Assembly (NCBI GenBank): GCA_022566735.1
Contig: JADFIG010000002.1
Span: forward strand, 186,001-250,000
Source of the DNA: Pseudomonadota bacterium
GTDB taxonomy: Bacteria; Pseudomonadota; Gammaproteobacteria; Burkholderiales; Burkholderiaceae_C
Length of the DNA stretch: 64,000 nt
Direction of reading: 5' to 3'
Shown here: in pieces, positions 1-64,000 of the stretch
How the letters are laid out: each line of letters begins with the position of its first letter
Position numbering within the stretch: the first letter of the stretch is position 1
The notes under the pieces: model-generated
Database searches by the model: none
Seen by the model: the letters and a program-made list of their open reading frames with translations, nothing else
Told to the model about the DNA's origin: nothing
Program-made: the position numbers and the translations under genes

Positions 1-128
1 GCGTGCTTGTCGTGAAAAGCGCGGTGCGCGGCACTTGCCGGTTGTCGCGTGCCCCTGAAAGGGGCGCGGGTGGCGGTGGGAGTGGCGATGGCTGGGGAAA
101 GGGATGCTGCGCAAGGTGAAGCCTGGTC

Positions 129-343
129 CAGGGATTTCTGAGCGAGCAGTACGGTGTAGACGTTTCGCCAGACTTCATCAGCTCGGTCACCGACGCGGTG
201 ATGGCCGAGGTCATCGCCTGGCAGAGTCGCCCGCTGGAGCCAATGTACCCGGTGGTGTTCTTCGACGCCCTGCGCGTGAAGATCCGAGAGGATGCGGTCG
301 TGCGCAACAAGGCGATTTACCTGGCGCTGGGCGTGCTGCCCCG
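129..343 (+). pseudogene. internal fragment of an IS256-family transposase
   Basis: Frame reads [71 protein letters not shown], typical of the central region of IS256/mutator transposases; homology starts and stops abruptly at both ends. Confidence 0.88.
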
Positions 344-1239
344 TGCTGCCCCATCACCTCAGCGATCCACTCAACCACCACACGCACCTTGGCGCTCAGG
401 TGGCGGCTGGAGGGAAAGGCCACTACCATGGGCAGTGGCTCAAGTTGCCAGTCCTCGAACAGAAGCAGCAGTTCGCCGGTGGCAAGATGGGCTTCGACCA
501 TGTAGCGTGGCACGCATATCACGCCGAGCCCGATCAGACCCGCCGCCAGGCAGGCGTTGCCGTCATCAACCGCCAGCGCGTGGCGCATCGGGGCATGGAT
601 CTGCTCTGCGTCACGCCTCATCGTCATGGGAAGCACTCTGCCGGTGTGCGCAGACAGGAAACCGACAACGCTGTGCGGCGCGCTTGCCAGCGCCAGGGGG
701 TGCTCAGGCTTGCCCACGCGCTGCAGGTAGGCGGGCGCGGCACACACCACCATCGGCAACTCGGCCACGCGGCGCGCTACCAGCGAAGAGTCCGTCAACA
801 AGCCGCCACGAAGCACGCAGTCCACGCCGTCAGCCACCAAGTCCACCCGCCTGTCGCTCACACCCATGTGAATCTGGATGTCCGGGTAGCGTGCGTGGAA
901 ACCCGGCAGAGCAGGCACCAGGATGAGCCTGGCGACCGGACTTGGCACATCCACCCGCACGCGGCCCCTTGGCGTCGCCGCTGCACCCGCGAGGCTGGTC
1001 TCCGCATCGTCCATGTCTGCCAGCAAGCGCAAGGCGCTCTCATGGTAAGCGGCGCCATCGGCTGTCACCTTCACCTGTCGCGTGGTGCGTTGCAAGAGCT
1101 TCACACGCAGGTGCGCTTCCAACTGCTGCACCAGCTGCGACACGGTGGCCTTGCTCAGCTGCAAGGCCTCGGCCGCCTTGGTGAAGCTGCCGGTTTCCAC
1201 CACCTTCACGAACGCCTGCATCGCAGCGAAACGGTCCAC
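211..1239 (-). CDS. LysR-family transcriptional regulator, C-terminal tail read from the antisense strand of the IS256 fragment
   Basis: [41 protein letters not shown] winged HTH and substrate-binding domain; divergent from ridA. Confidence 0.9.
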
Positions 1240-1264
1240 ACCTGCCCCTCGATCACACGATCAC

Positions 1265-1283
1265 TGTTTGGCAATTCCAAACA
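1265..1283. promoter_or_regulatory. inverted repeat TGTTTGG-CAATT-CCAAACA, candidate LysR operator
   Basis: 7-bp perfect arms in the divergent LysR/ridA intergenic region. Confidence 0.5.
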
Positions 1284-1384
1284 ATGATTATGGTCTGAGC
1301 TGGTTTATTTGTGCGAAGCGAATTTCTACAGTCCCGTCATTGCCAACTCCGAGGTGCTTCCAGGCACCCAATAAAGGAACCTCC

Positions 1385-1795
1385 ATGACATTGCGGGATG
1401 CGGTCTTTCCAGCCGGGCGCCAGGCGCTCTACGAGCAGAACCGGTATTCACCAGCGGTGCGGGCCAATGGCCTGCTGTTCGTCTCGGGCCAGGTCGGCAG
1501 CCGAGAGGATGGCTCGCCCGAGCCTGAGCTGGCGGCCCAGGTGCGGCTCGCGTTCACCAACCTGAACGCGGTCCTGGCGGCCGCAGGCTGCACCTTCGAT
1601 GACGTGATCGACGTCACCGTTTTTGTCGTGGATCCGCAAGCCAACCTGTCAACCATTTGGCCAGTGATGCAGGAGTTCTGGGGTCCGGCGCCACACCCGA
1701 CGTTGACGGGTGTCGGTGTCACCTGGCTCTATGGCTTTCAATTTGAAATCAAGGTCGTGGCGAGCTTGCCAACCGCACTCAGCGGAACGATTTGA
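1385..1795 (+). CDS. RidA/YjgF/UK114 family protein
   Basis: RYSPAVRANGLLFVSGQVG...LNAVLAAAGCTFDDVIDVTVFV...HPTLTGVGV. Confidence 0.88.
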   Translation: MTLRDAVFPAGRQALYEQNRYSPAVRANGLLFVSGQVGSREDGSPEPELAAQVRLAFTNLNAVLAAAGCTFDDVIDVTVFVVDPQANLSTIWPVMQEFWGPAPHPTLTGVGVTWLYGFQFEIKVVASLPTALSGTI

Positions 1796-2075
1796 GTATT
1801 CGGCCTCCGGCTGCAGTCGCCAAGCGTGTGTCATTTTTGAATCACGGAAAGTCGTCAGCTACGGCACCAAGGAATCTCATCCCAAGTGCTGTGTTGGCGA
1901 CGAAAGACAGGGCGGTTGTCGCTTGAAGCTCCTGGCCGGCAGTGCCCGCTCGCCGCGGTCAGCACTGGTCATCTGAAATCGAGTCGGCCGACTCACCACA
2001 TCGATCATGGACAAGCCTTGAAAGGCAGCCAGTGACAGCAAGCGGGCTCAAGCCCCCCAAAAAACAAAGCCAACA

Positions 2076-2110
2076 AAAAGGCCCCAAGCAACAAGCAATT
2101 GGGGCCTTTT
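2076..2110. terminator. bidirectional-looking terminator between ridA and ssb
   Basis: AAAAGGCCCC-loop-GGGGCCTTTT hairpin. Confidence 0.7.
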
Positions 2111-2144
2111 CTTTGCCACCTGGGCAAAGGTCCATCTCGGAAGG

Positions 2145-2669
2145 TCAGAACGGGATGTCGTCGTCCATGTCGTCGAAGCCGGTGGCCGACTTCGGGGCGG
2201 GTGCCGGGGCCGGACGCTGCGCGGCGGCCGGGCGGGCGGCCGGACGGCTGGCCGGTGCAGGGGCTTCCTGGCTGAAGTCGTCGCCACCGCCTTGGTGGCC
2301 ACCGTAGCCGCCACCGCCACCCATGCCACCGCCTTCGCGGCCGCCCAGCAGCTGCATCTGTTCGGCGACGATTTCGGTGGTGTAGTTGTCCTTGCCGTCC
2401 TTGTCCTGCCACTTGCGGGTCTTCAGGCGGCCTTCGACGTACACGGGACGGCCCTTCTTCAGGTATTCGCCGGCGATTTCGGCCAGGCGGTCATAGAAGA
2501 CCACGCGGTGCCATTCCGTTTCCTCGACCTTGTCGCCACTGTTCTTGTCCTTCCAGTTGCGCGTGGTGGCCACCGACACGTTGCAGACGGCCGCGCCGTT
2601 GGGGGTGTAACGCACTTCGGGGTCACGACCCAGGTTGCCGATGAGGATGACTTTGTTGATGGAGGCCAT
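2145..2669 (-). CDS. ssb: single-stranded DNA-binding protein
   Basis: [25 protein letters not shown]...; acidic DDDIPF tail. Confidence 0.97.
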
Positions 2670-3003
2670 GGCCGATTCCTGAGGAGATGGTTGGTTAAAA
2701 AGGGTGCCGTTGGTTAGCCCGGCCATTATCGCCTCGGCGGTTGCGCTGGCGACCCCTCGCGCCGTCCCCCCCGTTGGGGGCCCCCGGCCGGGCGCTCCAC
2801 TTTGGGGAAAGTTCGATGTTCGTCGAACTGGTGTGAAAACTGCCGCGATTTTTTTGTTTCCAACGGTGCAACTGTCGTCGATATTGAAGGTGCATCGCAG
2901 CGGTGTCGATGCGCAGTTCCGACGGCACACAGTGCCGGTTTCCACCGCAGGGCCGGGGCGGCTGTGCAGTGCGCCCCGGAGGCTTGATAAGCACCTCAGG
3001 GGG

Positions 3004-4164
3004 ATGGGAATGAGGGCAGTGGGATGGACGCAAGGCCGCCAGACGGTGGTCTGGGGCGTGGCAACGGTGGCCTGGCTGGGCGCCGTGTCGACGTGGTGGC
3101 TGGGGTGGTCGGCCGTGCTGGGTGCTTGCCTGGCGGTGCTGGCCCTGGCCGGCGCCACACTGGCCTGGGCACACTTTGCGCAGGGTGCAGTGACATCGCG
3201 GTCGCCTGCCGGTGAGGCGGTGGGCAACGAAGCGGCCGATTGCCTGGCCGAAGCGTCGGCGCTGTGGCTGACCCACCTGCAGACCGCGCAGAACCAGATG
3301 CGCGAGGCCACGGACGAGCTCCTGGCCGGCTTCTCCGACATCCTCCAGCAGCTCGATCACATCGTCGTGTCGGGTCCGCAGGCCCGTGAGCAGGAAGACG
3401 CGCGGGCCCAGGTGCTGACGCGCTGTGAAAGCCAGCTCAATGGCCTGATGGAGAACTTCTCGACCTTCGTGCGCTCCCGCGAGGAGATCCTGGGCTCGGT
3501 GCAGACGCTGGCGCAGCGCTCCGGGGGCCTGCAGGACATGGCCGAGGAAGTGGCCAAGCTGGCCCGCCAGACCAACCTGCTGTCCATCAACGCCGCCATC
3601 GAGGCGGCGCGTGCTGGCGACAGCGGCCGGGGCTTTGCCGTGGTGGCTGCCGAGGTGCGGCGCCTGTCGGGCGAGTCGGGCAACACCGGCCGGCGCATCG
3701 GCCAGCAGATCGACGACTTGCGCAACCAGATGGGCGAAGCCCTGGACTGCGCGCGCACCCAGGCGCAGACCGATGGCCATGTCATCGATGTGTCCGGCGA
3801 GACCATCCAGACCGTCATCCGCGAGGTCGATGACGTCGTGGCGCAGCTGCACCAGCGTGCCAGCGAGCTCGGCGCCCACGGCGAGGCCGTGCGTCAGCAG
3901 GTCGAGCAGATGATGGTGGCCTTCCAGTTCCAGGACCGCGTCCAGCAGATCATGGAGCAGGTCAACCGCTCCATCGAGCGCGCGGTGCAGCAGGTCGATG
4001 CGGCCTTGCGCCAGGGGCAGCACCTGGACCGTGCCAGCTGGCAGCAGATGCTGCAGGACGGCTACACCACGCAGGAGCAGCGCGCCGCGCACGCCCATGG
4101 CGGTCGTGCCGAGGTGCCCGCCGCCGCGCCGAGTTCGCAGGCATCCGAGCTCACTTTTTTCTGA
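3004..4164 (+). CDS. methyl-accepting chemotaxis-type signalling protein
   Basis: N-terminal TM segments; [37 protein letters not shown] signalling hairpin tip. Confidence 0.88.
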
Positions 4165-4194
4165 TCCGACACGGACACATCCTGGGAGCCCACC

Positions 4195-4563
4195 GTGAGC
4201 AAGACCATCCTGATCGTTGACGATTCCAGCTCGCTGCGCACCGTGGTGAAACTGGCCCTGACGCGTGCGGGCTACGAAGTGCTGGAAGCCGGTGATGGCG
4301 AAGAAGCCATGACCCGGCTGGACGGCCGCAAGATCCACCTCATCGTCAGCGACGTGAACATGCCCCGCATGGACGGCATCACCTTCCTGACCAAGGTGAA
4401 GGCCCACCCCGGCTACAAGTTCACCCCCGTGGTGATGCTGACCACCGAAGGCCAGGACGCCACCAAGGAACGCGGCCGCGCGGCCGGCGCCAAGGCCTGG
4501 ATCGTCAAGCCCTTCAACCCACCGGTGCTGCTGGAGGCCGTCTCCAAGCTGGTGCTGGCCTGA
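4195..4563 (+). CDS. cheY: CheY-like response regulator
   Basis: MSKTILIVDDSSSLRTVVKLALTRAGYEVLEA...KPF single REC domain. Confidence 0.92.
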   Translation: MSKTILIVDDSSSLRTVVKLALTRAGYEVLEAGDGEEAMTRLDGRKIHLIVSDVNMPRMDGITFLTKVKAHPGYKFTPVVMLTTEGQDATKERGRAAGAKAWIVKPFNPPVLLEAVSKLVLA

Positions 4564-4580
4564 GCAAGTCGGGGGCGCAC

Positions 4581-4895
4581 ATGACCGACATCGCCGAAGT
4601 TCCAGCCCTGGTCCTGCGGGCCCTGCCTGCGGAGCTGAGCATCTACACCGCGGCGGACACGCACGCGCTCATGCTGCGCTGGCTGGACGCCGACCGCGAC
4701 AGCGTGGTCTGGCCGGTCGAGGCGGGCGACGTGGCCCAGGCCGATGCGGCCGGCGTGCAGCTGCTGCTGGCGCTGGACCACAGCCTGCATGCGCGCGGCC
4801 AGCAGTTGCGCATGCAGGGGGCCAGCGAGCCGCTGCAGCAGGCCTGCCAACGCCTGGGCCTGGGCGCGAGCCTGGGCACCTGGCTGGCGGCATGA
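4581..4895 (+). CDS. STAS-domain protein
   Basis: Small protein between cheY and cheA; LPAELSIYTAADT...DAAGVQLLLAL STAS-like pattern. Confidence 0.75.
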   Translation: MTDIAEVPALVLRALPAELSIYTAADTHALMLRWLDADRDSVVWPVEAGDVAQADAAGVQLLLALDHSLHARGQQLRMQGASEPLQQACQRLGLGASLGTWLAA

Positions 4896-4936
4896 ACCGT
4901 CTTTGAGACGCCCCACCCACGCACCGGGAGCACCCC

Positions 4937-7033
4937 ATGGCCCACCCGCACGACGACATCGACCAGAGCTTCATCGCCGAGGCCCTGCCGGCGTTCATCA
5001 GCGAGGCGCAGGAGCAGATCGAGCGCGTCGAGCAGCTGCTGCTGCAACTGGAAGACGACCCGTCCGATGGCGAGCTGCTCAACGCGCTGTTCCGCTGCGC
5101 GCACACGGTCAAAGGCTCGGCCGGCGTGTTCGGCCTGGACGCGGTGGTGGCCTTCACGCACCACGTCGAGTCCCTGCTGGACCGCCTGCGCGAAGGCCGC
5201 CAGCAGCTGACGCCGGAGATGAGCACCCTGCTGCTGCAGTGCAATGACCAGATCCGCACGCTGGTGGCCGCGGCCAGCGACCTGAGCGCCGACCTGTCGG
5301 CCTCCGAGGGCCTGCGCCAGCACCTGGTGCGCGAGCTGCAACGCTGGACGGAGGGGCCAGCCGATGGCCAGGGCGCGTCCGAGTCGGCGGCGACGGCGAC
5401 GGCGACGGCAAAGGCGACATCGGGGCGGGCGGTGGCGTCGGGCGCCTGGCGCGTGGGTGTGCGCTTCGGCGCGGACACCTTCCGCAATGGCATGGACCCG
5501 CTGGCCATCCTGAACTACCTGAGCGGGCTGGGCGAGTTGCAGGACGTGCGCCTGGATGCACAGGCCGTGCCGCCGCTGGAGACGCTGGACCCCGAGTCCT
5601 GCCACCTGGGCCTGAACTTTGCGCTGCAGGGGCCGACGCAGGCCCAGGCCATCGAGGATGCCTTCAGCTTCGTGCGCGAGGACTGCGAGTTGCACATCGA
5701 GCCGCCGACCGCGGTCACTCCGGCCGCGGTCACCCCGCCGGCCAGCGAGCCTCGCAAGGCCAAGGCCCGCGAGGGCGCCGAAGACGGCCGCTTCATCCGC
5801 GTGCAGGCCGACCGGCTCGATGCCGTCATCAACCTGCTGGGCGAGCTGGTCGTGGCCAGCGCCGGCGCCTCGATGCTGGCGCGCGAAACCCGCCAGGGCA
5901 CGCTGATCGAGGCCAACGGCCACATGGAGCGCCTCATCGAGGAGATCCGCAATGGCACGCTGCAGCTGCGCATGGTGCCCATCGGCGAGACCTTCAGCCG
6001 CTTCCGCCGCGTGGTGCGCGACGTGGCCTCCGACCTGCACAAGGACGTCGTGCTGGAGATCCAGGGTGGCGAGACCGAGCTGGACAAGTCCATGGTCGAG
6101 CGCATCGCCGACCCGCTGATGCACCTGGTGCGCAACGCGCTGGACCACGGCCTGGAGACGCCCGAGGAGCGCACCGCGGCGGGCAAGCCCGCGCAAGGCC
6201 AGCTCACGCTGAGCGCCTGCCACGAGTCCGGCCATGTGCTCATCCGCATCCGCGACGATGGCCGGGGCATTGCCCGCGAGCGCGTGCTGAAAAAAGCCTG
6301 GGAGCGCGGCCTGCTGGAGCCCGGCGTGACGCCGCCCGATGCCGACATCCTCAAGCTCATCTTCGAGCCGGGCTTTTCCACCGCCGAGCAGATCACCAAC
6401 CTGTCCGGCCGTGGCGTGGGCATGGACGTGGTGCGCCAGAACATCGAGGCGCTGCGCGGTTCGGTGCAGATCGCCAGCACGCCCGGCGAGGGCACGTGCA
6501 TCGACATCCGCCTGCCGCTGACGCTGGCCATCATCGACGGCTTCCTCATCGGCGTGGGCGACTCGCGCTTCATCTTCCCGCTGGAGTCGGTGGTCGAGGT
6601 CATCCAGGGCGATGGCCTGGCCCAGACCATGCGCGCCGATGGCCGCTGCTGCATGGAGCTGCGCGGCCAGGTGCTGCCGGTGATGTCGCTCAACGAGGTC
6701 TATGGCCTGGACTGCGCCCCGGCGGCGCGGCCCAGCGTGGTCGTGATCCAGTCGGCGGGGCGCCTGTACGGCGTGCTTGTCGACGTGCTGATGGGCCACC
6801 ACCAGACCGTCATCAAACCGCTCAGCCGCATGTTCCGCTCGCTGCGGGGCATCAGCGGCTCGTCCATCCTCGGCAACGGCGAGGTGGCCCTGATTTTCGA
6901 TGTCCATGCGCTTGGCGATCTGGCTGCCACCGAGCGCAGGTCTCGACCTCCCCGGTCGGCCGGCAGCCCATCCCTTTCCACACACCTCACCCCCACCCCG
7001 GACGAAGGAGGAACCCATGGCCTACACCGCTGA
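4937..7033 (+). CDS. cheA: chemotaxis histidine kinase CheA
   Basis: HPt ([15 protein letters not shown]), HATPase ([34 protein letters not shown]) and CheW-like C-terminus; stop lies 17 nt inside the next gene. Confidence 0.96.
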
Positions 7034-9005
7034 GACCCCCAACCTGCCCGACAAGGCCTTGCTGGCCGCGGCCGCGTGCATGGCTGCGCTGGTCATCACC
7101 CCGTTCATCGACCACGGGCCGGCGGCACTGTCGATCGGCCTGGCCGTGGCCGGTCTGGCCTGCGCCGGCTGGGGCCTGACGCGTCAGCGCGTGGTGCGCG
7201 CCCTGGACCGCCGCGAGGTCGACGAGGCGCACCGCGCCCTGGCCGAGCTCGAAGCCCGCCTCGACACCATGACCCGCGAGCACGAGCAGGGCTGGATCAG
7301 CAAGACCATCGACGCATCGGCGCTGCCCGAGGCCAGTGCGGCCATCGGCGACAAGGTCAACCGCCTGGTGGCCGCCCACATCGCGGTGAAGATGAAGGTG
7401 GTGGAGACCATCAAGGCTTATGGCGAGAGTCGCTTCGACGTGAAGATGGACCGCCTGCCCGGCGAGAAGGCCGTGATCACCGAGGCCATGGACGATGTGT
7501 GCCAGCGCCTGTCCACCGTGGTGACTGAGGCCGAACGCAACGTCCGCATCCGCACCGCCCTGGAGGTGGTGACGAGCAACGTGATGATCGCCGACGCCGA
7601 CCTCAACATCGTCTTCATGAACAGGGCGGTCGAGCAGATGCTGATCAACGCCGAGACCGACCTGCGCAAGGCGCTGCCGCACTTCGATGTGCGCAAGGTC
7701 ATGGGCTCCAGCATCGACATCTTCCACAAGAACCCGCAGCACCAGCGCAGCATGCTGGGCGCGTTGCGCGACACCTACCGCACCCAGATCAAGATCGCCG
7801 GTCGCACCTTCGCGCTGGTGGCCACCCCGGTCATCGATGCCCAGGGTGTGCGCACAGGCACCGTGGTCGAGTGGGGTGACCGCACCCAGGAGGTCGCCAC
7901 CGAGGAGGAAATCGCCAACGTCGTGGCCGCGGCCGCCAGCGGTGACTTCACCTCGCGCGTGTCGCTGCAAGGCAAGGAGGGCTTCTTTGCCTCGCTGGGC
8001 AATGGCGTCAACCAGATCATGGACACCAGCGAGCAGGGCCTCAACGACGTCGCCAACCTGCTGAGCGCCTTCGCCAGCGGCGACCTCGGCCACCGCATCG
8101 AGCGCGACTACGCCGGCCTGTTCCAGAAGGTCAAGGAAGCCGGCAACGAGACTGCAGACCAGCTCACCCGCGTGCTGGGCGAGGTGCGTTCGGCCGCAGC
8201 GGCCCTGACGGGGGCGGCCAGCCAGGTCAGCGCCACGGCGCAGTCGCTGTCGCAGGCGGCCTCGGAGCAGGCGGCTTCGGTCGAGCAGACCACCGACGCG
8301 GTCGATTTGATGTCGGCCTCGATCTCGCAGAACAGCGACAACGCCAAGGTCACCGACAGCATGGCCACCAAGGCCTCGCGCGAGGCCGGCGATGGCGGCT
8401 CGGCGGTCAGCCAGACCGTGACGGCCATGAAGCAGATCGCCGCCAAGATCAGCATCGTCGACGACATCGCCTACCAGACCAACCTGCTGGCGCTGAACGC
8501 GGCCATCGAGGCGGCCCGCGCGGGCGAGCATGGCAAGGGCTTTGCCGTGGTCGCCGCCGAGGTGCGCAAGCTGGCCGAACGCAGCCAGGAGGCCGCCCAG
8601 GAGATCGGCGAGCTGGCGGCCAGCAGCGTGTCCACCGCCGAGCGTGCGGGCAAGCTGCTCGACGAGATCGTGCCCTCCATCCAGAAGACCTCCGAGCTGG
8701 TGCAGGAAATCTCTGCGGCCTCGGCCGAGCAGAGCCAGTCGGTCGGCCACATCGGCGAGGCCATGACCCAGCTCAACAAAGCCACGCAGCAGAACGCCTC
8801 GGCCTCGGAGGAGCTGGCCGCGACCTCGGAAGAGCTGTCCGGCCAGGCCGAGCAGCTGCAGCAGTCGATCGCCTTCTTCAACATCGATGGCGGGACGCGC
8901 ACCGAGTCGGCCGACACGCTGCGCCGCAGTGCCAGCACCAGCGCGCCGCGCATGGGCGGGGCCGCGGTGGCCAAGGTGGCCGGCGGCAACTTCCGTCCCT
9001 TCTGA
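7017..9005 (+). CDS. methyl-accepting chemotaxis protein with PAS domain
   Basis: Two close N-terminal TM helices, PAS-like segment ([20 protein letters not shown]), HAMP region, [42 protein letters not shown]. Confidence 0.93.
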
Positions 9006-9016
9006 GGGAGAGCGCC

Positions 9017-9544
9017 ATGGCCGCCATCCACCACGGCAAAGAGGCCGACGAGGCCCCCGCCGCCTCGCAGTACCTGACCTTCATGCTGGGCAGCGAGGTG
9101 TTCGGCATGGACATCCGCACCGTGCGCGAGATCATCCAGTACGGCACCATGACCACGGTGCCGCTGATGCCCAGCTTCGTGCGCGGCGTCATCAACCTGC
9201 GCGGTGCCGTGGTGCCGGTGATCGACCTGCAGGCGCGCTTCGGCCAGCCACCCGCTGCGGTGGGCCGGCGCACCTGCATCGTCGTCTTCGACGCGGTGCG
9301 CAACGGCGAGCGGCTGGAGCTGGGCCTGCTGGTCGATGCCGTCAGCGAGGTGGTCGACATCCCGGCCAGCCAGATCGAGCCGGCGCCGAGCTTCGGCACC
9401 TCGGTGCGGCGCGAGTTCATCCACGGCATGGCCAAGGCGGCCGAGGGCCGCTTCATCGTGCTGCTGGAGCCGGACAAGGCCCTGGACATCGACGAGATGG
9501 CGGCGCTGTGCGAGGTCGCGCAGGAGCCCGCCGTTGCGGCATGA
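9017..9544 (+). CDS. cheW: chemotaxis coupling protein CheW
   Basis: YLTFMLGSEVFGMDIRTVREIIQY...VRGVINLRGAVVPVIDL. Confidence 0.95.
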   Translation: MAAIHHGKEADEAPAASQYLTFMLGSEVFGMDIRTVREIIQYGTMTTVPLMPSFVRGVINLRGAVVPVIDLQARFGQPPAAVGRRTCIVVFDAVRNGERLELGLLVDAVSEVVDIPASQIEPAPSFGTSVRREFIHGMAKAAEGRFIVLLEPDKALDIDEMAALCEVAQEPAVAA

Positions 9545-9560
9545 GGCCTGAGCTCCGACC

Positions 9561-10373
9561 ATGCAAGAGCTGCCCCTGTCCGAGCAGGTGTTCGCCCAGA
9601 TCCGCGGGCTGATGCACGAGAGCATCGGCCTGGACCTGGCGCCGCACAAGCGCACCCTGGTCAGCGCCCGCCTGGGGCCGCGCATCCAGCGCCTGGGCCT
9701 GCGCGACTTCGATGCCTACCTCCACCGGGTCTGCAGCGACAGCGGCGGCGGCGAGTTCCAGATGATGGTCGACCTGCTGACCACGCACGAGACCTATTTC
9801 TTCCGCGAGCCCAGGCATTTCGATGTGATGGAGGCCGAGCTGAGCGAGCGCCGGCCCGCCAGCCTGCGTGTCTGGAGCGCGGCATCGTCCTTCGGCGACG
9901 AGGCCTACAGCCTGGCGATGCTGCTGTCGGAGCTGGCCGCGCGCCGCGTCATCGGCCGGGAGTGGTCGGTGCTGGGCACGGACATCAGCGAGCGGGTGCT
10001 GCGCTCGGCCATCGAGGGCGTCTACCCGGCCGACCGGCTGCGCCATGTCAGCGAAGAGCGCCTCAAGCGCCATTGCCTGCAGGGCCATGGCGAGTCCGAG
10101 GGCCTGGTGGCGATGCGGCCCGATCTGAAGGCGCGCGTGTCCTTCGGGCAGGCCAACCTGTGCCACTCGGTGCAGGGCGTGGGCCTGTTCGACGTGGTCT
10201 TCCTGCGCAATGTGCTGATCTATTTCGATGGGCCCACCAAGACCGAGGTGGTCGAGCGCGTGCTGGCCCAGCTCAAGCCCGGTGGCCTGTTTTTCATCGG
10301 CTCGGCCGAAGGGCGCGTGCCCTGTGCGGCCAGCCTGGTGCCCATCACCCCCGGTGCCTTCCGCAAGGCCTGA
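9561..10373 (+). CDS. cheR: chemotaxis protein methyltransferase CheR
   Basis: TTHETYFFREPRHFD...WSAASSFGDEAYSLAMLL...FDVVFLRNVLIYFD. Confidence 0.95.
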   Translation: MQELPLSEQVFAQIRGLMHESIGLDLAPHKRTLVSARLGPRIQRLGLRDFDAYLHRVCSDSGGGEFQMMVDLLTTHETYFFREPRHFDVMEAELSERRPASLRVWSAASSFGDEAYSLAMLLSELAARRVIGREWSVLGTDISERVLRSAIEGVYPADRLRHVSEERLKRHCLQGHGESEGLVAMRPDLKARVSFGQANLCHSVQGVGLFDVVFLRNVLIYFDGPTKTEVVERVLAQLKPGGLFFIGSAEGRVPCAASLVPITPGAFRKA

Positions 10374-10393
10374 AGGGAGCGTCTCCTGTGTTG

Positions 10394-10912
10394 ATGAAAA
10401 CCGCTGCCGCGCTGGCCGATGCGCGCGACCCCGGCCTGGCGCCCACCGTCGTCATCCATCCCGGCGATGTGGTGTGCGTGGACCGGGGCACCCACCTGCA
10501 GACCCTGCTGGGCTCCTGCGTGGCCATCTGCATGACCGACCTGGCCCACACCGTGGGCGCGATGTGCCACTACGTGCACTGTGTGCCGCCCCGAGCGGGA
10601 CACCGTGGCGATGCGAGCTTCGCGGAAGCTGCGCTGATGCGCATGTTCGCCGAGCTGCGCTGCCGCGGCATCGACCCGCTGGCTTGCGAGGCCTACTTCT
10701 GCGGCGGTGGCGCCATGCGCCTGCACGGCCTGGAGGAGCCCTCCTCGGTGGGGGAGCGCAACGTGCAGTGGGCGCGGCGGTTCCTGCGCGGGCAGGGCAT
10801 CCTCACCCACGAGCTGTCCACCGGCGGGGGCGCCTGCTACCGCAAGGTGAGCTGGCTGGTGGGACGCGGGGCACCGCAGGTGCGTGTGCTGCCCATCGAG
10901 GAGGTGCGCTGA
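10394..10912 (+). CDS. cheD: chemoreceptor glutamine deamidase CheD
   Basis: VIHPGDVVCVDRGTHLQTLLGSCVAICMTD...GGGAM; GTG at 10388 is an alternative start. Confidence 0.92.
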   Translation: MKTAAALADARDPGLAPTVVIHPGDVVCVDRGTHLQTLLGSCVAICMTDLAHTVGAMCHYVHCVPPRAGHRGDASFAEAALMRMFAELRCRGIDPLACEAYFCGGGAMRLHGLEEPSSVGERNVQWARRFLRGQGILTHELSTGGGACYRKVSWLVGRGAPQVRVLPIEEVR

Positions 10913-11985
10913 TGGCGGTCAAGGTCTATGTCGTCGATGACTCGGCCGTGGTGCGCCAGGCCATCCAGCACCTGCTGCAGGACCAGCACGACGTGGAGCT
11001 CATCGGCAGCGCGCCCAACGCCATGCTGGCCGCCACGGCCATCCGCAAGCACCGCCCGGACGTGCTGCTGCTGGACATCGAGATGCCGGGCATGGACGGC
11101 CTGACCTTCCTGCGCCAGATCATGGACAGCGACCCCATCCCCACGGTGATCTGCTCGACGCTGTCCACCGCGGGCAGCCAGGTCGCGCTGGAGGCGCTGG
11201 CCTCGGGCGCGGTGGCGGTGATGGCCAAGCCGCGCATGGGCCTCAAGCAGTTCCTGGAGGCGTCGCGCCGCGAGGTGGTGCAGACGCTCAAGGCCGCGGC
11301 CGCCAGCCGGCCCCGATCGGCCGTGAAGGACGTGGCCAGGGACGCGGCCAGGCCCGCCGTGGCGGCGCGTCCGGCCTCGGCCGCCAGCGTGGCCGGCGTG
11401 CATGCGCTGTCGGTCAACAAGCCGGTGGTGATCGGGGCGTCCACGGGCGGCACGCAGGCGCTGGAGGCGGTGCTGCTGGGCCTGCCGGGGGACTGCCCGG
11501 GCGTGGCCATCGTCCAGCACATGCCGGAGAACTTCACGCGCATGTACGCCGAGCGCCTGGACAAGCTCTGCGCCATGACCGTGCGCGAAGCCCGCAGCGG
11601 CGACCGCCTGGAGCGCGGCACGGTGCTCATCGCCCCGGGCGGCAAGCACATGCAGCTGAGCAAGTCCATGGGCCAGTACTTCGTGAAGGTCATCGACGGG
11701 CCGTCCGTCAACCGCCACAAGCCTTCGGTGGACGTGCTGTTCAAGTCGGCCGCCGAGGTCGCGGGCAAGGACGCGCTGGGCATCATCCTGACCGGCATGG
11801 GCGACGACGGCGCGCGCGGGATGAAGGCCCTGCACGATGGCGGTGCCCGCACCGTGGCCCAGGACGAAGCCAGCTGCGTGGTCTTCGGCATGCCGATGGA
11901 GGCCATCAAGCTCGGGGCGGTGGACGATGTGCGTCCGCTGTCGGGCATGGCCGAGGCCATCCTGCGCTTCGACGCCCGCGCCTGA
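10912..11985 (+). CDS. cheB: protein-glutamate methylesterase CheB
   Basis: REC domain (VKVYVVDDSAVVRQAIQ) plus methylesterase (VIGASTGGTQALE...ILTGMGDDGARGMKAL). Confidence 0.96.
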   Translation: MAVKVYVVDDSAVVRQAIQHLLQDQHDVELIGSAPNAMLAATAIRKHRPDVLLLDIEMPGMDGLTFLRQIMDSDPIPTVICSTLSTAGSQVALEALASGAVAVMAKPRMGLKQFLEASRREVVQTLKAAAASRPRSAVKDVARDAARPAVAARPASAASVAGVHALSVNKPVVIGASTGGTQALEAVLLGLPGDCPGVAIVQHMPENFTRMYAERLDKLCAMTVREARSGDRLERGTVLIAPGGKHMQLSKSMGQYFVKVIDGPSVNRHKPSVDVLFKSAAEVAGKDALGIILTGMGDDGARGMKALHDGGARTVAQDEASCVVFGMPMEAIKLGAVDDVRPLSGMAEAILRFDARA

Positions 11986-12027
11986 GCCCTACACTCCAGT
12001 CTCAACCTTCAGACCGCGGAGCGCGCC

Positions 12028-12786
12028 ATGTGCCAGTTGCTGGGCATGAACTGCAACATCCCCACCGACATCGTCTTCAGCTTTTCCGGCTTCGCCACGC
12101 GGGCGTCCGAGCACGCCGATGGCTTCGGCATCGCCTTCTTCGAGGGCAAGGGCCTGCGCCATTTCGTGGACCACCTCTCGGCGCAGGATTCGCCGGTCGC
12201 CGACCTGGTCAAGCGCTACCCCATCCGCAGCAAGCAGGTCATCGCCCACATCCGCAAGGCCACGCAGGGCCGCGTCGCGCTGGAGAACTGCCACCCCTTC
12301 GTGCGCGAGCTCTGGGGCCACTACTGGGTGTTCGCGCACAACGGCAACCTGGTGGACTTCCACCCCCGCCTGCACGCGGCCTTCAAGCCCGTGGGTGACA
12401 CCGACAGCGAGCGCGCCTTTTGCTGGCTGATGCAGGAGCTGGCCAAGAGCCACGCGGCCATGCCCACGGTGGAGGAGCTGAGCAAGACCCTGTCGGAGCT
12501 GATGCCGCAGATCGCGGCCCACGGCACCTTCAACTGCATGCTCAGCCAGGGCGAGGCCTTGTGGGTGCACTGCAGCACGCACCTGCACTACCTGGTGCGC
12601 CAGCACCCCTTCGGCGTGGCGCGCCTGCAGGACCAGGACGTCGAGGTGGACTTCGCCGAGGTGACCCAGGCCGGTGACCGGGTGGCCGTCGTGGCCACGC
12701 AGCCCCTCACGCTCAACGAGCCCTGGGTGGCGATGCGCCCGGGCGAGTTGATCGCCTTCGTGGGCGGTGCGCCCCTGCAGCCCTGA
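12028..12786 (+). CDS. class II glutamine amidotransferase
   Basis: MCQLLGMNCNIPTDIVFSFSGFATRASEHADGFGIAFFEG; N-terminal catalytic Cys. Confidence 0.9.
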   Translation: MCQLLGMNCNIPTDIVFSFSGFATRASEHADGFGIAFFEGKGLRHFVDHLSAQDSPVADLVKRYPIRSKQVIAHIRKATQGRVALENCHPFVRELWGHYWVFAHNGNLVDFHPRLHAAFKPVGDTDSERAFCWLMQELAKSHAAMPTVEELSKTLSELMPQIAAHGTFNCMLSQGEALWVHCSTHLHYLVRQHPFGVARLQDQDVEVDFAEVTQAGDRVAVVATQPLTLNEPWVAMRPGELIAFVGGAPLQP

Positions 12787-12796
12787 TCAGGCCGGT

Positions 12797-14509
<1,713 letters not shown>

Positions 14510-14559
14510 GTGCAGGGCTCCTGGAATGGCCGGGTGGGGCGTGACCGGATGGGCGTGGC

Positions 14560-15738
14560 TCAGGCGGTTTCGTTGAACAGCTCGCGGCCGATCAGCATGC
14601 GGCGGATCTCCGAGGTGCCCGCGCCGATCTCGTAGAGCTTGGCGTCGCGCCACAGGCGGCCCAGCGGGTAGTCGTTGATGTAGCCGTTGCCGCCGAAGAT
14701 CTGGATGCCTTCGCCGGCCATCCAGGTCGCCTTCTCGGCCGTCCACAAAATGAGCGAGGCGCAGTCCTTGCGCACATGGCGGGCGTGCTGGGTGCCCAGG
14801 GCGTCGAGGTTCTTGGCCACGGTGTAGGCGAACGAGCGCGCCGCCTGCAGCACCGTGTACATGTCGGCCACCTTGCCCTGGATGAGCTGGAACTCGCCGA
14901 TGGCCTGGCCGAACTGCTTGCGCTCGTGCACGTAGGGCACCACGTTGTCCATCACCGACTGCATGATGCCCAGCGGCCCGCCCGAGAGCACGGCGCGCTC
15001 GTAGTCCAGGCCGCTCATCAGCACCTTGGTGCCGTTGCCTTCGCCGCCCAGCACGTTCTCGGCGGGCACCTCGCAGTCCTCGAAGAACAGCGGGTAGGTG
15101 TTGGAGCCACGCATGCCCAGCTTGTCGAGGTGCGCGCCCTTGCTGAAGCCCTTCATGCCCTTCTCGACGATGAAGGCCGTCATGCCTTTGGCACCGGCTT
15201 CCGGTTCGGTCTTGGCGTAGACGACCAGGGTGTCGGCATCGCCGCCGTTGGTGATCCACATCTTGCTGCCGTTGAGCACGTAGCGGTCGCCCTTTTTGTC
15301 GGCGCGCAGCTTCATGCTCACCACGTCCGAGCCGGCGTTGGGCTCGCTCATGGCCAGCGCACCCACGTGCTCGCCGCTGACCAGCTTGGGCAGGTACTTG
15401 CGCTTTTGCGCCTCGCTGCCGTTGCGGTGGATCTGGTTGATGCACAGGTTGGAGTGCGCGCCATAGCTCAGGCCCACCGAGGCGCTGCCGCGGCTGATTT
15501 CTTCCATGGCCACCATGTGGGCCACATAGCCCAGTTGGGTGCCGCCGTATTCTTCGGAGATGGTCAGGCCGTGCACGCCGAGGTCGCCCAGCTTCTTCCA
15601 CATGTCGGCGGGGAAGAGGTTGTCGCGGTCGATCTGCGCGGCGCGCGGGGCCAGCTCCTGCTGCACGAAGGTGCGCACGGCGTCGCGCAGGGCGTCGATG
15701 TCTTCACCGAGTTGGTGGTTCAGTCCTGGCAGGTTCAT
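14560..15738 (-). CDS. liuA: isovaleryl-CoA dehydrogenase
   Basis: Acyl-CoA dehydrogenase fold ([37 protein letters not shown]); neighbourhood is a liu operon. Confidence 0.9.
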
Positions 15739-15777
15739 CGGGGGTCTCCTGGGAAAGGTGGTGGCGCTGGGGCTGGG

Positions 15778-16710
15778 TCAGGTGTTCTGGCGCTTGGCCA
15801 GCAAGGCATTGGCGACGCGCGAGACCGGCTTGCGGCCCAGCGCGCCCGAGATGAAGGCGGCCGCATCGACCAGCTTGTCCAGGTCGATGCCGGTGGCGAT
15901 GCCCAGGCCGTGCAGCAGGTAGACCACGTCTTCCGTGGCCACGTTGCCGGTCGCGCCCTTGGCATAGGGGCAGCCGCCCAGGCCGGCCACGCTGGCGTCG
16001 AACGTGTGGATGCCCAGCTCCAGGCAGGCGTAGATGTTGGTCAGGGCCTGGCCATAGGTGTCGTGGAAGTGGCCGCTGAGCTCGGCCAGGGGCACGCGCT
16101 TCATGGCGGCTTCCATCACGCGCTGCACGCGCTGCGCCGTGCCCACGCCGATGGTGTCGGCGATGCCGATGTGGTCGCTGCCGATGTCGAGCAGGCGCTG
16201 CACCACGTCGTCGACCGCAGCGATGGGCACCTCGCCCTGGTAGGGGCAGCCCAGCGCGCACGACACCGCCGCGCGGACCTTCATGCCATGCGCGCGGGCG
16301 GCCTCGGCCACCGGGCGGAAGCGCTCGATGGACTCGGCGATGGAGCAGTTGATGTTGCGCTGGCTGAAGGCCTCGGAGGCGGCTGCGAAGATCACGACCT
16401 CGTCGGCCCGGGCGGCCAGTGCGCCCTCGAAGCCCTTCATGTTGGGCGTGAGCACGCTGTGGCGCACGCCCGCAGGACGGCGGATGCCGGCCATCACCTC
16501 GGCCGCATCGGCCATCTGCGGCACCCACTTGGGGCTGACGTAGCTGGTGACCTCGATCTCGCGCAGGCCGGCGTCCTGCAGGCGGTGCACGAGCGCGACC
16601 TTGTCGGCGGCGGCCACGGGCTGGGCCTCGTTTTGCAGGCCGTCGCGCGGGCCGACATCGACCAGGGTGACGTGGGTGGGGAGGGGGGTGTTCAATGGCA
16701 TGGGGGACAT
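15778..16710 (-). CDS. liuE: hydroxymethylglutaryl-CoA lyase
   Basis: VTLVDVGPRDGLQNEAQPV...GCPYAKGATGNVATEDVVYLLHGLG. Confidence 0.93.
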   Translation of the reverse strand: MSPMPLNTPLPTHVTLVDVGPRDGLQNEAQPVAAADKVALVHRLQDAGLREIEVTSYVSPKWVPQMADAAEVMAGIRRPAGVRHSVLTPNMKGFEGALAARADEVVIFAAASEAFSQRNINCSIAESIERFRPVAEAARAHGMKVRAAVSCALGCPYQGEVPIAAVDDVVQRLLDIGSDHIGIADTIGVGTAQRVQRVMEAAMKRVPLAELSGHFHDTYGQALTNIYACLELGIHTFDASVAGLGGCPYAKGATGNVATEDVVYLLHGLGIATGIDLDKLVDAAAFISGALGRKPVSRVANALLAKRQNT

Positions 16711-16717
16711 GGGGGCT

Positions 16718-18823
16718 TCATTCCAGTCGCAGCAGCTCGACGCCTTCGGCCACCTGGTCGCCCACGCTGCACAGCAGCTCGGCCACGGTGCCGTCGCGCG
16801 GGGCGGTCAGGCTGTGTTCCATCTTCATGGCCTCGGTGATGACGAGGGGCTCGCCCGCCTTGACGGTCTGGCCCGCGCTCACCAGCACCGCGATGACTTT
16901 GCCGGGCATGGGCGCCGTGACCTGGCCGCTGCCGCCGTGGTGCTCGTCCTGCTGGGCCAGCGGGTCCAGGCGGTGCAGGGTGGTGTGGCCGTGCGCGGTG
17001 AAGACGTCGCAGGCCGGGTCTGGGGTGGCCGCGCTCGGGCCCGTCAGGTCCACATGGGCCGACCAGGGCTGGCCATCCACCTGCGCCTGGATGTGCAGGC
17101 TCCCGGACAGGTCGTCGGGGCGGGGCTGGGCTTGCAGTGCGCTGACTTCGGCGTCCAGCACCGCGCCTTCGGTGTCGGTGCAGCGCAGGCGGATGCGGCC
17201 ATCGCGGCTTTGCAGCATCTGCACCTGGAGCGTCTGCAGGCCGCTCGGTTGTGGCCAGCCCCAGGTCAGCAGGCGCTGGCTGTGGCCATGCAGGGCCCAG
17301 CCGTCACCGCGGGCCCAGGGGTCGGTCGGCGCGCCCTCGGTGCGGCCTGCCGCTGTGCCCTGGGCGTCCAGCCACCAGCGCAGGCTGGCGCCCAGCAGGG
17401 CGTCGCGCAGGTGCAGGCGCTGGGCCTGGGTGTGCGCCGTGCCGAACAGGGCTTCCTGCTCGCGCTCGATGAGGGCGGTGTCCAGCCGGGCGTGCGAGAA
17501 GGACTCGGTGCGCACCAGGCGGCGCAGGAAGCCGACGTTGTGCTGCAGCCCGGTGATGTGCAGCTCGGCCAGGGCCTGGTCCATGCGGGCCAGCGCGGCC
17601 TCGCGGCTGTCGGCGTGGACGATGAGCTTGGCGATCATCGGGTCGTAGTGCGGCGAGATGGCATCGCCCGCTGCCACGCCCATGTCCAGGCGCACCGCGC
17701 CGTGGGTGAAGCGGCTGGCCTGGGGCGTGCGCAGCGTGCGCAGCGTGCCGGTGGCGGGCAGGAAGCCTTGGGCGGGGTTCTCGGCGCAGATGCGGGCCTC
17801 GATGGCATGGCCGCGCAGGGCGATCTGGTCTTGCACCAGCGGCAGGGGCTCGCCCGCGGCCACGCGCAACTGCCACTCGACCAGGTCCAGGCCGGTGATG
17901 GCCTCGGTGACCGGGTGCTCGACCTGCAGGCGGGTGTTCATCTCCATGAAGTAGAAGGCCTGGACACCGGTGTCGTGACCGTCCTGCTCGCAGATGAACT
18001 CCACCGTGCCGGCGCCCACATAGCCCACGCTCTTCGCAGCGGCCACGGCGGCGGCGCCCATCTGCGCGCGCAGCGCGGGCGTCATGCCCGGCGCGGGGGC
18101 TTCTTCCAGCACCTTCTGGTGGCGGCGCTGCACCGAGCAGTCGCGCTCGAACAGGTGGATGACCTGGCCCTGGGCGTCGGCGAACACCTGCACCTCGATG
18201 TGGCGCGGCTGGCGAACGTAGCGCTCCACCAGCACCTGGGCGCTGCCGAAGCTGGCCTCGGCCTCGCGCTGGCAGGAGGCCAGGGCCGCGGCGAAGTCCT
18301 CGGCGCGCTGGACGATGCGCATGCCCTTGCCGCCCCCGCCCGCGCTGGCCTTGATGAGCACCGGAAAGCCGATGGCTTCGGCCTGGGCCTGCAGGAAGTC
18401 GGGCTCCTGGCGCTCGCCGTGGTAGCCGGGCACCAGGGGCACGCCGGCGCGTTCCATCAGGGCCTTGGCGGCGGACTTGCTGCCCATGGCCGCGATGGCC
18501 GAGGGCGGCGGGCCGATGAAAGCGATGCCGGCATCGACACAGGCTTGCGCGAAGCCTTCGTTTTCCGACAGGAAGCCATAGCCGGGGTGGACGGCCTGGG
18601 CGCCCGTGGCCTGGGCCGCGGCGAGGATGCGCTCGGCGCGCAGGTAGCTTTCGCGCGGGCTGGCGCCGCCGATGTGCACGGCCTCGTCGCAGGCCTGCAC
18701 ATGGCGCGCATGGGCGTCGGCGTCGGAGTAGACGGCCACGGTGCGGACGCCCATGCGGCGCGCGGTGGCAGCGACGCGGCAGGCGATCTCGCCTCGGTTG
18801 GCAATGAGGATTTTGGTGAACAT
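16718..18823 (-). CDS. liuD: 3-methylcrotonyl-CoA carboxylase biotin-containing subunit
   Basis: MFTKILIANRGEIACRVAATARRMG; biotinyl motif ITEAMKMEHSL. Confidence 0.93.
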   Translation of the reverse strand: MFTKILIANRGEIACRVAATARRMGVRTVAVYSDADAHARHVQACDEAVHIGGASPRESYLRAERILAAAQATGAQAVHPGYGFLSENEGFAQACVDAGIAFIGPPPSAIAAMGSKSAAKALMERAGVPLVPGYHGERQEPDFLQAQAEAIGFPVLIKASAGGGGKGMRIVQRAEDFAAALASCQREAEASFGSAQVLVERYVRQPRHIEVQVFADAQGQVIHLFERDCSVQRRHQKVLEEAPAPGMTPALRAQMGAAAVAAAKSVGYVGAGTVEFICEQDGHDTGVQAFYFMEMNTRLQVEHPVTEAITGLDLVEWQLRVAAGEPLPLVQDQIALRGHAIEARICAENPAQGFLPATGTLRTLRTPQASRFTHGAVRLDMGVAAGDAISPHYDPMIAKLIVHADSREAALARMDQALAELHITGLQHNVGFLRRLVRTESFSHARLDTALIEREQEALFGTAHTQAQRLHLRDALLGASLRWWLDAQGTAAGRTEGAPTDPWARGDGWALHGHSQRLLTWGWPQPSGLQTLQVQMLQSRDGRIRLRCTDTEGAVLDAEVSALQAQPRPDDLSGSLHIQAQVDGQPWSAHVDLTGPSAATPDPACDVFTAHGHTTLHRLDPLAQQDEHHGGSGQVTAPMPGKVIAVLVSAGQTVKAGEPLVITEAMKMEHSLTAPRDGTVAELLCSVGDQVAEGVELLRLE

Positions 18824-18827
18824 GGCT

Positions 18828-19631
18828 TCAACCCTGGGTCGTGATCCACGGGGGCGTGCTGCGTGACAGGAAGGCGCCGATGCCGGCCTTGCCTTCCTCG
18901 CTGGCGCGCACGTCGGCGATGCGGCGTGCCGTCACGTCGCGCAACTCGTGGGTGATGGGCGTCTGCCCGATGTCGCGCACCAGCTGCTTGCAGGCCCGCA
19001 CGGCCAGCGGCCCGTTGCGCAGCACCTGCTCGACGATGCCGTCCACCGTCGCCCGCAAGGCCTCGGGCGAGACAACCTCGTGCACCAGGCCCAGCAACTG
19101 GGCGCGCTCGGCCGAGAAGCGCTCGGCCGTCACGAAGTAGCGCCGCGCGGCGCGCTCGCCGATGGCGTCGATGACGTAGGGGCTGATGGTCGCCGGGATC
19201 AGGCCCAGGCGCGCTTCGGACAGGCAGAACTGCGCGGCCTCCACGGCCACGACCACGTCGCAGCACGACACCAGGCCCACGCCGCCGGCGTAGCAGTCGC
19301 CCTGCACCTCGGCGATCACCGGCACCGGGCAGCGCTGCAGCGTCCACAGCATGTTGGCCAGGCGCGAGGCATCGCGGTGGTTGTCCACCCAGCTGTAGTC
19401 GGCCGTCTGGCGCATCCAGTTCAGGTCGGCGCCGGCGCAAAACGCGGTGCCGCTCGACGCCAGCACCACGGCGCGCAGGCTGTCGTCCTGCGACAGCGCG
19501 GCAAACACCTCGGTCAGCTCGGTGATGGTGTCGGCGTGGAAGGCGTTGCGCACCTCGGGGCGGTTGAGCCGCACCGTGGCCACCGCGCCTTCGCGCTGCA
19601 GCTGCAATTGCTTCAGGGGCGTCGTGTCCAT
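18828..19631 (-). CDS. liuC: enoyl-CoA hydratase, probable methylglutaconyl-CoA hydratase
   Basis: VRLNRPEVRNAFHADTITEL...SSGTAFCAGADLNWMR; between the two carboxylase subunit genes. Confidence 0.9.
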   Translation of the reverse strand: MDTTPLKQLQLQREGAVATVRLNRPEVRNAFHADTITELTEVFAALSQDDSLRAVVLASSGTAFCAGADLNWMRQTADYSWVDNHRDASRLANMLWTLQRCPVPVIAEVQGDCYAGGVGLVSCCDVVVAVEAAQFCLSEARLGLIPATISPYVIDAIGERAARRYFVTAERFSAERAQLLGLVHEVVSPEALRATVDGIVEQVLRNGPLAVRACKQLVRDIGQTPITHELRDVTARRIADVRASEEGKAGIGAFLSRSTPPWITTQG

Positions 19632-19641
19632 GCGGTGCTCC

Positions 19642-21249
<1,608 letters not shown>

Positions 21250-21254
21250 GGCGG

Positions 21255-21974
21255 TCAACGTGAGGTGGGGGATGAGGCCGAGGCCGAGGCCGCGTCGGCG
21301 TGGCGCAGCGCCTGGGCCACCTCCTCGCGCAGGCGTTGCAAGGCGCTGAGCGAGGCGTCGCGCGGGGTGATGGCGCTCCAGATCAGCTCGGTGAGCTGCT
21401 CGGCGGTGGTGTCGATGCGCGGGCGCTTGAGCGTGGTGATGGCATCCCACAGCACGTGCTCCATGGCGCCATAGACCAGGTCGCGCAGCAGGCGCAGCGG
21501 CATGTCCGGGCGCACCACACCCTGGGTCTGGCCCTCGGCCAGCGCGTGCATCAGCGGGGCGGTGTAGCGGCGCTTGCAGTCGGCGATCACCCGGGCCAGC
21601 TCGGGCTCGGCGGCGCGGCCTTCGCTGAGCACCAGCGCGCACATGCCCGAGCCATCGGCCAGCAGGGTGACGAGGTGGGCGCGCACCACGTGGGCCAGCT
21701 TGGCGTGCACGCTGGACAGGGGCGGCACGTCGCGCTCCAGTTCCTCGGAGATCTCGCTGTACCAGTCGGTGACGACCTGGATGCACAGCTCGCGCTTGCC
21801 CGCGAAATAGGTGAAGACGGTGGCTTCCGACACCCCCGCGGCCTCGGCGATCATGGCCGTGGTCGCGCCCTGGTAGCCGTGCTCGGAAAACACCCGGCGC
21901 GCCGCGGCCAGCAGGTCCTGGACTCGGTGGGCGGCGCGGGCCTGGCGGGGCGTGGTGCGTTGCAGGGCAGACAT
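21255..21974 (-). CDS. TetR/AcrR-family regulator, probable regulator of the liu operon
   Basis: [48 protein letters not shown]; first gene of the operon. Confidence 0.9.
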
Positions 21975-21976
21975 GT

Positions 21977-21989
21977 TGAGTGATACTCA
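21977..21989. promoter_or_regulatory. TGAGTGATACTCA, candidate TetR operator, proximal copy
   Basis: Near-palindrome 2 bp upstream of the TetR start codon; second copy about 78 bp away. Confidence 0.55.
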
Positions 21990-22054
21990 GAAATTCATGG
22001 GGATGATGCCATTGAGCTTGCGGCTTGTCTTCCATGGCGCCTCAGGGTTTTGCC

Positions 22055-22067
22055 TGAGTGGTGCTCA
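22055..22067. promoter_or_regulatory. TGAGTGGTGCTCA, candidate TetR operator, distal copy
   Basis: 11 of 13 bases identical to the proximal copy. Confidence 0.5.
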
Positions 22068-22223
22068 AATTGTTGTCCACCCAGGGTGGCCGCCCTGGCG
22101 CCGGCCCGAGATCGCCATGCGCCGGTCCGGCGGACGCGTCCATGGCATCATTCGCGGCTGGCCGACCCGGCCCGCACGTCACCTGTCTGGCCCCTGCCGG
22201 CCGCCGCTCCCCGCCTCCCCACC

Positions 22224-22673
22224 ATGACCGCCGACCTCTCCTGGGACCGTCCCTCGCCCTACACGCTGGAAGTGACCGTCTCGCCGGAGCACATCGACCT
22301 CATGCGCCACACCAACAACGTGGTCTACCTGCAGTGGCTGGAGGACGTGGCCTGGGCGCACTCCACGGCGCTGGGCCTGGGCCCCGCCCAGTACGAGGCC
22401 CTGGGCCACGGCATGGTGGTGCGCCAGCACGAGCTCAACTACCTGCAGGCCACCCGCCTGGGCGAGCGCCTCCTGCTGGCGACCTGGCTCACCGGGGCCG
22501 ACAAGCTCACCTTGCAGCGCCACTACCAGTTCATCCGCCTGGACGACGGCCAGACCGTCTTCCGCGGCCGCAGCGAGTTCGTCTGCGTCGACATCGCCCA
22601 GGGCCGCGTACGCCGCATGCCGCCCGAGTTCGTGCAGGCCTACAGCGGCGCGCTGGTGCTGGACGCGCACTGA
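22224..22673 (+). CDS. acyl-CoA thioesterase, hotdog fold (4HBT family)
   Basis: [29 protein letters not shown]. Confidence 0.88.
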
Positions 22674-22687
22674 CCCCGCCGCGACCG

Positions 22688-24604
<1,917 letters not shown>

Positions 24605-24635
24605 GGTCCGCTGACCTGCGCGGCGAGGCCCGCCG

Positions 24636-24657
24636 GCATACGTCATTTGACGTATGC
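24636..24657. promoter_or_regulatory. perfect inverted repeat GCATACGTCA-TT-TGACGTATGC upstream of the porin gene
   Basis: 10-bp perfect arms, 2-bp centre, no following T-tract. Confidence 0.5.
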
Positions 24658-24763
24658 GCCGTCCGAAAACGCTGGCCGAGCGCCAAGCTGTCACGCTTCT
24701 TGCTGAGTGGGATGCAGAGGTCCGCCTCGAACCCCATCCTTCCTTCCCTGCTAGGAGAAACTG

Positions 24764-25840
24764 ATGTCTGCAAACAAGAAGCTGGTGGCGCTGGCCGCCT
24801 TGACCGTGGTCTCTGGTCTGGCCCATGCCGAATCGCAACTCAAGGTCTACGGCTACCTGGAAGCCGCCCTGGGCTCCTTCAAGCCGGTCGGCGAACAGTC
24901 GATCACCAAGGTCCAAAGCGGCGACATGATGACCAGCTTCATCGGCTTCGCCGGCACCGAAGACCTGGGCGGCGGCCTCAAGGCCGAGTTCGCGCTCGAA
25001 TCCTTCATCGGCAACGACACCGGTGCCAACATCACCAACCAGGCCGGCCAGTTCTGGAGCCGCACCTCGTGGGTGGGTCTCAGCGGTGGCTTCGGTCGCC
25101 TGGCCCTGGGCCAGTACGACACGCCGCTGTTCACCGCCGGCTACACCTACAACCCCTTCGGCAGCTCGATGACGTACTCGCCGACCATGCGCCACTTCTA
25201 CAACCTGGGCTCGACCGCATCCAGCAAGCTGACCAACCTGTCGCAGGCCGACACCGGCTGGGTCAACTCCGTCACCTACGAAACCCCGGTGGTGGCCGGC
25301 TTCTCGGGCATCGTGCAGTTTTCGCCCAAGGAAAGCGCCAACGCCCAGAACAGCAACAGCTACACCGTCGGTGGCTCCTACAACGGCGGCCCTCTGAGCC
25401 TGATGGCTGTCTACGTGGACGCCGGCACCTCGCCCAAGATCGGCTCGGCCGCGGTCTCGCCGTACCCCACCGAATTCCGTGCGGCCAACTTCAACGCCAG
25501 CTATGACTTCGGCGTGCTCAAGGCCTTCGGCCAGTACACCCGCTTCAAGTACTACGACAACGCCCCGCTGAGCGTGGGCAACCTGGCCGGCGTGACCAAG
25601 GCCAACGTCTGGCAGGTCGGCGTGAGCGTGCCCGTCACCGCGTCGGGCACGGTGCTGGCCTCTTACGGTGCGGCCAAGTACAAGGCCGTGGGCGACGACA
25701 CCAGCGACAAGATCCTGTCGCTGGGCTACGACCACGCCCTGTCCAAACGCACCAGCCTGTACGCCGCCTTCACCTCGGAAAAGCTGAGCGACTTCAAGGG
25801 CGGCCGCGCTCTGGGTCTGGGCGTCAAGCACAACTTCTGA
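24764..25840 (+). CDS. outer-membrane porin, Gram-negative trimeric type
   Basis: Signal peptide MSANKKLVALAALTVVSGLAHA; beta-barrel; C-terminal GRALGLGVKHNF. Confidence 0.92.
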   Translation: MSANKKLVALAALTVVSGLAHAESQLKVYGYLEAALGSFKPVGEQSITKVQSGDMMTSFIGFAGTEDLGGGLKAEFALESFIGNDTGANITNQAGQFWSRTSWVGLSGGFGRLALGQYDTPLFTAGYTYNPFGSSMTYSPTMRHFYNLGSTASSKLTNLSQADTGWVNSVTYETPVVAGFSGIVQFSPKESANAQNSNSYTVGGSYNGGPLSLMAVYVDAGTSPKIGSAAVSPYPTEFRAANFNASYDFGVLKAFGQYTRFKYYDNAPLSVGNLAGVTKANVWQVGVSVPVTASGTVLASYGAAKYKAVGDDTSDKILSLGYDHALSKRTSLYAAFTSEKLSDFKGGRALGLGVKHNF

Positions 25841-25862
25841 GCACCACCGCGGTGGTCCCCCA

Positions 25863-25885
25863 AGCGCCCTGCGGGGCGCTTTTTT
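25863..25885 (+). terminator. Rho-independent terminator after the porin gene
   Basis: AGCGCCC-TGC-GGGGCGCT followed by TTTTT. Confidence 0.8.
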
Positions 25886-26061
25886 CATGCCTGCATGAGG
25901 TGGCTCAGGTCAGGGGGCGGCGCACGACACTGGCACGCTTCATGCTCATCACCCTGCGGGTCTGTGCAGATGTTGAAGCGTCACCGACGAGGTGGGGCGA
26001 CACGGTCGGCACGAGGGGGACCTGTGACTGCGAAGTCACCTTTGTTTGACCAGAGCGTTCA

Positions 26062-26095
26062 AGGCGCCCCCTTCGCGGGGGGCGCCTCTTTTTTT
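26062..26095. terminator. strong terminator hairpin between porin and metW
   Basis: aggcgcccccttcgcggggggcgcct followed by ctttttttt. Confidence 0.8.
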
Positions 26096-26115
26096 GGCAT
26101 GGGCCCTGGCAGGGC

Positions 26116-26712
26116 TCACTCGCGCTCGAACTTGAACACCGCCGTGCTGGCCAGCAGGTTGGGCCACAGGCGCACCTCCTGGCCCTCGTGCCAGCCGAAG
26201 GACTCGAGCACGCGCAGGCCGTTCTTGCGCGCCAGGATCTCGAAGTCGGCGAAGGTGGCCACACGGATGTTGGGCGTGTCGTACCACTGGTAGGGCAGGC
26301 TGCGGGACACCGGCATGCGCCCGCGCAGCACACTGAGTCGGTGCGGCCAGTGCGCGAAGTTGGGGAAGCTCACCAGACCGATGCGCCCGATGCGGGCTGT
26401 CTCGCGCAGCATGTCCTCGGTGTTGCGCAGGTGCTGGAGCGTGTCGAGCTGCAGCACCACGTCGAAGCTGTTGTCGTCGAACAGGCTCAGGCCCTCTTCG
26501 AGGTTGCGCTGGATGACGTTGACGCCGCGGGCCACGCAGGCCTCGACCTTGGCGTCGTCCAGCTCGATGCCGTAGCCGCTGCAGCCGCGGGTGTCGCGCA
26601 GCAGGGCCAGCAGGGCGCCGTCGCCGCAACCGAGGTCGAGCACGCGCGAGCCCGGCGGGATCAGGCTGGCGATGACGCGGTGGAAGGCATTGGGGGCGTG
26701 CGGGGTGCTCAT
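26116..26712 (-). CDS. metW: methionine biosynthesis protein MetW
   Basis: [17 protein letters not shown]...[33 protein letters not shown]; overlaps metX. Confidence 0.93.
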
Positions 26713-27878
26713 GCCTTCACCTCCCGCGCGACGTCCTGCGCGATGCGCTCGAAGTAGGCCCGCACCACGCCGTGGTAGCGCGGGTCGTCGAGCAGGAAGG
26801 CATCGTGGCCGTGCGGCGCGTCGATCTCGGCATAGCTCACGTCGTGGCGGTTGTCGACCAGGGCCTTGACGATCTCGCGCGAGCGTGCCGGCGAGAAGCG
26901 CCAGTCGGTCGTGAAGCTGATGACGAGGAACTTCGCCAGGGCCTTCGCCATGGCCGCCGACAGGTTGCCGCCGTGCGTGCGCGCCGGGTCGAAGTAATCG
27001 AGCGCCCGCGTGATCAGCAGGTAGGTGTTGGCGTCGAAGTAGTCGCTGAACTTGTCGCCCTGATAGCGCAGGTAGCTCTCGACCTGGAACTCGATGTCCT
27101 GGGTGCTGTAGCTGGGCGCGTCGCCGAGCTCGCGTCCCACCAGTTCGCGGCCGAACTTCTCCTCCATCACGTCGTCGGACAGGTAGGTGATGTGGCCGAT
27201 CATGCGCGCCACGCGCAGGCCGCGGCGTGGCACCACGCCGTGCTCGTAGAAGTGGCCGCCGTGGAAGTCGGGGTCGGTGACGATGGCACGCCGTGCCACC
27301 TCGTTGAAGGCGATGTTCTGCGCCGACAGGTTGGGCGCCGTGGCCACGGCCACGCAGTGGCGCACGCGCTCGGGGTGCTGCAGCGTCCAGCTCAGGGCCT
27401 GCATGCCACCCAGGCTGCCGCCCAGCACCGCTGCCAGCTGCGTGATGCCCAGGGCATCGAGCACGCGGGCCTGCGCGTTGACCCAGTCCTCCACCGTGAC
27501 CACGGGGAAGTCGGCGCCGTAGGGCTTGCCGGTGTCGGGGTGGGTGTGCATCGGGCCGGTGGAGCCGAAGCACGAGCCGGGGTTGTTGATGCCGATGACG
27601 AAAAACTTGTCGGTGTCCACGGGCTTGCCCGGGCCGATCAGGTTGTCCCACCAGCCCTGGCTCTTGGGCAGGGGCTGGCCGTCGGGCCCGGCGTGCAGTC
27701 CGGCGACGTGGTGCGAGGCATTGAGCGCGTGGCAGACGAGCACGGCGTTGCTGCGCTCGGCGTTGAGCTGGCCATAGGTTTCGTAGGCCAGCGTGTAGTC
27801 GCGCAGTTGGGCCCCGCTCTGCAGCGGCAGGGGCGCGGCAAAGTGCAGGGTGGCGGGCGTGACGATCCCGAGGGACAT
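26709..27878 (-). CDS. metX: homoserine O-acetyltransferase (or O-succinyltransferase) MetX
   Basis: [29 protein letters not shown]...[16 protein letters not shown]. Confidence 0.94.
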
Positions 27879-27893
27879 GGTGGAGCGATCCAG

Positions 27894-27932
27894 AAAAAAA
27901 CAAACCGGCCGCGCGCGAAGCAGGGGCCGGTG
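27894..27932 (-). terminator. intrinsic terminator in the metX leader
   Basis: Minus strand: ACCGGCC-CCTGCTTCGCGCGC-GGCCGGT then TTGTTTTTTT, ending about 15 nt before the metX ATG. Confidence 0.75.
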
Positions 27933-27935
27933 GCA

Positions 27936-27997
27936 TCGACCTCTTTAGCGGCATTTCTAAAGCGCCCGCAATTCGGAATGGTCAAGGGGGCGGGCCT
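27936..27997 (-). ncRNA. SAM-II-like riboswitch aptamer upstream of metX
   Basis: Minus strand GGCCCGCCCCCTTGACCATTCCGAATTGCGGGCGCTTTAGAAATGCCGCTAAAGAGGTCGA: P1 GCCCGC/GCGGGC, pseudoknot TTGACC/GGTCGA, conserved AAATGnnGCTAAA. Confidence 0.85.
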
Positions 27998-28170
27998 GTG
28001 CGGCTGACGCCTCCGATGACAAATCGGCGCTGGGGGCAAGTGTAGCCGCAATTCGCGGCGTCGCGGTCGCGCCACACACAGGCCGGTGCGGCGCGGCAAA
28101 TGCCACGAACGCCATCGCGGCGATTCGCTACATTGACCTGCAGGGCCATGGGGCCCGAGAGGAGCCGTGC

Positions 28171-29829
28171 ATGCCAAGGTGGTTGATCCGACTCAACGCG
28201 CACGTGCCCATCCGCTACGCCGCCTGGGCGGCCGCGGTGCTGGGCCTGCTGCTGGGCTTGTGGGAGTGGCTGGCCGAGGGCCAGGAGCATGGCGCGGCGC
28301 TGGCCGTGGCCTGTGCGGGCCTGGTCGGCCTGGGCCTCAACGACATGCGCCAGGTGCAGCGCTCCCTGTTGCGCAACTACCCGGTCATCGGGCACCTGCG
28401 CTACCTGCTGGAGTTCATCCGCCCCGAGATCCGCCAGTACTTCATCGAGAGCGACAACGAGGCCGCACCCTTCTCGCGCCAGCAGCGCTCCCTGGTCTAC
28501 CAGCGCGCCAAGGGCGAGCCTGACAAGCGCCCCTTCGGCACGCAAAAAGACGTGAACGCCACCGGCTACGAGTGGCTCAGCCACGCCATCGCGCCCACCG
28601 ACATCGCCTCGCACGACTTCCGCGTCACCATCGGCGCGGGCGGCACGTCGTGCACCCAGCCCTACAGCGCCAGCGTCTTCAACATCTCGGCCATGAGCTT
28701 CGGGGCGCTCAGCGCCAATGCCGTGCTGGCGCTCAACACCGGCGCGCGCCGCGGCGGCTTCGCGCACGACACCGGCGAGGGCTCCATCAGCCGCTACCAC
28801 CGCGAGCCCGGCGGCGACCTGATCTGGGAGATCGGCTCGGGCTACTTCGGCTGCCGCACCGCCGACGGCCAGTTCGATGCCGAGCAGTTCGTGGCCCACG
28901 CCCGCGAGCCCCAGGTGAAGATGATCGAGCTCAAGCTCAGCCAGGGCGCCAAGCCCGGCCACGGCGGCGTGCTGCCGGCGCCCAAGGTGACGCCGGAGAT
29001 CGCCGAGGCGCGCGGTGTGCCCGTGGGCGTGGACTGCATCTCGCCGGCCCGCCACAGCGCGTTCTCGACGCCCATCGAGATGCTGCAGTTCATCGAGCGG
29101 TTGCGCCAGCTCTCGGGCGGCAAGCCGGTGGGCTTCAAGTTCTGCGTGGGCCACGCCTGGGAGTGGTTCGCCATGGCCAAGGCCATGCGCGCCACCGGCA
29201 TCTGGCCGGATTTCATCGTGGTCGATGGCGCCGAGGGCGGCACGGGCGCCGCGCCCCTGGAGTTCACCGACCACGTGGGCGCGCCGCTGCAGGAAGGCCT
29301 GCTGCTGGTGCACAACACCCTGGTGGGCCTGGGCGAGCGTCACCGCGTCAAGATCGGCTGCGCGGGCAAGGTCATCAGCGCCTTCGACATCGCGCGGATG
29401 ATGGCGCTGGGCGCCGACTGGTGCAATTCGGGGCGCGGCTTCATGTTCGCGCTGGGCTGCATCCAGGCGCAAAGCTGCCACACCGGCCATTGCCCGACGG
29501 GCGTGACCTCGCAGGAGCCGCTGCGGGCGCGGGCGCTGGTGGTGCCGGACAAGGCCGACCGGGTCCACCGCTTCCACCACAACACCCTGCATGCCTTGAA
29601 GGAGCTGGTGCAGGCGGCGGGCCTGCAGCACCCCAACGACATCAGCGCCGACCACATCGTGCGGCGCGTCTCGGGCTTCGAGGTGCGCCGCCTGTCCAAG
29701 CTGCTGCCCTATCTGAAGACGGGCGAGCTGCTGGCGGCCGAGCGCGGCGAGGTGCCCTGGGGCCAGTTCGCCTTCGAGCAGTACTGGCGCCAGTCGCGGG
29801 CCGAATCCTTCACCCTGCACCCGGGTTGA
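28171..29829 (+). CDS. FMN-binding glutamate synthase family protein
   Basis: FNISAMSFGALSANAVLALNTGARRGGFAHDTGEGSIS...DGAEGGTGAAPLEF...CHTGHCPTGVTSQ. Confidence 0.9.
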   Translation: MPRWLIRLNAHVPIRYAAWAAAVLGLLLGLWEWLAEGQEHGAALAVACAGLVGLGLNDMRQVQRSLLRNYPVIGHLRYLLEFIRPEIRQYFIESDNEAAPFSRQQRSLVYQRAKGEPDKRPFGTQKDVNATGYEWLSHAIAPTDIASHDFRVTIGAGGTSCTQPYSASVFNISAMSFGALSANAVLALNTGARRGGFAHDTGEGSISRYHREPGGDLIWEIGSGYFGCRTADGQFDAEQFVAHAREPQVKMIELKLSQGAKPGHGGVLPAPKVTPEIAEARGVPVGVDCISPARHSAFSTPIEMLQFIERLRQLSGGKPVGFKFCVGHAWEWFAMAKAMRATGIWPDFIVVDGAEGGTGAAPLEFTDHVGAPLQEGLLLVHNTLVGLGERHRVKIGCAGKVISAFDIARMMALGADWCNSGRGFMFALGCIQAQSCHTGHCPTGVTSQEPLRARALVVPDKADRVHRFHHNTLHALKELVQAAGLQHPNDISADHIVRRVSGFEVRRLSKLLPYLKTGELLAAERGEVPWGQFAFEQYWRQSRAESFTLHPG

Positions 29830-29868
29830 AGGGCCTGGAGCGGCACCCGGGCCGAGGGTCCCGGCAGG

Positions 29869-30489
29869 TCAGGCCGCCGGCGGGGCCGTGTCGGTGAAGC
29901 TCTGGCGCTGGGCCAGCTTGTCGGACAGACGGGCCAGGTTGGGGTAGGTGTCGCGCCAGTCGATGTCCGGGAAGCGGAAGTCGAGGTAGCCCAGGGCGCA
30001 GCCGGTGGCGATGTCGGCCAGGCTGTAGTGGATGCCGGCGCACCAGTTGCGGTCGCCCAGGCCCAGGCTCATGGCCTTGAGGCTGGCGTGCATCTTGCCG
30101 ATCTGGCGGTCGATCCAGGCCTGGCTGCGCTGGGCCTCCGTGCGGCCGGCCCAGGTGGCTTCCATGCGCGCCAGGATGGCGGCGTCCAGCAGGCCGTCGG
30201 CCAGGGCCTCCCAGGTGCGCACTTCCACGCGCTCGCGGCCGCTCAGGGGGATGAGCTTGCCCACGGGCGAGAGGGTGTCCACGTATTCGACGATGACGCG
30301 CGAGTCGAAGATCGCCTCGCCGCCCTCCATCACCAGGCAAGGCACCTTGCCCAGCGGGTTGGAGGTGGCGATGGTGGTGTCGGCCGACCACACGTCCTCC
30401 AGATCGAACTTGTAGTCGAGCTTTTTCTCGGCCAGCACGATGCGCACCTTGCGCACGAAGGGGCTGGTCAGGGATCCGATCAGTTTCAT
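29869..30489 (-). CDS. glutathione S-transferase family protein
   Basis: MKLIGSLTSPFVRKVRIVLAEKKLDYKFDLEDVW...GKVPCLVMEGGEAIFDSRVIVEYVD. Confidence 0.92.
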   Translation of the reverse strand: MKLIGSLTSPFVRKVRIVLAEKKLDYKFDLEDVWSADTTIATSNPLGKVPCLVMEGGEAIFDSRVIVEYVDTLSPVGKLIPLSGRERVEVRTWEALADGLLDAAILARMEATWAGRTEAQRSQAWIDRQIGKMHASLKAMSLGLGDRNWCAGIHYSLADIATGCALGYLDFRFPDIDWRDTYPNLARLSDKLAQRQSFTDTAPPAA

Positions 30490-30627
30490 TCTGTGTCGTC
30501 GTGTGTGTCTGCGGCGGATTTTATCTGGTGAAGGAAGTCTGCGCCGATGGCCCCAGACATCGCTGCCCGATCCACCTGTTTCGGGGGCGTTCCGGGTGGT
30601 CCGGGTGATGCATCCCATTACATTTGA

Positions 30628-33177
<2,550 letters not shown>

Positions 33178-33348
33178 GCGCACGTGATGCCTGCCTGATG
33201 CGCACTTGATGCGCATCTGACGCACTGCGCCATCCGCGCGCGGTGGGTCAAGACATCCCTGAGGGTGTGATCGAAACACCGAATCCGACTTGCGCGTGCG
33301 AGGCCTCGCGCTATGGTTGGTGCACATCACACACCACAGGGAACCCCC

Positions 33349-34734
33349 ATGACTTGCTCACGCGCATGCCGCGTCGGGCTGGGTTGGGTGCTGGGCGCAC
33401 ACATGCTCCTGGCCACCGCAGCCGAGGCCTCGACCACCTTCTCCACCTACTTCAACCACCGGCCTGAAGCCAGCTTCGTCGAGCCCCATCGCGGCACGCA
33501 ACGCGAGGGCGACAACTTCGAGCAGGTGATCGTGCAGCGCATCACAGCGGCACGCACCCGCATCGACGTGGCCGTGATGGGCATCACCTTGCCCCACATC
33601 GCGCAGGCATTGGCCCAAGCCGCGCGCCGAGGGGTGCAGGTGCGCGTCGTGATCGACAACGGCTACAGCAGGAACTGGGCCGCCTTGACGCCCGACGAAG
33701 TCGCCAGCCTGAGCGATGCCGACAAGGAGGTGTGGGCCGAGGTGGACAGCCTGGTCGATGTCAATGGCGACGGCGAAGCATCCGATGCCGAACTGGCCGC
33801 CAACGATGTGGCCACCATCCTGGCGCGGGCAGGCATCCCGGTCATCGACGACACCGAAGATGGCAGCAAGGGCTCAGGCCTGATGCACCACAAGTTCGCC
33901 GTGTTCGACGGCGAGGTCGTGCTCACGGGCTCGGCCAACTGGACGCACAGCGGTTTCTTCGGCGACATCGGGCGGCCCGCCAGCCGAGGCAATGCCGAGA
34001 ACCTGGTGGAGGTGCGCCACGCCGAAGTGGCCCAAGCCTACGCGCAGGAGTTCGCCCTCATGTGGGGCGATGGGCCAGGGGACTCGCGCAACAGCCGCTT
34101 CGGCATCGCCAAAGGCGCACGTGCAGCCCTTGGCATCAGCACACCCGAAGGACTGGTTCAGCTTCAGTTCGGGCCCTTCTCCGCGAGCAAGCCCGTGGCC
34201 ACGACCACGGTCGGCTTGATCGACTCGGTGCTCCAAACGGCGGTGAGTCGCATCGACTTGGGCGCCTTCGTGCTGACCGATGCCACCTTGACCGACACCA
34301 TGGCACAGCGCGCCGCCAAGGGCGTGATGGTGCGTGGCCTGTTCGATCAGGGCTACGTTGACAACGACTTCAGCGCCACGCTGGACATGTGGGGCGTGCG
34401 CTTGCGGGATGCGGCCTGCGCGCTCAAGCCGCAGTTGCGCCCCTGGCCTGTCATGCCCATGGCCATTGGTTATCCGGTCTTGCCGGAGGGCGACAAGCTG
34501 CACCACAAGGTCGCGGTGGTGGACGACCGCGTTGTGATCGCGGGCTCGATGAACTGGTCGGCCGAAGCGCTCAGAAGCAACGATGAGAACGTGCTCATCG
34601 TTCATTCGCCCGCTGTGGCGACAGCGTTCCGCCAGGAGTTGGAGCGCCTGCATGCCGCGGCGGTGTATGGGCCTTCGCCGGCCTTGCGAGCCCGCGCCAT
34701 CCAGGACGCGCAGCGCTGCGCCAACACCCGATGA
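33349..34734 (+). CDS. secreted phospholipase D-like (dual HKD) protein with EF-hand-like insertion
   Basis: Signal peptide; HHKFAVFDGEVVLTGSANWT and HHKVAVVDDRVVIAGSMNWS HKD motifs; DVNGDGEASDAE at 33757-33792. Confidence 0.88.
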   Translation: MTCSRACRVGLGWVLGAHMLLATAAEASTTFSTYFNHRPEASFVEPHRGTQREGDNFEQVIVQRITAARTRIDVAVMGITLPHIAQALAQAARRGVQVRVVIDNGYSRNWAALTPDEVASLSDADKEVWAEVDSLVDVNGDGEASDAELAANDVATILARAGIPVIDDTEDGSKGSGLMHHKFAVFDGEVVLTGSANWTHSGFFGDIGRPASRGNAENLVEVRHAEVAQAYAQEFALMWGDGPGDSRNSRFGIAKGARAALGISTPEGLVQLQFGPFSASKPVATTTVGLIDSVLQTAVSRIDLGAFVLTDATLTDTMAQRAAKGVMVRGLFDQGYVDNDFSATLDMWGVRLRDAACALKPQLRPWPVMPMAIGYPVLPEGDKLHHKVAVVDDRVVIAGSMNWSAEALRSNDENVLIVHSPAVATAFRQELERLHAAAVYGPSPALRARAIQDAQRCANTR

Positions 34735-34751
34735 ACCCAAGGGAGGACGCC

Positions 34752-35312
34752 ATGAATCGCTTCATTTCGAACGCGCGCCGCTGCTTGGGCGCTTTGCTCT
34801 TGCCCATCGTGCTGGCCCTGCCAGCCTTTGCGGCCGACAAACCCCTGCCGGGTGAAGTCAAGGTCATCGATGTCAAAGAGGCCATGAGCCCAGCCAATGC
34901 GGCGTTCCAGGCCTGTGCCACGGGCATGCCACCGGGCAAGGCTGTGGCTGTGGGCGTGGACCCATCCATCAGCCGCACCGGCATGGTGAAGTTCGATGGC
35001 CTGGGGCCGGACGGCAGCCTGCTGATCGAGGCCAAAGGCTTTGGGTACAAGATCGATGAAAAGCTGGGGGTGTGGAAGGTGGGCTACGTCGCAGACAGAA
35101 TGCAGACGAAGTTGATCAAGCAGGCTGAACGACAACTGGACGCAGTTCGCTCGGTTGGACGGTCTGTGCAGTGGGTGGTGCCCAACGAGGGCATCCGCAA
35201 AGCATTTGCAGAACTTCTTGACGGGCGGATTCCTGTGAAAGTTGGACCTCCCAGGCCCGACTGTCCCAAATCAAGTGGTTCAGGCGGAGGGGACGCAGGT
35301 GGCTCCTTTTGA
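34752..35312 (+). CDS. Sec-signal-bearing protein with Tox-REase-5-like (PD-(D/E)xK) C-terminal domain, putative toxin
   Basis: MNRFISNARRCLGALLLPIVLALPAFAADK signal peptide; VKFDGLGPDGSLLIEAKGFGY...QAERQLDAVRSVGRSVQWVV matches the remembered D...ExK pattern of Tox-REase-5. Confidence 0.65.
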   Translation: MNRFISNARRCLGALLLPIVLALPAFAADKPLPGEVKVIDVKEAMSPANAAFQACATGMPPGKAVAVGVDPSISRTGMVKFDGLGPDGSLLIEAKGFGYKIDEKLGVWKVGYVADRMQTKLIKQAERQLDAVRSVGRSVQWVVPNEGIRKAFAELLDGRIPVKVGPPRPDCPKSSGSGGGDAGGSF

Positions 35313-35348
35313 CGTGTTGGCATGCCCTGAATGGAAGCACCTGAGAAC

Positions 35349-36086
35349 ATGACTTATCCCGACTACCGCTTGGTATGCACTTGGGGCGCCCGCAGCCAGA
35401 CAGCCCAGGAAATCGCGCACGATGTGATGCGGTTCTCGCAGCGGCTGCTGGATGCGTGCCCGCAGTTCGGGGCCTGGCATTACCTGGGCCCACGTGACAA
35501 GCTGATGCCCTTGCCGCTCGATGCGATTCAAGTGTGTCAACAGGCGATTGAGCCAGGCAACTGCGAGCGGCGTGGCGCTGCGCCCGATCTGGTTTTGCCC
35601 GTGGGGTTCAGTGTGTTGCTGTACACGTCCAAACGAGACGGTGTTGCCTGGATGGCCCATGTGGGCAAGGGCACGGCCTGGGCCCATAACCGCGTCGCCA
35701 TCAACTGCGCCCGCAGGGGCGATCTGGCCCAGGTCATGACCGAGCCCGACATGATGGAGCGGCTGTTTCGGGTCATGGTCGAGGTGTGGCAGCCGGACTG
35801 GGCGAGGGTCTCGCACACGGACATGAGCGACCCAGAGTACGCATTCCCCGTGCACTGGATGCTGTACGGCCGCGAGCCCTTGCCGCCGGGGCTGGTGCTG
35901 CCCGATGGCGTTCGGGCGCATGGCTTGACCGGCGCGTCTGGCGAGGTGCTGGCGCCGGGCCAGTACTTCGTCACCACGCCGGGCGAGCGCTTTGTGTACA
36001 GCCACCCCGAGCACCAGGCGCGCTGCGAGGCCTTGAAACGAGTCTTGCGCGAGGCGGGGTGGTTGCCGCCTCCGCCGCAGGCGTGA
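35349..36086 (+). CDS. Imm52-family-like immunity protein, copy A
   Basis: Directly downstream of the toxin-like gene; family called from gene order and remembered Tox-REase-5/Imm52 pairing. Confidence 0.65.
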   Translation: MTYPDYRLVCTWGARSQTAQEIAHDVMRFSQRLLDACPQFGAWHYLGPRDKLMPLPLDAIQVCQQAIEPGNCERRGAAPDLVLPVGFSVLLYTSKRDGVAWMAHVGKGTAWAHNRVAINCARRGDLAQVMTEPDMMERLFRVMVEVWQPDWARVSHTDMSDPEYAFPVHWMLYGREPLPPGLVLPDGVRAHGLTGASGEVLAPGQYFVTTPGERFVYSHPEHQARCEALKRVLREAGWLPPPPQA

Positions 36087-36112
36087 CGCTTGATCCTTGC
36101 TTGACAAAGAAC

Positions 36113-36856
36113 ATGACTTATCCCGACTACCGCTTGGTATGCACTTGGGGCGCCCGCAGCCAGACGGCCCAGGAGATCGCTCACGATGTGGTGCGTTTTT
36201 CATCGGCCTTGCTGGCGGTGTGCCCCGCGTTGCAGGCATGGCATTACCTGGCGCCCAAAGACAAGCTGATGCCCTTGCCGGATGACGTCGATGAAGTCAG
36301 GCTCAAGGTCCTGAGGCCAGGCAATGGTGCCAGGCGAGGTGTTGCGCCGGACTTGACCTTGCCGGTGGGCTTCAGTGCCTTGCTGCTGACATCCAAGAAG
36401 ATTGACGCAGCATGCTGGATGGCTCACACGGGCTCGGACGGTGGTGGCTTGGGCAGCCGCGTGGCCATCAACTGTCCTCGCAGGGGCGATCTGGCCCAGA
36501 GCATGACCGAGCCCGGCATGATGGAGCGGCTGTTTCGGGTCATGGTCGAGGTGTGGCAACCGGACTGGGCGAGGGTCTCGCACACCGACATGAGTGACCC
36601 AGAGTACGCATTCCCCGTGCATTGGATGCTGTACGGCCGTGAGCCCTTGCCGCCGGGGCTGGTGCTGCCCGATGGCGTTCAGGCGCATGGCTTGACCGGT
36701 GCTGCGGGCGAGGTGCTGGCGCCGGGCCAGTACTTCGTCACCACACCGGGCGAGCGCTTTGTGTACAGCCACCCCGAGCACCAGGCGCGTTGCGAAGCCT
36801 TGAAGCGGGTGTTGCGCGAGGCGGGGTGGTTGCCGCCGGTGCCCGTCTTCGCTTGA
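36113..36856 (+). CDS. Imm52-family-like immunity protein, copy B
   Basis: Tandem paralogue of copy A: identical first 26 residues, divergent centre, near-identical C-terminal half. Confidence 0.65.
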   Translation: MTYPDYRLVCTWGARSQTAQEIAHDVVRFSSALLAVCPALQAWHYLAPKDKLMPLPDDVDEVRLKVLRPGNGARRGVAPDLTLPVGFSALLLTSKKIDAACWMAHTGSDGGGLGSRVAINCPRRGDLAQSMTEPGMMERLFRVMVEVWQPDWARVSHTDMSDPEYAFPVHWMLYGREPLPPGLVLPDGVQAHGLTGAAGEVLAPGQYFVTTPGERFVYSHPEHQARCEALKRVLREAGWLPPVPVFA

Positions 36857-36873
36857 GCCGGTAAAATCTGGGC

Positions 36874-37722
36874 ATGATCTTCACCGAACAGCTGCTGCGT
36901 GCGCAGCACCAGCACCAGTCGCTGCTCTGCGTGGGCCTGGATCCCGAGCCCTCGAAGTTCCCAGGCGCCTGGCAGGGCAAGCCCGAGCGCATCTACGACT
37001 TCTGCGCGGCCATCGTGGACGCCACGAAGGACCTGGTCTGCGCCTTCAAGCCGCAGATCGCCTACTTCGCGGCCCACCGCGCCGAAGACCAGCTGGAGCG
37101 CCTGATGGCGCACATGCGCCGCGTGGCGCCCAGCGTGCCCGTCATCCTGGACGCCAAGCGCGGCGACATCGGCGCCACGGCCGAGCAGTACGCCCACGAG
37201 GCCTTCACGCGCTACCAGGCCGATGCCGTCACGCTGTCGCCCTTCATGGGCTTCGACACGATGGAGCCCTTCCTGCGCTTCCCGGGCAAGGGCGTGATCC
37301 TGCTGTGCCGCACCTCCAACCCGGGTGGCTCGGACCTGCAGAACCTGCGCCTGGCCGACATCGCAGGCCAGCCGCGCGTGTACGAGCACATTGCGGCCCA
37401 GGCGCAAGGCCCGTGGAACACCAATGGCCAGATGGGCCTGGTGGTGGGCGCGACCTTCCCCGAAGAGATCGCCCGGGTGCGTGAGCTCGCGCCAACGCTG
37501 CCCTTGCTGATCCCCGGTGTGGGCGCGCAAGGCGGTGACGCCGCGGCCACGGTGAAGGCCGGTTTGAAGACGGATGCGAGCGGCGCGGTCACGGGCACCA
37601 TCGTGGTCAACAGCTCGCGCGCGGTGCTGTATGCCCACAGCGCGAGCAGCGGCGAGGACTTCGCCAGCGCGGCCCGCCGCGTGGCCCTGCAGACGCGCGA
37701 CGCGCTGAACGCGGCACGCTGA
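36874..37722 (+). CDS. pyrF: orotidine-5'-phosphate decarboxylase
   Basis: [14 protein letters not shown]...[18 protein letters not shown]. Confidence 0.95.
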
Positions 37723-37782
37723 CACGGTCGGCTTGACGTTCCCGTCAAGCACAATGCGGCATCCACCCACCTTGGTGATGCC

Positions 37783-39132
37783 ATGACCGACACCGCCACG
37801 ACCGGCACCCCTGCTGCGCCCGCTGCCGCCACTTCCGCTCCCGCCTCCAGCCTGTCCCGCCTGCGCATCGACCGCGGCGGGCCGGGGCCGAAAGGCGGTG
37901 GCCAAGCGGTGCGCCGGCGCCTGCCCTGGGGCTGGATCACGGTCGGTCTGGTCGCCGTGGCCGGTGTGGCGGTCAAGCTGCTCATCCCGCAGGCCGTGCC
38001 GGTGCAGACGGCGGCCGTGGTCACCAGCACGCCGTCGCAGCAGTACGTGCAGCTCACCGCCTCGGGCTATGTGGTCGCGCAGCGCCGCGCCTCGGTGGCC
38101 TCGAAGGCCACGGGCCGGCTGATCGAGCTGAACGTGCGCGAGGGCTCGGTGGTCAAGCAGGGCGCGGTCATCGCGCGCCTGGACGCCAGCGATGTGCGCG
38201 CGGCCATCGTCGCGGCCCAGGCGGGCGTGCGCCAGGCCGAAGCCGGCGTGCGCCAGGCCGAGGTGGAGCTGGCCAATGCCGATGCCGACCTCGCACGCAG
38301 CAAGGGCCTGCAGGCGCAGGGCTTCATCTCGCCACAGGCGGTGGACGCTTCGCAGACCCGCGCGAACGCCGCCCGCGCGGCGCGGGCCTCGGCCCAGGCT
38401 GGGCTGGAGGTGGCCCAGGCCCAGGTCAAGGTGCAGCGCGTGGCCGAAGACTTCACCGAGATCCGCGCGCCCTTTGACGGCGTGGTGCTGGTCAAGAACG
38501 CCAACGTGGGCGACATCATCACGCCGCTGTCGTCGGCCGCGGGCACGACGGGCGCGGTGGTGACCATGGCCGACATGTCCACGCTGGAGGTCGAGGCCGA
38601 TGTGTCCGAAGGCAGCCTCTCCAAGGCGCGCATCGGCCAGCCCGTCGAGGTGACGCTGGACGCGCTGCCCGGCGTGCGCTTCCTGGGCCGGGTCGGCAGC
38701 CTGGTGCCCACGGTAGACCGCGCCAAGGCCACCGTGACCACCAAGATCCGTTTCGAGCAGCTCGACGCGCGCATCCTGCCCGAGATGAGCGCCAAGGTCA
38801 GCTTCCTGTCCCAGCCCATCACCGTGGCCGACCAGCAGCCGGTGCTGGCGGTGAACGCCAAGGCCTTGATGCAGGCCGAGGGTCAGACGGTGGTGTGGCG
38901 TGTGCGGTCGGATGCGGCAGCGGGTGGGCCTTCCGCGGCTGTGGCGCCTGCGGCGGGGTCCACACCCACGCTGCGCGCCGAAGCCGTGCCCGTCAAGGCG
39001 GGCCGCCAGCTGGGCGAGGTGCGCGAGGTCACGCCGGTGAAGGCCGGCGCCCTGAGCTCGGGCGACAAGGTCGTCATCCAGGCCGACGGGGTGCTGAAGG
39101 CCGGTGGGGCGGTGCGGCAGGCCGAGCAGTGA
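37783..39132 (+). CDS. HlyD/RND-type periplasmic adaptor subunit
   Basis: N-terminal TM anchor, biotinyl-lipoyl and coiled-coil segments (VASKATGRLIELNVREGSVVKQGAVIARLD...FTEIRAPFDGVVL). Confidence 0.9.
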   Translation: MTDTATTGTPAAPAAATSAPASSLSRLRIDRGGPGPKGGGQAVRRRLPWGWITVGLVAVAGVAVKLLIPQAVPVQTAAVVTSTPSQQYVQLTASGYVVAQRRASVASKATGRLIELNVREGSVVKQGAVIARLDASDVRAAIVAAQAGVRQAEAGVRQAEVELANADADLARSKGLQAQGFISPQAVDASQTRANAARAARASAQAGLEVAQAQVKVQRVAEDFTEIRAPFDGVVLVKNANVGDIITPLSSAAGTTGAVVTMADMSTLEVEADVSEGSLSKARIGQPVEVTLDALPGVRFLGRVGSLVPTVDRAKATVTTKIRFEQLDARILPEMSAKVSFLSQPITVADQQPVLAVNAKALMQAEGQTVVWRVRSDAAAGGPSAAVAPAAGSTPTLRAEAVPVKAGRQLGEVREVTPVKAGALSSGDKVVIQADGVLKAGGAVRQAEQ

Positions 39133-39191
39133 GCCCAGGGCCTTGACGCCCGACGCCGGTGCCTCGGTGCCCGCCTGGGGTGCCGCGCCCG

Positions 39192-39422
39192 CCGAGCAAT
39201 GAGCCTCACCCCCCGAATTCCGAGCTGCGACCGAGCTCCTCGGAGGTGCGGTGTTCCAGCTCAAAGCTCGGCCACCCGAGATCCGAGCTCGGCGCACACA
39301 CCTTTGAACTGCGCATGCCGAGCTCAGGGCTCCGACGTCCGAGCTTTTTGCGCCACGCATGCACCCATCAGGTGCGTGAGCCGAGCTCTGTGCTGTATGT
39401 GCCGAGCGTGTTGCTCGGTGTG
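39192..39422 (+). repeat. degenerate 21-bp tandem repeat array, about 11 units
   Basis: ccgagc motif at 39192, 39318, 39339, 39381, 39402 (ccgaga at 39276), spacings all multiples of 21; unit approx CCGAGCTCNGAGCTGCGNNNG. Confidence 0.75.
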
Positions 39423-39536
39423 CGCAGCAAATGGGTGCGAGACGACAGCTGAGGGCAGTTTGCTGAGCCGAAAGGACGGATGTGGGTGGGGGCGGCACAT
39501 GCCCACATGAAAGCTTCCTTTCATCCTTGCTCGTTA

Positions 39537-39556
39537 AATTAAAGAATGCTTTAATT
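39537..39556. promoter_or_regulatory. AT-rich perfect palindrome AATTAAAG-AATG-CTTTAATT, candidate operator upstream of the Fic gene
   Basis: 8-bp perfect arms ending 35 bp before the Fic ATG. Confidence 0.6.
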
Positions 39557-39591
39557 GATTGCAACATCATCCAGGCAGACTTTCACCAACC

Positions 39592-40737
39592 ATGCGCAAC
39601 ACGGGCACCCACGCCATCTCCACGACCCTGGGTGAGTCTGTTCAGGCCTTCGTGCCGCATGCGCTCCCGCCCCGCGATCCGCCCTTGTCGCCTGAGGCCT
39701 TTGTCGCGCTCAACCAGGCGGCCGAGTTGGCCTTGGCCCGCCTGTCGGGGGTGTCCGGGCTGGCGCCCTCGGTGGACTGGTTGCTCTACAGCGCCATCCG
39801 CAAAGAGGCCTTGCTGACGTCTCAAATCGAAGGCACGCAGGCCACGTTGGTGGACCTGTTCGATGACGAAGCAGGGCTGGCGATCAGCAACACCGCCGAT
39901 GTCGAAGAGGTCACCAACTACCTGCGCGCCTTCCGACTGGTGCAGAGTCATCTGCGCGACCCCCAGGGCTTGCCCATCAGCGTGCGCCTGCTGTGCGACG
40001 CACACCGCCTGCTGCTCGACGGCGTGCGCGGCGCGGGCAAGCAGCCCGGTGAATTGCGCCGATCGCAGAACTGGATCGGCGGCACGCGCCCCGGCAATGC
40101 CGCATTTGTGCCGCCGCCACCGGAACATGTGGCGGGCCTGCTGGCCGACATGGAACGCTTCGTCCATGCCGAGGGCCTGGCCTTGCCGCCGCTGGTGAAG
40201 GTGGCCTTGGTGCATGCCCAATTCGAAACTATCCACCCCTTCCTGGATGGCAACGGTCGCATCGGGCGCTTGCTGATTGCCGCCTTGCTGGAGCATTGGG
40301 GGCTGCTGCCCGAGCCGTTGATGTACCTCAGCGGTTACCTCAAGCAGCACCAGGCCGAGTACTACCGCCGTTTGTCGGCCATCCGCACCGAAGGCGATTG
40401 GGAGGGCTGGCTGGCCTTCTTCCTGGAGGGCGTGGCCTGTGCGGCCGCCGAGGCGGAGCGTGGCGTGGTGGCTTTGGCAAGCTTGATCACGGCTGACCGG
40501 CGTCGGCTGCTGGCCGCGCCCAAGGCTGGACCGGCCAGCTACCGTTTGTTCGAGATGCTGCCAACGATGCCGCGCTTCACCATCGAACGGGTGCGCCAGG
40601 CGTTGGACACCACCTTCCCGACGGCCACGGCAGCGGTGAAAGTGCTGCAAGACCTGGGCATCGTGGCCGAGTTGACCGGCCAGAAGACGAACCGCAGCTA
40701 CAGCTACCCCAAGTACATCGCGCTGCTGGCGCTTTGA
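39592..40737 (+). CDS. Fic family protein, class II (N-terminal inhibitory motif) with C-terminal winged-helix-like region
   Basis: HPFLDGNGRIGRL active site; TSQIEGT matches inhibitory [S/T]xxxE[G/N]. Confidence 0.92.
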   Translation: MRNTGTHAISTTLGESVQAFVPHALPPRDPPLSPEAFVALNQAAELALARLSGVSGLAPSVDWLLYSAIRKEALLTSQIEGTQATLVDLFDDEAGLAISNTADVEEVTNYLRAFRLVQSHLRDPQGLPISVRLLCDAHRLLLDGVRGAGKQPGELRRSQNWIGGTRPGNAAFVPPPPEHVAGLLADMERFVHAEGLALPPLVKVALVHAQFETIHPFLDGNGRIGRLLIAALLEHWGLLPEPLMYLSGYLKQHQAEYYRRLSAIRTEGDWEGWLAFFLEGVACAAAEAERGVVALASLITADRRRLLAAPKAGPASYRLFEMLPTMPRFTIERVRQALDTTFPTATAAVKVLQDLGIVAELTGQKTNRSYSYPKYIALLAL

Positions 40738-40831
40738 CGATGCACTGGGCGGGCTGCCAAGGATGGGCTTGCGCCTGGTGTATGGTTGCTGCCGATCCTT
40801 CTGGGCAAGGCCCCGCCCGTTCCGCCCCCTC

Positions 40832-42001
40832 ATGTTCCTCCTGCGCCTGCTGCTGAAAAACGCCTTCCGCCACCGGCTGCGCACGCTGCTGACCCTGGTG
40901 GGCCTGGTCGTGGCCATCTCGGCCTTCGGCCTGCTGCGCACCATCGTCGACGCCTGGTACGCCGGGGTGGACGCCACCTCCAGCACGCGCCTGATCACGC
41001 GCAGCTCGATCTCCCTGACCTTCCCGCTGCCGCTCAACTACGCCGAGCGCATCAAGGCGGTGGAGGGCGTCAGCGGCATCTCCTGGGCCAACTGGTTCGG
41101 CGGCATCTACGTCACCGAGCGCAACTTCTTCGCGCAGTTCGCGGTCGATGCGCCCAGCTACCTGGCGCTCTACCCCGAGTTCCAGCTCGACGAGGCCGAC
41201 AAGCAGGCCTTCTTCCGCGACCGCCAGGGTTGCGTCGTGGGCCGCAAGCTGGCGGGCAAGTTCGGCTGGAAGCTGGGCGACACCATCGCGCTGCGCGGCA
41301 CCATCTACCCGGGCACCTGGCGCTTCACCATCCGCGGCATCTACCAGGGCAAGGACGCCAAGACCGACGAGCAGCAGATGTTCATCCACTGGCAGCGCCT
41401 GGCCGATGGCATCCGCGCGCGGGTGTCGGCCGGCCCTTCAGGCAAGGCCGATTACGTGGGCGTCTACGTGGTGCGCATCCACAACCCGGACGACGCGCCC
41501 CTGGTCTCGCAGCGCATCGACGCGCTGTTCAAGAACTCCCTGGCCGAGACGCTGACCGAGACCGAAAAAGCCTTCCAGCTCGGCTTCGTGTCCATGAGCG
41601 AAACCATCTTGCTGGCCGTGCAGGCGGTGAGCTTCATCATCATCCTCATCATCATGGCGGTGATGGCCAACACGATGACGATGACGGCGCGCGAACGCCT
41701 GGCCGAGTACGCCACGCTCAAGGCCCTGGGCTTCCCGCCGGCCTTCGTGGTCAAGCTGCTGTTCGGCGAGAGCCTGCTGATCGCGCTGATCGGCGGCGGG
41801 CTGGGCATCGCGGCCACCTTCCCGATGGCCCAGGCCTTCGTCAAGGCGGCGGGCACGCTGTTCCCCATCTTCCAGGTGTCGATGCTGACGGTGGCCCTGC
41901 AGGCACTGGCCGCGCTGGTGGTGGGCACCGTGTCGGCTGCCTGGCCGGCCTGGAAGATGTCGCGCATCGACATCGTGCAGGGGCTGCGGCATGTGGCGTG
42001 A
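40832..42001 (+). CDS. ABC transporter permease, FtsX/MacB type
   Basis: NAFRHRLRTLLTLVGLVVAISAFGLLRT...TMTMTARERLAEYATLKALGFPP. Confidence 0.9.
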   Translation: MFLLRLLLKNAFRHRLRTLLTLVGLVVAISAFGLLRTIVDAWYAGVDATSSTRLITRSSISLTFPLPLNYAERIKAVEGVSGISWANWFGGIYVTERNFFAQFAVDAPSYLALYPEFQLDEADKQAFFRDRQGCVVGRKLAGKFGWKLGDTIALRGTIYPGTWRFTIRGIYQGKDAKTDEQQMFIHWQRLADGIRARVSAGPSGKADYVGVYVVRIHNPDDAPLVSQRIDALFKNSLAETLTETEKAFQLGFVSMSETILLAVQAVSFIIILIIMAVMANTMTMTARERLAEYATLKALGFPPAFVVKLLFGESLLIALIGGGLGIAATFPMAQAFVKAAGTLFPIFQVSMLTVALQALAALVVGTVSAAWPAWKMSRIDIVQGLRHVA

Positions 42002-42031
42002 TGACATGACCGACGTGGTGAGGCGCCCCGC

Positions 42032-43207
42032 ATGAGCCTGCGCACCGTGCCCCTGAGCTACGTCGCCCGCAACCTCTGGGTGCGGCGCGTGACCACCGTG
42101 CTGACCGCCGGCGGCATGGCCCTGGTGGTGTACGTGTTCGCCACCGTGCTGATGATGAGCGAGGGCATCCGCGCCACGCTGGTGGCCACGGGCCAGCCCG
42201 ACAACGTCATGGTGCTGCGCAAGGGCGCGGGCGCGGAGATCAACTCCGGCATCGCGCGCAACCAGGCCGCCGTCATCGACAGCCTGGCGCAGATCGCCAC
42301 CGACGGGCAGGGCCGCAAGCTGGTCAGCCACGAGCCGGTGGTGCTCAACACCCTGCCCAAGCGCGGCAGCGGCAAGCCCAGCAACGTCACGGTGCGCGGC
42401 ACCTCCGACATCGGCCTGGCGCTGCGCCCACAGGTGCGCATCGTGCGGGGCCGCATGTTCCGTGAGGGCACCTCCGAGATCATCACCGGCCGCGCCGTGG
42501 CCCAGGGCTTTGCCGGCGCCGGCCTGGGCGAGACCATGCGCTTCGCCGGCCGCGACTGGGTGGTGGTGGGCGTGTTCGACGCCTCGCGCAGCGCCTTCGA
42601 CTCGGAAGTGTGGGGCGACAGCGAGCAGATGGTCCAGGCCTTCCGCCGCAGCGCGTTCTCCAGCGTGGTCTTCCGCCTGGCCGATGTGGACAGCTTCGAC
42701 GCCGTCAAGGCGCAGCTGGAAGACGACCCGCGCCTGACGCTGGAGGCCAAGCGCGAAGTGAAGTTCTACGCCGAGCAGTCCGAGGCCCTGGCCACCTTCA
42801 TCCGCCTGCTGGGGCTGGCGCTGTCCATCATCTTTTCCATCGGGGCGGTGGTGGGCGCCATGATCACGATGTTCGCCTCGGTGGCCTCGCGCGTGGGCGA
42901 GATCGGCACCCTGCGCGCCCTGGGTTTCCGCCGCAGCGCGGTGCTGTCGGCCTTCCTGGGCGAGGCCTTGCTGCTGGCCTGGGTGGGCGGCATCATGGGC
43001 CTGGGCGCGGCCTCGCTGATGCAGACCGTGAACATCTCCACCGTCAATTTCCAGACCTTCTCGGAGCTGGCCTTCCAGTTCCGCCTCACGCCGGCCATCG
43101 CGGCCCAGTCGCTGGGCTTTGCCCTGCTGATGGGCCTGGTGGGCGGTTTCATCCCCGCCTGGCGGGCAGCGCGGCTGAAGATCGTGGACTGCCTGCGCGC
43201 GGCCTGA
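42032..43207 (+). CDS. ABC transporter permease, FtsX/MacB type
   Basis: RNLWVRRVTTVLTAGGMALVVYVFATVLMMSEG...ASRVGEIGTLRALGFRRSAVL. Confidence 0.9.
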   Translation: MSLRTVPLSYVARNLWVRRVTTVLTAGGMALVVYVFATVLMMSEGIRATLVATGQPDNVMVLRKGAGAEINSGIARNQAAVIDSLAQIATDGQGRKLVSHEPVVLNTLPKRGSGKPSNVTVRGTSDIGLALRPQVRIVRGRMFREGTSEIITGRAVAQGFAGAGLGETMRFAGRDWVVVGVFDASRSAFDSEVWGDSEQMVQAFRRSAFSSVVFRLADVDSFDAVKAQLEDDPRLTLEAKREVKFYAEQSEALATFIRLLGLALSIIFSIGAVVGAMITMFASVASRVGEIGTLRALGFRRSAVLSAFLGEALLLAWVGGIMGLGAASLMQTVNISTVNFQTFSELAFQFRLTPAIAAQSLGFALLMGLVGGFIPAWRAARLKIVDCLRAA

Positions 43208-43224
43208 ACACAAGGAACCCACCC

Positions 43225-44163
43225 ATGCACCTGTGTACTTTCGAAGCCCTGGGCCCGCAGGCAGGCCGTGCCCGGATCGGTGTCCTCCGTGGCAACGAGC
43301 TCATCACCCTGTCCGACAAGCTGGTGCTCCCCCACGGCGCCCCGCTGTCCGCCCACCAGCCCATGATCGACCTGATCACCCACTGGCCGGCGGTGCGTCC
43401 GCAGGTGGCGGCGCTGGCCGCGGGCGCACCGGCCGACCTGCAGCTCGACCAGGTCCACCTGCTGGCGCCCATCCCGCGCCCGGGCAAGACCCTGGCCATC
43501 GGCCTGAACTACCTGGAGCACGTCAACGAGTCCATCGTCGGCGAGAGCCGCACCGTGCCCGAGCACCAGCTCTGGTTCCCCAAGCTGGCCAACGCCATCC
43601 ACCCGCCCTTCGACGACATCGTGCTGCCGCGCGTCTCGCAGATGACGGACTACGAGGCCGAGATGGTCGCCATCATCGGCCAGCGCTGCCGCCATGTGCC
43701 CCCTGAGGCCGCCCACGAGGTGGTGTTCGGCTACGCGGTGGGCAACGACGTGTCGGTGCGCGATTTCCAGAAACGCACCTCGCAGTGGACGCTGGGCAAG
43801 AGCTTCGACACCCACGCGCCTTACGGCCCCTGGATCACCACGGCCGACGAGGTCGGTGACCCGCACGCGCTGGAGATGCGCTGCTGGGTCAATGGCGAGC
43901 TGCGCCAGCACAGCAACACGAAGCTGATGATGCACACGGTGTGGTCGCAGATCGCCCAGCTCACCCAGGTGATGACGCTGGAGCCCGGCGACGTCATCTT
44001 CACCGGCACCTGCAGCGGCGTGGGCGCGGCCTTCAACCCGCCAAAGTTCCTGCGCGCCGGCGACACCGTGCGCGTGGAGATCGAACGCCTGGGGGCCATC
44101 GTGGCCCATTGCGTCGACGAGATGGTGGACGCCGCCGTGGGCGAAGCGGCCGGCAGGGCCTGA
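43225..44163 (+). CDS. fumarylacetoacetate hydrolase family protein
   Basis: PRPGKTLAIGLNYLEHVNES...DYEAEMVAIIGQRCRHV...GNDVSVRDFQ. Confidence 0.92.
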   Translation: MHLCTFEALGPQAGRARIGVLRGNELITLSDKLVLPHGAPLSAHQPMIDLITHWPAVRPQVAALAAGAPADLQLDQVHLLAPIPRPGKTLAIGLNYLEHVNESIVGESRTVPEHQLWFPKLANAIHPPFDDIVLPRVSQMTDYEAEMVAIIGQRCRHVPPEAAHEVVFGYAVGNDVSVRDFQKRTSQWTLGKSFDTHAPYGPWITTADEVGDPHALEMRCWVNGELRQHSNTKLMMHTVWSQIAQLTQVMTLEPGDVIFTGTCSGVGAAFNPPKFLRAGDTVRVEIERLGAIVAHCVDEMVDAAVGEAAGRA

Positions 44164-44186
44164 GGCGCCCCCGGCTGCCGATCAGC

Positions 44187-44450
44187 TCAGCAGCACTTCC
44201 CAGTGCGGCTGCCGTAGCGGGCTTCCAGGCGTTCCTGGAAGAAGGCCTCGTAGCTCATGGGCGCCTGGTCGGGGTGGGTGCGCTCCATGTGGCTGAGGTA
44301 GGCGTCGTAGTCGGGCATGCCGACCATGAGCCGCAGGCTCTGGCCGAGGTAGCGGCCAGCCTGGCCGATCGACGCCCGCCAGCTGCGTGTGCCGGCGGTG
44401 TCGCTCGCCTCGGGCTTCTGCGCAGGAAGCGCCTGCGTGGGGGGGCCCAT
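44187..44450 (-). CDS. YbdD/YjiX family protein (DUF466)
   Basis: SLRLMVGMPDYDAYLSHMERTHPDQAPMSYEAFFQERLEARYG; downstream of cstA. Confidence 0.9.
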   Translation of the reverse strand: MGPPTQALPAQKPEASDTAGTRSWRASIGQAGRYLGQSLRLMVGMPDYDAYLSHMERTHPDQAPMSYEAFFQERLEARYGSRTGKCC

Positions 44451-44479
44451 GTCGTTCAACCTGGTCTTCGGTGCCGGGC

Positions 44480-46555
44480 TCAGTGCGCGGCCACGCTGCC
44501 GCCGGCCAGCTGCTGGTAGGGCGTCTCGCTGGAGTGCGCCTGGTTGCGGCGGCGGGCCTGCAGGCAGGAGCGCACGGTGTAGACCAGCACGGTCAGCACC
44601 ACGCCCAGGAAGAGCAGGCACAGGCCGGCGTCCAGGCGGTCGTTGAAGACGATCTGCTGCATCGCCTCGGGCGTCTTGGCCGGCGCCAGCAGCTTGCCTT
44701 CGGCCAGGGCGTTGGAGAACTTGTCGGCGTGGGCCAGGAAGCCCACCCGCACGTCGGACGAGAACACCTTGAGCCAGCCGGCCGTCAGCGTGCAGGCCAG
44801 CAGCCAGAGGGTGGGCAGCACGGCCACCCAGGCATAGCGCTCGCGCTTCATCTTGAACAGCACCACGGTGCCCAGCATCAGGGCCACGGCGGCCAGCATC
44901 TGGTTGGCGATGCCGAACAGCGGCCACAGGGTGTTGATGCCGCCCAGCGGGTCGACCACACCCTGGTAGAGGAAGTAGCCCCAGGTGGCCACGCACAGGC
45001 CGGTGGCCAGCAGGTTGGCCGGCAGGCTGTGGGTCTGCTTGAGGGCGGGCACGAAGGTGCCCAGCAGGTCCTGCAGCATGAAGCGGCCGGCGCGGGTGCC
45101 GGCGTCCACCGCCGTCAGGATGAACAGGGCCTCGAACAGGATGGCGAAGTGGTACCAGAAGGCCATCATGCCGTCGCCGCCGATCACCTGGTGGAGGATC
45201 TGGGCCATGCCCACGGCCAGGGTGGGCGCGCCACCGGCACGCGCCAGGATGGTGCTCTCACCCACGTCCTTGGCGGTCTGCACCAGCACGTCGGGCGTGA
45301 TCACGAAGCCCCAGGTGGACAGGGTCTGGGCCACCGCTTCCGGGGTGCTGCCGACCAGCGCCGCCGGGCTGTTCATGGCGAAGTAGATGCCGGGCTGGAT
45401 GACGCTGGCCGCGACCAGGGCCATCACCGCCACGAAGGACTCGGCCAGCATGCCGCCGTAGCCGATGAAGCGCGCGTGCGACTCGTTTTCCAGCATCTTG
45501 GGCGTGGTGCCCGAGGAGATCAGTGCGTGGAAGCCCGACACCGCACCGCAGGCGATGGTGATGAACAGGAAGGGGAAGAGGTTGCCGGCCCACACCGGGC
45601 CATTGCCCTGCGCGAACTGCGTGACGGCGGGCATCTTCAGGTCCGGCGCCACGAACACGATGCCGATGGCCAGGGCGATGATGGTGCCGATCTTCAGGAA
45701 GGTCGAGAGGTAGTCGCGCGGCGCCAGCAGCAGCCACACCGGCAGGGTGGCGGCGATGAAGCCGTAGCCGATCAGCATCCAGGTCAGGGCCTTGCCGTCG
45801 AAGGTGAACAGGGCGTTGAGCGTGGGGTGCTCGTGCACCCACTGGCCGCCCGCGATGGCCAGCATCAGCAGCACGAAGCCGATGATGGAGACCTCGCCGA
45901 TGCGGCCCGGGCGGATGTAGCGCACGTACACGCCCATGAACAGCGCGACCGGGATGGTGGCCGCCACCGTGAAGGTGCCCCAGGGCGAGTGCGCCAGGGC
46001 CTTGACCACGATGAGGGCCAGCACCGCCAGGATGATGATCATGATCATGAAGGCGCCGAACAGCGTCACCATGCCGGGGATGGTGCCCATCTCCTGCTTG
46101 ACCAGGTCGCCCAGGGAGCGGCCGTCGCGGCGGGTGGAGATGAACAGCACGATGAAGTCCTGCACCGCACCGGCGAAGACCACGCCGGCCAGCAGCCACA
46201 GCAGGCCGGGCAGGTAGCCCATCTGCGCGGCCAGCACCGGGCCGACCAGCGGGCCCGCGCCCGCGATGGCCGCGAAGTGGTGGCCGTAGAGCACGTACTT
46301 GTTGGTGGGCACGTAGTCGAGCCCGTCGTTGTGCACCCACGCGGGGGTCTTGCGTGTCGGGTCCAGCTGCATCACGCGGGTGGCGATGAACAGGGCGTAG
46401 TAGCGGTAGGCGATCAGGTAGGTGCACACGGCGGCCACCACCACCCACAGGGCGCTGACGGTTTCGCCGCGGCCCAGGGCCACGGTGGCCAGGGCAAAAG
46501 CCCCCAGGATCGAGACAAGCAGCCACAGGCCGTGGCGCTTCAGGGTCGCATTCAT
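44480..46555 (-). CDS. cstA: carbon starvation protein A (CstA family transporter)
   Basis: YRYYALFIATRVMQLDPTRKTPAWVHNDGLDYVPTNKYVLYGHHFAAIAGAGPLVGPVLAAQMGYLPG. Confidence 0.95.
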   Translation of the reverse strand: MNATLKRHGLWLLVSILGAFALATVALGRGETVSALWVVVAAVCTYLIAYRYYALFIATRVMQLDPTRKTPAWVHNDGLDYVPTNKYVLYGHHFAAIAGAGPLVGPVLAAQMGYLPGLLWLLAGVVFAGAVQDFIVLFISTRRDGRSLGDLVKQEMGTIPGMVTLFGAFMIMIIILAVLALIVVKALAHSPWGTFTVAATIPVALFMGVYVRYIRPGRIGEVSIIGFVLLMLAIAGGQWVHEHPTLNALFTFDGKALTWMLIGYGFIAATLPVWLLLAPRDYLSTFLKIGTIIALAIGIVFVAPDLKMPAVTQFAQGNGPVWAGNLFPFLFITIACGAVSGFHALISSGTTPKMLENESHARFIGYGGMLAESFVAVMALVAASVIQPGIYFAMNSPAALVGSTPEAVAQTLSTWGFVITPDVLVQTAKDVGESTILARAGGAPTLAVGMAQILHQVIGGDGMMAFWYHFAILFEALFILTAVDAGTRAGRFMLQDLLGTFVPALKQTHSLPANLLATGLCVATWGYFLYQGVVDPLGGINTLWPLFGIANQMLAAVALMLGTVVLFKMKRERYAWVAVLPTLWLLACTLTAGWLKVFSSDVRVGFLAHADKFSNALAEGKLLAPAKTPEAMQQIVFNDRLDAGLCLLFLGVVLTVLVYTVRSCLQARRRNQAHSSETPYQQLAGGSVAAH

Positions 46556-46708
46556 GAAGGAGTCTCCTCAAGCTGCGCCGTGGGGTGCATGGCCGCACGG
46601 CAGGGTGCCTGAGAGTCTGCCCATGGGGGCGGCGTTGCGCATCCGTCGTGCTGCGCAGGCGGGCTGCGTGGCAGCGCGTACTCGTAAACCCTGGGTGGCG
46701 GCCTGGTT

Positions 46709-47374
46709 TCAGCCCTGGGGGGTGTCCTTGCCCGTGTGCTCCACCGCGTACTTGATGAGCTCGGCCTGGCCCTCGATGCCCAGCTTGCGCTTGATGCTCT
46801 GGCGGTGGGTTTCCACGGTGCGCACGCTGAGGTCGAGGTCGCGCGCGATCTGCTTGCTGCTGTGGCCGCGGCCCAGCGCCGCCAGGATCTCGGCCTCGCG
46901 CGGCGTCAGCACGGGGCGCGGCGCCTGGCCGCGGAACAACCGCCCTGCCACGGCCGGGCTGAGGTAGGTGCCGCCTTCGGCCACGGTCTGGATGGCGCTG
47001 ACGATGTCGGCGGCCGGGGCGTCCTTGAGCACGTAGCCGCGGGCGCCGGCCTGCAGGGCGCGCTGCACGTACTCGGGGTTGTCGTACATGCTGAGCATCA
47101 GCACGCGCAAATCGGGATGGCGCGCCAGCAGGGCGGCGGTGAGGTCGATGCCGCTGATGTCCTTCATGCCCACGTCCATCAGCACGAGGTTGGGCGCCTC
47201 CGCCGGGGAGGCCGGCGGGGTGGGGCTCATGCGCGCCCAGGCCTCGTCGGCGTTGCCGGCCTCGCAGACGGAGGCCACGCCGGGCAGGCTGGCCAGGCGC
47301 AGGCGCAGGCCATCGCGCACCAGGGGGTGGTCGTCGACGATGAGCAGGCGGATGGCGGACGCGGGGGCGGTCAT
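46709..47374 (-). CDS. NarL/FixJ-family response regulator
   Basis: REC (IRLLIVDDHPLVRDGLRLRL) plus LuxR HTH (LTPREAEILAALGRGHSSKQIARDLDLSVRTVETHRQSIKRKLG). Confidence 0.94.
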   Translation of the reverse strand: MTAPASAIRLLIVDDHPLVRDGLRLRLASLPGVASVCEAGNADEAWARMSPTPPASPAEAPNLVLMDVGMKDISGIDLTAALLARHPDLRVLMLSMYDNPEYVQRALQAGARGYVLKDAPAADIVSAIQTVAEGGTYLSPAVAGRLFRGQAPRPVLTPREAEILAALGRGHSSKQIARDLDLSVRTVETHRQSIKRKLGIEGQAELIKYAVEHTGKDTPQG

Positions 47375-47384
47375 GCGGGACAGA

Positions 47385-48800
47385 TCATACGGGCGCGGCG
47401 GCCTGCAGCCGTGCCAGCGCCCGCAGCGGCACGGTGGCCACCATCAGGGTGCCGTGCTGGGGGTCTTGCGGGTGGCGGGCCATGTCGGAGTGCACCTCGA
47501 AGCGTCCGCCGATCGAGGCCAGGCGCTCGCGCATGTTGCGCAGCCCGATGCCTTCGCGGGGCAGGGCGCGCAGGGCCTCCAGGTCGAAGCCCTGGCCGTT
47601 GTCGTTGATGCGCAGTTCGATCTGCTCGGGCTCGAAGCCCAGGCTCAGGTCCACGTGGCTGGCCTGGGCGTGCTTGACCACGTTGGTCAGGGCCTCCTGG
47701 GCCACCCGGAACAGCACCGTCTTGGCCTCGTCGGGCAGGGCGATGTCGGGGCCGTCGATGTGGGTGTCGATGCGCAGGCCGGTGTGCTCGCCGAACTCGC
47801 GTCCCAGGTGCTCCAGTGCCGCGGGCAGGCCCAGGTTGTCCAGCATGGCCGGGCGCAGGCTGTGCGAGAGGTGGCGCACTTCCAGCAAGGCGTCGTTGAG
47901 GCGGCTGAGGGCCTTGTCCAGCGCGGCCGGGTGGGGCTGGCCCTGGCGCTGCAGTTCGTCCACCGCCGACTCGATCAGCAGCTTGCCGGCCACGAGGGTC
48001 TGGCTGGTGCCGTCGTGCAGCTCGCGGGCCAGGCGGGCGCGTTCGTCTTCCTGTGACTGCACCACGCGGCGCGCCATCAGGCGCAACTGGGCGTCGGCCT
48101 CGCGGTGCTCGCTGAGGTTGAGCATCAGGCCGCTGATGCTGATGACCAGGGTGCCCCCGGCGGCCACGGCCATCAGCCAGCCGATGGTGGTGCGGATGTT
48201 GCGGTCCATGCCCTCGTCCAGCGCGGACAGGGTCTGCTGGATGTCGTCCAGGTACAGGCCGGTGCCGATCATCCAGCCCCAGGGCTGCAGCAGGGTCACG
48301 TAGCCCAGCTTGGGCACGGTCTGGCCGCTGGAGGGCTTGCGCCAGGGGAACTCGATGAAGCCGCCGCCCGCGCGCGCCTTGGCCAGCAGGAGCTGGATGG
48401 TGGGCTGGCCGCTGTTGTCGCGCAGCTCCCAGAGGTTGCGGCCCATCAGCTCGGGCTGGCGCGAGTGCATGAGCACGGTGCCGTGCTGGTCGTAGACGAA
48501 GAAGTAGCCGTCGGGGCCGTAGTTCATGCGGCCCAGCGCGTGCAGGGCGCGGCGCTGCTGGGTGGCGTCGTCGGCCCCGACGTTGTCCGGCGTGGTGTGC
48601 ACCGATTGCAGGGCGCTCAGGGCCAGGTCCATGTTGTGGCGCAACTCGGCCCGGCGCGCTTCCATGTAGGTCTCGCGCACCAGCGCGCGGGTCTGGCGGC
48701 CCAGGGCGTGCTGCTGCTCGAACATCGCCACGCCGATGAGCAGCAGGCTCAGGAGCAGCGGTACCACCGCCAGCAGCATGACCTTGGCTTTGAGTTGCAT
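47385..48800 (-). CDS. Cache-domain sensor histidine kinase, NarX-type HisKA_3
   Basis: [31 protein letters not shown] Cache-like; [23 protein letters not shown]-box; upstream starts up to 48845 or 48965 possible. Confidence 0.9.
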
Positions 48801-48963
48801 GGTGGTGGGGCGCTTGGGGCTTCTCGGGCGGGACGGGTGGCACATGCTAGCGCCTTCTTCCGAAGCCGACGTATCATGGCCGGTTGCCTTCGCCTCAGCC
48901 TGGGCCGCATCCGGTGCGGACGCGAGCCTCGCAGGCAGGCCTTTTTCTTGCTCCGAATCGCTC

Positions 48964-51918
<2,955 letters not shown>

Positions 51919-52009
51919 ACTGACCAAGGGATTGCCCGATGCTGGTCAGCCCCGTGGGCGAAGGGGTGAGACTGTGCCAAACTGGTGCAGTCACCTGTTC
52001 CTGAAGTGC

Positions 52010-53974
52010 ATGTCCAACGATGTCCCCTTGCCGCAGAGGTCCGCCATGGACCTGGGCCCGTCCACCGAGTGGCTGGACGGCTTCGGCATGGGCTGGCTGC
52101 TCAGCGACAGCGACGGACGGGTGTGGCGCATGGGCCCGCATGCCCGCCGCTGGCTCGGTGATGGCGTCCTGGCGCCCGGCCACGCCGGCTGGGCCTCGCT
52201 GGTGCACCCCCATGAGCAGGCCACCGCTGTCCAGGCGTGGGGCAAGCCCGGGCCGGTCGAGCAGCGCTGGCGCCAGGCCGATGGCCAGTGGCGCTGGTTC
52301 GAGCACCGCCTGCAGACCGCCGGTGAACACACCCTGCACCTGCTGACCGACATCCACGAGCGCAAGCGCCACGAAAGCTGGCTGAACGACCAGGCCGCGC
52401 TGCTCGAAAGCCTGCGCCGCCACCTGCCGGGCGTGTTCTACAAGCTGGAAGCCGACGAGCGCGGCGTGCCCCACGTCACCTTCGTCAGCGAGGCCGTGCG
52501 CGAGCTCTACGAACTGGAGCCCGAAGCCGTCGAGCAGGACATCACCCGCATCTTCGAGCGCGTCCACCCCGACGATGCCGAGCGCTTCCACGCCATCGTC
52601 GCCCACGCGATGAAGACCGAGGAAGACACCGCCTTCGAGTTCCGCGTCGTGCTGCCGCAAAGGGGCGTGCGCCACATCCTGGGCCGCGCCTGCACCGTCA
52701 AGCAAAGCGGTGGCCGGCACACGCGCTATGGCTACCAGTACGACATCACCGAGCACAAGCTGTTGCTGGATGCGCAGGTCCAGGTGCAGGCGGCCGAGCA
52801 GGCCAGCGAGGCCAAGTCCGAGTTCCTCTCGCGCATGAGCCACGAACTGCGCACCCCGCTCAACGCCGTGCTGGGTTTTTCGCAGCTGCTCAAGCTCAGC
52901 GTGGCCGAGCCCTTGGGGGCCGAGCAATGGGGGCGGGTGGACGTGATCGAGCGTGCCGGGCGCCACCTGCTGGACGTCGTCAACGACGTGCTGGACCTGT
53001 CGCGCATCGAAGGCGGCCACACCGCCATGACGCTGGAGCCGGTGCCGGTGCGCGAGGTCTTCGAGCAGGCCCTGGGCCTGGTCTCCTCGATGGCCAGCGA
53101 GCGCAGCATCGACGTCCAGATGGTGGCGAATGCCGCCCTGGGCGGCGCCTCCCGCACGCTGGCCGTCCAGGCCGACCGGCTGCGCCTGCAGCAGGTGCTC
53201 GTCAACCTGCTGACCAACGCCATCAAGTACAACCGCCCGCACGGCTGGGTGTGCCTGCGCGCCGAAGTCACGCCACAGGGCGTCAGCCTGACGGTCCAGG
53301 ACAACGGCCAGGGCATGAGCCTGGAGCAGCAGTCCCACCTGTTCGAGCCCTTCAACCGCCTGGGCGCCGAGCAGACCGAGGCCGACGGCACCGGCATCGG
53401 CCTGGTCATCGTGCGGCGCCTGGTGGAGCTCATGGGCGGACGCATCGACGTGCGCAGCCAGGCCGGGCAGGGCACCGAGGTGGTCGTGCAGCTGCCGCAA
53501 GCCGAGCTGCCCAGCGTGGCCGAGGTGCGCTCGGGCGGCCCCAACGACATGGCCCCGCCGGGGCGCGACACCATCGAGACACGCCAGACCTCGCAGGTCA
53601 GCATCCTGTGCGTCGAGGACAACGAGGCCAACATCGACCTGCTGCAAAGCATCATGGGCTTCCGGCCTGCCGTGGCCATGTCGGTGGCGCGCAGCGGGGC
53701 GCAGGCCCTGGAGATGGCCTTGCAGGAGCGCCCGGACCTCGTCCTCATCGACATGCACCTGGGCGACATGTCCGGCCTGGAGCTGGCCAGCCGCCTGGAC
53801 CGCGATGTCCGCACCGAGGGCATCCCGCGCGTGGCGCTGTCGGCCGATGCCATGTCGGCCACCATCCGCGAGGCCCAGGCCCGCGGCTTCCTGGACTACA
53901 TCACCAAGCCGGTGGACGTGCGCTTCCTGCTGGCGGCGCTGGACCGCATCGTCGAGGGCCTGCCCCCGCGCTGA
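52010..53974 (+). CDS. PAS-domain hybrid histidine kinase with C-terminal receiver
   Basis: EFLSRMSHELRTPLNAVLGFSQLL; ADGTGIGLVIVRRLVELMGG; ILCVEDNEANIDLLQSIM. Confidence 0.92.
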   Translation: MSNDVPLPQRSAMDLGPSTEWLDGFGMGWLLSDSDGRVWRMGPHARRWLGDGVLAPGHAGWASLVHPHEQATAVQAWGKPGPVEQRWRQADGQWRWFEHRLQTAGEHTLHLLTDIHERKRHESWLNDQAALLESLRRHLPGVFYKLEADERGVPHVTFVSEAVRELYELEPEAVEQDITRIFERVHPDDAERFHAIVAHAMKTEEDTAFEFRVVLPQRGVRHILGRACTVKQSGGRHTRYGYQYDITEHKLLLDAQVQVQAAEQASEAKSEFLSRMSHELRTPLNAVLGFSQLLKLSVAEPLGAEQWGRVDVIERAGRHLLDVVNDVLDLSRIEGGHTAMTLEPVPVREVFEQALGLVSSMASERSIDVQMVANAALGGASRTLAVQADRLRLQQVLVNLLTNAIKYNRPHGWVCLRAEVTPQGVSLTVQDNGQGMSLEQQSHLFEPFNRLGAEQTEADGTGIGLVIVRRLVELMGGRIDVRSQAGQGTEVVVQLPQAELPSVAEVRSGGPNDMAPPGRDTIETRQTSQVSILCVEDNEANIDLLQSIMGFRPAVAMSVARSGAQALEMALQERPDLVLIDMHLGDMSGLELASRLDRDVRTEGIPRVALSADAMSATIREAQARGFLDYITKPVDVRFLLAALDRIVEGLPPR

Positions 53975-53988
53975 GGCAGGCATCGGGC

Positions 53989-55611
53989 TCAGGCCTTCAT
54001 GAAGCCCAGGTCGTGGGTGCCGCTGCCGAACTGCCCCAGGTTGGGCAACAGGGCCAGCAGGTCGCTCTGGCCCACGCCCATCCACTTGCCCAGCGTGTAG
54101 GCGTACTGGTCCACCGAGGTGCTGGGGATGAGCACGCCGTTGTGGATCTGGTCGGGGCTGCTGAAGGCGCCCGTGCTGTCGGCCGAGCTGTACTGCGGGA
54201 AGCTGCCGTACACCTCGGTGCCGTTGACCGCCCCGCCCATGACGACGTGGTGCGAGCCCCAGCCGTGGTCGGTGCCATCGCCATTGCTGGTGAAGCTGCG
54301 CCCGAACTCCGAGGCCGTGAAGGTCGTCACCTGGCTGCGCAGGTCGCCTCCCGGCATCGCCGACAGCACGTTGTCGAAGTAGCCCAGGGCGTGGTCGAGC
54401 GAGGCCAGGCGGTCGGCCTGCTCGGCGATCTGGTTGTCGTGGGTGTCGAAGCCGCCCATGTTCACCATGAACAGCTGCCGCGTGATGCCCAGGTTGGCCG
54501 TGCGGTTGGTGTCGATCAGCCGCGCGATCATCTGCAACTGCAGCGCCACGCCGTTGAAGCGCTGGGTGCCGTCGATGGGGCTGGTGTATTTCAGCAGCGG
54601 GTCGCTGTAGATGTTGGTGACTCCGGCCGAGCTCCAGGGCGCATTGCCCAGCGGGGCCAGCTGGCTGCCCAGCAGGTCGCTGGCCGTCAGGGCGCGCTGC
54701 ACGAGCTTTTGCTGGTCCAGCACAAAGAGGCTGCTGCGTTCCGTGGGGCTGCCTCCGCTGCCGCCCAGGCCGCCCATGACCGAGGCGACCGCCGACTGCA
54801 GGCCGGCGTTGCCATAGATGCGGCCCGCGTTGCCCAGGGCCTGCACGCCGGTGGCGCCGCTCTGGTAGGGCAGCACCGCGCGGCCGGCCAGCCACACCGA
54901 GGTCTGGGCCGGGGTCATGCAGGTGAACAGGCGCTGGACGATGGCCGCGTCGCTGGCGCTGCGGCCCCCGCCGTTGCCCGACATCAGCAGGTCGCCCATC
55001 AGGCCGCCCCAGCCTTCGCCTGCGCCTTCGGGTTTGAACGATTGCCAGGTGGACTGCTGGTCGTTGTGCGAGAACAGCTTGGCCGGCTTGCTCGCCGTCG
55101 GGCTGGCGTAGTCGGCCTTGGTGGTCGGGCGGGTCAGCGGGCCCACGTTCGCCACCACGCAGGCGCGGCCGGCCTGGTGCATGGCCTGCAGCCGTGTCAG
55201 GGCGGGGTGCAGGGCAAAGGCGCGGCCCGCGTGGACGGCGCGTCCGGCGTGGCTGATGGGCAGCACGCCGCCCAGGCGCTCGGGTGCCGAGCCCGCCGCG
55301 CTCGACACCGGGGCCGTGCCGGCCTCCATCAGCGCGATCGAGGTGCTGCCGTCGGTGGGGCGGCGGTGGTAGAGGTAATGCCCCCAGGACGCGCTGTCCG
55401 TGGCCAGCACGGTGTTGAAGGCATCGTTGCCGCCATTGAAGAACAGGCACACCAGCGCGCGGTAGCCGCCGCCAGCGCTCTGCGCCGAGGCGCGCGTCAG
55501 GGCGCCCAGGTTCAGGCCGAAGGGCAGGGCGGCGCCGAGCGCGCCCATGCCGGCTGCGGAAGCCGCGTGGCGCAGGAAACGGCGGCGATCGGGGTGGGGT
55601 GTGTGGCTCAT
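53989..55611 (-). CDS. DUF1501 domain-containing protein
   Basis: RRRFLRHAASAAGMGALGAALPF Tat-like signal; YRALVCLFFNGGNDAFNTVLATD; SEFGRSFTSNGDGTDHGWGSHHVVMGG. Confidence 0.9.
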   Translation of the reverse strand: MSHTPHPDRRRFLRHAASAAGMGALGAALPFGLNLGALTRASAQSAGGGYRALVCLFFNGGNDAFNTVLATDSASWGHYLYHRRPTDGSTSIALMEAGTAPVSSAAGSAPERLGGVLPISHAGRAVHAGRAFALHPALTRLQAMHQAGRACVVANVGPLTRPTTKADYASPTASKPAKLFSHNDQQSTWQSFKPEGAGEGWGGLMGDLLMSGNGGGRSASDAAIVQRLFTCMTPAQTSVWLAGRAVLPYQSGATGVQALGNAGRIYGNAGLQSAVASVMGGLGGSGGSPTERSSLFVLDQQKLVQRALTASDLLGSQLAPLGNAPWSSAGVTNIYSDPLLKYTSPIDGTQRFNGVALQLQMIARLIDTNRTANLGITRQLFMVNMGGFDTHDNQIAEQADRLASLDHALGYFDNVLSAMPGGDLRSQVTTFTASEFGRSFTSNGDGTDHGWGSHHVVMGGAVNGTEVYGSFPQYSSADSTGAFSSPDQIHNGVLIPSTSVDQYAYTLGKWMGVGQSDLLALLPNLGQFGSGTHDLGFMKA

Positions 55612-55624
55612 GGGGCTCCCCGGC

Positions 55625-57424
55625 TCACTGTTGGACCATGAAGGCGGGCGACACCGCCACCAGCAGCACCGCCGCCTGCACGCGCTGGCGCTTGTGGGCC
55701 TCGGTGGTTTGCGGCATCCCGCCGATGGCGGTGACGGCCGCCGTGCGCGAAGCGCTGTCCAGCGGGTGGCCGATCAACTGGCCGGCCACGGTGTCGATCA
55801 GGTCGCTCGGTGTGGCCGCCTTGCCCAGCCACGCGCTGAAATCGAACTGCACGTCGTTGCGCTGCAAGGTGCTGTTCCAGTCGCCCCAGCCATTGGCCAG
55901 GATGTGGGCCACGAAGTTGGCATAGCCCAGCGCGGTCGTCTCGGTGGCGATCTGCGCTTCGGGGGCGACCAGGCCCTCGGCGGCGATGGCGCTTTGCGGC
56001 GGCCGGTAGCCCGGGCGGAAGAAGTTGAACACCGAGGGCGAACGCATCGGCGTCTGGCCGAGGGCGCTGGCCGCATCGCTGGTGTCGATGGCGCCGTAGA
56101 ACACCCCGCCGCTGGCCACATAGCGGTCGCTGCTGTGGGGCAGGGCGCGCAGCAGGTGGGCCAGGCGCAGCACCGGCTCACGCAGCTTGCCGTAGCTGTA
56201 GAGCGTGGCGCTGTCCGGGTGGCGGGCCTCGTCGTGCAGCAGGATGGCCTTGACCACCGCGCGCAGGTTGCCGCCGCTTTGGCGGAAGGTGCGCGTGATG
56301 TCGGCCACGTAGGCCTTGCTGGGGTTGCTCGTCACCAGGCGCTGGATGAGCTGGCGGCTGAGGAAGGGCGCGGTGTTGGGGTGGTTGGCCAGGGTGTCCA
56401 GCGCGACGCGCAGGCTGGCCTTCGGGTCGGGCGTGTCCTGGGCGGGGACGGTCACGCCGAGGAACTGCTTGATGCCGGGCTCGTGCGTCTGCGTGTAGCC
56501 CTGCATGGGGCTGATGTCCTGGACGATGGGCTCATGGCACTCGGTCGAGCGCCAGAAGCACTTCCACCACGGCGCACCCGACTTGGACGCCGGCCACAGC
56601 CAGCTGAAGCCGGTGAACACGCGCGCCAGGCCCTGGATGTCGCTGGCGGTGTAGGTTTCCACCGGCTTGCCGTTGCTCAGGCGTGGCTCGCCGCTGTCGT
56701 CCAGCGCGTACAGGCCGATGGAGAACAGCTGCATCACCTCGCGCGCGAAGTTCTCGTCGGGCACGCGGCCCTTGCCATCGGCCTTGACGTTGGCCATGTG
56801 CGAGAGGTACTGGCCCATGGCCGGGTGCATCGCCACGCCTTCGAGCAGGTCGCGGTAGCTGCTGGCGGACTTCTGCGTCAGCATGTCCAGGTAGCTGGCC
56901 GCGGTGCGCCCGGTGCCCACGGTGTTGATGGAGACCACGAAGATCTCCGACAGCGCGAAGGCCACGCGGTGGCGCAACTGCACCTGCTCGTCGCGGACGG
57001 CGTGGGTCCACCACGAGTAGATGACGTCTTCCGGGCGGCTGCTGTCGGCGCGGTTGAGGGCCGCGGCCGAGGCCTCCACGGTCTGCACGTGGCTGCGCTG
57101 GGGCTGGGCGTCGAACTGCTCGTCGATCCAGCGGCTGTAGCCCACGTCCTTGAGGTGCGCCACCTGGGCCGTGGTCGGGCCGAAGCTCGCCTGCTGGAGG
57201 AAACGGTGGGCCTCGGCGTCGTTGGACGGCTTGGCCGCGGCCTGCTCTCGGCCATCCGAGCTGTCGCCGCTGCTGCCGCCCCCGCATGCGCTCAGGGCCA
57301 GGGTGGCGCCGATGGCCGTGGCCGCGAGCAGGCGCTGCAGGACGCTGCCGTGGCCGCGCAAGCCAGGCGGGGCTGATGGCCGATGGCGCGGCGGCATCAG
57401 GGACAGGACGGGGATCGACGGCAT
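55625..57424 (-). CDS. DUF1800 domain-containing putative lipoprotein
   Basis: LALSACGGGSSGDSS lipobox; AHRFLQQASFGPTTAQVAHLKDVGYSRWIDEQFDAQ; NFAREVMQLFSIGLYAL. Confidence 0.9.
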   Translation of the reverse strand: MPSIPVLSLMPPRHRPSAPPGLRGHGSVLQRLLAATAIGATLALSACGGGSSGDSSDGREQAAAKPSNDAEAHRFLQQASFGPTTAQVAHLKDVGYSRWIDEQFDAQPQRSHVQTVEASAAALNRADSSRPEDVIYSWWTHAVRDEQVQLRHRVAFALSEIFVVSINTVGTGRTAASYLDMLTQKSASSYRDLLEGVAMHPAMGQYLSHMANVKADGKGRVPDENFAREVMQLFSIGLYALDDSGEPRLSNGKPVETYTASDIQGLARVFTGFSWLWPASKSGAPWWKCFWRSTECHEPIVQDISPMQGYTQTHEPGIKQFLGVTVPAQDTPDPKASLRVALDTLANHPNTAPFLSRQLIQRLVTSNPSKAYVADITRTFRQSGGNLRAVVKAILLHDEARHPDSATLYSYGKLREPVLRLAHLLRALPHSSDRYVASGGVFYGAIDTSDAASALGQTPMRSPSVFNFFRPGYRPPQSAIAAEGLVAPEAQIATETTALGYANFVAHILANGWGDWNSTLQRNDVQFDFSAWLGKAATPSDLIDTVAGQLIGHPLDSASRTAAVTAIGGMPQTTEAHKRQRVQAAVLLVAVSPAFMVQQ

Positions 57425-57629
57425 GGCTGCACCACTCGGTGGGCCCGGCGAGGCGGGATGGCGCGCCGGCATGGCTGCCAATCTGCCATGCGGCCCCTGG
57501 GGCATCCTGCAGCCGAATGCCTCAGCTGTAAGGGGCCGAAACAGCTGCGTCAGAAAAGGGCGAAGCCCGCGACATCCATCACGCCGCGGCTCAGGGCCAA
57601 GCTGAAGCCGCCCCGTCAGGAAAGCCGCT

Positions 57630-60452
57630 TCAGAGCAGCGGTGCCAGCGCGCGCTCGGCGTCGCCCAGGCTGTGGCCGGTGCGCGCAGCCCAGTCTTCCA
57701 GCTGGTCGCCCGCGATCTTGCCCACGTTGAAGTAGGCCGCCTCGGGGTGGGCCATGTAGAAGCCGCTGACGCTGGCCGCCGGCATCATCGCCAGGCTCTC
57801 GGTCAGGTGCATGTGGACCTCGTGGGCGTCCAGCACCTTGAACATGTCGCGCTTGACCGTGTGGTCCGGGCAGGCCGGGTAGCCCGGGGCCGGGCGGATG
57901 CCGCGGTACTGCTCCTTGATGAGCTGGGCCTTGTCCAGCGCCTCGGCCTCGGCGTAGCCCCAGAACTCCTTGCGCACGCGCTCGTGCATGCGCTCGGCGA
58001 AGGCCTCGGCCAGGCGGTCTGCCAGGGCCTTGAGCATGATGGCCGAGTAGTCGTCGTGGTGGGCCAGGAACTCGGCTTCCTTCTTCTCGATGTTCAGGCC
58101 CGCGGTCACGGCGAACATGCCGATGTAGTCGTCCTTGCCGCCGGCGTCGGCGCGCGGCGCGATGAAGTCGGCCAGCGAGCGGTTGGGGCGCCGGATTTTT
58201 TCACCGTTGGCGCCATCGACCACCGGGCGCTCCGTCTGCATGCGCAGCGGGTGCCAGCGCATCAGCTCGGTGCTGCGCGAGGCGTCGGCGTACAGCGCGA
58301 TGGCATCGTCATCGACCGTGTTGGCCGGGTACAGGCCGATCACGCCATTGGCGAGCAGCCAGCGGCCCTCGACGATCTTCTTGAGCATGGCCTGGGCATC
58401 GGCGTAGACGCGCTTGGCTTCCTCGCCCACCACCTCGTCGTCCAGGATGGCGGGGAAGGGCCCGGCCAGGTCCCAGGTCTGGAAGAAGGGACCCCAGTCG
58501 ATGTAGGCGGCCAGCTCGCCCAGGTCGTAGTTCTTGAACACGCGCCGGCCGATGAACTTCGGTGCCTCGGGCGTGTGCACGTCGAAGTCCACGTGCGCCT
58601 TGTTGGCGCGCGCCTCGGCCAGCGACACCATGGGCGTGGCCTTCTTGTTGGCATGCAACGCGCGCACCTTCTCGTAGTCGGCGTTCAGCTCGGCGATGTA
58701 GGCGGCCTGGCGCTCTTCGCTCAGCAGGTCGGAGCACACGCCCACCGCGCGCGAGGCATCGGGCACATAGACCACCGGGCCGCTGTAGTTCGGCGCGATC
58801 TTCACGGCGGTGTGCACGCGCGAGCAGGTCGCGCCGCCGATCAGCAGCGGCGTCTGGCGCTCGCGGAAATACGGGTCACGCTCCATTTCGGCGGCCACGT
58901 ACTGCATCTCTTCCAGGCTCGGCGTGATCAGGCCTGAGAGGCCGATGATGTCCGCGCCCACTTCCTTGGCCTTGTCGAGGATGTCCTTGCACGGGACCAT
59001 CACGCCCATGTTGACCACCTCGAAGTTGTTGCACTGCAGGACCACGGTCACGATGTTCTTGCCGATGTCGTGCACATCGCCCTTGACGGTGGCGATCACG
59101 ATCTTGCCCTTGGCCTTGGCATCGCCGCCGCCTTCGATCAGCAGCTTCTTTTCTTCTTCGATGTAGGGCAGCAGGTGGGCCACGGCCTGCTTCATCACGC
59201 GGGCCGACTTCACCACCTGGGGCAGGAACATCTTGCCCGCGCCGAACAGGTCGCCCACCGTGTTCATGCCGGCCATCAGCGGGCCTTCGATCACGTGCAG
59301 CGGGCGACCGCCACCGGCCTTGATCTTTTGGTAGCACTCTTCGGTGTCGGCCGTGATGAACTCGGTGATGCCGTGCACCAGCGCGTGGCTCAGGCGTTGT
59401 TCGACCGACACCGGCGCATCTTCCGTGCCGCGCCAGGCCAGCTTGGCCGAATCGTCCTTGGCCGCGCCCTTGACCTGCTCGGCGATCGCCAGCAGGCGCT
59501 CGGTGGGCGTCAGCGAGGTGTCTTCGCCTTCCTTGAACACGGGCTGGCGGTTGAGCACGATGTCTTCGACCAGCTCGCGCAGGTTGGCGTCCAGGTCGTC
59601 GTAGACGCCGACCATGCCGGCGTTGACGATGCCCATGTCCATGCCCGCCTGGATGGCGTGGTACAGGAACACGGTGTGGATGGCCTCGCGCACCGGCTCG
59701 TTGCCGCGGAAGCTGAACGACACGTTCGACACGCCGCCCGAGACCTTGGCGCCAGGCAGGTGCTGCTTGATCCAGCGCGTGGCTTCGATGAAGTCCACGG
59801 CGTAGTTGTCGTGCTCCTCGATGCCGGTGGCAATCGCGAAGATGTTCGGGTCGAAGACGATGTCTTCCGGCGGGAAACCGACCTCATCGACCAGAATGCG
59901 GTAGGCGCGCTCGCAGATCTCGGTCTTGCGCGCGAAGGTGTCGGCCTGGCCGACCTCGTCGAAGGCCATGACCACGGCCGCCGCGCCATAGCGCTTGACC
60001 AGCTTGGCCTGATGGACGAAGTTCTCGACGCCTTCCTTCAGCGAGATCGAGTTGACGATGCCCTTGCCCTGCACACACTTCAGGCCGGCCTCGATCACGT
60101 CCCACTTGGACGAGTCGATCATGATGGGCACCCGCGCGATTTCCGGCTCACCGGCGATCAGGTTCAGGAAGCGCACCATGGCGGCCTTGCTGTCGAGCAT
60201 GGCCTCGTCCATGTTGATGTCGATGACCTGGGCGCCGTTTTCCACCTGCTGGCGGGCCACGGACAGCGCATCCTCGAAACGCCCCTCCAGGATCATCCGC
60301 GCGAAGGCCTTGGAGCCGGTCACGTTGGTGCGCTCGCCCACGTTGACGAAAAGCGAGCCTTCGCCGATGAGCACGGGCTCCAGGCCGGACAGGCGCATCG
60401 GGGGCACGGTGGGGTGGGCGGACGGGGTGGAGGCGGGGGTGGACGAGCTCAT
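57630..60452 (-). CDS. metH: cobalamin-dependent methionine synthase lacking the N-terminal homocysteine-binding domain
   Basis: Starts at the pterin domain ([20 protein letters not shown]); B12 domain ([32 protein letters not shown]); AdoMet reactivation domain. Confidence 0.94.
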
Positions 60453-60511
60453 CCCCGCATTTTAAGAGGGCCGGCCACCGCCCGGGCGGTGTCGAGGCCT
60501 CAGATGCGGAA

Positions 60512-60540
60512 AGGGCCCGGCGCTTGTGGCGCGGGGCCCT
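60512..60540. terminator. GC-rich hairpin between metH and the DUF465 gene, possible terminator
   Basis: AGGGCCC...GGGCCCT-type arms; T-tract weak. Confidence 0.4.
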
Positions 60541-60629
60541 GAAAGCGCTGCGTCACCCACCCGTGCGGCGGGGCGCAGCCATGCCTTGCTCGTGACAGGC
60601 CGATGTCGGCCGAGGGTGCTGATCGGTGT

Positions 60630-60866
60630 TCAGGCCTTGAGTCGCGCGTACAACTCGTCCTTGAGCGACACGCGGCGCAGTTTCTTGGCCTCGAAATCGG
60701 CGGCCGAGGCGTGCTCGATGCCCGTCTCCAGGCGCACGATCTCCTTGTCCAGTTCTTCGTACTCGCGCTCCAGTCGGGCGAAGTGGGCATCACCCGTCTT
60801 GAGCGCGTGGATCTTGTCCTTCAGTTCGGGGAAATCTTTGGCCAGCGGGTGGTGGTCTTGGGTCAT
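60630..60866 (-). CDS. YdcH family protein (DUF465)
   Basis: MTQDHHPLAKDFPELKDKIHALKTGDAHFARLEREYEELDKEIVRLE; upstream start possible to 60905. Confidence 0.88.
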   Translation of the reverse strand: MTQDHHPLAKDFPELKDKIHALKTGDAHFARLEREYEELDKEIVRLETGIEHASAADFEAKKLRRVSLKDELYARLKA

Positions 60867-60941
60867 TCGTTTCATCTCCATGTCAGCGGGTTCGTTGGAA
60901 TCCATCTTGGCGTGCCACCGCTGCCACGGCCTTGCGGCAGA

Positions 60942-62069
60942 TCAAGAATGCGGAGGCTGCCCCAGGAAGAACTCCTCGATCTGGAAGGTGCTGTGCTCGC
61001 CCACCTGGTCGCGGTGCGCCTTCAGCCAGCGGGAGGCCGCGCGGTGGCCCAGCTTGTGCAGTGTCTGCAGGAAGGCCCAGTCGGTGTTGAACTTGCTGGA
61101 TGCGTTGAACTCGGCCATGCCCTCGTCGTCGGCCACCATGTGCATGTGCAGGTTCTTGTAGCGTCCACGGTCCAGCTTGTCTTCCTTGAGCAGGCGCTTG
61201 ACGAAGGCGATGGCGCGCATCTCCCCGATCAGGCTGGCGTTGAAGGTGATCTCGCTGAGCCGGTCGATGATGTCGATGCTGCGCGTGGGGTGCTCGGTGC
61301 GCTGCAGCGGGTTGATGCGCACCAGCAGCAGGTCGCTGAGCTCGGTGTGGTAGATCAGCGGGTAGAGCGCCGGGTTGCCGGTGTAGCCGCCGTCCCAGTA
61401 GTGCTCGCCCTCGATCTCCACCGCCTGGAAGATGAAGGGCAGGCAGGCCGAGGCCATCAGCGCATCCAGGCTGAGCTCTTCGGCGGCGAACACGCGCGCC
61501 TGCCCGGTGCGCACCGACGTCGCGGTCACGAACAGGGGGATGCCGCAGTGCGCGCAGCCCGTGTGCAGCGCTTCCACCGCCACGTGGCGCTCCAGCACGG
61601 TGCGCAGCGGGTTGAGGTTGAGCGGGTTGAATTCGTAGGGGCTGAAGGCCCGCATGAACAGGTTCAGCCACTGGTAGGCCGGGAACTGGTCGAAGTTGAA
61701 CTGGCTCTTGAGCTGGCCGTCGGCCTGCAGCGTCAAAGGCGAGAACAGCGGGCCGTGCTGGCTGACGTCCTGCCAGAAGGCGCGCAGGGCCTGCTGTGCG
61801 TGTCGGCGGCCGTCGCTGCGGGCCTGGTGGGCATCGCCGTGCTCGGCTTCGCTGGCCTGGTAGCCCGTCACATAGCCGGACAGCGCCACCGCCCCGTTGA
61901 GGGCACCGGCGCTGGTGCCGGAGATCGCGCCGATGGACAGCCCGTCGTCGTCGAGCAGGCGGTCCAGCACGCCCCAGGTGAAGGCCCCGTGGGAGCCGCC
62001 GCCTTGCAGGGCCAGGCTGACGCGGGGGCGGTCGGCCTCGGGGGCCGGGGGGCGTTTGGCAGAACTCAT
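60942..62069 (-). CDS. patatin-like phospholipase family protein
   Basis: VSLALQGGGSHGAFTWGVLDRLLDD...AISGTSAGALNGAV; DGGYTGNPALYPLI. Confidence 0.93.
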   Translation of the reverse strand: MSSAKRPPAPEADRPRVSLALQGGGSHGAFTWGVLDRLLDDDGLSIGAISGTSAGALNGAVALSGYVTGYQASEAEHGDAHQARSDGRRHAQQALRAFWQDVSQHGPLFSPLTLQADGQLKSQFNFDQFPAYQWLNLFMRAFSPYEFNPLNLNPLRTVLERHVAVEALHTGCAHCGIPLFVTATSVRTGQARVFAAEELSLDALMASACLPFIFQAVEIEGEHYWDGGYTGNPALYPLIYHTELSDLLLVRINPLQRTEHPTRSIDIIDRLSEITFNASLIGEMRAIAFVKRLLKEDKLDRGRYKNLHMHMVADDEGMAEFNASSKFNTDWAFLQTLHKLGHRAASRWLKAHRDQVGEHSTFQIEEFFLGQPPHS

Positions 62070-62129
62070 CGGGCCAGTCTAAAACAGGGCTGCCGCCGCC
62101 CCATGACAACACACACCCTCTCAGGAGGG

Positions 62130-62137
62130 ATAAAAAA
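62130..62137. other. candidate Tn4371-like ICE attachment sequence (ATAAAAAA / TTTTTTAT)
   Basis: 8-mer between the chromosomal patatin gene and the trb operon end, fits the remembered TTTTTYRT consensus. Confidence 0.4.
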
Positions 62138-62353
62138 TGTTCGGTGTCAAGTATTTTCAAGGCATCCCATTTGGCCTGAAACCTTATACGAGACAGCAAG
62201 TTAGCTCTGTATCGTGCCACCCGATGGCACCTCGGCGGTGTGGGCTAGGTGCCACATGAGAGCGTTGGGAGAGAAAGCCGGATCGCGCTACATCGGACAC
62301 GGAGTGCAGCGTCGGCAACCGACCTGAACTCCCATATTACCGGCTTCCCAAAC

Positions 62354-62386
62354 GAAGAACGCACGGCCTGGAGCCGCGCGTTCTTC
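62354..62386. terminator. hairpin downstream of the trb operon
   Basis: GAAGAACGC-loop-GCGTTCTTC. Confidence 0.65.
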
Positions 62387-62409
62387 ATTAAATCTATGTC
62401 GGAGCATCG

Positions 62410-62658
62410 TCATCCTGACTTCGGGGTGGCGACGGCCTTGGCCTTGCCACCCCGCTTGAATCCCCGATCCCCCGCCATGAAGGCTTCGAGCATGTGCGGG
62501 ATCAGCGTGGCCGCATCGACCGCTTCGCCATAGGTCTGCGCATGAAGAGCGGCGTACCGGTCTAGATCCATTTTCAGGCTGGCTGGACAAGCGAATGTCA
62601 GCTTGGTGCTGCTGGTCGATGGCAGCGGCCCAAGCCGGAGTTTTCTGGCCATGTTCAT
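62410..62658 (-). CDS. DUF2274 domain-containing protein (end of trb operon)
   Basis: MARKLRLGPLPSTSSTKLTFACPASLKMDLDRYAALHAQTYGEAVDAATLIPHMLEAFMAGDRGFKRG. Confidence 0.9.
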   Translation of the reverse strand: MNMARKLRLGPLPSTSSTKLTFACPASLKMDLDRYAALHAQTYGEAVDAATLIPHMLEAFMAGDRGFKRGGKAKAVATPKSG

Positions 62659-63917
62659 CGGGCACCTCCACGCTGAAGAAAGAGCGGCTGGTAAGCTCGA
62701 ACCTGTAAATCCCTTGCCACGATGATCCGCACCGGCAACCCCGGCCGCGCTGTCAGCGTCGGCTGGATGTTCATGTTGCGCCGGGTCATCTCCTGCCCCA
62801 CTTGGTTCACACTGTCCTGCAGACCATCGCGCCCGGCAATGACGATGCGGTTGCCGTTCTGCCGATTCTCCGGCGCGGCCAACTCGGCGCCGATACCCAG
62901 CAGCGTGGTCAGCGCCGCCCCGGCAAAGATGCGGCCCCAATGCTGATCCACTTCATCCTCCAACCCTGCGTAGCCCGCAGGATCGGTGCCGACAAGGTTG
63001 TCGAGCGTCAGCGAGGATGTGTCTGGCAAGATGATCCGGTTCCACACCATCTGCACCCGGCTCTGCCCGAAGCTCACCTGGCTGTTGTATTTGCCCAAAA
63101 TGCGCGAGCCCTGCGGAATCAGCAGGAACCTGCCCGTAGCCGTGTCATAGACCGGCTCCGTCACCGTGGCGATCACATCGCCCGGCAGGTCGGACTTGAT
63201 GCCTGTGACCAGCGCCGCTGCGATCACCGTCCCGGCCATCACCTGGTACGGCGAGGCTGGCATTTGGAGATTGCCGGAATTGCGAGTCTCCTTGGAGCCG
63301 CCTTTCAGGAACGCCTCTTTCTGGTCTTGCCGGTTCTGCACGGTGGTGGGATCACTGGGCTGGGCCGCCGTCGAGGCCGGACCGGCCGCCAGCGGATCGA
63401 ACCCTGCCAAGGCGTTGGCCATGCCGGGTGCTCCGGGCGCCGCCTGCGCGACAGCGCCAGCGGCTTGGCCCGGCTTTCCCGAGCGGAAGAACACCGCCGA
63501 AGCCGCCGCCGCTTCGGCCTCCTTGCGCAAGGCGTCGTTGGGATCATGTCCCGGCGGCATGTAGGTGGGCTGCTGCGCCGCCACGATGGCCGGCCCCAGG
63601 TCGCCCGGCAGCGGCGGCCCCAGCTCGGGCACCTTCGGCAGTTTCGAGTAATCGGACGGCAACCCATCCAGCCCTTCGGACTTTGAGACCCGATCCACGT
63701 TGTACAGCTCGTTCTGCCAGCCTGCGCCGCGCCGGTGCGGCTGCAGGGCCCAGATCGTGGCCCCGAGCACGGCGACCGACAGGCCGCCGGTGAGCATGGC
63801 CAGCGTGCGCCGGTTCAGGCGCGTGACCGGGCGCGGCTGGGCGCGCAACGCCATCGCTTCGGGCGCCGCCTTGCCCCCCTGAGAAGTGGCATGGTCGGGG
63901 GTGTTGTCTTGGCTCAT
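62655..63917 (-). CDS. trbI: TrbI/VirB10 family conjugal transfer protein
   Basis: N-terminal TM and Pro-rich region; AGTVIAAALVTGIKSDLPGDVIATVTEPVYDTATGRFLLIPQGSRILGKYNSQVSFGQSRVQMVWNRIILPD. Confidence 0.94.
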   Translation of the reverse strand: MSQDNTPDHATSQGGKAAPEAMALRAQPRPVTRLNRRTLAMLTGGLSVAVLGATIWALQPHRRGAGWQNELYNVDRVSKSEGLDGLPSDYSKLPKVPELGPPLPGDLGPAIVAAQQPTYMPPGHDPNDALRKEAEAAAASAVFFRSGKPGQAAGAVAQAAPGAPGMANALAGFDPLAAGPASTAAQPSDPTTVQNRQDQKEAFLKGGSKETRNSGNLQMPASPYQVMAGTVIAAALVTGIKSDLPGDVIATVTEPVYDTATGRFLLIPQGSRILGKYNSQVSFGQSRVQMVWNRIILPDTSSLTLDNLVGTDPAGYAGLEDEVDQHWGRIFAGAALTTLLGIGAELAAPENRQNGNRIVIAGRDGLQDSVNQVGQEMTRRNMNIQPTLTARPGLPVRIIVARDLQVRAYQPLFLQRGGAR

Positions 63918-63919
63918 GC

Positions 63920-64000
63920 TCAATTCCTCCGTGCCACGCCATCGGTGCGCTCAATTCGCACCACGGCGCCCTTATCGCCACCCAGGCGCAGCTCGGCCGC
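63920..64000 (-). CDS. trbG: TrbG/VirB9-type protein, C-terminal end only (truncated by window)
   Basis: Reads AAELRLGGDKGAVVRIERTDGVARRN*; directly upstream of trbI. Confidence 0.75.
   Translation of the reverse strand, partial: AAELRLGGDKGAVVRIERTDGVARRN

What the first reader, a model, noticed from the sequence alone, without database searches (positions are those of the whole stretch)
33349..36856. Accessory cassette between purB and pyrF: PLD enzyme, Sec-exported nuclease-fold toxin, two tandem immunity genes
Four co-directional, closely spaced genes sit between two housekeeping genes: a secreted dual-HKD PLD, a 186-aa protein with a Tox-REase-5-like D...ExK core, and two Imm52-like proteins. 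Tox-REase-5 with Imm52 is a known polymorphic-toxin pairing, but such domains are usually C-terminal tips of large T6SS/Rhs/CDI carriers. Here the toxin is a stand-alone small protein with its own Sec signal peptide and no VgrG, PAAR or Rhs nearby, next to a secreted PLD 17 bp upstream. This may be a minimal periplasm-routed or two-enzyme effector module.
Basis: partly seen in the sequence, partly recalled or inferred. Interest (0 to 1): 0.8.

Follow-up and report, generated by a model that had tools for sequence, protein, structure and literature searches.

The report
Secreted nuclease toxin with immunity genes
An Aquabacterium genome carries a small mobile cassette that appears to export a DNA-cutting toxin and a phospholipase-like enzyme through the general secretion pathway while making two cytoplasmic antidotes; the toxin-antidote pair is a known type used against rival bacteria, but this stripped-down exported form bundled with a second enzyme was not found described in what I searched.

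Summary
Between purB and pyrF lie a secreted dual-HKD PLD, a 186-aa Sec-signal protein and two Imm52 genes. Pfam recognises Tox-REase-5 and Imm52 above their cut-offs. Low-confidence AlphaFold models of toxin and immunity protein independently find the two partners of one crystal complex, Pseudomonas TseT-TsiT. PLD, toxin and Imm occur in 5 of 42 congeneric genomes, PLD and toxin never apart, at two chromosomal sites. Other congeners show the empty purB-pyrF site, or an unrelated PEP-CTERM-like gene there. The genes are under purifying selection; toxin 3' parts and immunity 5' parts are mosaics, as in polymorphic toxins. The toxin groups with CdiA-CT and HINT-type toxins, not with T6SS TseT-like proteins. 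Best reading: a CDI-type toxin tip detached and fused to a signal peptide, exported by Sec and probably T2SS, with cytoplasmic immunity. Not shown: toxicity, export, target entry, the PLD's role. Correction: stand-alone ~195-aa Tox-REase-5 proteins recur in Burkholderiales; what is unusual is the signal peptide plus the dedicated PLD. Signal-peptide polymorphic toxins, Tox-REase-5 included, were catalogued in 2012, so this is a new variant of a known kind.

The parts
33349..34734 (+). Secreted dual-HKD phospholipase D-like protein (461 aa); signal peptide about 33349-33429; HKD motifs near residues 177-199 and 383-410
   Evidence: translation; PLDc_2 1.6e-47 with two stretches; nearest solved relatives mitochondrial cardiolipin hydrolase, NucT and Nuc endonuclease
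33757..33792 (+). EF-hand-like loop DVNGDGEASDAE inserted in the first PLD domain
   Evidence: read directly from the translation; acidic loop kept in all five congeners; calcium binding is inference
34752..35312 (+). Tox-REase-5 nuclease-fold toxin, 186 aa; FDG at 34992-35000, EAK at 35028-35036
   Evidence: Pfam 29.8 bits over cut-off 25; top two Foldseek PDB hits of its low-confidence model are TseT (9oz0_B prob 0.97, 7dym_A prob 0.87)
34752..34832 (+). Predicted type I Sec signal peptide of the toxin (MNRFISNARRCLGALLLPIVLALPAFA|AD)
   Evidence: positively charged n-region, 12-aa hydropathy maximum 2.76, AxA site; pattern conserved across congeners; no SignalP available
35062..35312 (+). 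Variable part of the toxin (from about codon 105): DNA identity between alleles falls from ~95% to 50-60%
   Evidence: sliding identity
35349..36086 (+). Imm52 immunity protein A (an in-frame upstream ATG at 35331 exists; 35349 matches the paralogue's start)
   Evidence: Pfam Imm52 32.2 bits over cut-off 25; no N-terminal hydrophobic segment
35409..35723 (+). Variable segment of ImmA (about codons 20-125), between ends that are near-identical in ImmA and ImmB
   Evidence: amino-acid identity 35-85% in the segment against 90-100% in most windows outside it
36113..36856 (+). Imm52 immunity protein B
   Evidence: Pfam Imm52 35.4 bits; AlphaFold model matches TsiT 7dym_B and 9oz0_A (E 5.6e-6, prob 1.0) and the Imm52 crystal 9owg
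31810..33177 (+). purB, left flank
36874..37722 (+). pyrF, right flank; about 15-56 bp after purB in congeners with the near-bare site

Best explanation
This is a horizontally exchanged, minimal polymorphic toxin cassette. The toxin is a TseT-type PD-(D/E)xK nuclease domain of the CdiA-CT branch that has no large carrier and is instead exported by its own Sec signal peptide, together with a dedicated secreted PLD; a T2SS is the most likely outer-membrane exit. In a competitor it would cut nucleic acid. The PLD most likely helps the nuclease past the target envelope, or attacks that envelope. The Imm52 proteins stay in the cytoplasm, where they neutralise unexported precursor and incoming toxin from kin; extra copies cover variant toxin alleles. 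Shown here: families, fold-level match to TseT/TsiT, gene linkage, mobility, selection, mosaicism. Inferred: export, T2SS exit, antibacterial use, the PLD's role, the target.
For: Pfam hits over cut-off for toxin and both Imm. Toxin model's best PDB hits are TseT and the immunity model's hits include TsiT from the same complex. Closest sequence relative outside the genus is the C-terminal tip of a filamentous-haemagglutinin (CdiA-like) protein on a Rhizobium plasmid, followed by an Imm52 gene; the tree splits it, the HINT toxin and ours from ten T6SS-type sequences with 98/97 support. The same family of bacteria contains a signal-peptide HINT Tox-REase-5 protein. PLD and toxin co-occur in exactly 5 of 42 congeners. 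Empty and alternative sites, second site in G019, lower GC3. dN/dS about 0.15-0.3. Mosaic alleles in toxin 3' and Imm 5' parts. Nonsense codon in the A. commune toxin while its Imm stays open. GspG-family (T2SS pseudopilin) genes present in the genome. Two mature-toxin cysteines (C55, C171) are conserved in the genus; the CdiA-CT and HINT domains have no cysteine at those sites, as might be expected for an oxidising route.
Against: No toxicity or secretion data. No receptor-binding or translocation domain, so how a free ~17-kDa nuclease enters a target is unexplained. Toxin alleles and immunity alleles do not clearly co-segregate across the four related loci. The GspG-family hits do not prove a working T2SS that takes these proteins.
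Confidence: 0.55

Rival explanations
1. A barnase-barstar-like arrangement: two secreted hydrolases (nuclease and PLD/Nuc-type enzyme) that degrade extracellular nucleic acid or lipid for nutrition, with Imm52 acting only as a cytoplasmic inhibitor protecting the producer.
For: Both enzymes carry Sec-like signals, the inhibitors do not; the PLD resembles Nuc/NucT nucleases; no delivery domain. The barnase-barstar comparison is from general knowledge.
Against: Patchy presence, 1-3 tandem immunity copies and mosaic toxin/immunity alleles fit antagonistic diversification better than nutrient scavenging.
Confidence: 0.22
2. An orphan T6SS cargo effector whose N-terminal hydrophobic stretch is not a signal peptide but a chaperone- or PAAR-dependent loading segment.
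For: The genome has TssC and two PAAR proteins; most stand-alone Tox-REase-5 proteins in the order look like TseT with hydrophobic N-termini.
Against: No T6SS gene beside the module; the toxin lacks the CxxCPP-type pre-toxin region and falls outside the T6SS-type group; its N-terminus has a charged n-region, short hydrophobic core and AxA site; the partner PLD also has a signal-like N-terminus.
Confidence: 0.08
3. A decaying remnant: a captured toxin tip kept mainly for its immunity genes.
For: Nonsense codon in the G011 toxin and a broken PLD frame in G019.
Against: Toxin and PLD are intact in the window and under purifying selection across the genus (dN/dS about 0.2); signal peptide and catalytic motif conserved.
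Confidence: 0.1

Closest known systems
TseT-TsiT (P. aeruginosa PA3907-PA3908, T6SS)
   Same: Tox-REase-5 nuclease domain and Imm52-fold immunity protein; both our models hit this complex
   Different: TseT is T6SS-delivered; ours has a Sec signal peptide, no T6SS genes beside it and falls in another branch than T6SS-type relatives
CdiA-like filamentous-haemagglutinin protein with Tox-REase-5 tip and Imm52 (e.g. Rhizobium sp. CB3090 plasmid)
   Same: Closest toxin domain by sequence outside the genus (37% over 134 columns) and Imm52 downstream
   Different: There the toxin is the last ~120 aa of a 1768-aa carrier; here there is no carrier and a C-terminal Cys- and Gly-containing tail is added
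Sec/T2SS polymorphic toxins of Zhang et al. 2012 (PMC3482391)
   Same: Signal-peptide export; Tox-REase-5 listed with T2SS, T5SS, T6SS and PrsW routes and Imm52 as partner
   Different: Typical members have repeats or releasing peptidases (HINT in G055); ours is signal peptide plus toxin only, with a PLD partner
SitBAI of Myxococcus (PMC5562445)
   Same: Operon of type I signal-peptide accessory protein, Sec-exported polymorphic nuclease toxin and immunity gene
   Different: SitA is an outer-membrane lipoprotein moved by outer membrane exchange; SitB is a predicted beta-barrel, not a PLD; our toxin has no lipobox
Nuc/NucT and mitochondrial cardiolipin hydrolase (PLD superfamily)
   Same: HKD domains
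   Different: Ours is a two-domain secreted protein with an EF-hand-like insertion; substrate unknown

Membership tests
Tox-REase-5 (PF15648) | Profile score above the curated cut-off | tested here: met
   29.8 bits against 25
Tox-REase-5 (PF15648) | Conserved motif FDG, EAK, Y, Q, W (PMC3482391) | tested here: met
   FDG 81-83, EAK 93-95, Y99, Q128, W141, invariant in congeners
Tox-REase-5 (PF15648) | Restriction-endonuclease fold as in TseT | tested here: inconclusive
   low-confidence model (pLDDT 54.5), but the top two PDB hits are TseT structures, E 0.026 and 0.047
Tox-REase-5 (PF15648) | Nuclease activity and toxicity | not testable with these tools
   bench assay needed
Imm52 (PF15579) | Profile score above the curated cut-off | tested here: met
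   32.2 and 35.4 bits against 25
Imm52 (PF15579) | Fold of TsiT/Imm52 crystals | tested here: met
   7dym_B, 9oz0_A, 9owg with prob 1.0, E 5.6e-6 to 9.2e-5, from a model of modest confidence
T6SS effector | Adjacent T6SS genes or a T6SS loading domain | tested here: not met
   none among neighbouring ORFs; T6SS genes lie on other contigs; outside the T6SS-type branch
CdiA / two-partner CDI toxin | Large carrier with haemagglutinin repeats and a CdiB partner | tested here: not met
   toxin is 186 aa; no CdiB-like gene among the neighbouring ORFs
Sec/T2SS polymorphic toxin | N-terminal signal peptide on the toxin protein | tested here: met
   n/h/c regions and AxA site, conserved in the genus; judged from sequence features, no SignalP run
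Sec/T2SS polymorphic toxin | Actual secretion by T2SS | not testable with these tools
   only presence of GspG-family genes was shown
SitA lipoprotein toxin | Lipobox cysteine after the signal peptide | tested here: not met
   ALPAFA|ADK has no cysteine at the site

The most novel reading that the evidence does not exclude
A self-contained two-enzyme, carrier-free weapon: a secreted PLD opens or modifies the target envelope and a free Sec/T2SS-secreted nuclease of CDI origin then enters and cuts nucleic acid, with activity gated by a disulfide formed outside the cytoplasm; no contact-dependent apparatus is needed.
Probability: 0.2. Interest if true: 0.75.

Novelty: new variant of a known kind. 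Interest (0 to 1): 0.45.

Why it matters
Nuclease toxins of this family are generally thought to need an injection machine or large filament carrier to reach the target cytoplasm. A short operon that exports the bare nuclease with a dedicated lipase/nuclease-like partner would make that delivery problem directly testable in a few kilobases, and shows how toxin tips can be detached from CDI-type carriers and re-routed.

Tried and rejected
Viral contigs and phage records gave no relative, so no phage link was found. A class-wide scan of 369 genomes found no Tox-REase-5 other than the window's own, and the Burkholderiales scan found only canonical stand-alone TseT-like proteins. Sequence search of the PDB with our toxin, one immunity protein or the immunity alignment found nothing meaningful; only fold comparison did. 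A promoter scan found no site. I tested whether toxin alleles and first-immunity alleles co-segregate: they do not cleanly (the window and G011 share a toxin tail; the window, G026 and G009 share the ImmA type). An orphan T6SS effector was considered and rated unlikely. Weak Imm52 hits in four other genomes of the family were looked at only as ORF maps. The genome-contig scan was run with a close-only alignment, so distant signal-peptide relatives may have been missed.

Full report
What is there. The window lies in an Aquabacterium-group genome (its relatives are titled Aquabacterium commune DSM 11901, Aquabacterium sp. and Burkholderiales MAGs). Between purB (31810-33177) and pyrF (36874-37722) are four genes on the + strand: PLD 33349-34734, toxin 34752-35312, ImmA 35349-36086 and ImmB 36113-36856. 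Pfam assigns PLDc_2 (two stretches), Tox-REase-5, and Imm52 twice, all above curated cut-offs. NCBIfam has no match for the toxin or immunity proteins.

Structure-level check. [quoted passage not shown] The immunity model (pLDDT 59, pTM 0.62) matches TsiT in the same complexes with E 5.6e-6 and prob 1.0, and the Imm52 crystal 9owg; the very best hit is an uncharacterised Burkholderia protein, 4rho. Two separate models pointing to the two halves of one complex is good evidence that this is a TseT/TsiT-type pair.

Which branch. Sequence comparison places the toxin with the C-terminal tip of a 1768-aa filamentous-haemagglutinin protein on a Rhizobium plasmid (37% over 134 columns), which is itself followed by an Imm52 gene. 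A tree of 14 domains separates our toxin, its G019 homologue, that CdiA-like tip and a HINT-type tip from ten stand-alone T6SS-type proteins, support 98/97; the HINT branch is long and its exact place unsure. The ten T6SS-type proteins are about 190-210 aa with mostly hydrophobic N-termini and a CxxCPP-like motif; one was shown to sit by PAAR and Imm52. So stand-alone Tox-REase-5 is not unusual; the signal peptide and the branch are.

Export. The toxin starts MNRFISNARRCLGALLLPIVLALPAFA|AD: charged n-region, hydrophobic core (12-aa maximum 2.76), AxA site; the 68%-identical homologue in G019 keeps the same pattern with changed letters. The PLD has a weaker signal-like N-terminus (maximum 1.70). 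Neither immunity protein has one at its N-terminus. Two cysteines of the mature toxin, C55 and C171, are invariant in the genus; the CdiA-CT and HINT domains have no cysteine at those sites. A disulfide is inference. The genome has GspG-family genes, so a T2SS exit is possible but unproven.

Linkage and mobility. Among 42 congeners, PLD and toxin are each found in the same five genomes and never alone (if independent, about one chance in 850,000, though relatedness makes that an overstatement). Three loci are read complete between purB and pyrF (G000, G026, G011); the fourth (G009) follows purB and its contig ends inside the second Imm; the fifth (G019) lies at another place, between a copper-chaperone-like gene and a TPR/LapB-like gene. 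Close PLD relatives were absent from 299 other genomes of the order at E 1e-30; 32%-identical ones on Vibrio plasmids are not beside toxins in the one record viewed. In twelve congeners purB and pyrF are about 15-56 bp apart, and in thirteen the gap holds a single exported protein of about 225-270 aa ending in a PEP-CTERM-like tail. The junction is therefore a variable site. Third-position GC is 0.70 (toxin), 0.80-0.83 (Imm) and 0.85 (PLD) against 0.92-0.945 in purB, pyrF and the next gene, as expected for acquired DNA.

Selection and mosaicism. dN/dS is 0.17-0.27 for the toxin, 0.15-0.25 for the PLD and 0.07-0.32 for Imm. The PLD and the first ~100 codons of the toxin are mostly 85-100% identical in DNA between the four related loci, then identity falls sharply to 50-60% in parts of the rest of the toxin, with different break points in different pairs. 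ImmA and ImmB are 90-100% identical at both ends but 35-85% in codons 20-125. This pattern, with one to three Imm copies per locus, is what recombining polymorphic toxin-immunity loci look like. The alleles do not co-segregate simply, so which Imm is cognate is unknown. In A. commune (G011) the toxin has a nonsense codon at position 137 while its single Imm is open; in G019 the PLD reading frame is broken. These are single genomes and could include sequencing error.

Mechanism. Most likely the cassette exports two enzymes, the nuclease being of a type shown elsewhere to be an interbacterial DNase/RNase (PMC9990079), and protects the producer's cytoplasm with Imm52. How a free nuclease crosses a target envelope is the open step; the invariable PLD partner is the obvious candidate but nothing here shows it. 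The chief rival is a barnase-barstar-like secreted nuclease with cytoplasmic inhibitor, used for scavenging.

Novelty. Zhang et al. 2012 already list Tox-REase-5 with the T2SS/Sec route and Imm52 (PMC3482391), paired immunity genes are known for TseTBg (PMC9990079), and SitBAI is an operon of exported accessory protein, exported toxin and immunity (PMC5562445). The carrier-free Sec form with a dedicated PLD did not appear in the paper searches made (titles, abstracts and selected passages only). I rate it a new variant of a known kind.

Noticed in passing
L051-L078, region between purB and pyrF: The purB-pyrF junction is a variable site across the genus: nearly bare in twelve genomes, and in thirteen occupied by one exported PEP-CTERM-like protein of ~225-270 aa, mostly of one family.
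   Followed up: partly
L038 5314-7376 (G055): A signal-peptide protein with a HINT pretoxin domain and a C-terminal Tox-REase-5, followed by a 183-aa protein that matches no Pfam family: a candidate unrecognised immunity family.
   Followed up: partly
L016 7588-8145 (G011, A. commune DSM 11901): In-frame TGA at toxin codon 137, after the catalytic motif; the PLD (up to near its end) and the single Imm52 remain open.
   Followed up: partly
L018 7862-9231 (G019): PLD reading frame is broken into two pieces while toxin and Imm52 are intact; the module sits at a different chromosomal site.
   Followed up: partly
window 33757-33792: EF-hand-like acidic loop inserted in the first PLD domain, kept in all five loci; suggests calcium dependence.
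   Followed up: no
L079 51-6024 (Rhizobium sp. CB3090 plasmid): CdiA-like 1768-aa protein with Tox-REase-5 tip and downstream Imm52 on an unannotated plasmid record.
   Followed up: partly
PDB 4rho (Burkholderia BPSL2088), best fold match of the model of window 36113-36856: A hypothetical protein crystal structure is the best fold match of the Imm52 model, suggesting it may be an unrecognised immunity protein of this fold.
   Followed up: no

Follow-up and report, generated by a model that had tools for sequence, protein, structure and literature searches.

A small Imm52 immunity-gene array, probably recombining through conserved blocks, beside an apparently exported Tox-REase-5 toxin

Introduction

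Tox-REase-5 nucleases and Imm52 immunity proteins form an established polymorphic toxin pair (Zhang et al., 2012, PMC3482391); Imm52 is absent from the list of prominent homogeneous polyimmunity families in the same paper. Tandem immunity genes have been described in two other settings. The esaG and tipC tandem immunity genes of Firmicutes type VII secretion systems (T7SS) recombine through homology blocks (Garrett et al., 2022, PMC9484751), and the orphan immunity arrays of the Vibrio cholerae type VI secretion system (T6SS) arise from insertion of effector-immunity modules, with the authors of that work arguing against duplication (PMC5361080).

Here, we describe two tandem Imm52 genes, A and B, that follow a Tox-REase-5 gene in a 64,000-nt stretch of a Burkholderiales genome (GCA_022566735.1, contig JADFIG010000002.1, positions 186,001 to 250,000), hereafter the window. 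The locus shares both protein families, the gene order and a match of the Imm52 fold with TseT-TsiT (PA3907-PA3908) of Pseudomonas aeruginosa, and, as in the V. cholerae T6SS arrays, immunity genes pile up behind the toxin. Like esaG and tipC, the locus has non-identical tandem paralogues with conserved blocks around variable regions, chimeric genes, and copy-number change mediated by the blocks. Unlike those genes, which belong to an unrelated immunity family and protect against Firmicutes T7SS toxins, the array is made of Imm52 genes in a betaproteobacterium, and the neighbouring toxin, which has an apparent signal peptide, is block-mosaic too.

Results

Layout of the locus and its distribution

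The genes and gene parts discussed below are as follows (window coordinates).

33313 to 34734, forward strand: gene for a PLD-like protein (Pfam PLDc_2, 1.8e-47; two HKD-type motifs; a likely Sec signal; alternative start at 33349)
34752 to 35312, forward strand: Tox-REase-5 nuclease toxin gene (186 aa; PF15648, 29.7 bits against a cut-off of 25)
34752 to 35081, forward strand: conserved toxin block, codons 1-110, with the FDG...EAKG motif (91-96% nucleotide identity between genomes over codons 1-109)
35082 to 35171, forward strand: variable toxin block t1, codons 111-140 (the window sides with L008; L007 and L009 differ)
35172 to 35201, forward strand: conserved toxin bridge, codons 141-150 (1-5 differences in 30 nt across all four close loci)
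35202 to 35351, forward strand: variable block t2, comprising the toxin C-terminus, the intergenic sequence and the first codon of A (the window goes with L007, and L008 with L009)
35349 to 36086, forward strand: immunity gene A, Imm52, 245 aa (32.2 bits against a cut-off of 25)
35436 to 35726, forward strand: A-type centre, codons 30-126 (96-99% nucleotide identity with copy 1 of both L008 and L009; 60-72% with B)
36087 to 36112, forward strand: 26-nt spacer between A and B, also found between copies in relatives
36113 to 36856, forward strand: immunity gene B, Imm52, 247 aa (35.4 bits against a cut-off of 25)
36200 to 36493, forward strand: B-type centre, codons 30-127 (over residues 57-126 it groups with L008 copy 3 and the single copy of A. 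commune)
from 36874: pyrF (orotidine 5'-phosphate decarboxylase), the next gene downstream of B

The Imm52 profile (PF15579) spans residues 6-240 of A and 6-242 of B, both scoring above the cut-off, and neither protein appears to have a signal peptide. A scan of the locus for promoters and terminators found nothing above chance. Further downstream, after the gene at 37783-39132, lies a GC-rich stretch (39159-39452) containing imperfect inverted repeats, one pair of arms at 39266-39303/39370-39407 and the other at 39263-39293/39317-39347; TRF found no tandem repeat in it.

Homologues of B were found in 8 of 42 genomes of the window's genus, and in five of these the neighbouring toxin and PLD genes are present as well. 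Within the genus, close homologues of the PLD-like gene are restricted to the five genomes in which the toxin and close homologues of the immunity genes also occur, such that this gene tracks the toxin-immunity genes. The same locus is present in three other Aquabacterium-group genomes, and our close comparison covers four loci: the window, L007 (Aquabacterium commune, the closest named relative), L008, and L009, which is cut by a contig end. Alongside A and B in the window, there is one B-type copy in L007, three copies in L008 and at least two in L009, where the contig ends. In L007 and L008, as in the window, pyrF directly follows the array, the copy number at that site thus being one, three and two, respectively. 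With two Imm52 copies in the window and three in L008, this is a homogeneous polyimmunity locus. The A. commune toxin gene (L007 5404-5961) has an in-frame stop; its immunity gene, B-type only, is intact.

More distant relatives are arranged differently. G211 (L044) has a single immunity copy, 55-57% identical, at a different genomic site, and its PLD-family gene is split over two frames. In three genomes, G230, G231 and G216 (the last with a broken copy), leuS has a more distant Imm52 gene next to it, and there is no match to Tox-REase-5; these diverged orphan immunity genes lie at L045 3406-4161, downstream of a transposase-like gene, at L046 588-1292, and at L047 2714-3152, where the copy is broken. 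Genome G207, of the same genus, carries four canonical Tox-REase-5/Imm52 loci (L032, L040, L042, L043), whose immunity proteins have 28-39% amino-acid identity in their N-terminal parts and are 73-89% identical in their C-terminal parts.

Divergence between A and B is concentrated in the centre at silent sites too

A first-pass annotation of this DNA described A and B as genes with identical ends and a diverged middle. That description holds, with exact coordinates, and synonymous divergence runs in parallel with it. Residues 1-26 are identical at 26 of 26 positions, with three silent changes (dS 0.21); residues 27-126 are identical at only 59 of 99 (dN 0.34, dS 1.16); and residues 127-247, from GDLAQ onward, at 114 of 120 (dN 0.04, dS 0.24). 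A repeat search gave the same picture, with 83% for the initial 173 nt, 72% for part of the centre and 94% for a 300-nt portion of the C-terminal half. Divergence along the pair is thus uneven at the DNA level: differences are more clustered along the gene than in all 20,000 permutations, and the same is true of third codon positions alone. Because silent-site differences are clustered, constraint on the protein ends cannot account for the pattern, and DNA exchange is required. An assembly artefact is disfavoured, since genomes assembled independently of one another contain the same block types.

Centre and C-terminal half of the immunity genes have conflicting histories

Across residues 30-126, the DNA identity of window A is 96-99% with copy 1 of both L008 and L009, and only 60-72% with B. 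In a tree of residues 57-126, window A groups with those two first copies (support 100/99), and B falls with L008 copy 3 and the single copy of A. commune; over residues 99-126, a third type, C, is common to the second copies of L008 and L009. By contrast, residues 127-238 of A and B are 94% identical, both with RVSHT...EYAF, where the L008 and L009 copies have TVSHT...EPAC. AU tests rejected an A+B clade for the centre (p=1.8e-5) and the grouping of A with its centre orthologues for the C-terminal half (p=0.001). Support for the within-genome A+B grouping in the C-terminal tree is weak (63/50), but rejection of the centre grouping there is firm. A PHI test, implemented for this analysis, gave p=0.0005, the floor for the number of permutations used. 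This conflict between trees supports recombination between tandem copies, in which import from other strains is not distinguishable from conversion between resident copies.

The copies bear further marks of such exchange. L008 copies 2 and 3 are chimeras, A-type at residues 30-56 and B/C-type at residues 57-126. The 26-nt spacer is identical, or has one or two changes, among window A-B, L008 1-2, L008 2-3 and L009 1-2. The array therefore has the features of esaG-kind arrays: conserved blocks flanking variable segments, tree conflict, chimeric copies and copy-number variation. Centre orthology between genomes (95-100% DNA identity of A to the first copy of other arrays), together with C-terminal similarity within a genome and the agreeing AU and PHI tests, bears out the first-pass proposal that these are tandem immunity genes beside a toxin, with flanks homogenised by recombination; that annotation missed the reshuffling of centre segments in relatives and the mosaic C-terminal half of the toxin.

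The centres are conserved between genomes

We also asked how the centres evolve. In three genomes, the A centre differs at 0-1 of 97 residues (99-100% protein identity; omega 0-0.05), and the C-terminal half of the same A genes differs at 4-12 of 112 (omega 0.07-0.21). For residues 57-126, B-type centres have an omega of 0.08-0.13, and comparisons inside either class, A or B, stay in the range 0-0.13. Between A and B, omega is 0.33 and centre dS is about 1.1 to 1.4; for neighbouring genes of the same genomes, dS is 0.06-0.31. The low centre omega, with the A centre less changed than the C-terminal half, indicates that the centres are old alleles kept intact. The first-pass suggestion that the centre is being diversified is not supported by these values, and fast diversification by positive selection is rejected by dS and omega. 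The A and B centres represent an old allelic difference under purifying selection, and the flanks the part exchanged within the genome.

The toxin is apparently exported and is itself mosaic

The toxin has an apparent Sec signal peptide (MNRFISNARRCLGALLLPIVLALPAFA/ADK), conserved in relatives, and no separate delivery domain; FDG and EAKG motifs are present in it and in all its relatives, and with the profile match they place it in Tox-REase-5. In the canonical toxins of the order, the N-terminus is hydrophobic and there is a CKxCPP-type linker. The window toxin lacks this linker and the N-terminal region of the canonical loci, carrying its apparent signal peptide instead, and so falls outside the definition of a TseT-like effector (hydrophobic N-terminus, CKxCPP-type linker, no cleavable signal peptide, as in the canonical loci compared here). 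A profile of the window-clade toxins matched no PDB chain. Outside the window, the genome encodes a GspD homologue, the secretin of type II secretion, and, on another contig, a homologue of TssB.

Between genomes, codons 1-109 of the toxin have a dS of 0.14-0.25, like pyrF, purB and the PLD gene, whereas codons 110-186 are 65-82% identical, with a dS of 0.5-3.0. The C-terminal half is a block mosaic, with the variable blocks t1 and t2 on either side of the conserved bridge pointing to conflicting partners. Toxin and immunity block types show no one-to-one pairing among the four close loci. The toxins of the window, L008 and L009 differ strongly in the C-terminal half, yet their A centres are almost identical, implying either that A reads a conserved part of the toxin or that another copy serves the resident toxin.

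Imm52 across the family

We compared 44 non-redundant pairs of toxin and immunity protein, drawn from genomes and viral contigs. Identity averages 28% for the N-terminal part of Imm52 and 70% for its C-terminal part, so a variable N-terminal/central part and a conserved C-terminal half are a general property of Imm52. In the same pairs, identity is 53% for the catalytic half of the toxin and 33% for its C-terminal half. In Mantel tests, the toxin C-terminal half had a partial r of 0.29 with the variable immunity half and 0.18 with the conserved half, a difference that kept its sign in 91% of bootstraps (the second bootstrap figure was 68%); this is suggestive of a tie between the variable half of Imm52 and toxin specificity.

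An AlphaFold model of the immunity protein from a deeper alignment was of moderate quality (pLDDT 66, pTM 0.67). Its sole significant PDB match was 9oz0_A (E 2.4e-4, TM 0.55-0.58), which is the immunity protein in the PA3907-PA3908 complex, and the modelled protein is accordingly predicted to have the Imm52 fold.

Tandem Imm52 genes also occur elsewhere, three in L063 and two each in L059, L025 and L024. In the viral contig L063 (2646-5269), the three follow a single Tox-REase-5 gene. In all, 51 viral contigs (L058-L108) encode canonical Imm52, nearly always straight after a Tox-REase-5 gene, pointing to carriage of the canonical pair by prophages. For the window clade itself, we considered phage or plasmid carriage and rejected it: B had no match in phages or viral contigs, and the toxin had none in plasmids.

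Discussion

We consider it probable that A and B form a small Imm52 polyimmunity array, next to an apparently exported Tox-REase-5 toxin, in which old alleles are kept while the copies recombine through conserved blocks. We propose that these blocks (the first ~29 codons, and the C-terminal half with the 26-nt spacer) allow copies to pair; pairing would homogenise the blocks within a genome, shift copy number between one and three, and move centre segments between copies. The centre would comprise a few old, preserved alleles (A, B and C), and each of them presumably has a toxin specificity of its own. The toxin would be made with a Sec signal and exported, and the immunity proteins, which are cytoplasmic, would bind toxin that enters the cytoplasm of kin. 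Copy A, next to the toxin gene, would most likely neutralise the resident toxin, with B as a reserve against other toxin alleles. Retention of only a B-type copy in A. commune, whose toxin gene has an in-frame stop, is what would be expected if A were the antidote of the resident toxin, albeit in a single case. It is plausible that B is reserve (orphan) immunity, and likewise that the immunity centre is the toxin-binding face, as the first-pass annotation had supposed.

The array could instead have grown by successive displacement, with a new toxin and immunity A inserted upstream of an older B, as in V. cholerae T6SS, and the flanks blurred by later recombination. The order A-(C)-B, with A adjoining the toxin, in three genomes would fit this, as would the age of both centres and the orphan immunity arrays of such origin already described (PMC5361080). 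Nonetheless, the copies have no trace of a displaced toxin between them; the 26-nt spacer that separates them is itself repeated, and the flanks are homologous throughout, consistent with duplication and recombination; we regard displacement as possible but rather unlikely. Simple duplication with later positive selection acting on one copy's centre, the version favoured by the first-pass annotation, would account for the concentration of amino-acid differences in the centre, but silent differences also cluster there (dS 1.16 versus 0.2), both centres have orthologues in other genomes, and omega is low both between A and B and within their classes, making this explanation highly improbable. 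Alternatively, one copy might regulate the toxin gene rather than serve as antidote to a second toxin. There is a precedent in the second immunity protein of Burkholderia gladioli TseTBg (reviewed in PMC9990079). However, A and B have the whole fold and the C-terminal half in common and, as weaker evidence, no promoter-like site stands above chance; we consider a regulatory role improbable.

Recombination among tandem immunity genes through conserved blocks, known from Firmicutes T7SS, thus probably extends to a proteobacterial Imm52 array, in which the linked toxin is block-mosaic as well. We tentatively raise the further possibility that the toxin C-terminal half and the N-terminal/central half of the antidote are both shuffled via conserved bridges, with recombination working around two conserved parts, the catalytic core and the C-terminal half of the antidote, thereby yielding new toxin-antidote specificities. 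The locus offers natural chimeras for asking which part of an immunity protein sets toxin specificity. Storing several antidotes by recombining tandem copies is known in other bacteria; here, it would occur in a new family.
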